Assembly (NCBI GenBank): GCA_024275315.1
Contig: JAJRZK010000011.1
Coordinates: forward strand, 1-46,429
Direction: 5' to 3'
Length of the DNA stretch: 46,429 nucleotides
Source: Nitrospirota bacterium
Lineage (GTDB): Bacteria > Nitrospinota_A > UBA7883
The notes under the pieces are model-generated. The model was not told the DNA's origin. It saw only the letters and a list, made by a program, of their open reading frames with translations, and searched no databases. Below are positions 1 to 46,429 of the stretch, one piece after another. The stretch's first letter is position 1. The number at the start of each line of letters is the position of its first letter. A program made the position numbers and the translations under genes.

Positions 1-114
1 AAGGGCGATATCTTCGAGTGGATCGAGGTGTTCTACAACCGCCAGCGGCGGCACTCCGCACTTGGATATTTGTCTCCGGCCAGGTACGAGGCTATGATGG
101 CAAAAGCTGCTTAG
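1..114 (+). CDS. IS3-family transposase OrfB, C-terminal end (partial)
   Basis: This is the last 37 codons of a transposase that enters from the left edge and stops at TAG 112-114. The residues [20 protein letters not shown] are the typical C-terminal signature of the IS3-family integrase-type OrfB (after the catalytic E of the DDE triad, which lies outside the window). A transposase of this type cuts and joins the ends of its own element. The stop codon is followed directly by the element's terminal repeat, as usual in IS3 elements. The N-terminal part and left end are not visible, so the state of the whole element cannot be judged. Confidence 0.9.
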
Positions 115-144
115 AAAAGTGTCCGTGAAAATGGGGGAAGATCA
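1..144 (+). mobile_element. Right end of an IS3-family insertion sequence
   Basis: After the transposase stop at 114 comes a short non-coding segment, TGTCCGTGAAAATGGGGG at about 120-137, then GAAGATCA ending at 144. This resembles the right terminal inverted repeat of IS3-family elements, which end in CA. The boundary at 144 is inferred because sequence that reads as a second transposase gene begins immediately after it. The left end and target duplication lie outside the window. Confidence 0.7.
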
Positions 145-344
145 GGGTATCCGCGCCAGGCGGCGACACGGTCCAACACACGGACAACACGTTGCGCCGG
201 TAGACTCAAATCAACTTCGATCCCAAGTAATTCACGATTAAAATCATCCAGCAGGTTAAACGTCCGAAACTTCCTGCCACTCCACAACGAGTCGCTCATA
301 AAATCAGCCGACCAGCATTTGTTGATATCCACCGGAATATACAA
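145..344 (-). pseudogene. Fragment of a second IS3-family transposase OrfB (DDE domain)
   Basis: Read on the minus strand this gives NKCWSADFMSDSLWSGRKF followed by TFNLLDDFNREL and PAQRVVRVLDRVAAWRGYP. These are the first part of the rve/DDE catalytic domain of IS3-family OrfB, including the first two catalytic aspartates (WSAD and LLDD). The match ends abruptly at RGYP, where the normal protein continues to the catalytic glutamate. From there the frame runs into the terminal repeat of the neighbouring IS element. Upstream, the frame meets a stop shortly before position 356, so the N-terminal part is lost too. It is a dead remnant that was the target of the later insertion. Confidence 0.8.
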
Positions 345-621
345 AGGCTCCGGATGGCGGCTCTATCATTTCAGCGGTCTTCTTGTAACCCTGTTCACCA
401 AACCTGCGCTCCCGTTCGCGGGTAGTTTATACACCTCCACGGTCCCGGTTTGCCTGCGGGACGCAGCCTCCCCGCTCTGCGCGGGCTCTGGGTAACAAGG
501 GTTTTTGTTGACACTGCTCGACCTGCGACCTTGACTTTGGCATGCCCCGATATCATCATGTAAGGGTAGTTGGAACCGGCAGGTTTCGGATGGATTTATA
601 ACGTATTTATGGAGAGCGCAA

Positions 622-1344
622 ATGCTTAACAGAGGAACTAGCAATTATAACGTTGGATACGCCAGCGCATACGCCATCGCGGCAGAACAGCAGCGGTTCA
701 TGGTGCGTGTTTACAACTGGATGGCGTCCGGCCTGGCGCTCACCGGGTTGGTGGCGTGGATAATCGCCAACGACCAGACCCTCAGCCAAACCATCCTGAC
801 AAGTCCCATACTGGTAATTGGCCTTATATTGGCCCAGCTCGGCCTTGTTTTCTGGCTCGCCTCATCGGTCATGCGAATGTCCGCGATGACCGCCATGAGC
901 GTGTTCATGGGTTATGCCGGCCTCATGGGTGTGACGATGTCATCTATCTTCATCATCTATCCGGTGGCCACGATTTCCAGCGCGTTCGTTGTCACGGCCG
1001 GCACGTTCGCGGTCATGAGCTTTATCGGATATACAACGAAAAGGGATTTGACCGACCTGGGCGGGTTTTTGCTCATGGGTCTGATCGGGATTATACTGGC
1101 CTCGCTGGTAAACTTCTGGCTCCAGAGCCCGGCGGTGCAGTGGGCCGTGACATACCTGGGACTTTTCATTTTCATCGGTCTGACGGCGTACGATACACAG
1201 AAAATCAAGCAGATGAACATCATTGGCAACGAGGGTACCGATGAAGACACCAAAGAGGCCATACGCGGCGCGCTGACCCTCTACCTCGATTTCATAAACA
1301 TGTTCCTGTTCATCATCCAGATCATGGCTGGTAACAGAGAATAA
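622..1344 (+). CDS. Bax inhibitor-1 / YccA-family membrane protein
   Basis: A 240-residue integral membrane protein with about seven hydrophobic segments, the size and topology of the BI-1 (UPF0005) family, which includes E. coli YbhL and YccA. Members are inner-membrane proteins linked to calcium leak or to modulation of the FtsH protease. Seen here: an N-terminal soluble stretch ending in QQRFMVRVYNWMASGLAL, the family segment GYTTKRDLTDLGGFLLMGLI, and GLTAYDTQKIKQM near residue 190, which is a strong family signature. The ATG at 622 has a GGAG sequence about 6 bases upstream. It stands alone and is closed by a clear terminator. The exact physiological role cannot be read from sequence. Confidence 0.88.
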   Translation: MLNRGTSNYNVGYASAYAIAAEQQRFMVRVYNWMASGLALTGLVAWIIANDQTLSQTILTSPILVIGLILAQLGLVFWLASSVMRMSAMTAMSVFMGYAGLMGVTMSSIFIIYPVATISSAFVVTAGTFAVMSFIGYTTKRDLTDLGGFLLMGLIGIILASLVNFWLQSPAVQWAVTYLGLFIFIGLTAYDTQKIKQMNIIGNEGTDEDTKEAIRGALTLYLDFINMFLFIIQIMAGNRE

Positions 1345-1364
1345 GCGCAAACAGTAGCCCAACC

Positions 1365-1399
1365 GGGGGGGACGCTATTGCGGCGTCTCCCCTTTTTTT
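1365..1399 (+). terminator. Rho-independent terminator after the BI-1 gene
   Basis: GACGC 1371-1375 pairs with GCGTC 1383-1387, and the stem extends through the G run 1366-1370 with the pyrimidines TCCCC 1388-1392 (one G-U). The loop is 7 bases and seven T follow at 1393-1399. It starts 20 bases after the stop codon. Confidence 0.88.
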
Positions 1400-1724
1400 G
1401 TGCCGCAATGTCCGGCAAACGCGCTCGGTAACCCAAAAACGGACAAAAAGTGACATCGGCGGGTAATTTTTTGCACTTTTGGAGAAATCCAAAGAGTTTC
1501 GTGGTTCAGGGAAACTGTATACCATTGTAATATATGCAGTTGGTGTAGAATTGCTAATCTGGCACGGGTTATGCTCCGATAAGTAAACAGATAATTAATA
1601 TTGTGTCAACCATTGACAGCTGAGTTTTCAATTTCATGGATGGATGATTGTTTATAGTTCACCAGACTGAGCCATAGCCAATTTGAATCCATAGCTTGGC
1701 GCATGCTTGACGCGGAGGTGATTT
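1400..1724. other. Intergenic stretch, no gene seen
   Basis: I see no credible coding frame here. A weak promoter-like pair (TTGTAA 1525-1530 and TAGAAT 1546-1551, spacer only 15 bases) could serve the next gene but is not convincing. Confidence 0.4.
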
Positions 1725-2222
1725 ATGAAACCGTTAAACATTGTATTAATCACTGCGCTGGCGGCGCTGTTTGCGCCGGGCTGGTCCGAGGCTATGGAAA
1801 TTAAGCAGTCGTATATTGTGGTAAAAAGTAGTGACGGTCGCAAATTTCTTGAAAAAGCGTGGGTTGTCGATAAACGCATTATCATGACCTCCCCGAGAGA
1901 GCTCGATGCGTATGTACTGCAGGAGGACGGGATATTCGTTGACGGAAAAATTCCGGTGAAATTTCTCGCCCGCAATTCCAGGCGATGGATCAAGGTCTAT
2001 GTCAGCGACAGGGATATCCCGACCAGCTACGGAATCCCGCACGAGATCGCATCGGCTTACGCGAGGCTGTATACAGAGATCAGGCGGGCAGGTGGTCTGG
2101 AGAGATTTAGAAATGGCCACAGAAGGCCTGATTCGGATCGATATAGATATCCGGTAGTCAAAGCTTGGTTGGAAATGGACATCCTACTTGGTCCAGCGAA
2201 AACCAGCGAACCGAAGATTTGA
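1725..2222 (+). CDS. Secreted hypothetical protein
   Basis: A 165-residue protein I do not recognise. The first 23 residues form a signal peptide: MKPLN, a hydrophobic core IVLITALAALFAPGW, then SEA before the predicted cut. The mature part is small, basic toward its C-terminus, rich in beta-type residues (IKQSYIVVKSSDGRKFLEKAW) and has no cysteines, so an exported periplasmic role is likely. The start is supported by GGAGGTGA about 6 bases upstream. It is a single-gene unit between two terminator-like hairpins. No catalytic motif is visible and no function is proposed. Confidence 0.7.
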   Translation: MKPLNIVLITALAALFAPGWSEAMEIKQSYIVVKSSDGRKFLEKAWVVDKRIIMTSPRELDAYVLQEDGIFVDGKIPVKFLARNSRRWIKVYVSDRDIPTSYGIPHEIASAYARLYTEIRRAGGLERFRNGHRRPDSDRYRYPVVKAWLEMDILLGPAKTSEPKI

Positions 2223-2285
2223 TCTGAGGCGCCTGTCCTCAACCCCCTCCAGGCGCGGCGGATCAAATCCAGGGACTATCGGTGT

Positions 2286-2329
2286 CACGCGGGGCGGCTC
2301 AACACAAAAACGGGCCCCCCGCGTGTTTT
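2286..2329 (+). terminator. Likely terminator after the secreted hypothetical gene
   Basis: CACGCGGGG 2286-2294 is a perfect 9-base inverted repeat of CCCCGCGTG 2317-2325, followed by TTTT 2326-2329. The 22-base loop contains further GC complementarity. It lies between the upstream gene and the tRNA. Confidence 0.7.
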
Positions 2330-2353
2330 ATCGCGCTTCTGATCAAAATCCGG

Positions 2354-2383
2354 TTGATAAATACCGATCCGTGATGTTTTAAT
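2354..2383 (+). promoter_or_regulatory. Candidate sigma-70 promoter for tRNA-His
   Basis: TTGATA 2354-2359 and TTTAAT 2378-2383 are separated by 18 bases. The predicted start would be about 8 bases before the mature tRNA 5' end. Inferred from consensus only. Confidence 0.45.
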
Positions 2384-2397
2384 CATTACATCGTTGC

Positions 2398-2474
2398 GGT
2401 GAGCGTAGCTCAGTTGGTAGAGTGCTGGATTGTGGTTCCAGTTGTCGCGGGTTCGATCCCCGTCGCTCACCCCA
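2398..2474 (+). tRNA. tRNA-His (anticodon GTG)
   Basis: A full cloverleaf can be drawn. The acceptor stem GTGAGCG 2399-2405 pairs with CGCTCAC 2464-2470. The extra G at 2398 (G-1) faces discriminator C 2471, a hallmark of tRNA-His. The D arm is AGCTCAGTTGGTAGAG, the anticodon stem CTGGA/TCCAG encloses TTGTGGT (anticodon GTG), and the T arm contains GGTTCGATCCC. The 3' CCA is encoded at 2472-2474. Confidence 0.97.
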
Positions 2475-2705
2475 TTATTTCCGCCGCTTGTTGCGCTATC
2501 TCTATCTAGTTGATATTGCGGGAAATATGGCGTTGTGATTTCCTGGCGCTCCTATAAAAATCACTGGTATCAAACTAATGCGTTAATACCCGTTGAAATA
2601 TAGCCGTAAAAATATTACACTTTTCGCTTTTCAAACAAAGTAAACGTTTCAAAGTAGGCGCCACCTGGGAGCCGGGAAACGAAAAGCGGGCAGTGAAGGG
2701 GAGCA

Positions 2706-3134
2706 ATGGTTGAAGTCAATTATACACTTATAATCCAGACGATAAACTTCCTGGTTATGCTCTGGTTTCTGAACCGCTTCATATTCAAACCTGTACTGAA
2801 GCATATAGACGAGCGGGACCGGAAGATGGGCGCCATGAGCGAAGAGGTGGAAGACCTCGCCAAGCGGGGGGAGGCGGCCTTGGCCAAATATGAAACAGAA
2901 ATACGGGAAATCAGGCGTGAAGCGAGCGAGGCCGTGTCCTCCGCCCGTCAGGAATCTTTGGGTATCCAGGCCAAGATCCTTGATGAGGCCAGGGCGGACT
3001 TCAAGAAGACGATAGACAAATCGAGAAAGGAAATGGAGAAGGAAGTCTCCATTGCTTCTGAATCGTTAAAAAAAGACCTGGACCGTTTCGCCGGCTCGCT
3101 GGCGGAAAAAATTCTGGGCAGGAAAGTAACCTGA
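2706..3134 (+). CDS. atpF': ATP synthase F0 subunit b'
   Basis: A 142-residue b-type stalk subunit. It has one N-terminal membrane helix (residues 5-25, IIQTINFLVMLWFLNRFIF) followed by KPVLKHIDERDRKM and a long charged coiled coil to the C-terminus. This is the peripheral stator that links F0 to the F1 head. Two different b-type genes in tandem (this and the next) indicate the b/b' heterodimer type known from cyanobacteria, deltaproteobacteria and others. GGGGAG lies about 3 bases before the ATG. It is the first gene of the F1 operon, and its TGA (3132-3134) overlaps an ATG at 3134 by one base, a coupling arrangement. Subunits a and c are not in this cluster. Confidence 0.92.
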   Translation: MVEVNYTLIIQTINFLVMLWFLNRFIFKPVLKHIDERDRKMGAMSEEVEDLAKRGEAALAKYETEIREIRREASEAVSSARQESLGIQAKILDEARADFKKTIDKSRKEMEKEVSIASESLKKDLDRFAGSLAEKILGRKVT

Positions 3135-3211
3135 TGAATCGATATCGCATCGCCCTTTTAGTGGTTGCTTATCCTCTCGTGGCTACGTAGGCGTGGGCCT
3201 CTGGAATTCCC
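3134..3211 (+). other. atpF: Original atpF start and signal peptide, interrupted by in-frame TAG
   Basis: The ATG at 3134 overlaps the stop of the preceding b' gene and is in frame with the b subunit starting at 3212. The 18 codons read MNRYRIALLVVAYPLVAT, a textbook signal-peptide n- and h-region. Then comes TAG 3188-3190, then AWASGIP, which looks like an A-x-A-type cleavage region, and the frame stays open through the gene. b subunits with cleavable N-terminal extensions are common in deltaproteobacteria. A single base change would restore one continuous frame (for example CAG or TGG). It may be a sequencing error, a real nonsense mutation, or a site of reinitiation. Confidence 0.75.
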
Positions 3212-3699
3212 ATGGCGGAGCAATGGGACCTGGCCCGCGATGGTGGAAGGATTTTCAACGCCGCCGTTGTCCTGGGGGCTATCGCCTATGCTATTGTACG
3301 ATTCGGCGGACCAATCCTGCGCAAACGGGCGGAGCTCATCGCGGAGCGACTGGAGGAGCTGGAGAAAGCCCGTGTCGACGCCGAGAAAAGACTGAGTGAA
3401 TATGAGCAAAGGGTAAAGGAGATCGAGGCGGAAGGAGAGAAGATCAAAGCCGAGGCCAGGGAAGAAGGGGAGCTGATACGTAAAAAAATTGTGGAACAGG
3501 CGGAGAAAGACGCCAAACGGATTGTGGAAAAGGCGTCCGAACAAATCAGGATTGAAACCGAAAAAGTCAAAGCGGACCTTCGCCGCGAAACCACCCTGGC
3601 CGCGATTGGGCTTGCAGAACAGCTTCTAAAGGATAATATCAGGCCGGACGATCAAAAAAATCTGATGGAAAAATACTTTGCCAGCGTGGGGAAGAGAAA

Positions 3700-3703
<4 letters not shown>
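3212..3703 (+). CDS. atpF: ATP synthase F0 subunit b
   Basis: The uninterrupted reading gives 163 residues: a short N-terminus, one membrane helix at residues 14-33 (IFNAAVVLGAIAYAIVRFGG), then the charged coiled-coil stalk (RAELIAERLEELEKARVDAE onward) to the C-terminus. It forms the peripheral stator with b' and binds the delta subunit. If translation starts at 3212 the protein lacks the signal-like leader encoded at 3134-3187 but keeps every functional part. The ATG at 3212 has only a weak GGA upstream, so it may depend on reinitiation after the TAG at 3188, 22 bases earlier. Its TGA (3701-3703) overlaps the TTG start of atpH. Confidence 0.85.
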
Positions 3704-5770
<2,067 letters not shown>

Positions 5771-5773
5771 ACC

Positions 5774-6640
5774 ATGGCCAATCTTAAAGATATCAAGCGC
5801 AGGATCGTCTCTGTCAAGAACACGCAGCAGATCACCAAGGCGATGAAGCTGGTGGCCGCCGCGAAACTTCGGCGCGCCCAGGAGGCGGTGGAGGCTTCCA
5901 GGCCATATTCCGAGAAGATGGTGGAACTGGTGGAAAGCCTCGCAGAGCGCTCGAACCCGGAGTCGCACCCTCTGCTTAAACGGCGCGAGGTTGAAAATAT
6001 CCTGATTATTTCCTTTACGGGTGACAAAGGCTTGTGCGGCCCGTTCAACAGCAGCATACTCAAGGCCTCGCAACGGTTGATAGCGGATAACGAGGGGCGG
6101 GGCATTTCACTGTGCGTCATCGGGAGGAAGGGGCTCGATTTCTTTCGCAGGAGACCTTTTACCATAACCATGAACATCGTGGACTACGCCAAGAGGATAG
6201 GTTACGGCATGGCGGAGGAAATCGCGAAAACCGTGACGGAGGCTTTCACCGCGGAGAAAGTCGATGTCGTGTACATGGTTTACAACAAGTTCAAAAACGT
6301 CGTCGTCCAGGAACCGCAGACCGTGTCCCTGTTGCCCATGGAGCTGGAAGGGGCCTATAAGGAGGAGGACAGCGAACTGGTCGAATACGAGTATGAACCA
6401 TCGGCCGAAGTGGTGCTCAACGAGACACTCGAAAGGTATGTCGTATCGAGGATTTACCAGGCTCTGCTGGAATCCAACGCCTCCGAGCATGGAGTCCGGA
6501 TGACGGCGATGGACGCGGCGACGAAGAACTCAAAGGAAATGATAGACAACCTGACCCTGGAATATAACAGGGCCAGACAGGCGGCGATCACCACCGAGCT
6601 GATCGAAGTGGTCACCGGCGCCGACGCCCTGGAAGGGTAG
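5774..6640 (+). CDS. atpG: ATP synthase F1 subunit gamma
   Basis: A 288-residue central-shaft subunit that rotates inside the alpha/beta hexamer. It shows the conserved N-terminal helix MANLKDIKRRIVSVKNTQQI followed by TKAMKLVAAAKLRRAQ, the segment DKGLCGPFNSSIL near residue 80, and the C-terminal helix YNRARQAAITTELIEVVTGA. N- and C-terminal helices form the coiled-coil shaft. ATG follows the atpA stop by 3 bases. Confidence 0.97.
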   Translation: MANLKDIKRRIVSVKNTQQITKAMKLVAAAKLRRAQEAVEASRPYSEKMVELVESLAERSNPESHPLLKRREVENILIISFTGDKGLCGPFNSSILKASQRLIADNEGRGISLCVIGRKGLDFFRRRPFTITMNIVDYAKRIGYGMAEEIAKTVTEAFTAEKVDVVYMVYNKFKNVVVQEPQTVSLLPMELEGAYKEEDSELVEYEYEPSAEVVLNETLERYVVSRIYQALLESNASEHGVRMTAMDAATKNSKEMIDNLTLEYNRARQAAITTELIEVVTGADALEG

Positions 6641-6709
6641 CCGTTACGGCGATAACAATTAAATATTATTATGAAGTGTATGTATATTTCGAAGGCCTGG
6701 AGGATATAA

Positions 6710-8125
<1,416 letters not shown>

Positions 8126-8127
8126 CG

Positions 8128-8547
8128 ATGTCGGACACACAAGACCCCGGATCGTTATCGCTCCAGATCGTAACGCCGCACAAGGCTGTTCTGGAAACGG
8201 ATGTGTCCATAGTTACCCTGCCCGGCTCCGATGGCGTTTTCGGTGTCATGCCGGGGCATTCGCCTTTTATCACCACTTTGCGCCCAGGTGTTCTGGAGTT
8301 TGAGGAGGGGGGGATGCCGCGTCGCATGGCGGTGTCCGCTGGTATCGTGGAGGTTACCCAGGATCGGGTGATTGTGCTGTCGAGAACTTGTGAATCCCGT
8401 GACGATATCGACGTTGAGCGCGCCACACGGGCCAAGGAAAGGCTGGAAACCGAGTTGGCGGGCAAAACCCACGCCGATGAATCGTGGGACAGGCTCGAAA
8501 TCAAATTGAACAGGGCGATCGCCCGGCTGGATGTCTGCTCGCTTTAA
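8128..8547 (+). CDS. atpC: ATP synthase F1 subunit epsilon
   Basis: A 139-residue epsilon subunit, the regulatory part of the rotor base. The N-terminal beta sandwich contains LQIVTPHKAVLETDV, LPGSDGVFGVMPGHSP and the segment AVSAGIVEVTQDRVIVLS. The C-terminal helical hairpin includes RATRAKERLETELAG, which in related enzymes can block ATP hydrolysis. It begins 2 bases after the atpD stop and is the last gene of the operon. Confidence 0.96.
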   Translation: MSDTQDPGSLSLQIVTPHKAVLETDVSIVTLPGSDGVFGVMPGHSPFITTLRPGVLEFEEGGMPRRMAVSAGIVEVTQDRVIVLSRTCESRDDIDVERATRAKERLETELAGKTHADESWDRLEIKLNRAIARLDVCSL

Positions 8548-8550
8548 CTG

Positions 8551-8658
8551 TCAGTTCAAAACGTTTTAAACGTGGTTAATCGGCCCTTGGGCAATCACGC
8601 TTATATGCTAAGTTGCGCAGAGTCAGTTCAAAGCGTTTTGGGCGCGGTTAATCGGACC
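8551..8658. repeat. Pair of imperfect 36-bp direct repeats
   Basis: Copy 1 at 8551-8586 and copy 2 at 8623-8658 share TCAGTTCAAA, CGTTTT and GGTTAATCGG at matching positions, with about six or seven differences in 36 bases. The copies start 72 bases apart, between the convergent atpC and mechanosensitive-channel genes. Copy 2 overlaps the last codons of the channel gene. No ORF explains them. Confidence 0.75.
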
Positions 8659-9160
8659 CGCCATCCTGTTGTTTCCGTTTTACAGTCACCCTTGTGTTAA
8701 AGATCACCTGGTTCGGGATCAGCTCTTCCCCCTCCTCGCTGTCGATGATCGTGTAGCGCAGGTTTATCTCTCTTACCCTCCCGCTCGCCCCCGCCACGGA
8801 AAGGTGGTCGCCGATGACAAATGGACGGTATACAACGATCAACACACCCGCAAGCAGGTTGCTCACCGCGTCCCGGAGTGCAAACCCCAGGGCGAATCCG
8901 CCAAGACCCAGGCTGGCGATCAGGGGTGTGATGTCGATCCCGATGGTAGATACGCCAACCATTACGGACACGGTTATAATGATATAAAACAGGGTCGTGG
9001 TCAGTAGCGTGCCGAATTGGTTCGCCCAGTCACGCCCCCGCACCGCTCTTTCAACGCCAACACGAACCAAACGCGCAAGGTAGTAACCGGCCCCCATGAC
9101 CAGAAACCCCAGCGTAACCTTCCACAACAACGGCAAGACTTCGTGCGCCTGGTTTTCCAT
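8648..9160 (-). CDS. Small mechanosensitive channel, MscS family
   Basis: A 170-residue MscS-type protein reduced to the core: three membrane helices and the beta domain. The pore helix is recognisable from PLIASLGLGGFALGFALRDA and SNLLAGVLIVVYRPF, followed by IGDHLSV and the family signature LIPNQVIF. The usual cytoplasmic alpha/beta vestibule domain after this point is missing, since the protein ends in a short charged tail (KRKQQDGGSD). Such channels open under membrane tension and release solutes. ATG 9158-9160 is chosen because GGAG lies 6-9 bases upstream; a TTG four codons earlier is less likely. It follows the SDR gene by 13 bases and is probably in one transcript with it. Confidence 0.85.
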   Translation of the reverse strand: MENQAHEVLPLLWKVTLGFLVMGAGYYLARLVRVGVERAVRGRDWANQFGTLLTTTLFYIIITVSVMVGVSTIGIDITPLIASLGLGGFALGFALRDAVSNLLAGVLIVVYRPFVIGDHLSVAGASGRVREINLRYTIIDSEEGEELIPNQVIFNTRVTVKRKQQDGGSD

Positions 9161-9173
9161 ATGCTTCTCCAAA

Positions 9174-10079
9174 CTATTTTTTCAGGTATTGCAGGTTTTG
9201 ATAGGTGAATTGTATCGGGGAAATGTTAAAAGTCTCCGTAAACTCAAGCTCCGGACAGGTGTTTCCCCGCTTGAGCATTTCGAGTTGATCGACGGTGACG
9301 GGGAAAAAGCCGAACCTCCCCAGCGCCGCCGCCATAGGTTTGATAATGGCGAATGGCAGGCGAACGGTGGGTGTACGAGGTTTGCCCAGGGCCTTTCCGA
9401 TGGTCTGGATGATCTGGCTGAACGCCATGGGGCGCCCCCCTCCCAGGTGGAACACCCGCCCGACAGCGCCAGGCTCGGCCAACGATTTCACGAAGCAGGA
9501 GGCGACGTCAAGAACCGATACCGGGTCGAGCATGTATTTGCCATCACCAAAAACAGGGGTGACCGGCGCCACACGGATAATCCTGGCCAGTTCTGAAGTA
9601 AACTCCATTTTTCCGTCCGAATCGCCGAATATCACCGAGGGGCGGAATATTGTCCAATCCAGCCCGGACTCCCTGACGACCTGTTCCGCCCGCCATTTGG
9701 TGGTCTGGTAGTCAGAAACCCCGTTCTGCGCGGCTCCATTGGCGCTCATGTGGATAAACCTGCCGATACCGCAGAGCTTTGCGGCTGTGACCATGTTTCG
9801 CGTGGCTTCGTAATGGAGCTTTTCAAATGTGACACCGGCGGAGGCGTTTTCGCGAATGATACCAACCAGGTGAATTACCGCGTCGGCGCCTTTCATCCCC
9901 TCCTTTAGCTGCTCAACATCCTCAGCGTTTCCATGGGCGATGCGTATACCCTCGAGGAACGACAGTTTCGGTTCGGATCCCGGCCTGGTAAGAGCGATTA
10001 TGAAATGCCCGCTCTGGCGTAACGCCGCCAGTATGTAATGTCCCACGAACCCCGTGGCGCCGGTAACGAAAACTTTCAT
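9174..10079 (-). CDS. NDUFA9-like atypical SDR / NAD(P)-binding epimerase-type protein
   Basis: A 301-residue Rossmann-fold protein of the extended/atypical SDR type. The N-terminal MKVFVTGATGFVGHYILAAL has the dinucleotide motif GATGFVG. AVIHLVGIIREN and the segment FIHMSANGAAQNGVSDYQTT, with YQTTK in place of the usual YxxxK, follow, then WTIFRPSVIFGD. This pattern matches the NDUFA9-like group (complex I accessory subunit homologues), which usually bind NAD(P) without proven catalysis. The ATG at 10077-10079 begins the fold directly; an upstream extension of the frame has no homology. Whether it interacts with the complex I encoded further along is unknown. Confidence 0.82.
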   Translation of the reverse strand: MKVFVTGATGFVGHYILAALRQSGHFIIALTRPGSEPKLSFLEGIRIAHGNAEDVEQLKEGMKGADAVIHLVGIIRENASAGVTFEKLHYEATRNMVTAAKLCGIGRFIHMSANGAAQNGVSDYQTTKWRAEQVVRESGLDWTIFRPSVIFGDSDGKMEFTSELARIIRVAPVTPVFGDGKYMLDPVSVLDVASCFVKSLAEPGAVGRVFHLGGGRPMAFSQIIQTIGKALGKPRTPTVRLPFAIIKPMAAALGRFGFFPVTVDQLEMLKRGNTCPELEFTETFNISPIQFTYQNLQYLKK

Positions 10080-10098
10080 TGAAAATACATTTCGCAAT

Positions 10099-10128
10099 TT
10101 GAGAGAATGAAGCACACTCTCATATACA
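10099..10128 (+). promoter_or_regulatory. Promoter with overlapping inverted repeat upstream of the rubrerythrin-like gene
   Basis: TTGAGA 10099-10104 and TATACA 10123-10128 are spaced by 18 bases. An inverted repeat TGAGAG 10100-10105 / CTCTCA 10117-10122 (11-base gap) lies between the two hexamers, where a repressor or oxidative-stress regulator could bind. Predicted start near 10135. Confidence 0.5.
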
Positions 10129-10164
10129 TTGTCGCAGGTAAAATATATGTGGCGCAATAAGAAG

Positions 10165-10635
10165 ATGGACATGGATATGTCAAATAACATAACAGAGCGG
10201 AATATTCTGGACTTTGCCACGGATATCGAAAAAAAATCCGCTGAATTTTACCTGAAAACCGCTGAAACCACCCGGGACCCGCAAGCCCGGGAGCTGTTGC
10301 TGGACTTGGCGGAGGAAGAGAGAATACACGAAAACAAGCTTAAATTCCTCATGGTCAAGCTCGAGACGGAAAAACCGCTGGCGATGGAGCTAGACCCCGC
10401 TGCGATTGAAAGCCTGAAAAAGCTCAGGACCAGGGTCACACTTTCAGAGGAATCAACGGTGGAGGATGTCCTGCAACATGCCATGGAGCGGGAAAAGGGG
10501 GCGATGGAGGTATATGATGTGTTCAGCCACCTGCTAGGTGAGGGGGCCTTCGCGGAGCTACTGGGCTATCTCGCCGGTGAAGAGCGCAAGCATTTCAGGA
10601 AATTCGAGGAACTGCTCGACAGCAGGCAGGGGTGA
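10165..10635 (+). CDS. Rubrerythrin-like / ferritin-like diiron protein
   Basis: A four-helix-bundle protein of about 156 residues with both halves of a diiron site: AEFY and EEERIHENK in the first helix pair, EKGAMEVYD and EERKHFRKFE in the second (two ExxH motifs). There is no rubredoxin-like C-terminal CxxC domain, so it belongs to the erythrin/ferritin-like group rather than classical rubrerythrin. Such proteins reduce peroxide or handle iron. The ATG at 10165 is chosen because the predicted transcription start is near 10135, which excludes a TTG at 10129; ATGs at 10171 and 10177 are alternatives. It is divergent from the SDR gene and shares a control region with it. Confidence 0.82.
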   Translation: MDMDMSNNITERNILDFATDIEKKSAEFYLKTAETTRDPQARELLLDLAEEERIHENKLKFLMVKLETEKPLAMELDPAAIESLKKLRTRVTLSEESTVEDVLQHAMEREKGAMEVYDVFSHLLGEGAFAELLGYLAGEERKHFRKFEELLDSRQG

Positions 10636-10690
10636 CAATAAATAACGCGCCCCGCCTTCCCTGGTCGTCGGCTCGACAATTGGCGAATCG

Positions 10691-10786
10691 TTAGCCTCCT
10701 ATCAGTAGCGATACGATGAAAAGAAGTATATAGAGAACCGACAACGCGCCCAGAGTTTCTATCGTTGAAAGATTGTTCTTATCCAT
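10691..10786 (-). CDS. Small single-pass membrane protein (31 aa), unknown
   Basis: A 31-codon ORF too short for usual gene calling. It starts MDKNNLSTIETLGALS and continues as an uninterrupted hydrophobic helix (residues about 13-31). GGAGAA (10791-10796 on the minus strand) sits 4 bases before ATG 10784-10786, a good ribosome site. The order of polar N-terminus and one helix resembles small accessory subunits of membrane complexes, but I do not recognise a family. It lies downstream of a similar mini-ORF on the same strand, with two hairpins between them. Confidence 0.5.
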   Translation of the reverse strand: MDKNNLSTIETLGALSVLYILLFIVSLLIGG

Positions 10787-10806
10787 TTTTTTCTCCAGTG
10801 AAATAA

Positions 10807-10847
10807 CGCCTGCCGTGACGACGATTCGAACGCCGTCACGGCAGGCG
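10807..10847 (-). repeat. Perfect 14-bp inverted repeat between two mini-ORFs
   Basis: CGCCTGCCGTGACG 10807-10820 and its exact complement 10834-10847 with a 13-base loop. In minus-strand transcripts it lies directly before the ribosome site of the 31-codon ORF and is followed only by TTATTTC, so it is a weak terminator at best. It may be an attenuator, an RNA-stability element or a protein-binding site. Confidence 0.8.
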
Positions 10848-10858
10848 ACTATGAGTCA

Positions 10859-10882
10859 GGATCATCCTGCGTTTGATGATCC
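10859..10882 (-). repeat. Second hairpin, perfect 8-bp inverted repeat
   Basis: GGATCATC 10859-10866 and GATGATCC 10875-10882 with an 8-base loop, just downstream of the 39-codon ORF and upstream (in transcript order) of the 14-bp hairpin. Confidence 0.65.
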
Positions 10883-10909
10883 GTAAATCAGGTCAACAGC
10901 CGGGTTTGT

Positions 10910-11029
10910 TCAGGCCGCTACAAGGGCGAGAACCATGGCGAGCATGTTAAACGCAACTATGGACGTGAACAGACCCAAAAAACCCAGCATATATCTACCT
11001 TCTTTGCGGCTGTATGTCGTATCTTCCAT
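10910..11029 (-). CDS. Small single-pass membrane protein (26-39 aa), unknown
   Basis: A 39-codon ORF beginning MEDTTYSRKEGRYMLG, then one hydrophobic helix (residues about 14-39) ending AMVLALVAA before TGA. A second start at residue 14 (ATG 10988-10990) has the better ribosome site, GAAGG 7 bases upstream, and would give 26 residues. Charged N-terminus plus one helix suggests a membrane-complex accessory or regulatory peptide. No family recognised. It pairs with the 31-codon ORF about 120 bases downstream. Confidence 0.45.
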   Translation of the reverse strand: MEDTTYSRKEGRYMLGFLGLFTSIVAFNMLAMVLALVAA

Positions 11030-11261
11030 TTGATTTTTTCCTTTTATATAATTTCGCTTATCATCGAAGTGTTCGGATTTATGCAAGCAATAAAAGCAAC
11101 CCTAGTGCCATAAATGTATCTGCTTGTATGTTATAGCTTTAAGGGCGACAAGGGGCTTTGCGCGAGCGACGGCGGGGGATGATCCGTCTCAAATCAAAAC
11201 AGGTGGTGTCTTTAAAGACAGTACAATCACCTGCCGACGGTGGGAGGGGATGGACGCGACC
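11030..11261. other. Intergenic stretch, nothing recognised
   Basis: Between the small-ORF pair and the end of the amidotransferase gene I see no convincing gene or site. Confidence 0.4.
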
Positions 11262-12050
11262 CTATCTGGCATTCCCCCGGGAGGAGCCGATTTTCCTGAG
11301 CCTGCATTCCCGCATGAACCCGGCGAAAAGCCTCCTGCTGGGGCTGTCGTTTTCCAGTAGCAGCTCCGGATGCCACTGCACACCAACAAGAAAAGGGCCG
11401 TCGTCAGCCGACTCGACAGCTTCGATCACCCCGTCTCCGGTCCGGGCGCAGACCAGAAGACCTTTGCCGACATCTTTTATCGCCTGGTGATGGGTTGAAT
11501 TGACTTTGATCTCCCGCTGGCCCATTAATCCGTGAAGCCTCGAGCCTTTCGCGATTTGGACACGATGAACAGCCCTGTTTGAGGGGCGGGATTGCTCGTG
11601 CTTCAGGCGCCGCCGGCCCATCTGCGTCTGCAAATCCTGGTAAAGCGTTCCTCCAAACACAACGTTGATCAACTGGTGCCCTCCGCAGATCCCTAGTATC
11701 GGCATGGAAAGTTTTAACGCCTTTCTGGTGATCCGCATCTCCATATTTGTCCTGGCGCGTTTGAGCGGGCCCATCTCCTTTATCGGCTTCTCACCATACA
11801 GGGCGGGGTCGATGTCGAAAAATCCGCCGGTCAATATCAGGCCATCGATCAGGCCGAGGTAATCATCGGTCCTCGACGGATTGTCAAAAGCTGGAACAAG
11901 CACAGGGACGCCTCCCGATTTTGCTATCGCGTCGAAATAACTTTTTTTTTGCAAAAAAAAGGAAGCGCCGCCGAGATTGCAACGTAATATGTGGACAGCG
12001 TCATGTGTGTCGGATGTAAGGCCGACAACAGGTTTTTCTGCGCGTTTCAT
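11262..12050 (-). CDS. Class I glutamine amidotransferase-like protein (PuuD / peptidase C26 family)
   Basis: A 262-residue hydrolase of the gamma-glutamyl-GABA hydrolase type. Members cut gamma-glutamyl amide bonds with a Cys-His-Glu triad. Seen: KPVVGLTSDTHD at the start, IDGLILTGGFFDIDPALYG (family motif GGxDxxPxxYG), the nucleophile elbow PILGICGGHQLIN, the segment VNSTHHQAIKDVG (SxHHQ), and VQWHPELL with the catalytic His and Glu. The elbow has GGHQ where PuuD usually has RGMQ or RGxQ, so substrate may differ. The start is 2-3 bases from the predicted transcription start, suggesting a leaderless mRNA. Sequence near 11942-11960 is a slippage-prone T/A palindrome. Confidence 0.88.
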   Translation of the reverse strand: MKRAEKPVVGLTSDTHDAVHILRCNLGGASFFLQKKSYFDAIAKSGGVPVLVPAFDNPSRTDDYLGLIDGLILTGGFFDIDPALYGEKPIKEMGPLKRARTNMEMRITRKALKLSMPILGICGGHQLINVVFGGTLYQDLQTQMGRRRLKHEQSRPSNRAVHRVQIAKGSRLHGLMGQREIKVNSTHHQAIKDVGKGLLVCARTGDGVIEAVESADDGPFLVGVQWHPELLLENDSPSRRLFAGFMRECRLRKIGSSRGNAR

Positions 12051-12058
12051 AAGGCCAC

Positions 12059-12087
12059 AGTATCATCCTTAAACCATGACATGTCAA
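12059..12087 (-). promoter_or_regulatory. Promoter for the amidotransferase gene
   Basis: On the minus strand TTGACA (12082-12087) and GATACT (12059-12064) are separated by 17 bases. Predicted transcription starts about 12052, almost at the ATG (12048-12050). The palindrome TGACATGTCA 12077-12086 overlaps the -35 box and could be an operator. Confidence 0.65.
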
Positions 12088-12096
12088 CCTGCGGTC

Positions 12097-12125
12097 TTGA
12101 CAAAGAGATGTGACGGGCATACGAT
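12097..12125 (+). promoter_or_regulatory. Promoter for comM
   Basis: TTGACA 12097-12102, 17-base spacer, TACGAT 12120-12125. Predicted start near 12132, about 30 bases before the comM ATG. It is back to back with the minus-strand promoter. Confidence 0.65.
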
Positions 12126-12161
12126 AAATCCCTGATAAATCAAGGGGAAAGGTCTGCCGCC

Positions 12162-13691
12162 ATGCCCGTCGCCAAAACTTTGAGCGCCGCCGTGTTCGGT
12201 GTGGACGCATACGTGGTGGAGGTGGAGGTGGATCTGGCCGCCGGGGCGTTTTACTATTCCACCGTCGGCCTGCCCGACGCGGCTGTGCGCGAATCGCAAA
12301 ACCGTGTCCTGGCCGCGTTGGAAAACTCCGGGTTCGACCCGCCCATAAAAAAAATAACTGTCAACCTCGCTCCCGCCGATATCCGCAAGGAAGGGTCCAC
12401 GTTCGACCTGCCCATAGCCGTTTCGATATTGCTCGCCGACGACACGCTCAAAACCAGTATGGACGACACCATGCTGTTCGGAGAGCTGGCGCTCGACGGT
12501 CGCGTCAAGCCGGTGCGGGGCGTCCTGTCCGCCACGATCCTGGCGCGTAACAGAGGGTTTAGAAGAGTGATCACGCCGAAAGACAATTGCGAGGAGGCGG
12601 CGGTGGTCGACGGCGTGGATGTGATAGGCGTAAGCTCTCTGCCGCAAACCATCGCCTACCTTAACGGTGTTGAGCTGATAAAACCGGCCGCCAATCGCGT
12701 GGATCAGTATTTCAGCCAGCGCAACGACGATGGGCTTGATTTCGCCGATGTCAAGGGACAGCGACACGTCCGGCGAGCGATGGAAATCGCCGCGGCGGGA
12801 GGGCACAACCTTATCATGATAGGTCCGCCAGGTTCCGGCAAATCGATGATGGCCAAACGTTTGCCGACCATCCTGCCGGACCTGACGTTCGATGAAGCGA
12901 TAGAGACCACCAGGGTTCACTCGGTCAGCGGGCGCCTGAGCGGGAAATCTCCCATAGTGACAAAACGCCCGTTCCGGGCGCCGCATCACACCATATCAGA
13001 CGCGGGCCTGATAGGAGGAGGCGCCATACCCACGCCCGGCGAGGTGTCGCTGGCGCACAACGGGGTGCTGTTCCTGGACGAACTACCGGAGTTTCGACGG
13101 AGCGTCCTGGAGGTGTTGCGCCAGCCCCTGGAAAACGGGGAGGTGACCATCAGCCGGTCATCGATGTCTGTCACGTTCCCGGGCAGGTTTATGCTGGCCG
13201 CGGCGATGAACCCGTGCCCCTGTGGATATTACACGGACCCGGACAGGGAATGCTCCTGCTCCGGATTGATGATCCAGAAATACAGGAGCAGGATATCCGG
13301 CCCGCTGATGGACAGGATAGATATACATATCGAAGCCCCGGCGATGAAATACCGGGAGATCATGTCGCCGGCGCAAAGCGAGCCGTCGGAACGAATCCGC
13401 AGGAGGGTGAACAGCGCCAGGGCGCGCCAGCTCGAAAGGTTCGACGGGTCCCGCATCTATTGCAACGCGCAGATGAACCCGAAGCAGATCAGGAAAATAT
13501 GCGCCATCGACAATTTCTCCGCAGCCATTTTGCAAGCCGCGGTGGACAAGCTGGGATTGTCCGCCAGGGCTCATGACAAGATACTGAAAGTTGCAAGGAC
13601 CATCGCCGACTTAGAAGGGGTCGATTCCATAAAATCCGAACACGTCGCCGAAGCGGTTCAACACCGGTCGTTGGACAGGAGGATTTTTTAG
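12162..13691 (+). CDS. comM: YifB/ComM-family Mg-chelatase-like AAA+ ATPase
   Basis: A 509-residue protein with the ComM layout. The N-terminal Lon-protease-like S5 fold (residues 1-170) has [20 protein letters not shown] and [12 protein letters not shown]. The AAA+ Mg-chelatase domain (190-400) has Walker [14 protein letters not shown] and Walker [12 protein letters not shown]. The C-terminal Mg-chelatase segment includes [35 protein letters not shown] gives a zinc-like cysteine cluster. In Vibrio and relatives ComM is a hexameric helicase that extends branch migration during natural transformation. Full length for the family. Confidence 0.92.
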
Positions 13692-13731
13692 CGGGCCGTT
13701 AATCCGATTTACAAAAGTTTATCTAAAATTC

Positions 13732-13760
13732 TTGCAAACCGGGTCGGCCTTTGCGATAAT
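13732..13760 (+). promoter_or_regulatory. Promoter for rplU-rpmA
   Basis: TTGCAA 13732-13737, exactly 17 bases, then GATAAT 13755-13760, a strong sigma-70-type match. Predicted start about 13767 gives a leader of about 35 bases before rplU. Confidence 0.75.
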
Positions 13761-13801
13761 GTCAGATTCACGAAATGTGGTCATTTATTCTGGAGACGCA
13801 A

Positions 13802-14113
13802 ATGTTTGCGGTTGTCAAAACCGGCGGTAAGCAGTACAAGGTGTCGCAAGGCGACATCATCGATATAGAGAAAATAGACGGCGAAGTAGGGGCCAGCGTG
13901 GAGCTCGGCCCGGTTCTTTTGACCAGCGACGGGAAGGGGGCCGCCGAAATCGGCAAGCCGGAGCTGGAAGGGAAAAGCGTCAGCGCCAGGATCATCGCCC
14001 AGGGCAAAGGCGAAAAGGTGGTTATCCTGAAGCACCTGAAAAGAAAAGATTCCCGCAAAAAGCAGGGGCACCGGCAACGTCTTACGACTGTGGAAATCGT
14101 ATCGATAAATTAA
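13802..14113 (+). CDS. rplU: Ribosomal protein L21
   Basis: A 103-residue L21 of the large subunit, which binds 23S rRNA together with L20. Typical features are MFAVVKTGGKQYKVSQGDII, VEIDIEKIDGEVG-type core, and the C-terminal basic motif KRKDSRKKQGHRQRLTTVEI. The frame opens earlier at 13775 but the conserved start is ATG 13802 with GGAG upstream. First gene of the conserved rplU-rpmA-obgE block. Confidence 0.97.
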   Translation: MFAVVKTGGKQYKVSQGDIIDIEKIDGEVGASVELGPVLLTSDGKGAAEIGKPELEGKSVSARIIAQGKGEKVVILKHLKRKDSRKKQGHRQRLTTVEIVSIN

Positions 14114-14137
14114 CCAACGGGATCAAGGGAATAGAAA

Positions 14138-14407
14138 ATGGCTCATAAAAAAGGTCAGGGTAGCACATCCAACGGGCGCGACTCGGCTGGACGCAGGCTG
14201 GGCGTGAAAAAATTCTCGGGAGAGCTTGTAAAAGCGGGGAACATACTGGTAAGACAGCGCGGCACCCGGTTTTTCCCGGGTAAAAACGTCGGTATGGGTA
14301 ACGACCACACCCTTTTCGCCAAGGACCACGGTGTTGTGCGGTTCGATAAAAGGGGCAAGGGGTTGCGCAGGTTTATCGACATAGAAATAGCCAAAACCGG
14401 GACATGA
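14138..14407 (+). CDS. rpmA: Ribosomal protein L27
   Basis: An 89-residue L27, whose N-terminal arm reaches the peptidyl-transferase centre. [20 protein letters not shown] and the segment [20 protein letters not shown] are near-universal. There is no N-terminal extension of the kind that is cut off in Firmicutes. It lies 24 bases after rplU in the same transcript. Confidence 0.98.
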
Positions 14408-14442
14408 GCCTGTTTGGCGCGTATCCAGACTAAATATTCATC

Positions 14443-14490
14443 AAGCCCGCTTCCGCCAAACGTTGGAGTTGGAGGAGCGGGCTTTTTTTT
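14443..14490 (+). terminator. Rho-independent terminator after rpmA
   Basis: AAGCCCGCT starting at 14443 pairs with AGCGGGCTT ending at about 14483, with further CC/GG pairing inside, followed by a run of eight T (14483-14490). It separates the ribosomal genes from obgE, although partial read-through is possible. Confidence 0.88.
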
Positions 14491-14509
14491 GCCAGTTTCC
14501 CTGGGTTGA

Positions 14510-15589
<1,080 letters not shown>

Positions 15590-15895
15590 TTTTGGGCGCC
15601 ACTTCGGTATATATAATCCTCTCTAGCGATTTTAGTGTGCGGTTTTTTTATCGGCTCCTTTTGCTGGTCTTGAGGGGGGATCGAAAATAATAGACGATAA
15701 AAAAGCGTATGGACATCCATGCGATCGCGCTGGAAATCGTTTTGCTTCGGGGGGGGCTATAGAGCTTATGGCGAGTTGTCGAGGACTCTAAATAAGGGGG
15801 AGTATGGCTGTGCGTTACCTGTATTTGGTTGTTGGGGCGTAAGCTGATATGACAACAGAAATGGTAAACTCCCGTATCCGCGCAGGATCAGTCGC
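15590..15895 (+). other. Leader region of the nuo operon with mini-ORFs
   Basis: No full gene. A promoter-like set TTGATT 15586-15591 and TATAAT 15612-15617 overlaps the end of obgE, but the spacer is 20 bases; TATATA 15608-15613 gives 16. Mini-ORFs precede the first nuo gene: a 12-codon ORF ATG 15804 to TAA 15842 next to a strong purine run AAGGGGGAG, and a 16-codon ORF ATG 15849 to TGA 15897-15899, whose stop overlaps the ATG of the next gene (ATGA). They could be regulatory leader peptides or chance. Confidence 0.35.
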
Positions 15896-17866
15896 ATGAA
15901 GCTTCTTTTCAGCTCGTGGCTTGGGGATGTGGTGGACAACAGGGGGAAATCTCCCACCGATTGCGCCAACGTGAAAAATATCCCGCTTGATTTCGGCGAT
16001 AGCGGTGTCGTAAGCGCATTTATAGGGTGGAACGGAATAATCATCGTCTCGCAACCCTACGATATCGTGGAGATGACCTACCAATACGCCAAGGCTCTCC
16101 AGGACAGCTCCTGCGCAAAATGTTTCCCATGCCGTACGGGTACCAAGGTCATGGAAGACCTGTTGCTTGACATACTCGAGGGAAAAGGTGACTCAGGGAG
16201 CCTGGATCAACTGGAGCGGCTTTGCGATTCCATCTCCAACAACTCCAAATGCGGCATCGGACAGCTCGGCCCGACAGGCATCGAACACTCGCTACGTTAT
16301 TTCAAGGAAGACTACCAGGCGTACCTTTCCGGAGCGAAAAAGCGAAGTGGTTTTAAATACCCGTACAAGATGACGGCGCCGTGCACGGTCGCCTGCCCTA
16401 CAGGGATGGATATTCCCCTGTACATAGAGCACATAAAGGACGGGAATTTCGCCGGTTCCCTGCAGACCATTCGCGAGGCAAGCCTCATGGCCAGCTCCCT
16501 GGGACGGGCGTGTTTCCATCCTTGCGAGAACAACTGCCGCCGCGCGAACGTCGACGATCCCATCGCCATCTGCAAGCTGAAGAGATTCGCATGGGACTAC
16601 GAGGACCAGCACGCCGTTGACAAACCGGAGCCGCCCGAAAAACATAAACACAAGGAAAAAGTCGCGGTTATCGGAGCGGGCCCCGCCGGACTCGTATGCG
16701 CCTATTATCTGACCCTGCAAGGCTACCCCGTGACCATATTCGAAAAGTTGCCTTTCGGCGGTGGGGCCATCAGGACCGGCATTCCGCAGTACCGCGTGCC
16801 AGACCCTGCGCTGGACAGGGAAATCGGGTATCTGCAGGAGCTGGGTGTGGAAATCAGATACGGCGTACATTTCGGAAAAGACGAGACGTTCCAGAGTCTC
16901 AGGGGAAAAGGGTACAAAGCCTTTTTTCTGGGGACAGGCGCCGATATTTCGAAGCCGATGCGTGTGGAAGGGGAGAAGGAAGGATACAGCGGTTTCTACA
17001 GCGGGATCGATATACTGATGCAGGTGCAGATGAAAACGTGCCCGGTGCCTCGCGGCGAACGGGCGCTCGTGGTCGGCGGCGGAAACACGGCCATGGATTG
17101 CGCCCGAAGCTTTATCCGGATGGGCGCGCGCGTCACCGTTGTTTACCGCCGGACAGAGAAAGAACTGCCCGCCGACCCGCATGAGTATCACGATTCGCTG
17201 GACGAAGGGGTCGAGTACATGTTCCTGGAGGCCCCAAAACGTATCATCGCGGAAAACGGAAAGGTCGTAGGTCTGGAGAGCCAAAAAATGAAGCTCGGTG
17301 AGCCGGACGAGTCGGGCCGCCGCAGACCTGTGCCGATAGAAGGGTCCGAGCACGTCATCCCTGCTGATTATATCATTTCCGCCATCGGGCAGGACTGCGA
17401 TATTTTCTATCTCAAGGATGAGCCAGGCGTGGGAATCAGCAAGTGGGACAATCCTCTGGTTGACGAGGATACGCTCCAGGCCGATGTCAAGGACGTGTTC
17501 GCCGGAGGGGATTGTGTTACCGGCCCTCTTACACTGGTGGACGCTTCCGGCCAGGGGAAACGGGCCGCGCAGAGTATCGGCCAATATTTGCGAGGCGAGC
17601 CGGTGCGCATCAGCGACGAGCAAAGAATGGAAAAAATCATCGCCGCCATCGGGGCCTATGACAAGGACGAGCAGATACCCAACCCGAAAGGGTGGAAACG
17701 GCAACCCATGCCCATATGCGACCGGGAATTGAAGCTGAACTCGTTCGAGGAAGTGGAACTTGGCTACACACAGCCCCAGGCCATGGAAGAAGCGGCCAGG
17801 TGCATGAGGTGTTACATAGTGGGGCTCGCTTGCGTGGTTCCTTCCGACGGGAGAGCGGACAAATGA
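15896..17866 (+). CDS. SfrB-like flavoprotein: NuoF C-terminal FeS domain fused to GltD-type NAD(P)H oxidoreductase
   Basis: A 656-residue fusion heading the nuo operon. Residues about 50-145 are the NuoF C-terminal iron-sulfur domain: SCAKCFPCRTGTKVMEDLL with CxxCxxC and a fourth Cys in NNSKCGIGQLG. Residues about 160-230 are the GltD-type double 4Fe-4S region (CTVACPTGMDIPLYI, ACFHPCENNCRRANV). Then come an FAD Rossmann motif, VAVIGAGPAGLVCAYYL, and a second dinucleotide motif, VVGGGNTAMDCARSF. VVYRR follows it, where the arginines fit NADPH. The FMN/NADH-binding N-terminal half of NuoF (GRGGAGFPTG motif) is absent, and there is no nuoE. This layout is that of Geobacter SfrB. It probably supplies electrons from NAD(P)H to NuoG; direction and donor are inferred. 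Confidence 0.85.
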   Translation: MKLLFSSWLGDVVDNRGKSPTDCANVKNIPLDFGDSGVVSAFIGWNGIIIVSQPYDIVEMTYQYAKALQDSSCAKCFPCRTGTKVMEDLLLDILEGKGDSGSLDQLERLCDSISNNSKCGIGQLGPTGIEHSLRYFKEDYQAYLSGAKKRSGFKYPYKMTAPCTVACPTGMDIPLYIEHIKDGNFAGSLQTIREASLMASSLGRACFHPCENNCRRANVDDPIAICKLKRFAWDYEDQHAVDKPEPPEKHKHKEKVAVIGAGPAGLVCAYYLTLQGYPVTIFEKLPFGGGAIRTGIPQYRVPDPALDREIGYLQELGVEIRYGVHFGKDETFQSLRGKGYKAFFLGTGADISKPMRVEGEKEGYSGFYSGIDILMQVQMKTCPVPRGERALVVGGGNTAMDCARSFIRMGARVTVVYRRTEKELPADPHEYHDSLDEGVEYMFLEAPKRIIAENGKVVGLESQKMKLGEPDESGRRRPVPIEGSEHVIPADYIISAIGQDCDIFYLKDEPGVGISKWDNPLVDEDTLQADVKDVFAGGDCVTGPLTLVDASGQGKRAAQSIGQYLRGEPVRISDEQRMEKIIAAIGAYDKDEQIPNPKGWKRQPMPICDRELKLNSFEEVELGYTQPQAMEEAARCMRCYIVGLACVVPSDGRADK

Positions 17867-20451
17867 ACGAGACATCCACCGCGAAAACCGTCTCGCTTAC
17901 CATAGACGGTCAAACCGTCCGCGTCCCCGAAGGGGACACCATCTTAGCGGCCGCCAGGCGAAATGGCGTCGATATCCCTACGTTGTGCTTTCTGGAGAAA
18001 CTCAAACCCATAGGCTCGTGCAGGATTTGCTCCGTGGAGGTGGATGGATCGGCCAGCCCCATCATGTCCTGTGTTACGCCGGTGGTGGAGGGGATGAAAG
18101 TGGTCACCAGTAGCGAGCGGCTTTCCCGTTACCGCCAGGAGATGATGCGGTTTATTCTGACGAACCATCCGCTGGACTGTCCCGTGTGCGAGCGCTCCGG
18201 AGAATGCCTGTTGCAAAACCGCACGTTCGAGCTGAACGTGACCGAACACCCTTTCAAGACCATCGATTACAAAAAAACGGCGGTGGATGACTGGAACGAG
18301 TTGCGGTACAACCGGAACCTGTGTATTTTTTGCGAGCGTTGCGTGAAGGTGTGCTGGGAAATACAAGGATTCGGAGCCCTGGAGATTGGCGGAAACGGGT
18401 ATAACGCCAGGATAATCCCCACTACGGGCGAAACGCTCGATTGCGATTTCTGCGGCCAGTGTCTCGCCGTGTGTCCCGTGGGCGCCATTTCCAGCGCCAT
18501 CGTTTTTTCCGCCCGGTCGTGGGAGATCGAGAAGGTGGAAACGATTTGCCCTTTCTGCGCCGTTGGTTGCTCTATAGAAGTGAACGTCAAAGATGGCGCG
18601 CTGGTGAGGAACACTTCCAACGACGGGATAGGAGTCAACAACGGCAACCTGTGCGCCAGGGGAAGGTTCGGCCATGAGAGCGTCCAGTCCGATGACAGAT
18701 TCAAGACCCCCATGGTCCGTAAAGGGGTGAAGCTGGTCGAGACGGGATGGGACGAGGCCATAGGAAATGTCGCGGAAAAGATATCCGAGGCTGTGAAAAA
18801 TGACGGGCCCGATTCTGTCGGGGTGATAGTCTCCGAAACCGTCACCAACGAAGACGCCTACCTGATACAGAAAATTTTCAGAGCCGGCCTGAAATCGAAC
18901 AGGATAGAGACACTTTCGAACATGCTTAATCCGAAGCTGAACTCCGGTATTTTTGACGAGCTGGGCCCATCCGCGCCTATCGTGCCATATGACCAGATCG
19001 GAAAAGCGGGATCGTTTGTTTTCTTCGGGTGCGACGCGGAGAAGGAAAATCCGGTGATAGCGAACATGGTTCGCGTGGCGATGAGAGACAAGGGCACACC
19101 CCTGTTTGTCGCAAACGCCCGCAATCCCCTTTTCACGCCAAGCGCGAGGCAACGTGTTCGATATGAATATGGAACAGAGACGCAACTGGTGGCGGCGCTT
19201 ATAGGCGCGCTCAACGAAAGCGGACTTCCCGATAATAGCCGGGCTGATGATCCGTCGGCTTTTATTAAAACCGCGGAGTCGGTCGGCGTTTCAGAGGCGC
19301 TGAAAAGCGCCGGGGTGTCCGAGGAGGCTGTAAGGCGGATGGCCGAGGGGATCAAAACCGCCGGGTCCCCGTTGATTTTTCTCGGGAAGGAAATCCACGA
19401 TCATCCGAAATCGGCGCAAATAACCCGCGCGCTGTCGAACCTGGCCAATCTTACGGGCGGCCGTTTGCTGTTATACCGGGAATACTGCAACAGCCAGGGC
19501 GCCAACGATATGGGTGTCGGGCGGTCTCATTTCCCCGGCTATCTCAGAACAGACAGCGATCAAGCCGCTGGTTATTATTCCGCCAAATGGGGCGTTGAAA
19601 TCCCCGTTTTTTCGGGCCCGGCTCCAGACACGCTCGCAGAACTCGTTGCGGGAAAAATCAAGGTTCTCATAGTGGTGGGGTGTGATCCGATCACCCACTA
19701 TAATGACGGTCAGTTTGTCAGGGAAGCTATTCAGTCCGCCGGTTTTGTCGTAGTCACCGGTTCTTATGACAATGAAACGGGTGTGCTGGCCGATGTCGCC
19801 CTGCCCACCACAGTCGCCGCCGAGCGTGACGGATCTTATACCAACAACGAGGGCCGGGTCCAGCTGATCCGAAAAGCGGTGGAGCCTGCGGGCCAGTCGA
19901 GGCCCGAGTGGGAGATTTTCCAGAATTTGGCCGGTCGGCTGGGTATGGATATCTCATATGAAACATGCGAACAGATAGCCGGGGAGATAGCGGAATTTGT
20001 GCCGGGCTACCATGGGTTGACACACAATCGCATCGCACAGGGAGGGGCGCTTGTAGACTATCCGGGCAAAAGCTCCGATGTGGAGGGGTACGAGTTCGAC
20101 ACGGTAACGGTCTCTTCCGACGGTGCAGGGTTTCCCTTTGTTGCGGTAATCGGCAATTCACTGTTCCATCTCGGTGTCGCCAGCCGTCACAGCAAAGCGT
20201 TGAACCGTATGGCGCCCGGACCCTGCCTGGAAATCAGTCCCGACGACGCCGCCGCGGCTGGCGTGACCGATGGAGACGATGCGATTGTGGAATCTGTGCA
20301 GGGAAGCATAAAAGCGAAAGTCGTGGTGACAGAGCGGTCTTCCAACGGTGTTGTGTTCATCACGAAAAATTTCGAGAACGCCCCCGCGACCCACCTGATT
20401 TATCGCAAAAGCCCTGTAACCAGGGTAAAAGTATCCCGGGCGGGCGGATAA
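17863..20451 (+). CDS. nuoG: NuoG/SfrA-like iron-sulfur molybdopterin-fold subunit
   Basis: An 862-residue subunit starting at ATG 17863, which overlaps the preceding stop (ATGA). Domains are an N-terminal 2Fe-2S ferredoxin (DIPTLCFLEKLKPIGSCRIC), the His-Cys3 cluster site NHPLDCPVCERSGECLLQN, two 4Fe-4S sites (CIFCERCVKVC and CDFCGQCLAVCPVGA), then a molybdopterin-type domain with its own cluster (CPFCAVGC ... NLCARGRFG) running to the C-terminal VVVTERSSNGVVFITKNFEN. The position where formate dehydrogenases carry Cys or Sec has no Cys here (SNMLNPKLNSGIF), so the Mo site is probably inactive, as in complex I. It passes electrons from the flavoprotein toward NuoB. Confidence 0.88.
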   Translation: MNETSTAKTVSLTIDGQTVRVPEGDTILAAARRNGVDIPTLCFLEKLKPIGSCRICSVEVDGSASPIMSCVTPVVEGMKVVTSSERLSRYRQEMMRFILTNHPLDCPVCERSGECLLQNRTFELNVTEHPFKTIDYKKTAVDDWNELRYNRNLCIFCERCVKVCWEIQGFGALEIGGNGYNARIIPTTGETLDCDFCGQCLAVCPVGAISSAIVFSARSWEIEKVETICPFCAVGCSIEVNVKDGALVRNTSNDGIGVNNGNLCARGRFGHESVQSDDRFKTPMVRKGVKLVETGWDEAIGNVAEKISEAVKNDGPDSVGVIVSETVTNEDAYLIQKIFRAGLKSNRIETLSNMLNPKLNSGIFDELGPSAPIVPYDQIGKAGSFVFFGCDAEKENPVIANMVRVAMRDKGTPLFVANARNPLFTPSARQRVRYEYGTETQLVAALIGALNESGLPDNSRADDPSAFIKTAESVGVSEALKSAGVSEEAVRRMAEGIKTAGSPLIFLGKEIHDHPKSAQITRALSNLANLTGGRLLLYREYCNSQGANDMGVGRSHFPGYLRTDSDQAAGYYSAKWGVEIPVFSGPAPDTLAELVAGKIKVLIVVGCDPITHYNDGQFVREAIQSAGFVVVTGSYDNETGVLADVALPTTVAAERDGSYTNNEGRVQLIRKAVEPAGQSRPEWEIFQNLAGRLGMDISYETCEQIAGEIAEFVPGYHGLTHNRIAQGGALVDYPGKSSDVEGYEFDTVTVSSDGAGFPFVAVIGNSLFHLGVASRHSKALNRMAPGPCLEISPDDAAAAGVTDGDDAIVESVQGSIKAKVVVTERSSNGVVFITKNFENAPATHLIYRKSPVTRVKVSRAGG

Positions 20452-20455
20452 CACC

Positions 20456-20611
20456 ATGGCTACAAAACAGGGAACCGGCATGGACACTGTGGTGTCCGGT
20501 CTGCAAGACGGGTCGAAGAATTCGGGGTATCGGGGAATGGGATTGACTTTGTCGGTTCAGATGATAGACTTGGCCCGCCTTAGGGTTGCAGTAGCGGGGA
20601 TTTTCAATTGA
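20456..20611 (+). CDS. Small ORF (51 aa) filling the nuoG-nuoA gap
   Basis: ATG 20456 lies 4 bases after the nuoG stop, and its TGA (20609-20611) overlaps the TTG start of nuoA by two bases. It therefore fits the spacing of its tightly packed neighbours. The product begins MATKQGTGMDTVVSGL and ends LARLRVAVAGIFN; it is glycine-rich at first with a weakly hydrophobic tail and no cysteine. I recognise no family. The ribosome site is weak (GGCGGAT), so it may be coupled to nuoG. It could be a real small complex I protein, a decayed gene remnant, or chance. Confidence 0.4.
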   Translation: MATKQGTGMDTVVSGLQDGSKNSGYRGMGLTLSVQMIDLARLRVAVAGIFN

Positions 20612-20961
20612 ATCAGTATATTCCAGTTCTTATCATGTTCGCCGTAGCCGTCGGGATCGCGGGGACCATGATCGGGTTGTCGGAGTTTCTGGGACCCCGT
20701 CACGTGTTCCGTGAAAAAATGGAGCCTTTCGAATGCGGTGAAAATCCTATCGTTTCACCCAAGCAGAGGTTTTCGGTCCGGTTTTATCTTGTGGCGATGC
20801 TGTTTATAGTATTCGACATCGAGGCCGTGTTTCTTTTCCCATGGGCGGTGATATTCCAGTCCCTGGGGTTGTTCGGGTTTGTGGAGATGATGATATTTAT
20901 CCTGCTGTTGGCCGCAGGTCTTGTATATGTCTGGAAAAAAGGAGCTCTGGAATGGGAGTAA
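20608..20961 (+). CDS. nuoA: NADH-quinone oxidoreductase subunit A
   Basis: A 117-residue membrane subunit with three helices. Family signatures are the loop EPFECGENPI near residue 40 and FDIEAVFLFPWA on helix 2, both of which contact the quinone channel. The start is TTG 20608, overlapping the small ORF stop; no ATG fits. Its end overlaps the nuoB start by 10 bases. Confidence 0.93.
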   Translation: MNQYIPVLIMFAVAVGIAGTMIGLSEFLGPRHVFREKMEPFECGENPIVSPKQRFSVRFYLVAMLFIVFDIEAVFLFPWAVIFQSLGLFGFVEMMIFILLLAAGLVYVWKKGALEWE

Positions 20962-21497
20962 AAGGCGAAGACGCGGAAGCCACGGCCGCCCTGTCGGACA
21001 GCGTGATAATAACCCAGCTTGACAAGATCGTCTCGTGGGGGCGCAAATACAGCTTTTTTCTTTATCCGTTTATTACCGCGTGTTGCGGGATGGAGTTTAT
21101 GAGCGTGGCCGGTCCCCGGTATGATATCGACCGGTTCGGCGCCGCGTTGCCCAGGTTTTCGCCACGTCAGGCGGACCTTATGATGGTAGTCGGGACCATA
21201 AGCCATAAACAGGCCCCCATCCTGGTGAAAGTGTATAACCAGATGACAGAACCCAAATGGGTCTACGCTTATGGAGCCTGCACGGTGTCTGGCGGTATGT
21301 ACGACAATTACGCGACCGTGCAGGGGATAGACACCCTGATACCGGTGGACATTTATGTCCCGGGCTGTCCGCCACGCCCGGAAATGGTGCTGGATGGGCT
21401 GATAAAGCTACAGGAAAAAGTCGTGCGTGAGCGCCACGTAAAGGAAACAAAAGGCGTCTCGCCGGTGGGTGAGGCCGACGACCGGATTGTCACCTGA
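20952..21497 (+). CDS. nuoB: NADH-quinone oxidoreductase subunit B
   Basis: A 181-residue subunit that carries the terminal cluster N2, the direct donor to quinone. Ligand motifs are TACCGMEFM (two adjacent cysteines), GACTVSGGMYDNY and VPGCPPRPE. ATG 20952 is taken because the frame upstream is only a nuoA shadow. It has the usual length and sits in tight order with nuoA and nuoC. Confidence 0.97.
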   Translation: MGVKGEDAEATAALSDSVIITQLDKIVSWGRKYSFFLYPFITACCGMEFMSVAGPRYDIDRFGAALPRFSPRQADLMMVVGTISHKQAPILVKVYNQMTEPKWVYAYGACTVSGGMYDNYATVQGIDTLIPVDIYVPGCPPRPEMVLDGLIKLQEKVVRERHVKETKGVSPVGEADDRIVT

Positions 21498-21528
21498 CAG
21501 GGGACAACCATGATAGAGATAATCTGAT

Positions 21529-22092
21529 ATGAGCGACGATACGAAAATTCCCGATATGGCCGCTGGCGCCTCTGCGCAGGTGTCGGCCGTTCTGGGCAGG
21601 ATCAAGGGGAAATTCGGCAATTCCGGGATCATTATACATACCCACAGCATGCACGGCGACGACACGGTGGTTGTCCAGGCGGAGGACATTCTCGAGATCA
21701 TGGAGTTTTTGCGCAACGACGACGAGCTGATGTTCGATATGATGATGGACCTTACTGTTGTGGACTATCTGGGGAACCAGGGCATATGGAGCTACCTGAA
21801 GGGATTAAAAGCCCGGTTCGAGGTTGTGTATCATCTTTACTCCATCGAAAAAAACCACCGGGTCCGCATAAAGGTCCCCATTTCCGAGGACAACTGTTTT
21901 ATAAACTCGGTCACGAGAATATGGGCCGGGGCCAACTGGTTCGAGAGGGAGGCGTGGGATCTTTACGGGATAATCTTCCGTGGTCATCCAGACCTGAGGC
22001 GCATACTGCTTTATGAAGATTTCAAGGGGCATCCTTTACGAAAGGATTTCAGCAAAACAGACAGACAACCCTTAATTGGACCGAAAAACTAG
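21529..22092 (+). CDS. nuoC: NADH-quinone oxidoreductase subunit C
   Basis: A 187-residue peripheral-arm subunit. The 30-kDa-subunit signature is clear: NWFEREAWDLYGIIFRGHPD then LRRILLYEDFKGHPLRKDF. It is not fused to NuoD, in contrast to E. coli. It has a slightly long polar N-terminus (about 25 residues). Its end lies 13 bases before the nuoD start chosen here. Confidence 0.95.
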   Translation: MSDDTKIPDMAAGASAQVSAVLGRIKGKFGNSGIIIHTHSMHGDDTVVVQAEDILEIMEFLRNDDELMFDMMMDLTVVDYLGNQGIWSYLKGLKARFEVVYHLYSIEKNHRVRIKVPISEDNCFINSVTRIWAGANWFEREAWDLYGIIFRGHPDLRRILLYEDFKGHPLRKDFSKTDRQPLIGPKN

Positions 22093-22105
22093 GACTGCAA
22101 GGGAA

Positions 22106-23314
22106 ATGACCGACTCTTCCAGAGACTACGATTTTTATGTGGAAAGCCACACGGAACCGATGGTCATCAACATGGGGCCATCCCATCCGGCGACCCACGG
22201 CACAGTCAAGTTCCTTCTTGGCCTGGACGGTGAGACGATCAAGGATATCGACGTGGAGATCGGCTATCTTCACCGTGGATTCGAGAAGGAATGCGAGGCC
22301 CAGTTGTGGAACGGAGTTTTTCCCTATACCGACCGGCTCGATTACACCGCCAGCGCTCTTAACAATATCGGGTACGCCCTGGCGGTGGAGAAGCTGATCG
22401 GTATCGAGGTCCCCGAAAGATGCAAATATATAAGGGTGATCATCGGTGAGCTGGCCAGGATGAGCGGCCACTACACCAACCTTGGCGCAAGCGCGCTGGA
22501 GCTTGGCGCACTGACGGCGTTCATATATTTCGTGGAAGCCCGCGAGTTGGTCTGGGACATCATTGAATCTGTTTGCGGAGCGCGGTTGACCCACAACTAT
22601 GTGCGTATTGGCGGCGTCATCAGCGACTTGCCGGACGGTTTTCGCGAGAATGTGACGAGCGTGTTCCGCACAAACAGGGGGCTTTGGGCCGATTTCAACA
22701 AGCTGCTGACGAAAAACCGGATTTTCCTGGACCGGATGCGCGACACCGGCGCGATATCCAGTGACGACGCAATTGAATGGGGTTTTACCGGTCCGTGTCT
22801 GCGCGCGTGCGGCGTCGGCTATGATGTTCGCAAGGCCAATCCCTATCTGATCTATGACCAGCTCGATTTTGAGATACCGGTGGGCGAGACAGGTGACAAT
22901 TTCGACAGATACCTTGTCCGCATGGAAGAGCTCAACCAGTCCATGAGGATTGTAGAGCAATGTCTAGAAAGGATACCCGGCGGACCGATAAACGTGGACA
23001 ATCCCCAGTGGAGACAGCCTTCCAAAGATGACATTTTCACTGAGATGGAGTCGATGATCTTTCATTTCAAAAACGCCATAGAGGGAGTGAAAGTTCCCGC
23101 GGGCGAAGCGTACCAGGCTGTGGAGGGCGCCAACGGCGAGGTCGGGTTCTACCTGGTTTCCAACGGAGGCGGCAAGCCGGTCAAATGCCGTGTCCGGCCT
23201 CCATGCTTTCCGATGACGTCCGCGTTGCCCCTGATAATAAAAGGGAGCCTGCTGGCGGACCTGATTCCCACTTTCGACATGATCAACCTTATCGGCGGGG
23301 AGTGCGACAGGTAA
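22106..23314 (+). CDS. nuoD: NADH-quinone oxidoreductase subunit D
   Basis: A 402-residue 49-kDa-type subunit that forms the quinone pocket with NuoB. Markers are MGPSHPATHGTVKFLLGLDG, IGYLHRGFEKECE, PYTDRLDYTAS, ELARMSGHYTNLG and CRVRPPCFPM. The C-terminal end reads INLIGGECDR, where most relatives have xxGEVDR. ATG 22106 is chosen because AGGGA lies just upstream; a TTG at 22076 inside nuoC is possible but adds only ten residues. Confidence 0.96.
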   Translation: MTDSSRDYDFYVESHTEPMVINMGPSHPATHGTVKFLLGLDGETIKDIDVEIGYLHRGFEKECEAQLWNGVFPYTDRLDYTASALNNIGYALAVEKLIGIEVPERCKYIRVIIGELARMSGHYTNLGASALELGALTAFIYFVEARELVWDIIESVCGARLTHNYVRIGGVISDLPDGFRENVTSVFRTNRGLWADFNKLLTKNRIFLDRMRDTGAISSDDAIEWGFTGPCLRACGVGYDVRKANPYLIYDQLDFEIPVGETGDNFDRYLVRMEELNQSMRIVEQCLERIPGGPINVDNPQWRQPSKDDIFTEMESMIFHFKNAIEGVKVPAGEAYQAVEGANGEVGFYLVSNGGGKPVKCRVRPPCFPMTSALPLIIKGSLLADLIPTFDMINLIGGECDR

Positions 23315-23316
23315 TC

Positions 23317-24408
23317 ATGGGCATCGCCGAGATGATAGAAACAATCGTCAAGATCGGGTTTATCATTGGGCTTACCATCGGTTTTTTCGCGCCGATGCTT
23401 GCCTGGGTGGAGCGAAAACAGTCGGCGGTAATGCAGGACAGGATAGGAGCCAACCGGGCCGATTTTTTCGGTTTCACCGTTATCGGGCTGCTCCACTCCC
23501 TGGCGGACGCCATCAAGCTTATTTTCAAGGAGGACTTTATCCCCAGGGGAGCCGAAAGAGCTCTGCACACCCTCGCGCCGGTGATAGCCGTGATACCGTC
23601 CCTGATCGCCTTCGCCGTGATACCTTTTGGCGGTAAATACACGTTGTGGGGGCACGAGGTCAACCTGGTGATAGCCGATCTCGACGTGGGGGTTCTGTAC
23701 GTTTTCGCCATCTCTTCCCTGGCCACTTACGGAGTGGTTATCGCGGGCTGGGCCTCCAATAACAACTGGTCACTGCTCGGCGGGCTCAGGGCCTCGGCGC
23801 AGATGTTTTCATATGAAGTCGCGATGGGCCTTACGGTTATCGGGCTGATCATGTTCTACCAAAGCCTGAGCATGGTGGATATCGTCGCCAAGCAGGACAA
23901 CTTTTTCCACTGGGGCATCATCTGGCACTGGCCCGCGTTTGTCCTGTTCCTGGCCTGCGCCGTGGCGGAAAACAAAAGGGTGCCTTTTGACGCGCCGGAG
24001 GCGGAGGCGGAGCTGGTGGCGGGGTATTTCACCGAATATTCCGGTATGAAGTTCGTGATGTTCTGGACGGCGGAGTTTATAGAGATGGTGACCATCGCCG
24101 GGCTTTGCGTGGCGCTGTTTTTTGGAGGTCATCATGTTCCCTTTATCACCGATGCGGAACTGGCGGGCGGGTTTTCCTTTCTTGGCCCGAACGTTTCAAA
24201 CCTTGTGGCGATGCTGATCGGTGTGGGAGTGTTCATATTCAAGCTGGTGGCGTTGCTGATATTGCAGATGACGATACGCTGGACCATGCCCAGGTTCCGG
24301 TATGACCAGATTATGAAACTTGGCTGGAAGATGATTTTGCCCCTGTCGCTCACCTGGATTTTCATCGTGGGCGTGGGTATTCTTACCGGCGTGATGCCGA
24401 GCCCCTAG
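23317..24408 (+). CDS. nuoH: NADH-quinone oxidoreductase subunit H
   Basis: A 363-residue membrane subunit with about eight helices linking the peripheral arm to the proton pumps. Signatures are LAWVERKQSAVMQDRIGANR, HSLADAIKLIFKED and AENKRVPFDAPEAEAELVAG followed by YFTEYSGMKF. The ATG at 23317 lies 2 bases after the nuoD stop. Confidence 0.96.
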   Translation: MGIAEMIETIVKIGFIIGLTIGFFAPMLAWVERKQSAVMQDRIGANRADFFGFTVIGLLHSLADAIKLIFKEDFIPRGAERALHTLAPVIAVIPSLIAFAVIPFGGKYTLWGHEVNLVIADLDVGVLYVFAISSLATYGVVIAGWASNNNWSLLGGLRASAQMFSYEVAMGLTVIGLIMFYQSLSMVDIVAKQDNFFHWGIIWHWPAFVLFLACAVAENKRVPFDAPEAEAELVAGYFTEYSGMKFVMFWTAEFIEMVTIAGLCVALFFGGHHVPFITDAELAGGFSFLGPNVSNLVAMLIGVGVFIFKLVALLILQMTIRWTMPRFRYDQIMKLGWKMILPLSLTWIFIVGVGILTGVMPSP

Positions 24409-24424
24409 GGAAGGTTGTGTCGAT

Positions 24425-25018
24425 ATGGCCATAACAGTGAAAAAAGTTGATCGAAACGTGACCATGACATTGTGGGAACGGTCGTATATTCCGGAGATGA
24501 CCCGGGGGATGATCATCACAATGAAACACTTCGTGGTGAACCTGGCCGGCCTCGCCCTGGAGGTTGTCGGGGGTAAACGTCACAGAAAGATAATGACCAT
24601 TTACTATCCGGAGGAAAACCCGGTCATTCCCCCGGCGTATCGGGGCAGGCCGGCGCTGGTGCGGGCGGAGAACGGCCAGGAAAAATGCGTGGCCTGCGGT
24701 CTTTGCGAGGTGGCGTGTCCCCCCCGTTGCATCAGTATCGTCGGGGGCGAGCGCGAAAACGGCGAGCGGTATCCGGTAAGTTATACGCTCGACGGGTCCC
24801 GTTGCATATTCTGCGGCCTTTGCGAGGAGGCGTGCCCCAAGGAGGCGATCGTGATGAGCCACGATTGGAAAAACCTTTGCGAGCACGACAGGTCGAAAAT
24901 GATATACGACAAGGAGACGCTTCTGTATCCGGAACGCAACCTGAAGAAGCGCCTGAACGTCATAAGGGAAAAATATTTTAACGCGAAGCTGTACCACAAA
25001 CCATCGGAGAAAGACTGA
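24425..25018 (+). CDS. nuoI: NADH-quinone oxidoreductase subunit I
   Basis: A 197-residue ferredoxin-like subunit that holds clusters N6a and N6b. Two CxxCxxCxxxCP motifs are visible: CVACGLCEVACPP and CIFCGLCEEACPK, preceded by the membrane-contact N-terminus and followed by a polar C-terminal tail (YHKPSEKD). GGAAGG lies upstream of ATG 24425. Confidence 0.96.
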   Translation: MAITVKKVDRNVTMTLWERSYIPEMTRGMIITMKHFVVNLAGLALEVVGGKRHRKIMTIYYPEENPVIPPAYRGRPALVRAENGQEKCVACGLCEVACPPRCISIVGGERENGERYPVSYTLDGSRCIFCGLCEEACPKEAIVMSHDWKNLCEHDRSKMIYDKETLLYPERNLKKRLNVIREKYFNAKLYHKPSEKD

Positions 25019-25033
25019 GAAGGCGGATAGAGC

Positions 25034-25537
25034 ATGGAGCTGATTATTTTTTACCTGGTTTCGTCTATGGCGGTGGTATGCGCCGTGGGGATGATCGTGG
25101 CGCAGAAACCTGTCACGTCCGCCGTCTGCCTGGTGGCCGTGATGTTCTGCCTGGCGGTGCTGTTCGCGTTGCTCAACGCCCATCTTATAGCGGCCTTGCA
25201 GATACTGGTGTACGCCGGCGCGATCATGGTCCTGTTCCTGTTCGTGATCATGCTGATGAACCTGCGGGAAAAAGAGGGGCTTGTGTCGGCTCATTTGGAA
25301 AAGGTCCAGATGGTGGGTGTCCTGGCGCTTGGCGCTCCCCTTTTGTGGGTGATGTCGACGGCGAAAGTGTTTGTCGGGGCAGGGGGGGATGTAAAGGATC
25401 TGGCGGAATTCGGCACTACCAGGGGGGTCGGAGCGCTGCTGTACACAGAATATCTGCTCCCGTTCGAGATAGCGTCGATACTTCTTCTGGCGGCGCTGGT
25501 GGGGGCGGTTGTCCTTACGAAAATAAAGCTCAGATAG
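25034..25537 (+). CDS. nuoJ: NADH-quinone oxidoreductase subunit J
   Basis: A 167-residue five-helix membrane subunit. The conserved helix 3 motif is ALQILVYAGAIMVLFLFVIM, which contains the pi-bulge helix used in coupling. Length and topology are normal for the family. Confidence 0.95.
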   Translation: MELIIFYLVSSMAVVCAVGMIVAQKPVTSAVCLVAVMFCLAVLFALLNAHLIAALQILVYAGAIMVLFLFVIMLMNLREKEGLVSAHLEKVQMVGVLALGAPLLWVMSTAKVFVGAGGDVKDLAEFGTTRGVGALLYTEYLLPFEIASILLLAALVGAVVLTKIKLR

Positions 25538-25574
25538 TTTTTGTATAACAGGATGAAACGGAAATAATTAAGCG

Positions 25575-25877
25575 ATGTTGACGGTTAATCACTTTCTCAG
25601 TCTGGCGGCGGTTCTTTTCGCCATTGGCGTGGTGGGCGTTATAACACGCCGGAATATCATCGTCGTCATGATGTCGATAGAGCTGATGCTGAACTCGGTG
25701 AACCTGACGTTCATCGCTTTTTCCTATTATATGAACGATATGGCCGGACACATTTTTGTTTTCATGGTGATGGCGGTGGCCGCGGCGGAGGCCGCGGTTG
25801 GGCTGGCGATAGCCTTGGCGCTGTTTAGAAACCGTGAAACCGTGGACGTGGACCGGGTGAACCTGCTCAAGGGCTGA
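25575..25877 (+). CDS. nuoK: NADH-quinone oxidoreductase subunit K
   Basis: A 100-residue three-helix membrane subunit. The helix 2 motif [20 protein letters not shown] holds the conserved proton-path glutamate, and helix 3 carries a second ([16 protein letters not shown]). Usual length; 37 bases separate it from nuoJ. Confidence 0.96.
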
Positions 25878-25940
25878 TGGGTGCAATCAGGATGATCGAC
25901 AGGAACGGCGACAACGAAACATATGAAATGGAGCGCGGGC

Positions 25941-27890
25941 ATGTGGGGTCTTGATCACATATGGTGGGTTCCTATCCTGCCGCTTTTGGGGGCCATCATA
26001 AACGGTGTCCTGGGCTTTAGGATACCCAGGCCCTGGGTGACCTTTTTTGCCATAGGGTCCACTGGGCTCTCTTTCGCCATCGCGCTGGTTGCGTTTGTCA
26101 ATCTTGTAACGCTCGACCCGGCGTTGAGAGTATACGAAAATGTCCTTTTCGTCTGGATACAATCCGGCTCGTTCACCGCCGAGGCGGGCATCCAGATCGA
26201 TCCGCTGTCCGGCATATTTCTGCTGATAGTCACCGGAGTCGGTTTTCTCATCCATGTCTACTCCATCGGGTACATGGGTCATGAACACGCCTATCCCAGG
26301 TATTTCGCGTATCTCAACCTTTTCATGTTCTCGATGTTATTGCTGGTGCTGGGCAACAACTTCCTGCTGATGTTCATCGGCTGGGAGGGGGTTGGCTTAT
26401 GCTCGTATCTGCTGATCGGGTATTACTATGAAAAGGACTCCGCCGCCGACGCCGGCAAAAAGGCGTTCGTGGTCAACAGGATAGGCGATTTCGGATTCAT
26501 CCTGGCGATCATGTGGATATTTTGGGTGTTCGGATCGATAGATTACACCACGGTGTTTCCCGCCGCACACGAGACGTTGGCCCCCGGTGGCGTCGTGGTT
26601 GTCGGGATAACGCTTCTTCTGTTCCTTGGCGCAACAGGAAAATCGGCGCAGATTCCGCTTTACACATGGCTACCCGACGCCATGGAGGGCCCTACCCCGG
26701 TCTCCGCTCTCATACACGCGGCGACCATGGTGACCGCTGGTGTGTACATGGTCGCCCGATGCAACGCCCTTTTCAACCTGGCCCCGGCCAGCATGGTTGT
26801 CGTGGCGCTCATTGGCGGCGCCACCGCCCTGTTCGCGGCGACCATGGGGTTATACCAGAACGATATAAAAAGAGTGCTGGCGTATTCCACAGTTTCACAG
26901 CTGGGTTACATGTTCCTGGCCTGCGGTGTCGGGGCGTATACCGCCGCCGTGTTCCATGTGATGACCCACGCCTTTTTCAAGGCGTGCCTGTTTCTGGGTT
27001 CCGGCTCTGTGATTCACGGCATGTCCGGCGAGCAGGATATGCGCCAGATGGGCGGGCTGAAAAGCAAGATGCCCCGAACCCACATTACATTTCTGATTTC
27101 GACGCTTGCGATTTGCGGTATCCCAGTTTTTTCGGGGTTTTTCTCGAAAGACGAGATTCTGCTGTCTGCGTTCATCGGGCACACTCCGGGCCATATCGTG
27201 TATTGGGGGCTGGCGACCATCGCGGCCGCCGTCACGGCTTTTTACATGTTCAGGCTCTACTACATGACCTTCACCGGAGACCTTCGATCGCAGGATCATC
27301 ATGTGCGTGAACACGTGCATGAATCTCCACCGGTGATGACGGTTCCGCTTATCATACTCGCCGGGCTGGCCACTGTCGGAGGTTTTCTCGGGTTGCCGGC
27401 GTTTATAGGACCCCACGCGTTAAACGAGTTTCTCCATCCCGTATTCGCCACCCACGGGGCTAATGAGCATCCCCACATATCATTGGGGCTGGAACTTGGG
27501 TTGATGGCGTTTTCCGTGGCTGTGGCTGTGGCGGGGATATACACCGCGCGGCTGTTTTACCATGTCCGCCCGGAAGCGGCCGAAGAACTGGCCAAACGGG
27601 AAGGTTTTATCAAGACTGTTTACACCACCATACAGAACAAGTACTACGTCGACGAGATATACGATTATCTGGTGGTAAAACCGATAATCAAAATATCCGA
27701 CTCTTTCCTGTGGAAGTTTTTCGACGTGAGGATAATAGATGGCTCCGTCAACGGCATAGCCGCTTTTTTCGGGGAAATGAGCTCTTTTCTGCGCAGGACC
27801 CAGACCGGGATGGTGCGCAACTATGCGCTGATCATGGTGATCGGATGTGTATTTATCGCCGGATTCTGGGTGATTGCTTCGGGGAATTGA
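25941..27890 (+). CDS. nuoL: NADH-quinone oxidoreductase subunit L
   Basis: A 649-residue antiporter-like proton-pumping subunit with the long lateral C-terminal helix. Key motifs are FIGWEGVGLCSYLLIGYYY with the pumping Glu, GATGKSAQIPLYTWLPDAME with the channel Lys, and STVSQLGYMFLACGVGAYT. ATG 25941 is favoured by GGAG with 7-base spacing; ATG 25923 would add six residues and has no clear ribosome site. Confidence 0.95.
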   Translation: MWGLDHIWWVPILPLLGAIINGVLGFRIPRPWVTFFAIGSTGLSFAIALVAFVNLVTLDPALRVYENVLFVWIQSGSFTAEAGIQIDPLSGIFLLIVTGVGFLIHVYSIGYMGHEHAYPRYFAYLNLFMFSMLLLVLGNNFLLMFIGWEGVGLCSYLLIGYYYEKDSAADAGKKAFVVNRIGDFGFILAIMWIFWVFGSIDYTTVFPAAHETLAPGGVVVVGITLLLFLGATGKSAQIPLYTWLPDAMEGPTPVSALIHAATMVTAGVYMVARCNALFNLAPASMVVVALIGGATALFAATMGLYQNDIKRVLAYSTVSQLGYMFLACGVGAYTAAVFHVMTHAFFKACLFLGSGSVIHGMSGEQDMRQMGGLKSKMPRTHITFLISTLAICGIPVFSGFFSKDEILLSAFIGHTPGHIVYWGLATIAAAVTAFYMFRLYYMTFTGDLRSQDHHVREHVHESPPVMTVPLIILAGLATVGGFLGLPAFIGPHALNEFLHPVFATHGANEHPHISLGLELGLMAFSVAVAVAGIYTARLFYHVRPEAAEELAKREGFIKTVYTTIQNKYYVDEIYDYLVVKPIIKISDSFLWKFFDVRIIDGSVNGIAAFFGEMSSFLRRTQTGMVRNYALIMVIGCVFIAGFWVIASGN

Positions 27891-27897
27891 CACGACT

Positions 27898-29541
27898 ATG
27901 GAATCAGCGCCGATACTTTCGATTATAACTTTCATTCCGCTTGCCGGGATGATCCTTCTGCTTTTTATCGACAAGCGGAACAAGGGCCTTATAAGGGGCG
28001 TAACTCTCACCACTGCGTTGATCGATTTTCTTGTGTCGGTTCCCCTGTTCTTTTTCTTCAAGCCGACCCACGAGATGCAGTTTGTCGAAAAGGTCTCGTG
28101 GATCCCCGATTTCGGAATCTACTACAGCATGGGGATAGACGGGATTTCGCTCTACCTGGTTTTGCTGACCACCCTGACCACCGCCATCTGCGTGGCGAGC
28201 ACGTGGAGGGCGATAGACAAGCATGTCAAGGAGTTCATGATCTCCATACTTCTGCTGGAAGTGGGGATGATCGGCGTGTTCTGCGCCATGGACTTTTTCC
28301 TGTTCTACATATTCTGGGAGCTGATGCTCATCCCTATGTACTTCATGATAGGCGTGTGGGGCGGTCCGAGACGCATCTACGCGGCGGTCAAATTCTTTTT
28401 GTACACGATGTTCGGCTCGGTGCTGATGCTGGTGGCCATTTTGTGGCTCTATTTCCACAACTACCAGCAGACCGGGCAATACGACATGAGCATCCTCACA
28501 TATCATTGGACGTACATAGACCCGGGAGCCCAGACGTGGCTGTTCCTGGCGTTTTTCCTGGCGTTCGCCATCAAGGTGCCGATGTTCCCGTTCCACACAT
28601 GGTTGCCCGACGCCCATGTGGAAGCGCCCACCGCAGGTTCCGTCATCCTGGCTGGCATCCTGCTGAAGATGGGGACATACGGTTTCCTGCGTTTTTCCCT
28701 GCCGATATTTCCGCAGGCCACGGAAGCGGCGATGGGCTGGATCAGCGCGCTCGCTATCGTGGGAATAATTTACGGAGCCCTTGTGGCCATGGTGCAGCCG
28801 GACATAAAAAAACTGGTGGCCTATTCCTCCGTGAGCCATCTCGGGTTTGTGACGCTGGGCATTTTCGCGCTGAACACCCAGGCGCTGGAGGGAAGTATTC
28901 TGCAGATGATCAACCACGGAATATCGACCGGCGCGCTGTTTCTTATCGTGGGTGTTCTATACGAAAGGAGGCACTCCCGCCTAATAGCGGATTATGGCGG
29001 GATATCGGCCAGGATGCCCGTTTTCGCCGTCGTGTTCATGATAGTTACGCTCTCCTCGATCGGGCTGCCGGGCCTGAACGGGTTTGTGGGTGAGTTCCTG
29101 ATCCTCGTGGGTGTCTGGAAATCAAACCCGATCATGGCCGCGCTGGCGACCACCGGCGTCGTGTGGGCGGCGGTTTATATGCTGTGGATGTTCCAGCGTG
29201 TGATGTTCGGCAAGATTACGAACCCGAAAAATGAAAAACTCACCGATCTGAACCTGCGGGAAATAGCGTATTTCGCTCCGCTGATTCTATTTATATTTAT
29301 ACTGGGCGTGTTCCCGACTCCATTTATAAAGAAAATGGAGCCGACGGTGGAGCACCTGGTTCAAAAATCCAACTTCGCCCTGGCTCGCACGGTGGAACCC
29401 GGCGACGCGGCTGGTATGTTGAGTAGACCACCATCCGGGTCGGCGGCGACAGATTTACAAAAGACAGTTGCCCCCAGTGATGTTACATCCAGCGCTTTGG
29501 GGTATGTCGATTCGGCCGACGGCGGAAAGGAGCGGAGCTGA
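27898..29541 (+). CDS. nuoM: NADH-quinone oxidoreductase subunit M
   Basis: A 547-residue pump subunit with about 14 helices. Motifs are YIFWELMLIPMYFMIGVWGG (Glu), FAIKVPMFPFHTWLPDAHVE (Lys) and AYSSVSHLGFVTLGIFALN. The last 50 or so residues form an unusual polar tail (DAAGMLSRPPSGSAATDLQ and beyond). The start is ATG 27898; a TTG at 27874 inside nuoL is an alternative. Its TGA overlaps the nuoN ATG by one base. Confidence 0.95.
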   Translation: MESAPILSIITFIPLAGMILLLFIDKRNKGLIRGVTLTTALIDFLVSVPLFFFFKPTHEMQFVEKVSWIPDFGIYYSMGIDGISLYLVLLTTLTTAICVASTWRAIDKHVKEFMISILLLEVGMIGVFCAMDFFLFYIFWELMLIPMYFMIGVWGGPRRIYAAVKFFLYTMFGSVLMLVAILWLYFHNYQQTGQYDMSILTYHWTYIDPGAQTWLFLAFFLAFAIKVPMFPFHTWLPDAHVEAPTAGSVILAGILLKMGTYGFLRFSLPIFPQATEAAMGWISALAIVGIIYGALVAMVQPDIKKLVAYSSVSHLGFVTLGIFALNTQALEGSILQMINHGISTGALFLIVGVLYERRHSRLIADYGGISARMPVFAVVFMIVTLSSIGLPGLNGFVGEFLILVGVWKSNPIMAALATTGVVWAAVYMLWMFQRVMFGKITNPKNEKLTDLNLREIAYFAPLILFIFILGVFPTPFIKKMEPTVEHLVQKSNFALARTVEPGDAAGMLSRPPSGSAATDLQKTVAPSDVTSSALGYVDSADGGKERS

Positions 29542-30992
29542 TGCCGATATCAATACCGGACATTAACATCGGATCCATCGGCCCGGAGCTTATCCTGGCG
29601 ATAGTGGCGATTGTGGTTCTGCTTGTGGAGGTCTTCTCCGTGAGCAAGGGAAAAGACCATCTCGCCTACATCTCCCTGGGTGGCGTTCTCCTGGCGGCCG
29701 CTGTCACCTCGAGGATGATCGGCGAGCCGTCCACTACTTTTTCCGGCATGTACGTTGTCGACAATTTTTCGACATTTTTCAAGCTAATCTGCCTGCTGGG
29801 GACAGGGATGACCATACTGGTGTCGGTCAAGTACAACAAGGATGAGGATATAGACAACGGGGAATATTACGCACTGCTCCTGTTCGCCACGTTCGGCATG
29901 TTCTTTATGATATCAGGCTCCGACATGATGACTATCTTCATGGGCCTGGAGGTGATGTCGCTGTCCCTGTACGTTCTGGCCGGGTACACCCGAAAACGGT
30001 TCAAATCCAACGAGGCGTCGATGAAATATTTCATCCTCGGGTCGGTCGCGTCGGCGTTTTTGCTGTACGGCATGGCCCTGATATATGGCGCCACCGGTTC
30101 GACTAATCTCGGCGTGATAGGCTCCGCCATCTCCGGCGGGTCAGCCTCGGCGTCCCTGCTGGCGATGGGGTCGGCGATGCTGATCATCGGGTTTGGGTTC
30201 AAGGTGGCCGCCGTTCCGTTCCACATGTGGACACCGGACGTATACCAGGGCGCCCCGGTTCCGGTTACGGCGTTCATGTCCGCCGGGCCAAAAGCGGCCG
30301 CTTTCGCGGCGTTTTATCGTGTGTTCAGCCAATCCCTGCATGGCACGCAACCGGAATGGTGGATCATCATCTGGGTGCTGGCTGTGCTGACCATGACCCT
30401 CGGCAACATAGTCGCCCTGTTGCAAAGCGATGTCAAGCGGATGCTCGCCTATTCTTCGATAGCCCACGCCGGCTATATACTCGTCGGGTTCGTGGCGGGA
30501 GGCAAGCTCGGTTCGTCTGCGATCCTGTTTTACCTGCTGGCCTACACCTTCATGAACATCGGCGCTTTCGCCATCGTCACCCTGGTGGCCCGCCAGGGCG
30601 AAACAAAAACAAGCTTCTCCGACTATGTGGGTATCGGTTACAAATATCCCCTTATGGGTGTGACCCTGGTGATCTTCCTTTTCGCGTTGGCGGGGATTCC
30701 TCCCACGGCTGGTTTTGTCGGAAAATTCTACATTTTCATGGCGGCGCTGGACCAGGGTTATGTCTATCTCGCCATAATATCCGTTCTCAATTCCGTTGTT
30801 TCGGTCTTCTATTATCTGCGCCTTACCGTAATGATGTACATGAAAGACGAAAGCGGAGAAGAACTGCCCCCGATTAAATTCGCCGCATCTGTGGTCGTGG
30901 CGCTGGCCATCGCCATATATGGAACCTTGTGGCTGGGAATTGTGCCGGCTGGATATATGGCTTTCGCACAATCCTCTTTTCTGCCGTATTAA
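29541..30992 (+). CDS. nuoN: NADH-quinone oxidoreductase subunit N
   Basis: A 483-residue pump subunit, last of the operon. Motifs are FMGLEVMSLSLYVLAGYTRK with the pumping Glu, GFGFKVAAVPFHMWTPDVYQ with the channel Lys, and LAYSSIAHAGYILVGFVAGG. Full family length. No terminator is obvious after the stop. Confidence 0.95.
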   Translation: MPISIPDINIGSIGPELILAIVAIVVLLVEVFSVSKGKDHLAYISLGGVLLAAAVTSRMIGEPSTTFSGMYVVDNFSTFFKLICLLGTGMTILVSVKYNKDEDIDNGEYYALLLFATFGMFFMISGSDMMTIFMGLEVMSLSLYVLAGYTRKRFKSNEASMKYFILGSVASAFLLYGMALIYGATGSTNLGVIGSAISGGSASASLLAMGSAMLIIGFGFKVAAVPFHMWTPDVYQGAPVPVTAFMSAGPKAAAFAAFYRVFSQSLHGTQPEWWIIIWVLAVLTMTLGNIVALLQSDVKRMLAYSSIAHAGYILVGFVAGGKLGSSAILFYLLAYTFMNIGAFAIVTLVARQGETKTSFSDYVGIGYKYPLMGVTLVIFLFALAGIPPTAGFVGKFYIFMAALDQGYVYLAIISVLNSVVSVFYYLRLTVMMYMKDESGEELPPIKFAASVVVALAIAIYGTLWLGIVPAGYMAFAQSSFLPY

Positions 30993-31293
30993 ACCCGATC
31001 AATCGCCCGGATCTTTCACATCCCGCTCTTTTCCGCCTGTTCCTGTCCGTCACACTAGTCATGGTAAAATCGGATTTGAGATAACAGGCGTGGATGATGG
31101 ACTACACTGGCCAGAGCGTCATGGGACAGGGGACACGGGAATTAACTGTTTCATATTTCCGCGTTTGGCTGATAACATCTTGGGTATGGAGACTCGGGCG
31201 CTGGCTGGAAGATTTCAGGCAGGCGTTAAACAGCGCCAGATCAAAATAATGAACACAAACCCGTCGGTTCTATGCAATTGGAGGAAAAAATAG
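30993..31293. other. Intergenic stretch, no gene seen
   Basis: Open frames here lack start context and homology. TAAAAT near 31064 may be part of a promoter for the next gene. GGAGG at about 31280 is the ribosome site of the HEAT-repeat gene. Confidence 0.35.
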
Positions 31294-31842
31294 ATGTGGA
31301 GCAAAACCCTGTCGGCGATACTGACCACCGCCATACTGTTCGCTTCGGCTTCCGCTTACGCAGGTGATATCATAGTGCCGAGGGATGAACTTGTCTCGAT
31401 TCTGTCCGGATATCACGATACGCCCGGCGAGGATTACTGGATGAAGCTGGACCCGGGCCAGACCAGGGAGACGTTGAAATCCATCACCGATGACCCCACG
31501 GTTTTTACGCCGGTAAGGGCCAGGGCCCTGATTGCGCTCACCTATTTTGGTAACGACGAAGTCTCGGGCCTGCTCTCGAACAAGCTCAGGACGGAGACAC
31601 TGCCTTACCTTCGCTCCGCCGCTTGCGAGGCGCTGTCCCGCCTGAAGGGGGAGGAGAGCCTGCCGGAGCTGAAGGATGCGCTAAACGATCAGAATGTCAT
31701 GGTCAGGCTCACGGCGATTCGCTCGCTTCGTCGCCTGGGTACGGACAACGCCAAACAGACGTTGCAAAACAGGCTGGCGACGGAAACGAACACAACCGCG
31801 AAATCGGTGATACAAAGAGCCCTGACCCAAATGGAACAATAA
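31294..31842 (+). CDS. Secreted HEAT-repeat protein
   Basis: A 182-residue protein with a signal peptide (MWSKTLSAILTTAILFASAS, cut near AYA-GD). At least three helical repeats follow: RARALIALTYFGNDEVSGLL, LRSAACEALSRLKGEESLPE and VRLTAIRSLRRLGTDNAKQT. HEAT/PBS-lyase-type repeats are protein-binding scaffolds. GGAGG lies 9 bases before the ATG. The following two genes encode a nucleotidyltransferase-like and a secreted phospholipase-like protein, which suggests a shared envelope role, but this is inference. Confidence 0.82.
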   Translation: MWSKTLSAILTTAILFASASAYAGDIIVPRDELVSILSGYHDTPGEDYWMKLDPGQTRETLKSITDDPTVFTPVRARALIALTYFGNDEVSGLLSNKLRTETLPYLRSAACEALSRLKGEESLPELKDALNDQNVMVRLTAIRSLRRLGTDNAKQTLQNRLATETNTTAKSVIQRALTQMEQ

Positions 31843-31903
31843 CGCCTTGGGTAAGCTTGGCGGCCCTGGTCGTTACAGGTGAAATTTTCCGTGCGTGAGC
31901 CTT

Positions 31904-32854
31904 ATGGACAGGTCTGAGCAGGCGGTGGACGCCCTGTTGCTATGCGGAGACAAGGGTTCCAGTCGGCCAGTTATGGGCGAGAGCAAAGCGTTCCTGTTTT
32001 TACATGGAAAACCTCTGTTTATTCACACGCTCGACGCGCTTGAGGATGTCGGGAGGATAAGACGCGTCTTCATAGTCGGCGACAAACGCAAGCTGGACAG
32101 GCTCCTTTCAGAATACAATCGCCGCGGTTACCGCAAGCCTGTGGTTACACTTGAGCAGTGGAACAACCTGCTATCCAACGCCTGGAACGGTTTTTTGGCC
32201 ACCCTGGACGGGTATAAGCCGGGGGACGAAGACCGCGACCCGCAGATCAGGAACAGGGTGATTTTTATTCTGCCCGGAGACTCGCCGATCGTATCGCCGG
32301 AGGAAATCGACGATTTTTTCGACAAGGCGGATATGAAAAGCTTCGACTACGTGGCGGGAATGACTCCAAGAGAGGTGATGAGCCGCTATTACCCCAGCGG
32401 GGGTAACCCGGGGATAAAAATGGCCTATATTTACCTGAAAGAAGGCGCGTTCAGGATAAACAACCTCCACATGGCCAGACCTTTCGCGTGCGGCAACAGG
32501 ATGGCGATCCAGCAAATGTACAACTCCAGGTATCAAAAAGACATCAGGAACATAATCCGGCTGACCATGAATATGTGGACTCATCACGTCAAGATGCAAA
32601 GCCTGATGCTATACATAATTATGCAACTCTCCATGTTTTTTTCCTTTGTCGGGCTGGAGCGGGTGGGGGATATGACCAGACGACACACCTCCATAAAATC
32701 TGTCACCGAATCCATCGGCCGGATATTGGGTCTTCGTTTCGGATGTGCGATTACCACGCGGGGAGGGGCGGCGCTGGATATAGATAACGAGAAAGATTAT
32801 GAAACCATGAAACAGATGTTCACAACATGGCGCAAGGCCCAAAAATCAGAATAG
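31904..32854 (+). CDS. MobA-like NTP transferase / glycosyltransferase-A fold protein
   Basis: About 316 residues. The N-terminus AVDALLLCGDKGSSRPVMGE then KAFLFLHGKPLFIHTLDAL is the pattern of nucleotidyltransferases that activate sugars or cofactors (LLxGGxGxR ... GKPLI). The glycine loop has CGDKGSS, so the classic GGxSxRMG is only loosely kept. VIFILPGDSPIVSPEEIDDF matches the metal-binding Asp region. The C-terminal half carries one hydrophobic segment (SLMLYIIMQLSMFFSFVGL) and is unlike typical MobA or IspD. The substrate cannot be told. ATG 31904 is used; a GTG at 31895 adds three residues. It overlaps the next gene by 28 bases. Confidence 0.65.
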   Translation: MDRSEQAVDALLLCGDKGSSRPVMGESKAFLFLHGKPLFIHTLDALEDVGRIRRVFIVGDKRKLDRLLSEYNRRGYRKPVVTLEQWNNLLSNAWNGFLATLDGYKPGDEDRDPQIRNRVIFILPGDSPIVSPEEIDDFFDKADMKSFDYVAGMTPREVMSRYYPSGGNPGIKMAYIYLKEGAFRINNLHMARPFACGNRMAIQQMYNSRYQKDIRNIIRLTMNMWTHHVKMQSLMLYIIMQLSMFFSFVGLERVGDMTRRHTSIKSVTESIGRILGLRFGCAITTRGGAALDIDNEKDYETMKQMFTTWRKAQKSE

Positions 32855-33750
32855 CGGCGTCGTCCCAAACCGGCTTTGCGGGGTTGGTCGCGCTGATCGC
32901 GCTGGTCCTGCTTTGGCCCGAAAACGCCTGCGCGTGGGGCGCCGGGATACATGTGGCCCAGGGGTCTTTTATCCTGGACAACCTGAAGATGATAAACCCG
33001 CAGATAGCGGCTACCCTGGCCGAGTGCCACCTGGACTATATTTATGGATGTATCAGCGCGGACATTTTCATAGGCAAAGGGTATCGCAGAAAACCTGACC
33101 ACTGCCACAACTGGAGCGTGGGGATCAAAGTGCTGGAAGGCGCCTCGGACAAGTCCACCAAGGCGTATGCGTATGGGTATTTGACCCATCTTGCGGCGGA
33201 CATAGTGGCGCACAATTATTTTATACCGAACCTGCTCTATTCAACCCCTGCCTCGAGCAACCTTGGTCACGTATACTGGGAGTTCAGGGCGGACAGGTTT
33301 ATCAAAAAAAGAAACTGGGTCTTGGCTATAAAAGTTGTCTCCATGCACAATCACGGCAACGACACCCTTATCAAAAGGGTCATGAACCGGAGCAAGCTCA
33401 GGTTCGGCGCAAAAAAAATGATATTCAAAAGAGCCGTTCGGCTCAATGACCTTATGGTGTGGCGCGACAACGTCGAACACGCGTTTGATGGCAACAGAAG
33501 AATCACCCGTAAACAGGTGTCAACGCTGAACAATTATTCGTTGAACCTTATCCTGGATATGCTGAAAAAAGGGGAAAACTCGGTATGCATGGAGTATGAC
33601 CCTGTGGGTACAGACAATATCACCGAATCGAGAAACAGAAGAAATTCACTGCGAAACAGGATGAAGCGGGGGCCTGTAAAGGATATGTTCCAGGTTCCGG
33701 ATCAGATTCTGCAAATTGACTATCTGGACCATGAAACCATACGGATGTAA
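32827..33750 (+). CDS. Secreted zinc-dependent phospholipase C-like protein
   Basis: A 307-residue protein with a signal peptide ending in ENACA, so the mature protein would begin WGAGIHVAQG. In the zinc-dependent PLC/S1-P1 nuclease fold the mature N-terminal Trp and nearby His bind zinc. Further ligand-type residues are ADIFIGKG, HCHNWSVG and GYLTHLAADIVAHNYFIPN. This fits the PF00882 type, which cleaves phospholipids or acts as a structural relative. The C-terminal half is basic and not recognised. Start ATG 32827 lies inside the previous gene, a sign of coupling. Confidence 0.78.
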   Translation: MAQGPKIRIAASSQTGFAGLVALIALVLLWPENACAWGAGIHVAQGSFILDNLKMINPQIAATLAECHLDYIYGCISADIFIGKGYRRKPDHCHNWSVGIKVLEGASDKSTKAYAYGYLTHLAADIVAHNYFIPNLLYSTPASSNLGHVYWEFRADRFIKKRNWVLAIKVVSMHNHGNDTLIKRVMNRSKLRFGAKKMIFKRAVRLNDLMVWRDNVEHAFDGNRRITRKQVSTLNNYSLNLILDMLKKGENSVCMEYDPVGTDNITESRNRRNSLRNRMKRGPVKDMFQVPDQILQIDYLDHETIRM

Positions 33751-33766
33751 CGGGTCTGGCCTGACT

Positions 33767-34846
33767 CTATCCGGCGTGTCCCTGGACTAGCTCGTAAAGC
33801 CTGCCAATTCTTTCAGCCGGGAGCCTCGGATTAACCAAACCCAACGCCCTTTTAAAATGACCCTCTGCGCCGGGTGCGTCCCCGTCACGGAGCCGTATCA
33901 GGCCCAGCCTGTATGAAATGAAGTAATTGAGCGGCGCGTCCCGGGCCACTGTCAAATATACCGGCTCGGCTTCGCGATACAGCCCTCTGGCGTACAGCAA
34001 ATCCGCTCGTAGCCGGGTCAGCAGTGGGTCGGGGCTGTCGCCGCTACCCGCCTGTTGCGCCAGTTTGTCCAGGTGGCGGCCGGCCTCTTTGTAATTGAGG
34101 TTTTCAAGGCAGTAGACCGCGAGTGACTCCAGCGCCTCCGGGTTTTCTCCGTCCAGCTCCAGGGCGCGTCTGAAACGTTTTTCCGCCTCGGCTTTTCTGG
34201 ACAATCCATCCAGACGATCCCCCTCGATGACCTGGCGGTAGACCTGGCGGTCGCGGGGGCTGGAAATATTGATCACAAGGTTTAAAAAGTGCGAGAGAAC
34301 CCAGTATAACCATACCGCCATGTCGTCAAGCCGGGCGATCATCCAGCCGATGGGGCCCTTAAGAGTCTCCTCGCGCTCTCTGGCTCCGCAATCGCTCGGG
34401 TCGCTTCGGATTATAGCGCTCTCCACCGCGACAAGGCATATGGCCTGAACCTCCAGAGAGGAGTGGGGCAGGTCATTTTCCACACCCTGCAAGGCGGCGC
34501 GGTCTCCGTCGAGAAAGCTGGCCACGGCCTTGAGCAGTCTGATCGTACAGTTGCCACCGGCGTCGGGCTGGCAACTTTCAAGCAACGATATGGCGTGCGC
34601 GTGATCTCCGCGACGGTGCGCCTCGATAGCGGCGAAAAGCATCAGCGCGTCTCTGGCGGGGCCCGTGGCGGGCGCCTGGTCTATATCTGTGAAATCATGG
34701 TTGACAAGCCCCAGCCGGAGAGCCAGCCTGGGGTCGTCCTGTCCAGATTCGATGGCGTTGGCCAAGGTTAGCCGCGCCTGATCCTCCCTGCCAAGCTTGC
34801 AAAACCTGGCGGCCCTGCGGATGGCCAGGCTCGAGGCGAATGACAT
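33767..34846 (-). CDS. TPR-repeat protein
   Basis: A 359-residue helical-repeat protein. Clear TPR units occur near residues 215-300 (AEKRFRRALELDGENPEALE, YCLENLNYKEAGRHLDKLA) and at the end (APGAEGHFKRALGLVNPRLP). A hydrophobic segment near residue 180 (MAVWLYWVLSHFLNLVINI) may be a membrane anchor. TPR arrays bind partner proteins. It starts 12 bases downstream of the cyclic-nucleotide-binding gene on the same strand, so the two are probably co-transcribed. Function unknown. Confidence 0.78.
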   Translation of the reverse strand: MSFASSLAIRRAARFCKLGREDQARLTLANAIESGQDDPRLALRLGLVNHDFTDIDQAPATGPARDALMLFAAIEAHRRGDHAHAISLLESCQPDAGGNCTIRLLKAVASFLDGDRAALQGVENDLPHSSLEVQAICLVAVESAIIRSDPSDCGAREREETLKGPIGWMIARLDDMAVWLYWVLSHFLNLVINISSPRDRQVYRQVIEGDRLDGLSRKAEAEKRFRRALELDGENPEALESLAVYCLENLNYKEAGRHLDKLAQQAGSGDSPDPLLTRLRADLLYARGLYREAEPVYLTVARDAPLNYFISYRLGLIRLRDGDAPGAEGHFKRALGLVNPRLPAERIGRLYELVQGHAG

Positions 34847-34858
34847 GACAGGCGCGAG

Positions 34859-35317
34859 CTACCAGATAAGCTGGTTGCGCAATTCAAAATTGGTGTTGCG
34901 TATGCGAACGGCCAGCAACGTGGCCAGGTTGCGCATCAGATGGTACCCGATCAGACTTTCCCTGTTCAGCAAATCCTCAAGCTGTCGGCAGGGCAACATA
35001 ACGGTCTTTACATCGTCCTGGGCGATGACGTTGGCCGACCGGCGGGATTTGTCTATAAAGGAAAACTCGCCAACCACACACTCGCTTTTTAACAGCCGCA
35101 ACGGCTCCGACATGGAGTCGTAAGGAAAACGATGAATTTCCACGGAAACCCACCCTGCAAAAATCAGGAAAATATCACATGAAGTGTCGCTTTCCCTGAT
35201 GATGTAATCGCCGGAATGAAACTCCATCATAGTGGTTATTTCGGCGATCTTGCCGACCTCTTCCGGGGTCATGCCTACCGCAAGCTCGCTATCGGAGATT
35301 ATCTTAAAGCAATCCAT
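34859..35317 (-). CDS. Cyclic-nucleotide-binding-domain protein
   Basis: About 152 residues consisting of a single CRP-type beta-roll: FHSGDYIIRESDTSCDIFLI, then VVGEFSFIDKSRRSANVIAQ with the phosphate-binding-cassette-like GE ... R. No helix-turn-helix DNA-binding domain follows, so it is not a CRP-type transcription factor; it may act as a stand-alone sensor or with the TPR protein. ATG 35317 is chosen over a TTG three codons earlier. No good ribosome site is visible. Confidence 0.78.
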   Translation of the reverse strand: MDCFKIISDSELAVGMTPEEVGKIAEITTMMEFHSGDYIIRESDTSCDIFLIFAGWVSVEIHRFPYDSMSEPLRLLKSECVVGEFSFIDKSRRSANVIAQDDVKTVMLPCRQLEDLLNRESLIGYHLMRNLATLLAVRIRNTNFELRNQLIW

Positions 35318-35408
35318 AACACACAAGGGATATTAAGAGTGCGCCTGCATTATACAGCATTTTGCCGCAATCGGGTATCGGGCGGCGAGTCGCGGTCATC
35401 CGGGGCGA

Positions 35409-35975
35409 TTATCCCTCCGGCTGGTCACTGGCGTCCACAGTCGTTGTCTCCTCCTCGGTGGCCGGTCCGGATTGATTATCCCGCTCGGTTGGCGCGTCTG
35501 CGTTAGGGTCGGTGGCAGGCTCTTCTTCAACTTCCGGTTTTACCACCACATTGACACGGGCCTCTATTTTTGAATGGACCTTGATGGCGACTTCAGTGGC
35601 GCCCAATTGTTTAACGGGATGCTCCAGGCCTATTTTTCGCTTGTCTATATCGAAACCCTTCTCTTCAAGTGCTTTGTGAATATCAGCGCCGGTGACGGAG
35701 CCGAAAAGCTTCCCGTCATCACCTGATTTGCGTGTGAACACCAGGTCACCCGCGGCTTCGAGCCTGGCCTTTTGCTCCTCGGCGGCCTTGATAATTTTGG
35801 CGATTTTGCGAGCTCTTTGACGAAGATTGTTCTCATAGGTTTTGATGTTTTGCGGCGTGGCTTCAAAGCCAAGCTTCTTGGGTAGCAGATAGTTGCGGGC
35901 ATAGCCCGGTTTTACATCCACCGTGTCCCCCGCTTCGCCAAGAAACTGCACATACTCGTTTAATATAATCTTCAT
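35409..35975 (-). CDS. rplI: Ribosomal protein L9 with extended acidic tail
   Basis: A 188-residue L9. The N-terminal domain MKIILNEYVQFLGEAGDTVD then KPGYARNYLLPKKLGFEAT, the long connecting helix, and the C-terminal domain (KLFGSVTGADIHKAL) are all present by residue 148. About 40 further residues, rich in Glu, Asp, Thr and Pro, follow (EEEPATDPNADAPTERDNQS), which most L9 proteins lack. Last ribosomal gene of the rpsF operon. Confidence 0.96.
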   Translation of the reverse strand: MKIILNEYVQFLGEAGDTVDVKPGYARNYLLPKKLGFEATPQNIKTYENNLRQRARKIAKIIKAAEEQKARLEAAGDLVFTRKSGDDGKLFGSVTGADIHKALEEKGFDIDKRKIGLEHPVKQLGATEVAIKVHSKIEARVNVVVKPEVEEEPATDPNADAPTERDNQSGPATEEETTTVDASDQPEG

Positions 35976-36015
35976 GTCATAATCTCCGAATTACATTCAA
36001 TAAACCGGGCCGCTA

Positions 36016-36975
36016 TCAGGGCAGGCCCGATTCCTCTTTGTTTTGTAGCTTTCTGAAATCCACCCAAACATCAAAAAAACCGGCCGAGCACACAATGGCT
36101 ATCATCAATGGCTGGGAAAAAATCAGCGTGTACCCGAACACCTTGACAAGGACGCCAAACCGGGATTTCTCGAAAAAATAATGAATGATGGCGACGCCCT
36201 GGGCCAAGTAGATCGCGCATGCCACCAGAAAAATATTCAGCGCCATACTGTGAACAGCGCCATCTCCGGCCAGGATGAGGAAGCCTGATATGATCACAAA
36301 CCACACCATCTGCTCCGGAGCGCGCCAGGTTGCAAACACATGACCGGGAAACACGATACCCCATCCATACTTTGCAGACATGGCCCTGACGACCATATAG
36401 TTTACGGACGCGGTCACAAAGGCGCTGATTAAAGTAAGGCCTATAAATATCTTCACGAAAAAAGAGGCCATCGAGCCGGAGTTGGCCTGTAGCCATTGAA
36501 TCATCTCCGGATCAGCGCCGGCTTTCGTGTACGATTCGGTGATAGCGGCCATGGCCGACGAGGCCCATTTCAGCAGTGATTCGGATGGGCCGGCGGCGGT
36601 GTAATAGCTCAGAGCCGTAAACAGGATGGCGCCGGATATCCAGGGTATCAGTGTCGCCATGGAAATGGTGACTTCCAAAGAGGCCCTTTTCATATAGGCC
36701 TGCGCCAGAGCCCACGCCATCAACCCGCTCGACGCCAAAAAGAAAATGGCCTGCCCCGATCCTCCGACTACATACACAAAAACGCTGGTGATCGCGATAA
36801 GCGTCATGCCGATCTTGGCGCCGTGTATAACCAGCGCGTAATACAAAGGCGCCGGAGTGAACATCCCGAACGGGGGTATGAAAATCGACATGTAGAAAAA
36901 CAGCAACGACAACACAAAAGGGGCAGCAAGCACGGCTGTCCCCGTGGGTTTGTCCTGTTGTAACGTTCCGGCCAT
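36016..36975 (-). CDS. DUF2232 membrane protein
   Basis: A 319-residue protein with about eight hydrophobic segments, such as VLAAPFVLSLLFFYMSIFIP and MTLIAITSVFVYVVGG. The position between rpsR and rplI and the topology match the DUF2232 (YybS-like) family, found there in deltaproteobacteria. Its role is unknown. It starts 16 bases after rpsR. Confidence 0.75.
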   Translation of the reverse strand: MAGTLQQDKPTGTAVLAAPFVLSLLFFYMSIFIPPFGMFTPAPLYYALVIHGAKIGMTLIAITSVFVYVVGGSGQAIFFLASSGLMAWALAQAYMKRASLEVTISMATLIPWISGAILFTALSYYTAAGPSESLLKWASSAMAAITESYTKAGADPEMIQWLQANSGSMASFFVKIFIGLTLISAFVTASVNYMVVRAMSAKYGWGIVFPGHVFATWRAPEQMVWFVIISGFLILAGDGAVHSMALNIFLVACAIYLAQGVAIIHYFFEKSRFGVLVKVFGYTLIFSQPLMIAIVCSAGFFDVWVDFRKLQNKEESGLP

Positions 36976-36991
36976 TATAACAGCGACTGGT

Positions 36992-37243
36992 TCACACGTT
37001 TGTAAACGGTATAAGCGCCATGGTTCGGGCGCGTTTGATAGCGACAGTCAACTTGCGCTGATGCGGGGCGCAGTTGCCGGATATGCGGCTGGGAATTATC
37101 TTGCCGCGCTCGGTCAAGAGGTTTCTGACGGTCTTGACATCCTTGTAATCGATGTTCTCTATCTTGTCCATGCAAAACCGGCATATCTTCTTCTGATAAT
37201 AAGGTCGGCGTCTGGGCCGGCCGCCCCTGGCTGGTCTTCTCAT
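36992..37243 (-). CDS. rpsR: Ribosomal protein S18
   Basis: An 83-residue S18 that binds S6 and 16S rRNA on the small subunit platform. The core [20 protein letters not shown] and the segment [20 protein letters not shown] then [16 protein letters not shown] are typical. Basic N-terminus [19 protein letters not shown]. CxxC near residue 21 may bind zinc, as in other C+ S18 proteins. Confidence 0.97.
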
Positions 37244-37318
37244 CGTACTCCATTCTCCATGCTAATGTAATAACCTACCGATCGGTGTAATCATGATCTG
37301 TAATTTTGCTCTACAAGC

Positions 37319-37717
37319 TTAAAACGGCACGTCCTCATCGGGCGCGGGGCCGGAACCCTGGGCCGGACGGCCGTCAGAGTAATCTCCCTTGCCGCCACCC
37401 AGAAACACGACTTTTTCCGCGGTGACATCGAGCTTGCTGCGTTTCTTGCCATCATCGCTGTCCCAGGTGGAAAAAGTCAGACGCCCCTCCACGCAGACGG
37501 ATCTGCCTTTGCTCAGATACTCAGAGCAGCTCTCGCCCTGCTTGCCCCATACCGTGATATCGACAAAGCAGACCTCCTCTTTCCACTCGTCCCCCTGCTT
37601 GAATTTCCGGTTGATCGCCAATCCGAACTTGCAGATGGCCGCGCCTGAGGGGAGATAGCGAAGCTCCGGGTCCCGGGTTAGGTTGCCGATCAGTATGACT
37701 TTATTCAGGCTTGCCAT
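37319..37717 (-). CDS. ssb: Single-stranded DNA-binding protein
   Basis: A 132-residue SSB. The OB fold begins MASLNKVILIGNLTRDPELR and includes WGKQGESCSEYLSKGRSVCV with the tetramer and ssDNA contact pattern. The flexible tail ends in DEDVPF, the conserved acidic tip that recruits partner proteins. The start overlaps the end of rpsF by 17 bases, and the longer upstream frame is an rpsF shadow. rpsF-ssb-rpsR order is widely conserved. Confidence 0.96.
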   Translation of the reverse strand: MASLNKVILIGNLTRDPELRYLPSGAAICKFGLAINRKFKQGDEWKEEVCFVDITVWGKQGESCSEYLSKGRSVCVEGRLTFSTWDSDDGKKRSKLDVTAEKVVFLGGGKGDYSDGRPAQGSGPAPDEDVPF

Positions 37718-38135
37718 CGGCTGGTTCCTTGTTTGTGTCAGTTTTAATCTCGTCCGCCACGGCCTCGGCTTTCCCGGTTTTCTCATCAGCCTGTCGCTGG
37801 GCCTGGCTTTCGGCCAGAAGATCGCTTTCGGATTTTCGTCCTGCGGCTCCGTCGAACAAAATGACCATACCTTTGAGAATGTTCTCGTTAAACCTGTAAT
37901 GCCGGTTCAGGTTCTCCGGCGTTGTAGGGGCGGCGCTGAACCGAAGAAGCGTGTAAAATCCGTATCTCTGCTTCTTGATGGAGTAAGCGAGGCGTTTTTT
38001 GCCCCACAGGTCCAGGCTGATAATAGAGCCGCCGTCCGCTTCGGCGATCTTGGTTATGGCGTCGACCTCTTTTTTGATATCCTCGTCGGAAAGGTCTGCC
38101 TTTATGATAAAAAGGGTCTCGTAGTCTTTGGGCAC
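37701..38135 (-). CDS. rpsF: Ribosomal protein S6
   Basis: A 144-residue S6. MPKDYETLFIIKADLSDEDI and the segment LWGKKRLAYSIKKQRYGFYT are conserved. A C-terminal extension of about 45 residues rich in Ala, Glu, Lys and Gln follows the fold. The start is GTG 38133-38135 with AAAGGAG 5 bases upstream. First gene of the operon, which has its own promoter and a possible S6:S18 leader element. Confidence 0.96.
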   Translation of the reverse strand: MPKDYETLFIIKADLSDEDIKKEVDAITKIAEADGGSIISLDLWGKKRLAYSIKKQRYGFYTLLRFSAAPTTPENLNRHYRFNENILKGMVILFDGAAGRKSESDLLAESQAQRQADEKTGKAEAVADEIKTDTNKEPADGKPE

Positions 38136-38157
38136 GGGTTCTCCTTTCGGTTATAAA

Positions 38158-38180
38158 GCTCCGGCCACCATGCGCGGAGC
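38158..38180 (-). ncRNA. Candidate S6:S18-binding leader RNA element
   Basis: In the rpsF 5' leader the RNA reads GCTC ... CCGGAGC: an outer stem GCTC/GAGC with CCG on the 3' side and a short inner hairpin. A CCG next to a stem is the hallmark of the S6:S18 autoregulatory motif, a mimic of the 16S site. The match is short, so this is a candidate only. Confidence 0.4.
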
Positions 38181-38206
38181 AAGGAGTTAATAATATTAAA
38201 CAGGAA

Positions 38207-38236
38207 ATTCTAGCAAAATCGGCGTAATCCATGCAA
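38207..38236 (-). promoter_or_regulatory. Promoter of the rpsF operon
   Basis: On the minus strand TTGCAT (38231-38236), an 18-base spacer, and TAGAAT (38207-38212). Predicted start near 38200, giving a leader of about 65 bases that contains the S6:S18 candidate. Confidence 0.65.
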
Positions 38237-38395
38237 GTTTTTTGTTTTTTTTCGCATCGCCGGCCTGGAAGGGTGTGTCAGCGTGTATGGCAAGACGGCT
38301 GGCGAAAAGCGATACATCTAAAACTCGGGGGCTTACAGAACCTGCGGATATGGAAAAAGCAAATGACATTTCAGGCGGTATTGCCCTGGTAACGA

Positions 38396-38424
38396 TTGAC
38401 ATATTTTCCGCTTAAGTTAACAAT
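38396..38424 (+). promoter_or_regulatory. Promoter almost touching the next start codon
   Basis: Perfect TTGACA 38396-38401, 16-base spacer, TAACAA 38418-38423 (weak -10). Predicted transcription start near 38430, next to ATG 38431, so the mRNA would be leaderless. Confidence 0.45.
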
Positions 38425-38430
38425 ACACGG

Positions 38431-39015
38431 ATGGGAAAAGTATCTATACACGCCGCTAAGGACCTGGCCAGGCGGAAGGTTCACGAGACGATCGAAAAGA
38501 CCATAATACACAAACGCCAGGCGGAGCTCGCGCTGGGACAGTGGGATTTTGTCGTGTTCGGCCCTTCGCGCGACAAGAAAGAGACGGTGTTGCGTGTCGG
38601 CGTGGCCGAACAGGCGGTAATCCAGAACGCTTCTCTTTATATAGCCGCGCTGGGAGACCCGGCGACCGTGGGGCGTCCTGGCATGATTTCCCTGTCGGAG
38701 CTTGCCGGCGGCGACCTGGCTGAAGAGCTCGCCGACCTCGAAATATACCATGTTTCGCCGTTGCGCCCCATAACGATCACCGAAAAAAGGAAGGGGCCGG
38801 AGCTGTCCCGGATGCGCGACCTGTCGCTGGAAGAGTTTTCCGACGCCAATGTGGCGATTATAGAAACCCCCGATCAGGAGGCGTGGAGCTTGTCCGTTCT
38901 TAAATACCTGCATCAGTGCGACGAAACCCTGGCAGATCCCGTAATTTCGGAAATACGAAACCGCATGACAGACACATCGATCACATTCAACCAACCTGGC
39001 GGCTGCCTGCAGTAA
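38431..39015 (+). CDS. Conserved-looking hypothetical protein
   Basis: A 194-residue cytoplasmic protein that I do not recognise. No signal, membrane helix or known catalytic motif. It begins MGKVSIHAAKDLARRKVHET, has a beta-rich middle (GQWDFVVFGPSRDKKETVLR, VAEQAVIQNASLYIAALGD) and an acidic helical end. Codon use looks like its neighbours, so it is probably a real gene. Start ATG 38431; no ribosome site, consistent with a leaderless transcript. Confidence 0.6.
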   Translation: MGKVSIHAAKDLARRKVHETIEKTIIHKRQAELALGQWDFVVFGPSRDKKETVLRVGVAEQAVIQNASLYIAALGDPATVGRPGMISLSELAGGDLAEELADLEIYHVSPLRPITITEKRKGPELSRMRDLSLEEFSDANVAIIETPDQEAWSLSVLKYLHQCDETLADPVISEIRNRMTDTSITFNQPGGCLQ

Positions 39016-39078
39016 AGCCGCATCGCCGTACGGCCTTGCGCCCAAAGGGTTGAGCAAAGCCCGGGCGGGCGTGATAGA

Positions 39079-40131
39079 ATGCCTCGAATGAACGGAAAAA
39101 CAATCAGACTGCCGGAGCGCCCCCGCATACTTGTCGCAAGGACCGACAGGATCGGAGATGTGGCCCTGTCACTACCGGTGTTCGCCTCGTTGAGGCGGGC
39201 GTATCCCGAAGCCCGTATTGTGGCCCTGTCCAGGGATTATACGAAAAGCCTTTTCGAAATGTCGCCGGATGTCGATGACGTTATCCATTTCGATTCTGAC
39301 AACGCGCACGTGCCGATACGGCGGTTCGTCCGGCTGGCGAGGGAAATCAGGTCGGAAAAATTCGACGTGGCCATTGCGCTGTACCTGAACTTTTCGGTGG
39401 GCGCGCTTCTGGCGTTTGGCGGTGTGCCGCGCAGGGTCGGTCCCGCGACGAAAGCCGCCCAGATATTCCTTACAGACAAGGTTGTTCAGCGCCGCTCGAA
39501 GAGCGCGCGTCATGAGGTCGACCACAACCTGGACCTGTTAATAAAGCTCCTCGGGGTGGCTCCTGTCAGGCAGGCGTCTATCGATATCCCCAAAGACAGG
39601 TCACCACGGTATGCCGGGGAGGGGGGGCGATTCCTGGTGGGGGTGCATCCTGGTCACGGCGGTTCTTCGCGCAACTGGCCGGAGAGGAATTATTCCGGGC
39701 TCATCGCACGGTTGAAAGAATCGGGTGTTGATGTGGTCGTGACCGGAGCCGGCCACGAGCGGGATGTTGTGGAAAGGGTAATGAAAAATTCCGGAGTTGA
39801 AACCAGGGCTTACATCGGAGACGGTGATTTGGCGGAGCTGGCTTCCGTGTTGTCGGAATTCGATGTTTTTGTGGCTTCGAGCACGGGTCCTCTCCATATG
39901 GCTACGGTCGCGGGCGCCAAGGCTGTTGGCATATACTGCCCCATTTCCGTATGTCTTCCGCAAAGATGGGGTCCCATCGGTTTGCATGACACCGCCATTA
40001 TTCCGGATGTGGACCCGTGCGAGAGTTGCGTGGAGGACAAATGCCCGCATTTTGACTGCATGGACTCCATCACGGTGGAAAGGGTTCGCGACGAGGTGAT
40101 GAAAAAAATCAATATCGCCGCCTGCGCCTGA
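39079..40131 (+). CDS. Glycosyltransferase family 9 (heptosyltransferase type)
   Basis: A 350-residue GT-B fold enzyme of the ADP-heptose:LPS heptosyltransferase family. The start RILVARTDRIGDVALSLPVF is the classic N-terminus. GVHPGHGGSSRNWPERNYS and FVASSTGPLHMATVAGAKAV form the nucleotide-sugar site. The C-terminal cysteines (CESCVEDKCPHFDC) form a cluster that also occurs in some relatives. It likely adds heptose or a related sugar to the LPS core at the inner membrane. First of an LPS locus; the msbA gene begins 7 bases after. Confidence 0.88.
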   Translation: MPRMNGKTIRLPERPRILVARTDRIGDVALSLPVFASLRRAYPEARIVALSRDYTKSLFEMSPDVDDVIHFDSDNAHVPIRRFVRLAREIRSEKFDVAIALYLNFSVGALLAFGGVPRRVGPATKAAQIFLTDKVVQRRSKSARHEVDHNLDLLIKLLGVAPVRQASIDIPKDRSPRYAGEGGRFLVGVHPGHGGSSRNWPERNYSGLIARLKESGVDVVVTGAGHERDVVERVMKNSGVETRAYIGDGDLAELASVLSEFDVFVASSTGPLHMATVAGAKAVGIYCPISVCLPQRWGPIGLHDTAIIPDVDPCESCVEDKCPHFDCMDSITVERVRDEVMKKINIAACA

Positions 40132-40138
40132 TCGATCG

Positions 40139-41878
40139 ATGAACCTGTACAGACGCCTCTTAACCTATCTAACTCCCTACAAGGGCAAGTTCATCCTGGC
40201 GTCTGTCTTCATGATATTCGTCTCCGGCTCAACCGGTATGGCGGCCCTGATAATCGAGCCTATCCTGGACGAAGTATTCCTGAATCATGATGTCCGGATG
40301 TTGAAGCTGCTGCCCCTAGGGGTGGTGATCATCTACATGGTCCGGGGTGTTTGCAGATATTTCGCTTCGTCGCTGATGCAGATCATAGGCCAGCAAGCCG
40401 TGCGCGATATACGCAACCACCTTTTCAGGCATTTGCAAACGTTGTCCCTGAGGTTTTACTCGTCACACCACTCCGGCAAGCTGATGTCCAGGGTTACCAA
40501 CGATGTGCAGGTAATCCAGGATTCTGTTTCCATCGTGGTGTATGACATTATTCGGGAGTCGCTAACGCTGGTGGCTTTGCTGGCTGTGGTGTTCTACCAG
40601 GACTGGAAGCTTGCGATAGTCACTATTTTTATCATTCCCATGTCGGCGGGGCTTATCGGCAAGCTGGGCAGGTTTGTGCGTTCCGTGTCGAAGGAGGCGC
40701 AGGAGCGCATCGCTACTTTGAACGCCACGCTACTGGAAACGTTTACCGGTATCCGCGTTGTCCAGGCGTTCGGTATGGAAGAATACGAAATCGCCAGGTT
40801 TGCAAAGAGCAACTCGGATTACTTCGAGTCCCTGAAGAAAATGATCAGGATCAACGAGCTGTCCAGCCCCTTGCTGGAGTTTATGGGAGCCCTTGGCATA
40901 GCCGCGATAATTTGGTATGGCGGCAGTCAGGTGATTGACGGGCATACGACCGTCGGTTCTTTTTTCTCGTTTCTCACGGCGCTGGTGATGCTTTACACTC
41001 CGGTCTCTAAGCTAAGTCGGGTATACAACAAAACCCAACAGGCCCTCGCCGCCGCGAAACGGATCTTCGATCTGATAGACACCCCGCCGTTGATCGTCGA
41101 CAAAGAAGGAGCTATCGAGCTCGGGCGTTTGAAGCGGGGGATAGAGCTTGTCAACGTCAGCTTTGAATACGAGCCAGGGATTCCGGTGCTCAAGGACATA
41201 AACCTCCGCGTGGAAAAGGGCCGCATAGTGGCTTTCGTGGGGACATCCGGCGCTGGTAAAACAACTTTGAGCAACCTGATTCCACGTTTTTTTGAAGTGA
41301 CGGAGGGAGCGGTGTTGCTGGACGGCGTTGATATACGCGAAGCTACGTTAAAGTCGTTGCGAAAACAAATCGGGATCGTAACCCAGGAGATATTCCTGTT
41401 TCATGACACAATAAGAAACAACATCGCATACGGCCACCTGGACGCTCCCATGGATTCTGTCATCCGGGCGGCCAAGGCCTCTTACGCCCATGAGTTCATT
41501 ATCAACACCCACAAGGGGTACGACACACCCATCGGTGAGCGTGGCCTGAGGCTTTCCGGGGGGCAACGGCAGAGGATATCCATAGCCAGGGCGATCATGA
41601 AGGATCCCGCGATCCTGATTCTGGACGAGGCCACATCCGCGCTGGACAGCGAGTCGGAGTTGATGGTTCAAAAAGCGCTGGTGAACCTGATGTCGGGCAG
41701 GACAACGCTGGTCATCGCCCACCGGCTGTCCACCATTCTAAACGCCGACCTGATAGTGGTGCTAGATGAAGGACGGATCATTGAAAAAGGGGCGCACGAC
41801 CAGTTGCTGGCGCGGAACGGCTATTATCGAAGACTTTTCGAAATGCAATTTTCAAAAACGACCAAGATCGTCAAGTAA
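40139..41878 (+). CDS. msbA: Lipid A export ABC transporter MsbA
   Basis: A 579-residue half transporter: six membrane helices (residues 1-310), then a nucleotide-binding domain with Walker A VGTSGAGKTTLSN, Q-loop IVTQEIFLFHD, signature LRLSGGQRQRISIARA, and Walker B ILILDEATSALD with its H-loop VIAHRLST. MsbA flips lipid A-core from the inner to the outer leaflet of the inner membrane. Context with a heptosyltransferase and an O-antigen ligase supports the lipid A role over a general drug exporter. Confidence 0.9.
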   Translation: MNLYRRLLTYLTPYKGKFILASVFMIFVSGSTGMAALIIEPILDEVFLNHDVRMLKLLPLGVVIIYMVRGVCRYFASSLMQIIGQQAVRDIRNHLFRHLQTLSLRFYSSHHSGKLMSRVTNDVQVIQDSVSIVVYDIIRESLTLVALLAVVFYQDWKLAIVTIFIIPMSAGLIGKLGRFVRSVSKEAQERIATLNATLLETFTGIRVVQAFGMEEYEIARFAKSNSDYFESLKKMIRINELSSPLLEFMGALGIAAIIWYGGSQVIDGHTTVGSFFSFLTALVMLYTPVSKLSRVYNKTQQALAAAKRIFDLIDTPPLIVDKEGAIELGRLKRGIELVNVSFEYEPGIPVLKDINLRVEKGRIVAFVGTSGAGKTTLSNLIPRFFEVTEGAVLLDGVDIREATLKSLRKQIGIVTQEIFLFHDTIRNNIAYGHLDAPMDSVIRAAKASYAHEFIINTHKGYDTPIGERGLRLSGGQRQRISIARAIMKDPAILILDEATSALDSESELMVQKALVNLMSGRTTLVIAHRLSTILNADLIVVLDEGRIIEKGAHDQLLARNGYYRRLFEMQFSKTTKIVK

Positions 41879-41897
41879 TATATTTGATGGAGAAAGC

Positions 41898-42869
41898 ATG
41901 AAAAGCATTATTCCAATACTTGTGTCAGCATTTGCTCTCATCACGCTCGCAGGTTGTGAGAATCTCCAGGAAAGCGCGCTTACCGGGGGCGAGGATGTCC
42001 CATACGACAAGCTGGCGATAAACATGTTTCCCCGCAACCGGGTGGTCGGGGATTTGGCGTCGCAGATAGCGGATATCAAGGCTTTGGGTATTAAGCATAT
42101 ACGCGTGACATTCTGGTTTGACAACCAGTTTCTCGCCTATTCCGGCGCCGCGCCGAATTTCGCCATGTTCGATGGATTGGTCAACGACGCTGTAAGCGCC
42201 GGTGTGGAGATAATCCCCATCCTGGCCTATGTGCCGAACTGGCTCAAGGGTAATTCGGGGTGGAAAACGGTTTTTATAAACCAGTATGTGATACCGATAG
42301 TGGCCCGTTACGGGCCTTACGTGAACTATTGGGAAGTGTGGAACGAACCGGATGAGCTGACATTTAATGTTCTGGATGGAACGGCGGCGGATTATTTCGA
42401 CCTTTTGCAGAAAGCCTCCGCGGCCATTCGCGCGTATGATCCCTCGGCGAAAATAGTTTCCGCGGCCACGGCCAACATCGTCGCAGACGGGCTGGCGAAG
42501 TTCAACTGGACACAAAGCCTGATAGACATGGGGCTCTCTTCGTACGCGGATATAGTCAACCTCCATTACTACTCCGACCTGGATATCGAGCTGAGCGCGT
42601 TCGGGGGCGGGCTCGTGGAAAGTTCCGGGATGACGGTGTGGGTCACCGAAACCGGCAAGTTCGGCCAAAGCGGCCAGAAGGGCTATTTCGATTCGAACAT
42701 GCCGTATATCAATAAATCGGTCAACCCGGAGCTTATCTTCTGGTATTGCTATGTGGAGGGGCATTTGACCTCCAGCGGCCTGGACCCGGAAAACACTTAT
42801 GGCCTGCTTACATTCAGCGGCGGGCATGTGGTGGAGTCTCCATTGTACACACACCTGAAAAACCGCTAA
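41898..42869 (+). CDS. Lipoprotein with glycoside-hydrolase-like fold
   Basis: A 323-residue protein. A lipoprotein signal (MKSIIPILVSAFALITLAGC) is cut before Cys20. The rest is a TIM-barrel glycosidase of clan A type: KALGIKHIRVTFWFDNQF, YWEVWNEPDELTF with the acid/base Glu after Asn, and VWVTETGKFGQSG with the nucleophile Glu. It fits the GH39/GH5-like superfamily; the precise family is not clear. GGAG precedes the ATG. Lying between msbA and an O-antigen ligase, it may trim a surface polysaccharide in the periplasm or outer leaflet (inference). Confidence 0.75.
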   Translation: MKSIIPILVSAFALITLAGCENLQESALTGGEDVPYDKLAINMFPRNRVVGDLASQIADIKALGIKHIRVTFWFDNQFLAYSGAAPNFAMFDGLVNDAVSAGVEIIPILAYVPNWLKGNSGWKTVFINQYVIPIVARYGPYVNYWEVWNEPDELTFNVLDGTAADYFDLLQKASAAIRAYDPSAKIVSAATANIVADGLAKFNWTQSLIDMGLSSYADIVNLHYYSDLDIELSAFGGGLVESSGMTVWVTETGKFGQSGQKGYFDSNMPYINKSVNPELIFWYCYVEGHLTSSGLDPENTYGLLTFSGGHVVESPLYTHLKNR

Positions 42870-42886
42870 ACTAATGGCTGGCATCC

Positions 42887-44125
42887 GTGGACGAATCCTT
42901 GAGCTCTACTAACTCAGCTTTTGCCAGCCGCTTTGAACAGGCCGGGTGGGTGTTTGTTTTTCTGTTCGCGTTTTCAGACCTGTTTTCCATATCAATAGCG
43001 CAGATATCCGCCGCCGGGATGTGCCTGTGCTGGGCGGGCAGATGGTATGTGACAAAAGAGGCCCCCGATTTTTCGCCGGCGAAATGGCCCATCCTGGCGT
43101 TTATAGCTTCTTCGCTTATCGCGGCGGCCCTTTCCATGGACGTAATGGAGTCATTGAAGGATTCCAAGGACCTTCTGCATATTTTTATTTTTTTTGCCGC
43201 ATACGATTTGTTCCGTCGTCACCCCGGCAGGATAGAGATCACGTTTCGTGTTGTGGCCGCGTCAGGAGGCTTGATAGCCGTTGTGGGGCTCGGCCAGGCT
43301 TTCATGCGTGGGATAAGAATAAACGACCGCATTTCCGGATTCAACGATATCTACATGACTTACGCCGGGTTGCTCATGCTGGCCACCATCTTGGGCCTTG
43401 CCGTCGCGCTGTTTTCCTTCAGGAAATGGAAAGACGCGTGGATACCGGCGGCGTTGGGATTGATGATTTTTGCGATACTTCTCTCGCTTACGCGAAACTC
43501 GTGGGTCGGGCTTGTCGCCGGGGTGACGGTTCTTGTGGCGTTACGAAAACCGGCCGCTCTTTTGGCGGGGCCTGTCCTTCTCATGATAGTTTTGGGGCTG
43601 GCTCCGGCAAATGTGCAGGATAGAATTTACAGCGTGTTCGACATGCAAAACGTATCCAACAGGGAAAGAATATATCTATGGAAAGCAGGCGCGAAAATCA
43701 TAGCGGATTATCCGATGTTCGGTGTCGGTCAAAACGCTTTCCCGCTGGTATATCCGAGATACAGGGATCCCGCGGTCGCAGAGCCTAACATATCCCATTT
43801 GCATAACAACTTTTTGGAGCTTGCCGCAGAGCGGGGGTTGGTCGGGCTTGCGTGCTGGATGTCGATGTGGGGTGTTGCGCTGTGGTCTGTCGGGATGTTC
43901 TGGATAAGATCGGAAAAGCCGATGGACCCGTCTGCCCGGGCCGCCCTGGCGGCTTGTTTCGGGAGTGTGACGGCGTTTTTGTGCGCTGGCGTGTTCGAAT
44001 ATAATTTTGGCGATTCGGAAATACAGATGCTATTCTATTTCATTATGGCCGCGGGTATGGGGGCGGCCAACTCTGCTGTAAACGGGACCGGCCGCGGCTG
44101 GGAATCGACAGCCAATTCACCATGA
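42887..44125 (+). CDS. O-antigen ligase / Wzy-C family protein
   Basis: A 412-residue membrane protein with about ten helices. The Wzy_C-type segment is LLSLTRNSWVGLVAGVTVLV, and the periplasmic loop ends NISHLHNNFLELAAERGLVG, with the conserved His of this family. Such enzymes join O-antigen or other polymers to lipid A-core or polymerise repeat units; homology cannot separate the two. GTG 42887 is used, as no ATG lies before the first helix. Confidence 0.8.
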   Translation: MDESLSSTNSAFASRFEQAGWVFVFLFAFSDLFSISIAQISAAGMCLCWAGRWYVTKEAPDFSPAKWPILAFIASSLIAAALSMDVMESLKDSKDLLHIFIFFAAYDLFRRHPGRIEITFRVVAASGGLIAVVGLGQAFMRGIRINDRISGFNDIYMTYAGLLMLATILGLAVALFSFRKWKDAWIPAALGLMIFAILLSLTRNSWVGLVAGVTVLVALRKPAALLAGPVLLMIVLGLAPANVQDRIYSVFDMQNVSNRERIYLWKAGAKIIADYPMFGVGQNAFPLVYPRYRDPAVAEPNISHLHNNFLELAAERGLVGLACWMSMWGVALWSVGMFWIRSEKPMDPSARAALAACFGSVTAFLCAGVFEYNFGDSEIQMLFYFIMAAGMGAANSAVNGTGRGWESTANSP

Positions 44126-44246
44126 TTTTTTTTCGAATCGCCGCGCAGGTCAGGTGAAAATGGCTGTACGATTTGTCTTGAAGTTGTAACTTAACCAGTT
44201 TAACTTGTAGTTAAGAAAAAACAGCAATTCTGGATCGGTAGTAAGC

Positions 44247-44615
44247 ATGGGCCTTAGCCAAAAAGAAAATGAGCTAATCAAAAAAGCGTTAATTGAGCAA
44301 AAAACCGGGTTGCTCAAAGAAGCCAACAAAACCGTGTCAAGCGATTTGGGGGTTGTCGAGGAAGAGCTGGCGGACACGATAGATCGTTCCTCTGTCGAAA
44401 CCGAGCGCAATTTTACCTTGCGGCTACGTGATCGCGAGAGAAAGCTACTTAAGAAAATCGACGAGGCTTTGGACCGGCTTGAAAATGGTGAGTTTGGCGA
44501 CTGCCAGGAGTGTGGGGAAAGCATCGGGCTAAAAAGGCTGAAAGCTCGTCCCGTGGCTACTTTATGTATCAACTGCAAGGAAGCGCAGGAGCAAAAAGAG
44601 AGCCAGTTCGGCTGA
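44247..44615 (+). CDS. DksA/TraR-family zinc-finger protein
   Basis: A 122-residue protein. Coiled-coil N-terminal part with EELADTIDRSSVETE, which resembles the DxxDxA tip that enters the RNA polymerase secondary channel, then a C4 zinc finger CQECGESIGLKRLKARPVAT ending LCINC. These proteins adjust transcription with ppGpp. The ATG at 44247 comes after an AT-rich region with no clear promoter. It is two bases from the convergent transglycosylase gene. Confidence 0.88.
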   Translation: MGLSQKENELIKKALIEQKTGLLKEANKTVSSDLGVVEEELADTIDRSSVETERNFTLRLRDRERKLLKKIDEALDRLENGEFGDCQECGESIGLKRLKARPVATLCINCKEAQEQKESQFG

Positions 44616-44617
44616 TC

Positions 44618-45265
44618 CTACACCCGGTTGGTGGCTATTTTTTCAATCCTGTCCCTGGAATTCAAAACCTTCCGGGAATATCTGTTTTTCAGTTTTTTCC
44701 CGTCCCGTATAAATTTGTTCAGCCGTGTCGGCCCCAGGTTATACGCTTCCAGGGCCAAAGTCAGGTTGCCGAACCTTTTCCGCATTTTGGCCAGATAATA
44801 TGAACCGACCCTGACGTTGACCACAAGGTCGTCCAGATGCTTAACCACCATGTCAGGGGCCATGTTGAGCTCGCCTGCGATCGCCCGGGCGACAAAGGGC
44901 CTTACCTGCATCAAACCCCGGGCTCCCTTGTGAGAAACCGCCTGTCTGCGAAATCCGCTTTCCGTCTCTATTATCGCCAGCAGCAGGTACGGATCGTGTC
45001 CGTTGATTCTTGAATATCGGGTCACCGCCGCTGTGATCATGGACATCTCCTGTGTGGACAGCGTTTTTGCCCTGGTTTCCAGAACCCTGAATATTTCATT
45101 TTCCTGCTTTTTAGCCTGGAGTTGGATTTTCTCCTCTAAAGCCGCGATACTTCTTTGTAGATTGCGCTCGTGCTTATTGGCCTCGTCGGCGAATATCAGC
45201 GCAAACATGAACACTATACAGGTTGACACCATCAGGAACAAAGGAACAGATATCCTGATTATCAT
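44618..45265 (-). CDS. Lytic transglycosylase (SLT domain)
   Basis: A 215-residue membrane-anchored enzyme. The N-terminal helix (ISVPLFLMVSTCIVFMFALI) is followed by a coiled coil, then the SLT domain with catalytic Glu in AIIETESGFRRQAVSHKGAR then GLMQV, and AYNLGPTRLNKF near the C-terminus. It cleaves peptidoglycan in the periplasm and forms 1,6-anhydro sugars. The short size and anchor resemble MltE/MltC-like types. Confidence 0.88.
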   Translation of the reverse strand: MIIRISVPLFLMVSTCIVFMFALIFADEANKHERNLQRSIAALEEKIQLQAKKQENEIFRVLETRAKTLSTQEMSMITAAVTRYSRINGHDPYLLLAIIETESGFRRQAVSHKGARGLMQVRPFVARAIAGELNMAPDMVVKHLDDLVVNVRVGSYYLAKMRKRFGNLTLALEAYNLGPTRLNKFIRDGKKLKNRYSRKVLNSRDRIEKIATNRV

Positions 45266-45399
45266 AAGTTTTTCCTGAACCTAATTCTGTTTGGAATGGA
45301 TGTTGTATACTGTTGGTTAATCGACGAAGTAATATTATCTTAAATACTATGGAGGAAATGTCAATAATGAAAATTTGGGGCCAGCCTCAAGCCTGCGCG

Positions 45400-45415
45400 A
45401 TATAACTCGTTATAT
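45400..45415. repeat. AT-rich palindrome, possible operator
   Basis: ATATAAC 45400-45406 and GTTATAT 45409-45415 with a 2-base centre, in the 241-base space between the divergent transglycosylase and zinc-ribbon genes. It resembles a dimeric repressor site; no partner is identified. Confidence 0.4.
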
Positions 45416-45506
45416 AACAGCATGATAGATAGTATTTGTCTGAAATATAAAGAGTTGCGGCAATCGTCAGGATATTGACATTTCAAGGATTTGCAATGGT
45501 GGGACA

Positions 45507-46429
45507 ATGAAAATAAAATGTCCGAATTGCCAGGCGGCCTATAAAATTGACGGCTCTGCACTGTCTAATGAGGGCACATATGCCAGATGTTTACAATGTG
45601 AAAACATATTTTTCCTGAGAAAACGGTCCGAATCCGAGATCAGACGAGCGCGCAAAAGGGAAATTGGTAAACGGCGTCGCGCCACAGCCAGGGTATCACA
45701 GCAAGTCGAGGCTGGAGTGGGGCGTGAGAGCGTGGTTGACAGTGGGGATTTTGACAGCTTCACGGAAACGGAGCTGGAAAACGAGTTTCCTGATGGAGCG
45801 ACTTACGAGGTTGGGCCGTCCGAACAGGAGCCCGAAGAGCAGTCCGAAGGAGATGCAAAAGAAAAATCGGTTGTTGAAAAAGATTCTGGTGAGAAAAATA
45901 AAATCAACGTAAGCCAGGATGACGTTTCGGATATCGCTGAAGATCCATCGATCGCTCTGTCCCCGCCGGCGGATACGGATAACGAGCCTGTCCCGGCTCC
46001 ATCTGATGGAAATATCTCTGACATGAATAGCTCCGTCGAAGCAGGCGTTTTACAGTCCGGTATCGATTCTGCGCCTAATGAAAACGGGGCCGATACATCC
46101 AAAGAGATTGTAGACAAAGAATCTGTCTACGCTACCGACACCCCGCTGACAGACAGTTTCCAAAATCAAGCGGAACAAACGCAGGTGGATCCTGTGCCCG
46201 ATGAACCAACACCTGAAACGCGTCATGCCGCTGTGGAGGAAAGGGCTCCGGCTGAGGACTCCATCTCGGTCGATCTGCAAGACAATATAGATGCGATATT
46301 TTCGGCGAACGCTTCTTCTGCTGACACACCCGAAACCATGGAAACCACATCCGACGCGCCTGCGTCACAGGACGATATCGACGCACTGCTATCCGCGAAC
46401 GCTTCTTCTGCTGACACACCCGAAACCAT
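45507..46429 (+). CDS. MJ0042-type zinc-ribbon protein with EIDALL-like repeats (partial at right edge)
   Basis: An open frame from ATG 45507 runs past the end of the window (at least 307 codons). Residues 1-37 are an MJ0042-type zinc ribbon: CPNCQAAYKIDGSALS ... CLQCENIFFL. A basic stretch is followed by more than 200 acidic, disordered residues. Near the end LQDNIDAIFSANASSADTPE and SQDDIDALLSANASSADTPE repeat with a 30-residue period. SQDDIDALL closely resembles the FliM N-terminal peptide (LSQxEIDALL) that binds CheY-P. Such zinc-ribbon proteins are common in deltaproteobacteria, usually of unknown function. C-terminus not seen. Confidence 0.72.
   Translation, partial: MKIKCPNCQAAYKIDGSALSNEGTYARCLQCENIFFLRKRSESEIRRARKREIGKRRRATARVSQQVEAGVGRESVVDSGDFDSFTETELENEFPDGATYEVGPSEQEPEEQSEGDAKEKSVVEKDSGEKNKINVSQDDVSDIAEDPSIALSPPADTDNEPVPAPSDGNISDMNSSVEAGVLQSGIDSAPNENGADTSKEIVDKESVYATDTPLTDSFQNQAEQTQVDPVPDEPTPETRHAAVEERAPAEDSISVDLQDNIDAIFSANASSADTPETMETTSDAPASQDDIDALLSANASSADTPET
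46305..46429 (+). repeat. Coding tandem repeat, period 90 bp, cut by window edge
   Basis: The 35 bases 46305-46339 recur exactly at 46395-46429, so the match reaches the last base of the window. The period of 90 bp equals 30 codons. The array probably continues beyond the edge. Confidence 0.85.

Follow-up and report, generated by a model that had tools for sequence, protein, structure and literature searches.

By its textbook definition, complex I oxidizes NADH at the NuoF subunit. The nuo operon carried by a stretch of 46,429 nucleotides from a Nitrospirota bacterium (the whole of which is referred to here as the window) begins with a gene that keeps the C-terminal domain of NuoF and joins it to a domain of another redox family, and raises the question of which donor feeds this complex and through which subunit. 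The answer developed here, to which we assign a probability of about 0.75, is that the operon would encode a proton-pumping complex I of 13 subunits, with one SfrB-like subunit that replaces both NuoE and NuoF and takes electrons from NADPH. The parts of such an assembly, namely complex I, SfrAB and StnC, are already known, and the open literature searched describes SfrAB, Stn, NuoX/NuoY and the 11-subunit complex I. Neither SfrB in the place of NuoEF within complex I nor the exchange of a NuoG cassette was found described in that literature, and an earlier description is possible.

Domain structure of the fusion protein

The sfrB-like gene (656 aa) occupies positions 15896-17866 of the plus strand, where a previous sequence-only reading had placed it, and its domains are recognized by Pfam and NCBIfam. 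The N3-cluster domain of NuoF (residues 60-142, 16073-16321, plus strand; PF10589 NADH_4Fe-4S, 1e-21), with Cys73, Cys76, Cys79 and Cys119, is followed by an N-terminal two-[4Fe-4S] domain of the GltD/NfnB type (residues 160-239, 16373-16612, plus strand; PF14691 Fer4_20, 2e-21) and then by a FAD domain and an NADPH-type Rossmann domain (residues 255-554, 16658-17593, plus strand; PF07992 Pyr_redox_2, 1.6e-30) with the motifs GAGPAG, GGGNTAMD and VYRRT. In the same searches no Complex1_51K FMN domain (PF01512) was found in the fusion or in the nuo operon, which bears out the earlier description of a NuoF cluster domain fused to a GltD-type protein and devoid of the FMN half. Alignment to 8oh5_C and 5jca_L assigns Cys163, 167, 206, 210 and 214, together with Lys229, to the two-[4Fe-4S] domain. 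A C-terminal EAARCMRCY motif with a CxxC pair (17789-17821, plus strand) was detected by phmmer, with fusion residues 602-639 and 604-641 matching residues 5-42 and 10-47 of the solved chains 4ylf_B and 5jca_L. By this match, the cluster ligands are circularly displaced, the CxxC pair being N-terminal in NfnL/GltD and C-terminal in the fusion.

The single-chain AF2 model of the fusion is confident (pLDDT 90.3, pTM 0.90), and its Foldseek matches, 9bov_A, 8oh5_C, 9n5u_A and 5jca_L, identify NfnABC/StnABC and NfnL as the nearest solved folds. The FAD/NADPH domain aligns end to end with StnC (8oh5) and NfnL (5jca), including GGGNTAMD and YRRT, so that the NADPH-type motifs named in the earlier reading hold up in alignment. 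StnC has a non-bifurcating FAD, with a lysine (K170) in place of the NfnB glutamate at the proximal cluster (PMC10482914). By alignment K170 corresponds to Lys229 of the fusion, which is present in 16/16 sequences of its own phylum; the StnC-type features of NADPH input, that is, the lysine ligand and, judging from the cysteine pattern, two [4Fe-4S] clusters beside the FAD, are thus found together. All four cysteines of the N3 quartet are kept in these 16/16 sequences and in 12/12 other nuo-linked homologues, and glycine takes the place of the third (Cys79) in all 24 Campylobacterota and 7 Geobacter-like SfrB sequences.

The StnABC/NfnABC enzymes (8oh5, 9bov, 9n5u) share with the window a GltD domain that passes electrons from NADPH and FAD to a NuoG chain via two [4Fe-4S] clusters, as well as the lysine ligand and the non-bifurcating FAD (PMC10482914). 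In Stn, however, the NuoG-like chain contains the GltD domain as a fused internal part, and the electrons proceed to a NuoF-type FMN bifurcation site, whereas the window joins this domain to the N3 domain, with neither an FMN site nor NuoE. The NfnAB transhydrogenase resembles the fusion in its NfnB/NfnL fold and in having sites for FAD and NADPH, but differs in its glutamate cluster ligand, its NfnS partner and its bifurcation, the window fusion having Lys229 and no partner in the operon.

NuoG and the nuo operon

The nuoG gene (862 aa; TIGR01973, 3e-119) lies at 17863-20451 on the plus strand, also as previously given. It starts at the ATG at 17863, not at an upstream GTG, and overlaps the sfrB stop codon by 4 bp as ATGA, through which the two genes are probably translationally coupled. 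As claimed before, NuoG has its full clusters, with all ligands of N1b, N5 (His102 and three cysteines), N4 and N7. An additional CxxCxxCxxxC set, which would form a second ferredoxin-like cluster, is, like these ligands, fully or almost fully conserved in 10 relatives. Alignment at the catalytic position revealed no formate dehydrogenase active-site Cys/Sec (Cys/Sec-His) in the window NuoG. An N-terminal domain of about residues 1-225 (17863-18537, plus strand) is set apart by regional identities, trees and an approximately unbiased (AU) test.

The fusion gene, preceded by obg (14516-15589, plus strand), is the first of the operon and is followed, all on the plus strand, by nuoG, nuoA (20608-20961; PF00507, 4.9e-38), nuoB with its N2 cluster ligands (20952-21497; PF01058, 2.3e-25), nuoC (21529-22092; PF00329, 2.7e-47), nuoD, encoding the 49-kDa subunit (22106-23314; PF00346, 9e-104), nuoH (23302-24408; PF00146, 5.4e-106), nuoI with two 4Fe-4S motifs (24425-25018; PF00037, 3e-12, in two stretches) and nuoJ, nuoK, nuoL, nuoM and nuoN (25034-30992), the last five recognized as open reading frames and by tblastn to the conserved operons of relatives. 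Promoter and terminator scans gave nothing above shuffles, and no Rfam element was found. The features of complex I (NDH-1) are therefore present, with nuoA, B, C, D, H, I and J-N in one operon, all subunits of the membrane arm and Q module, and a NuoG with N1b, N4, N5 and N7. The pair that marks the canonical 14-subunit NADH type, NuoE and an FMN/NADH-binding NuoF, is absent from the operon; SfrB stands in for NuoE and for the FMN half of NuoF, and NuoG has the additional [4Fe-4S] ligand set.

Electron-input genes elsewhere in the genome

A separate nuoE/nuoF pair serving this complex was looked for across the entire genome (2.9 Mb, 100% complete), where the Complex1_51K domain turned up only in an operon encoding NuoE, NuoF and FdhA (C43; L003, 8100-12376) and in a PduS/RnfC-like protein (C26), and the NuoE-type 2Fe-2S thioredoxin-like domain only in the former. 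The sole nuoE-nuoF pair of the genome thus belongs to a formate dehydrogenase operon and, since its neighbour is a 900-aa FdhA with a catalytic Cys350, is most simply understood as the diaphorase of that enzyme. The complex I-type 49-kDa NuoD is found only in the window, so the genome has no second complex I. The genome encodes an NfnSL pair, whose NfnL carries Glu (GNLERF) at the cluster-ligand position; neither Rnf/Nqr nor PntB was found in it. The C26 gene (L002/L175) follows an aldehyde dehydrogenase frame, an arrangement typical of a bacterial microcompartment operon. Elsewhere (L174, 1391-8589), a cluster of dsrA, dsrB, a gene for a DsrL-like NAD(P)H oxidoreductase and dsrK points to an organism with dissimilatory sulfur metabolism.

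Distribution of the SfrB-containing operon

Among 24 genomes sampled from the same phylum, the fusion lies 5' of nuo in 17 (16 at full length and one cut by a contig end), and the complete operon is visible in 12 of these carriers, some contigs stopping before nuoA. An assembly artefact or a chance arrangement is excluded by conservation in 17 genomes. Five of the remaining genomes have NuoF instead; in another (G014) no nuo operon was seen and only a hydrogenase-type NuoD relative was present; and in the last (G023, L169) a divergent SfrB-like frame adjoins nuoA with no nuoG between them. This frame contains three in-frame TGA codons, which may be frameshifts or recoding.

The interval between nuoD and nuoG or nuoH is the normal position of nuoEF. 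In other phyla, the fusion is found in precisely this interval in Syntrophales, in other deltaproteobacterial MAGs and in many Campylobacterota, including Sulfurimonas, Sulfurovum, Sulfuricurvum, Nitratifractor and Arcobacteraceae, so that, judged from gene content and order, SfrB-containing complex I appears to be a recurring type in several phyla. In a review of Campylobacterota, the input of complex I is described as either NuoX/NuoY or the canonical NuoEF (PMC6682613). Complexes with NuoX/NuoY (flavodoxin/ferredoxin input) resemble the window in that nuoEF is replaced by another module (PMC6682613); NuoX/Y differ from SfrB, and many of the free-living Campylobacterota in our sample have SfrB together with two NuoG genes. 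For instance, two distinct NuoG genes come after SfrB at L074, L076, L079, L080, L086, L093 and other loci, and the second NuoG of such carriers forms its own clade in the tree.

Geobacter SfrAB had been named as an example of related parts, and the comparison stands as far as the two-protein plan is concerned: in the NADPH dehydrogenase of Geobacter sulfurreducens, SfrB likewise combines a NuoF C-domain with an NADPH/FAD domain, SfrA is NuoG-like, and the SfrB and NuoG N-domain of the window group near those of Geobacter-like SfrAB in trees. The plan is nevertheless not confined to Geobacter, being found in several phyla. Moreover, Geobacter-like SfrAB stands alone and has an altered N3 motif (Cys79 replaced by Gly, with an additional Cys), whereas in the window the N3 quartet is the canonical one and the gene is part of a complete nuo operon. 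The fusion thus sits next to a NuoG-like protein as in SfrAB, but is nuo-linked in 17/24 genomes instead of standing alone.

Several variants were observed alongside these loci. Four loci of one sub-group in the same class (L035, L037, L038, L039) have two divergent NuoL-like genes between nuoK and nuoM, with 27-30% identity to the window NuoL, a hint of an additional pumping subunit. At L044 and L045, frames of 1013-1042 aa join a full NuoF, FMN half included, to the same NADPH/FAD domain; they adjoin NuoE-like and NuoG/HydA-like genes and are possible intermediates of the SfrB fusion. In the order nuoD-sfrB-fdhA-nuoH, seen at L054 (9992-14810), L055, L061 and L069, a formate dehydrogenase alpha subunit (899 bits to TIGR01591 at L054) replaces nuoG. 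Its catalytic position is encoded by an in-frame TGA (ARL-U-HSS), and operons of this type suggest a complex I with formate and NADPH as its electron sources. A similar fdhA lies 5' of nuoA at L082.

Exchange of SfrB and NuoF and the mosaic structure of NuoG

Full-length NuoF occupies the same slot, directly 5' of nuoG, in two genomes of the window's own family (G001, G004) and in three more of its order (G007, G009, G010). The NuoF at L156, for example, has 616 aa with an FMN domain (6e-43), an N3 domain and a C-terminal ferredoxin domain; L156-L160 all carry a sister-type NuoF whose C-terminal ferredoxin domain would hold two clusters, and NuoE is encoded at a separate site in the same genomes.

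NuoG itself is chimeric with respect to this exchange. Over its N-terminal ~215 residues, the window protein is 29-43% identical to NuoF-type relatives and 50-66% identical to SfrB-type proteins from a different family of the class; over residues 281-862 the corresponding values are 38-54% and 26-34%, and the identity changes sharply near residues 225-250. In the N-domain tree the sequences split by partner, SfrB or NuoF (100/100), and in the C-domain tree they split by taxonomy, the order against the class (100/100). The clade uniting G000, G003, G004 and G001 is supported at 93/93 by the C-domain data and rejected by the N-domain data (dlnL 238, p-AU 9.5e-39). The number of swaps is uncertain, because a single clade of NuoF rows is not rejected by the C-domain data (p-AU 0.11). 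In a broader tree, window-type NuoG N-domains are placed together with the N-domains of Campylobacterota and of Geobacter-like SfrA, and the SfrB proteins group in the same way. From a concatenated membrane-arm tree, only the broad split was used, since the search behind it was quick, some rows were gappy and G011 was oddly placed with G002.

In these comparisons, the NuoG N-domain (about residues 1-225) follows its partner, SfrB or NuoF, and the remainder of the protein broadly follows taxonomy; SfrB and the NuoG N-domain therefore seem to behave as an exchangeable electron-input cassette. The joint change of a subunit and of the domain expected to touch it is what a physical partnership would predict. 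The N-domain difference could instead reflect divergence after a change of partner, without recombination; the abruptness of the change near residue 225-250 speaks against this, and the N-domain branch between the two types is long. A wider proposal, which we regard as an even bet, is that input cassettes recombine with a break inside nuoG, SfrB plus its NuoG N-domain (NADPH) alternating with NuoF plus its own (NADH), and that in other SfrB lineages NuoG has given way to a selenocysteine formate dehydrogenase, with complex I running on formate and/or NADPH.

Proposed mechanism and alternative explanations

In the proposed complex, NADPH would reduce the FAD of the NfnB/GltD-type domain, from which electrons would pass one at a time to the two [4Fe-4S] clusters of SfrB, one of them completed by the C-terminal CxxC, and then through the retained N3 cluster to the NuoG N-domain (N1b, N4/N5). 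They would continue from NuoG via NuoI (N6a/b) and NuoB (N2) to quinone, whose reduction would drive the antiporter-like, proton-pumping membrane subunits. The replacement of NuoE/NuoF by an SfrB-like module, proposed earlier from the letters of this one operon, finds support in domains and synteny and also beyond synteny, because NuoF and SfrB have been swapped naturally within the same order and the NuoG N-domain with them. From the motifs we infer that the module is specific for NADPH, and SfrB is likewise predicted to bind NuoG and to pass electrons along the route just described. Among the points against this reading are the SfrB-like frame that adjoins nuoA without nuoG in G023 and the existence of stand-alone SfrAB, from which it follows that SfrB-NuoG pairs can be soluble enzymes.

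The direction of electron flow would be reversible in principle, complex I being generally reversible, with forward oxidation most likely and reverse NADP+ reduction possible. That the complex works mainly in reverse, quinol and the proton motive force reducing NADP+ for biosynthesis, is a tentative reading and the less likely one. It is favoured by the lack of PntB and Rnf/Nqr among the genes found, by dsrAB, dsrK and the DsrL-like oxidoreductase, with which sulfur oxidation or disproportionation is possible, and by the chemolithoautotrophic genera among the Campylobacterota carriers; yet the NfnSL transhydrogenase is able to make NADPH, and the Dsr pathway may run in either direction. Oxidation of NADH instead of NADPH by the same module is improbable: although nucleotide preference varies among GltD-like folds, the module has its GGGNxAxD...YRR(T/S) motif in common with the NADPH-binding StnC and NfnL, and published descriptions of Geobacter SfrB link it to NADPH (PMC7483475, PMC13186404). 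It is somewhat harder still to credit that SfrB and NuoG make up a soluble NADPH dehydrogenase of the SfrAB type, linked only genetically to a membrane arm that runs on ferredoxin, as 11-subunit complexes do. Stand-alone SfrAB-like pairs do occur (L051, L062, L064, L065, L073), but the operon has no other nuoG, the C-domain of this one is that of its taxon's complex I NuoG and is common to NuoF-using relatives, and the slot is shared with NuoF and its linkage kept in 17/24 genomes.

Flavin bifurcation-like chemistry, raised as a possibility in the sequence-only reading, would have the SfrB FAD split the electrons of NADPH between quinone and another acceptor. SfrB does share its fold with the bifurcating NfnB and has the conserved arginine (R300), but StnC has the same arginine and does not bifurcate (PMC10482914); with the StnC-like ligand Lys229, where NfnB and the genome's own NfnL have Glu, with the FMN half of NuoF lost and with no NfnS-like second flavin partner in the operon, bifurcation is very unlikely and was set aside. 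Least credible of all is that the C43 NuoE-NuoF, sole pair of its kind in the genome though it is, docks on the window complex to supply NADH while SfrB is an accessory, since the pair sits in the FdhA operon and SfrB already fills the N3 and NuoG N-domain sites.

Implications

If the preferred reading of an NADPH-fed complex I is true, a proton pump can change its fuel by the exchange of one subunit and one domain, and NADPH would be linked directly to respiration in anaerobes that lack transhydrogenase and Rnf. Closely related natural pairs, an NADH type and an NADPH type within one family, would be well suited to tests of the energetics and of the NuoF-NuoG interface. For annotation, metabolic models in which NADH is the donor of all nuo operons would misrepresent the SfrB lineages.
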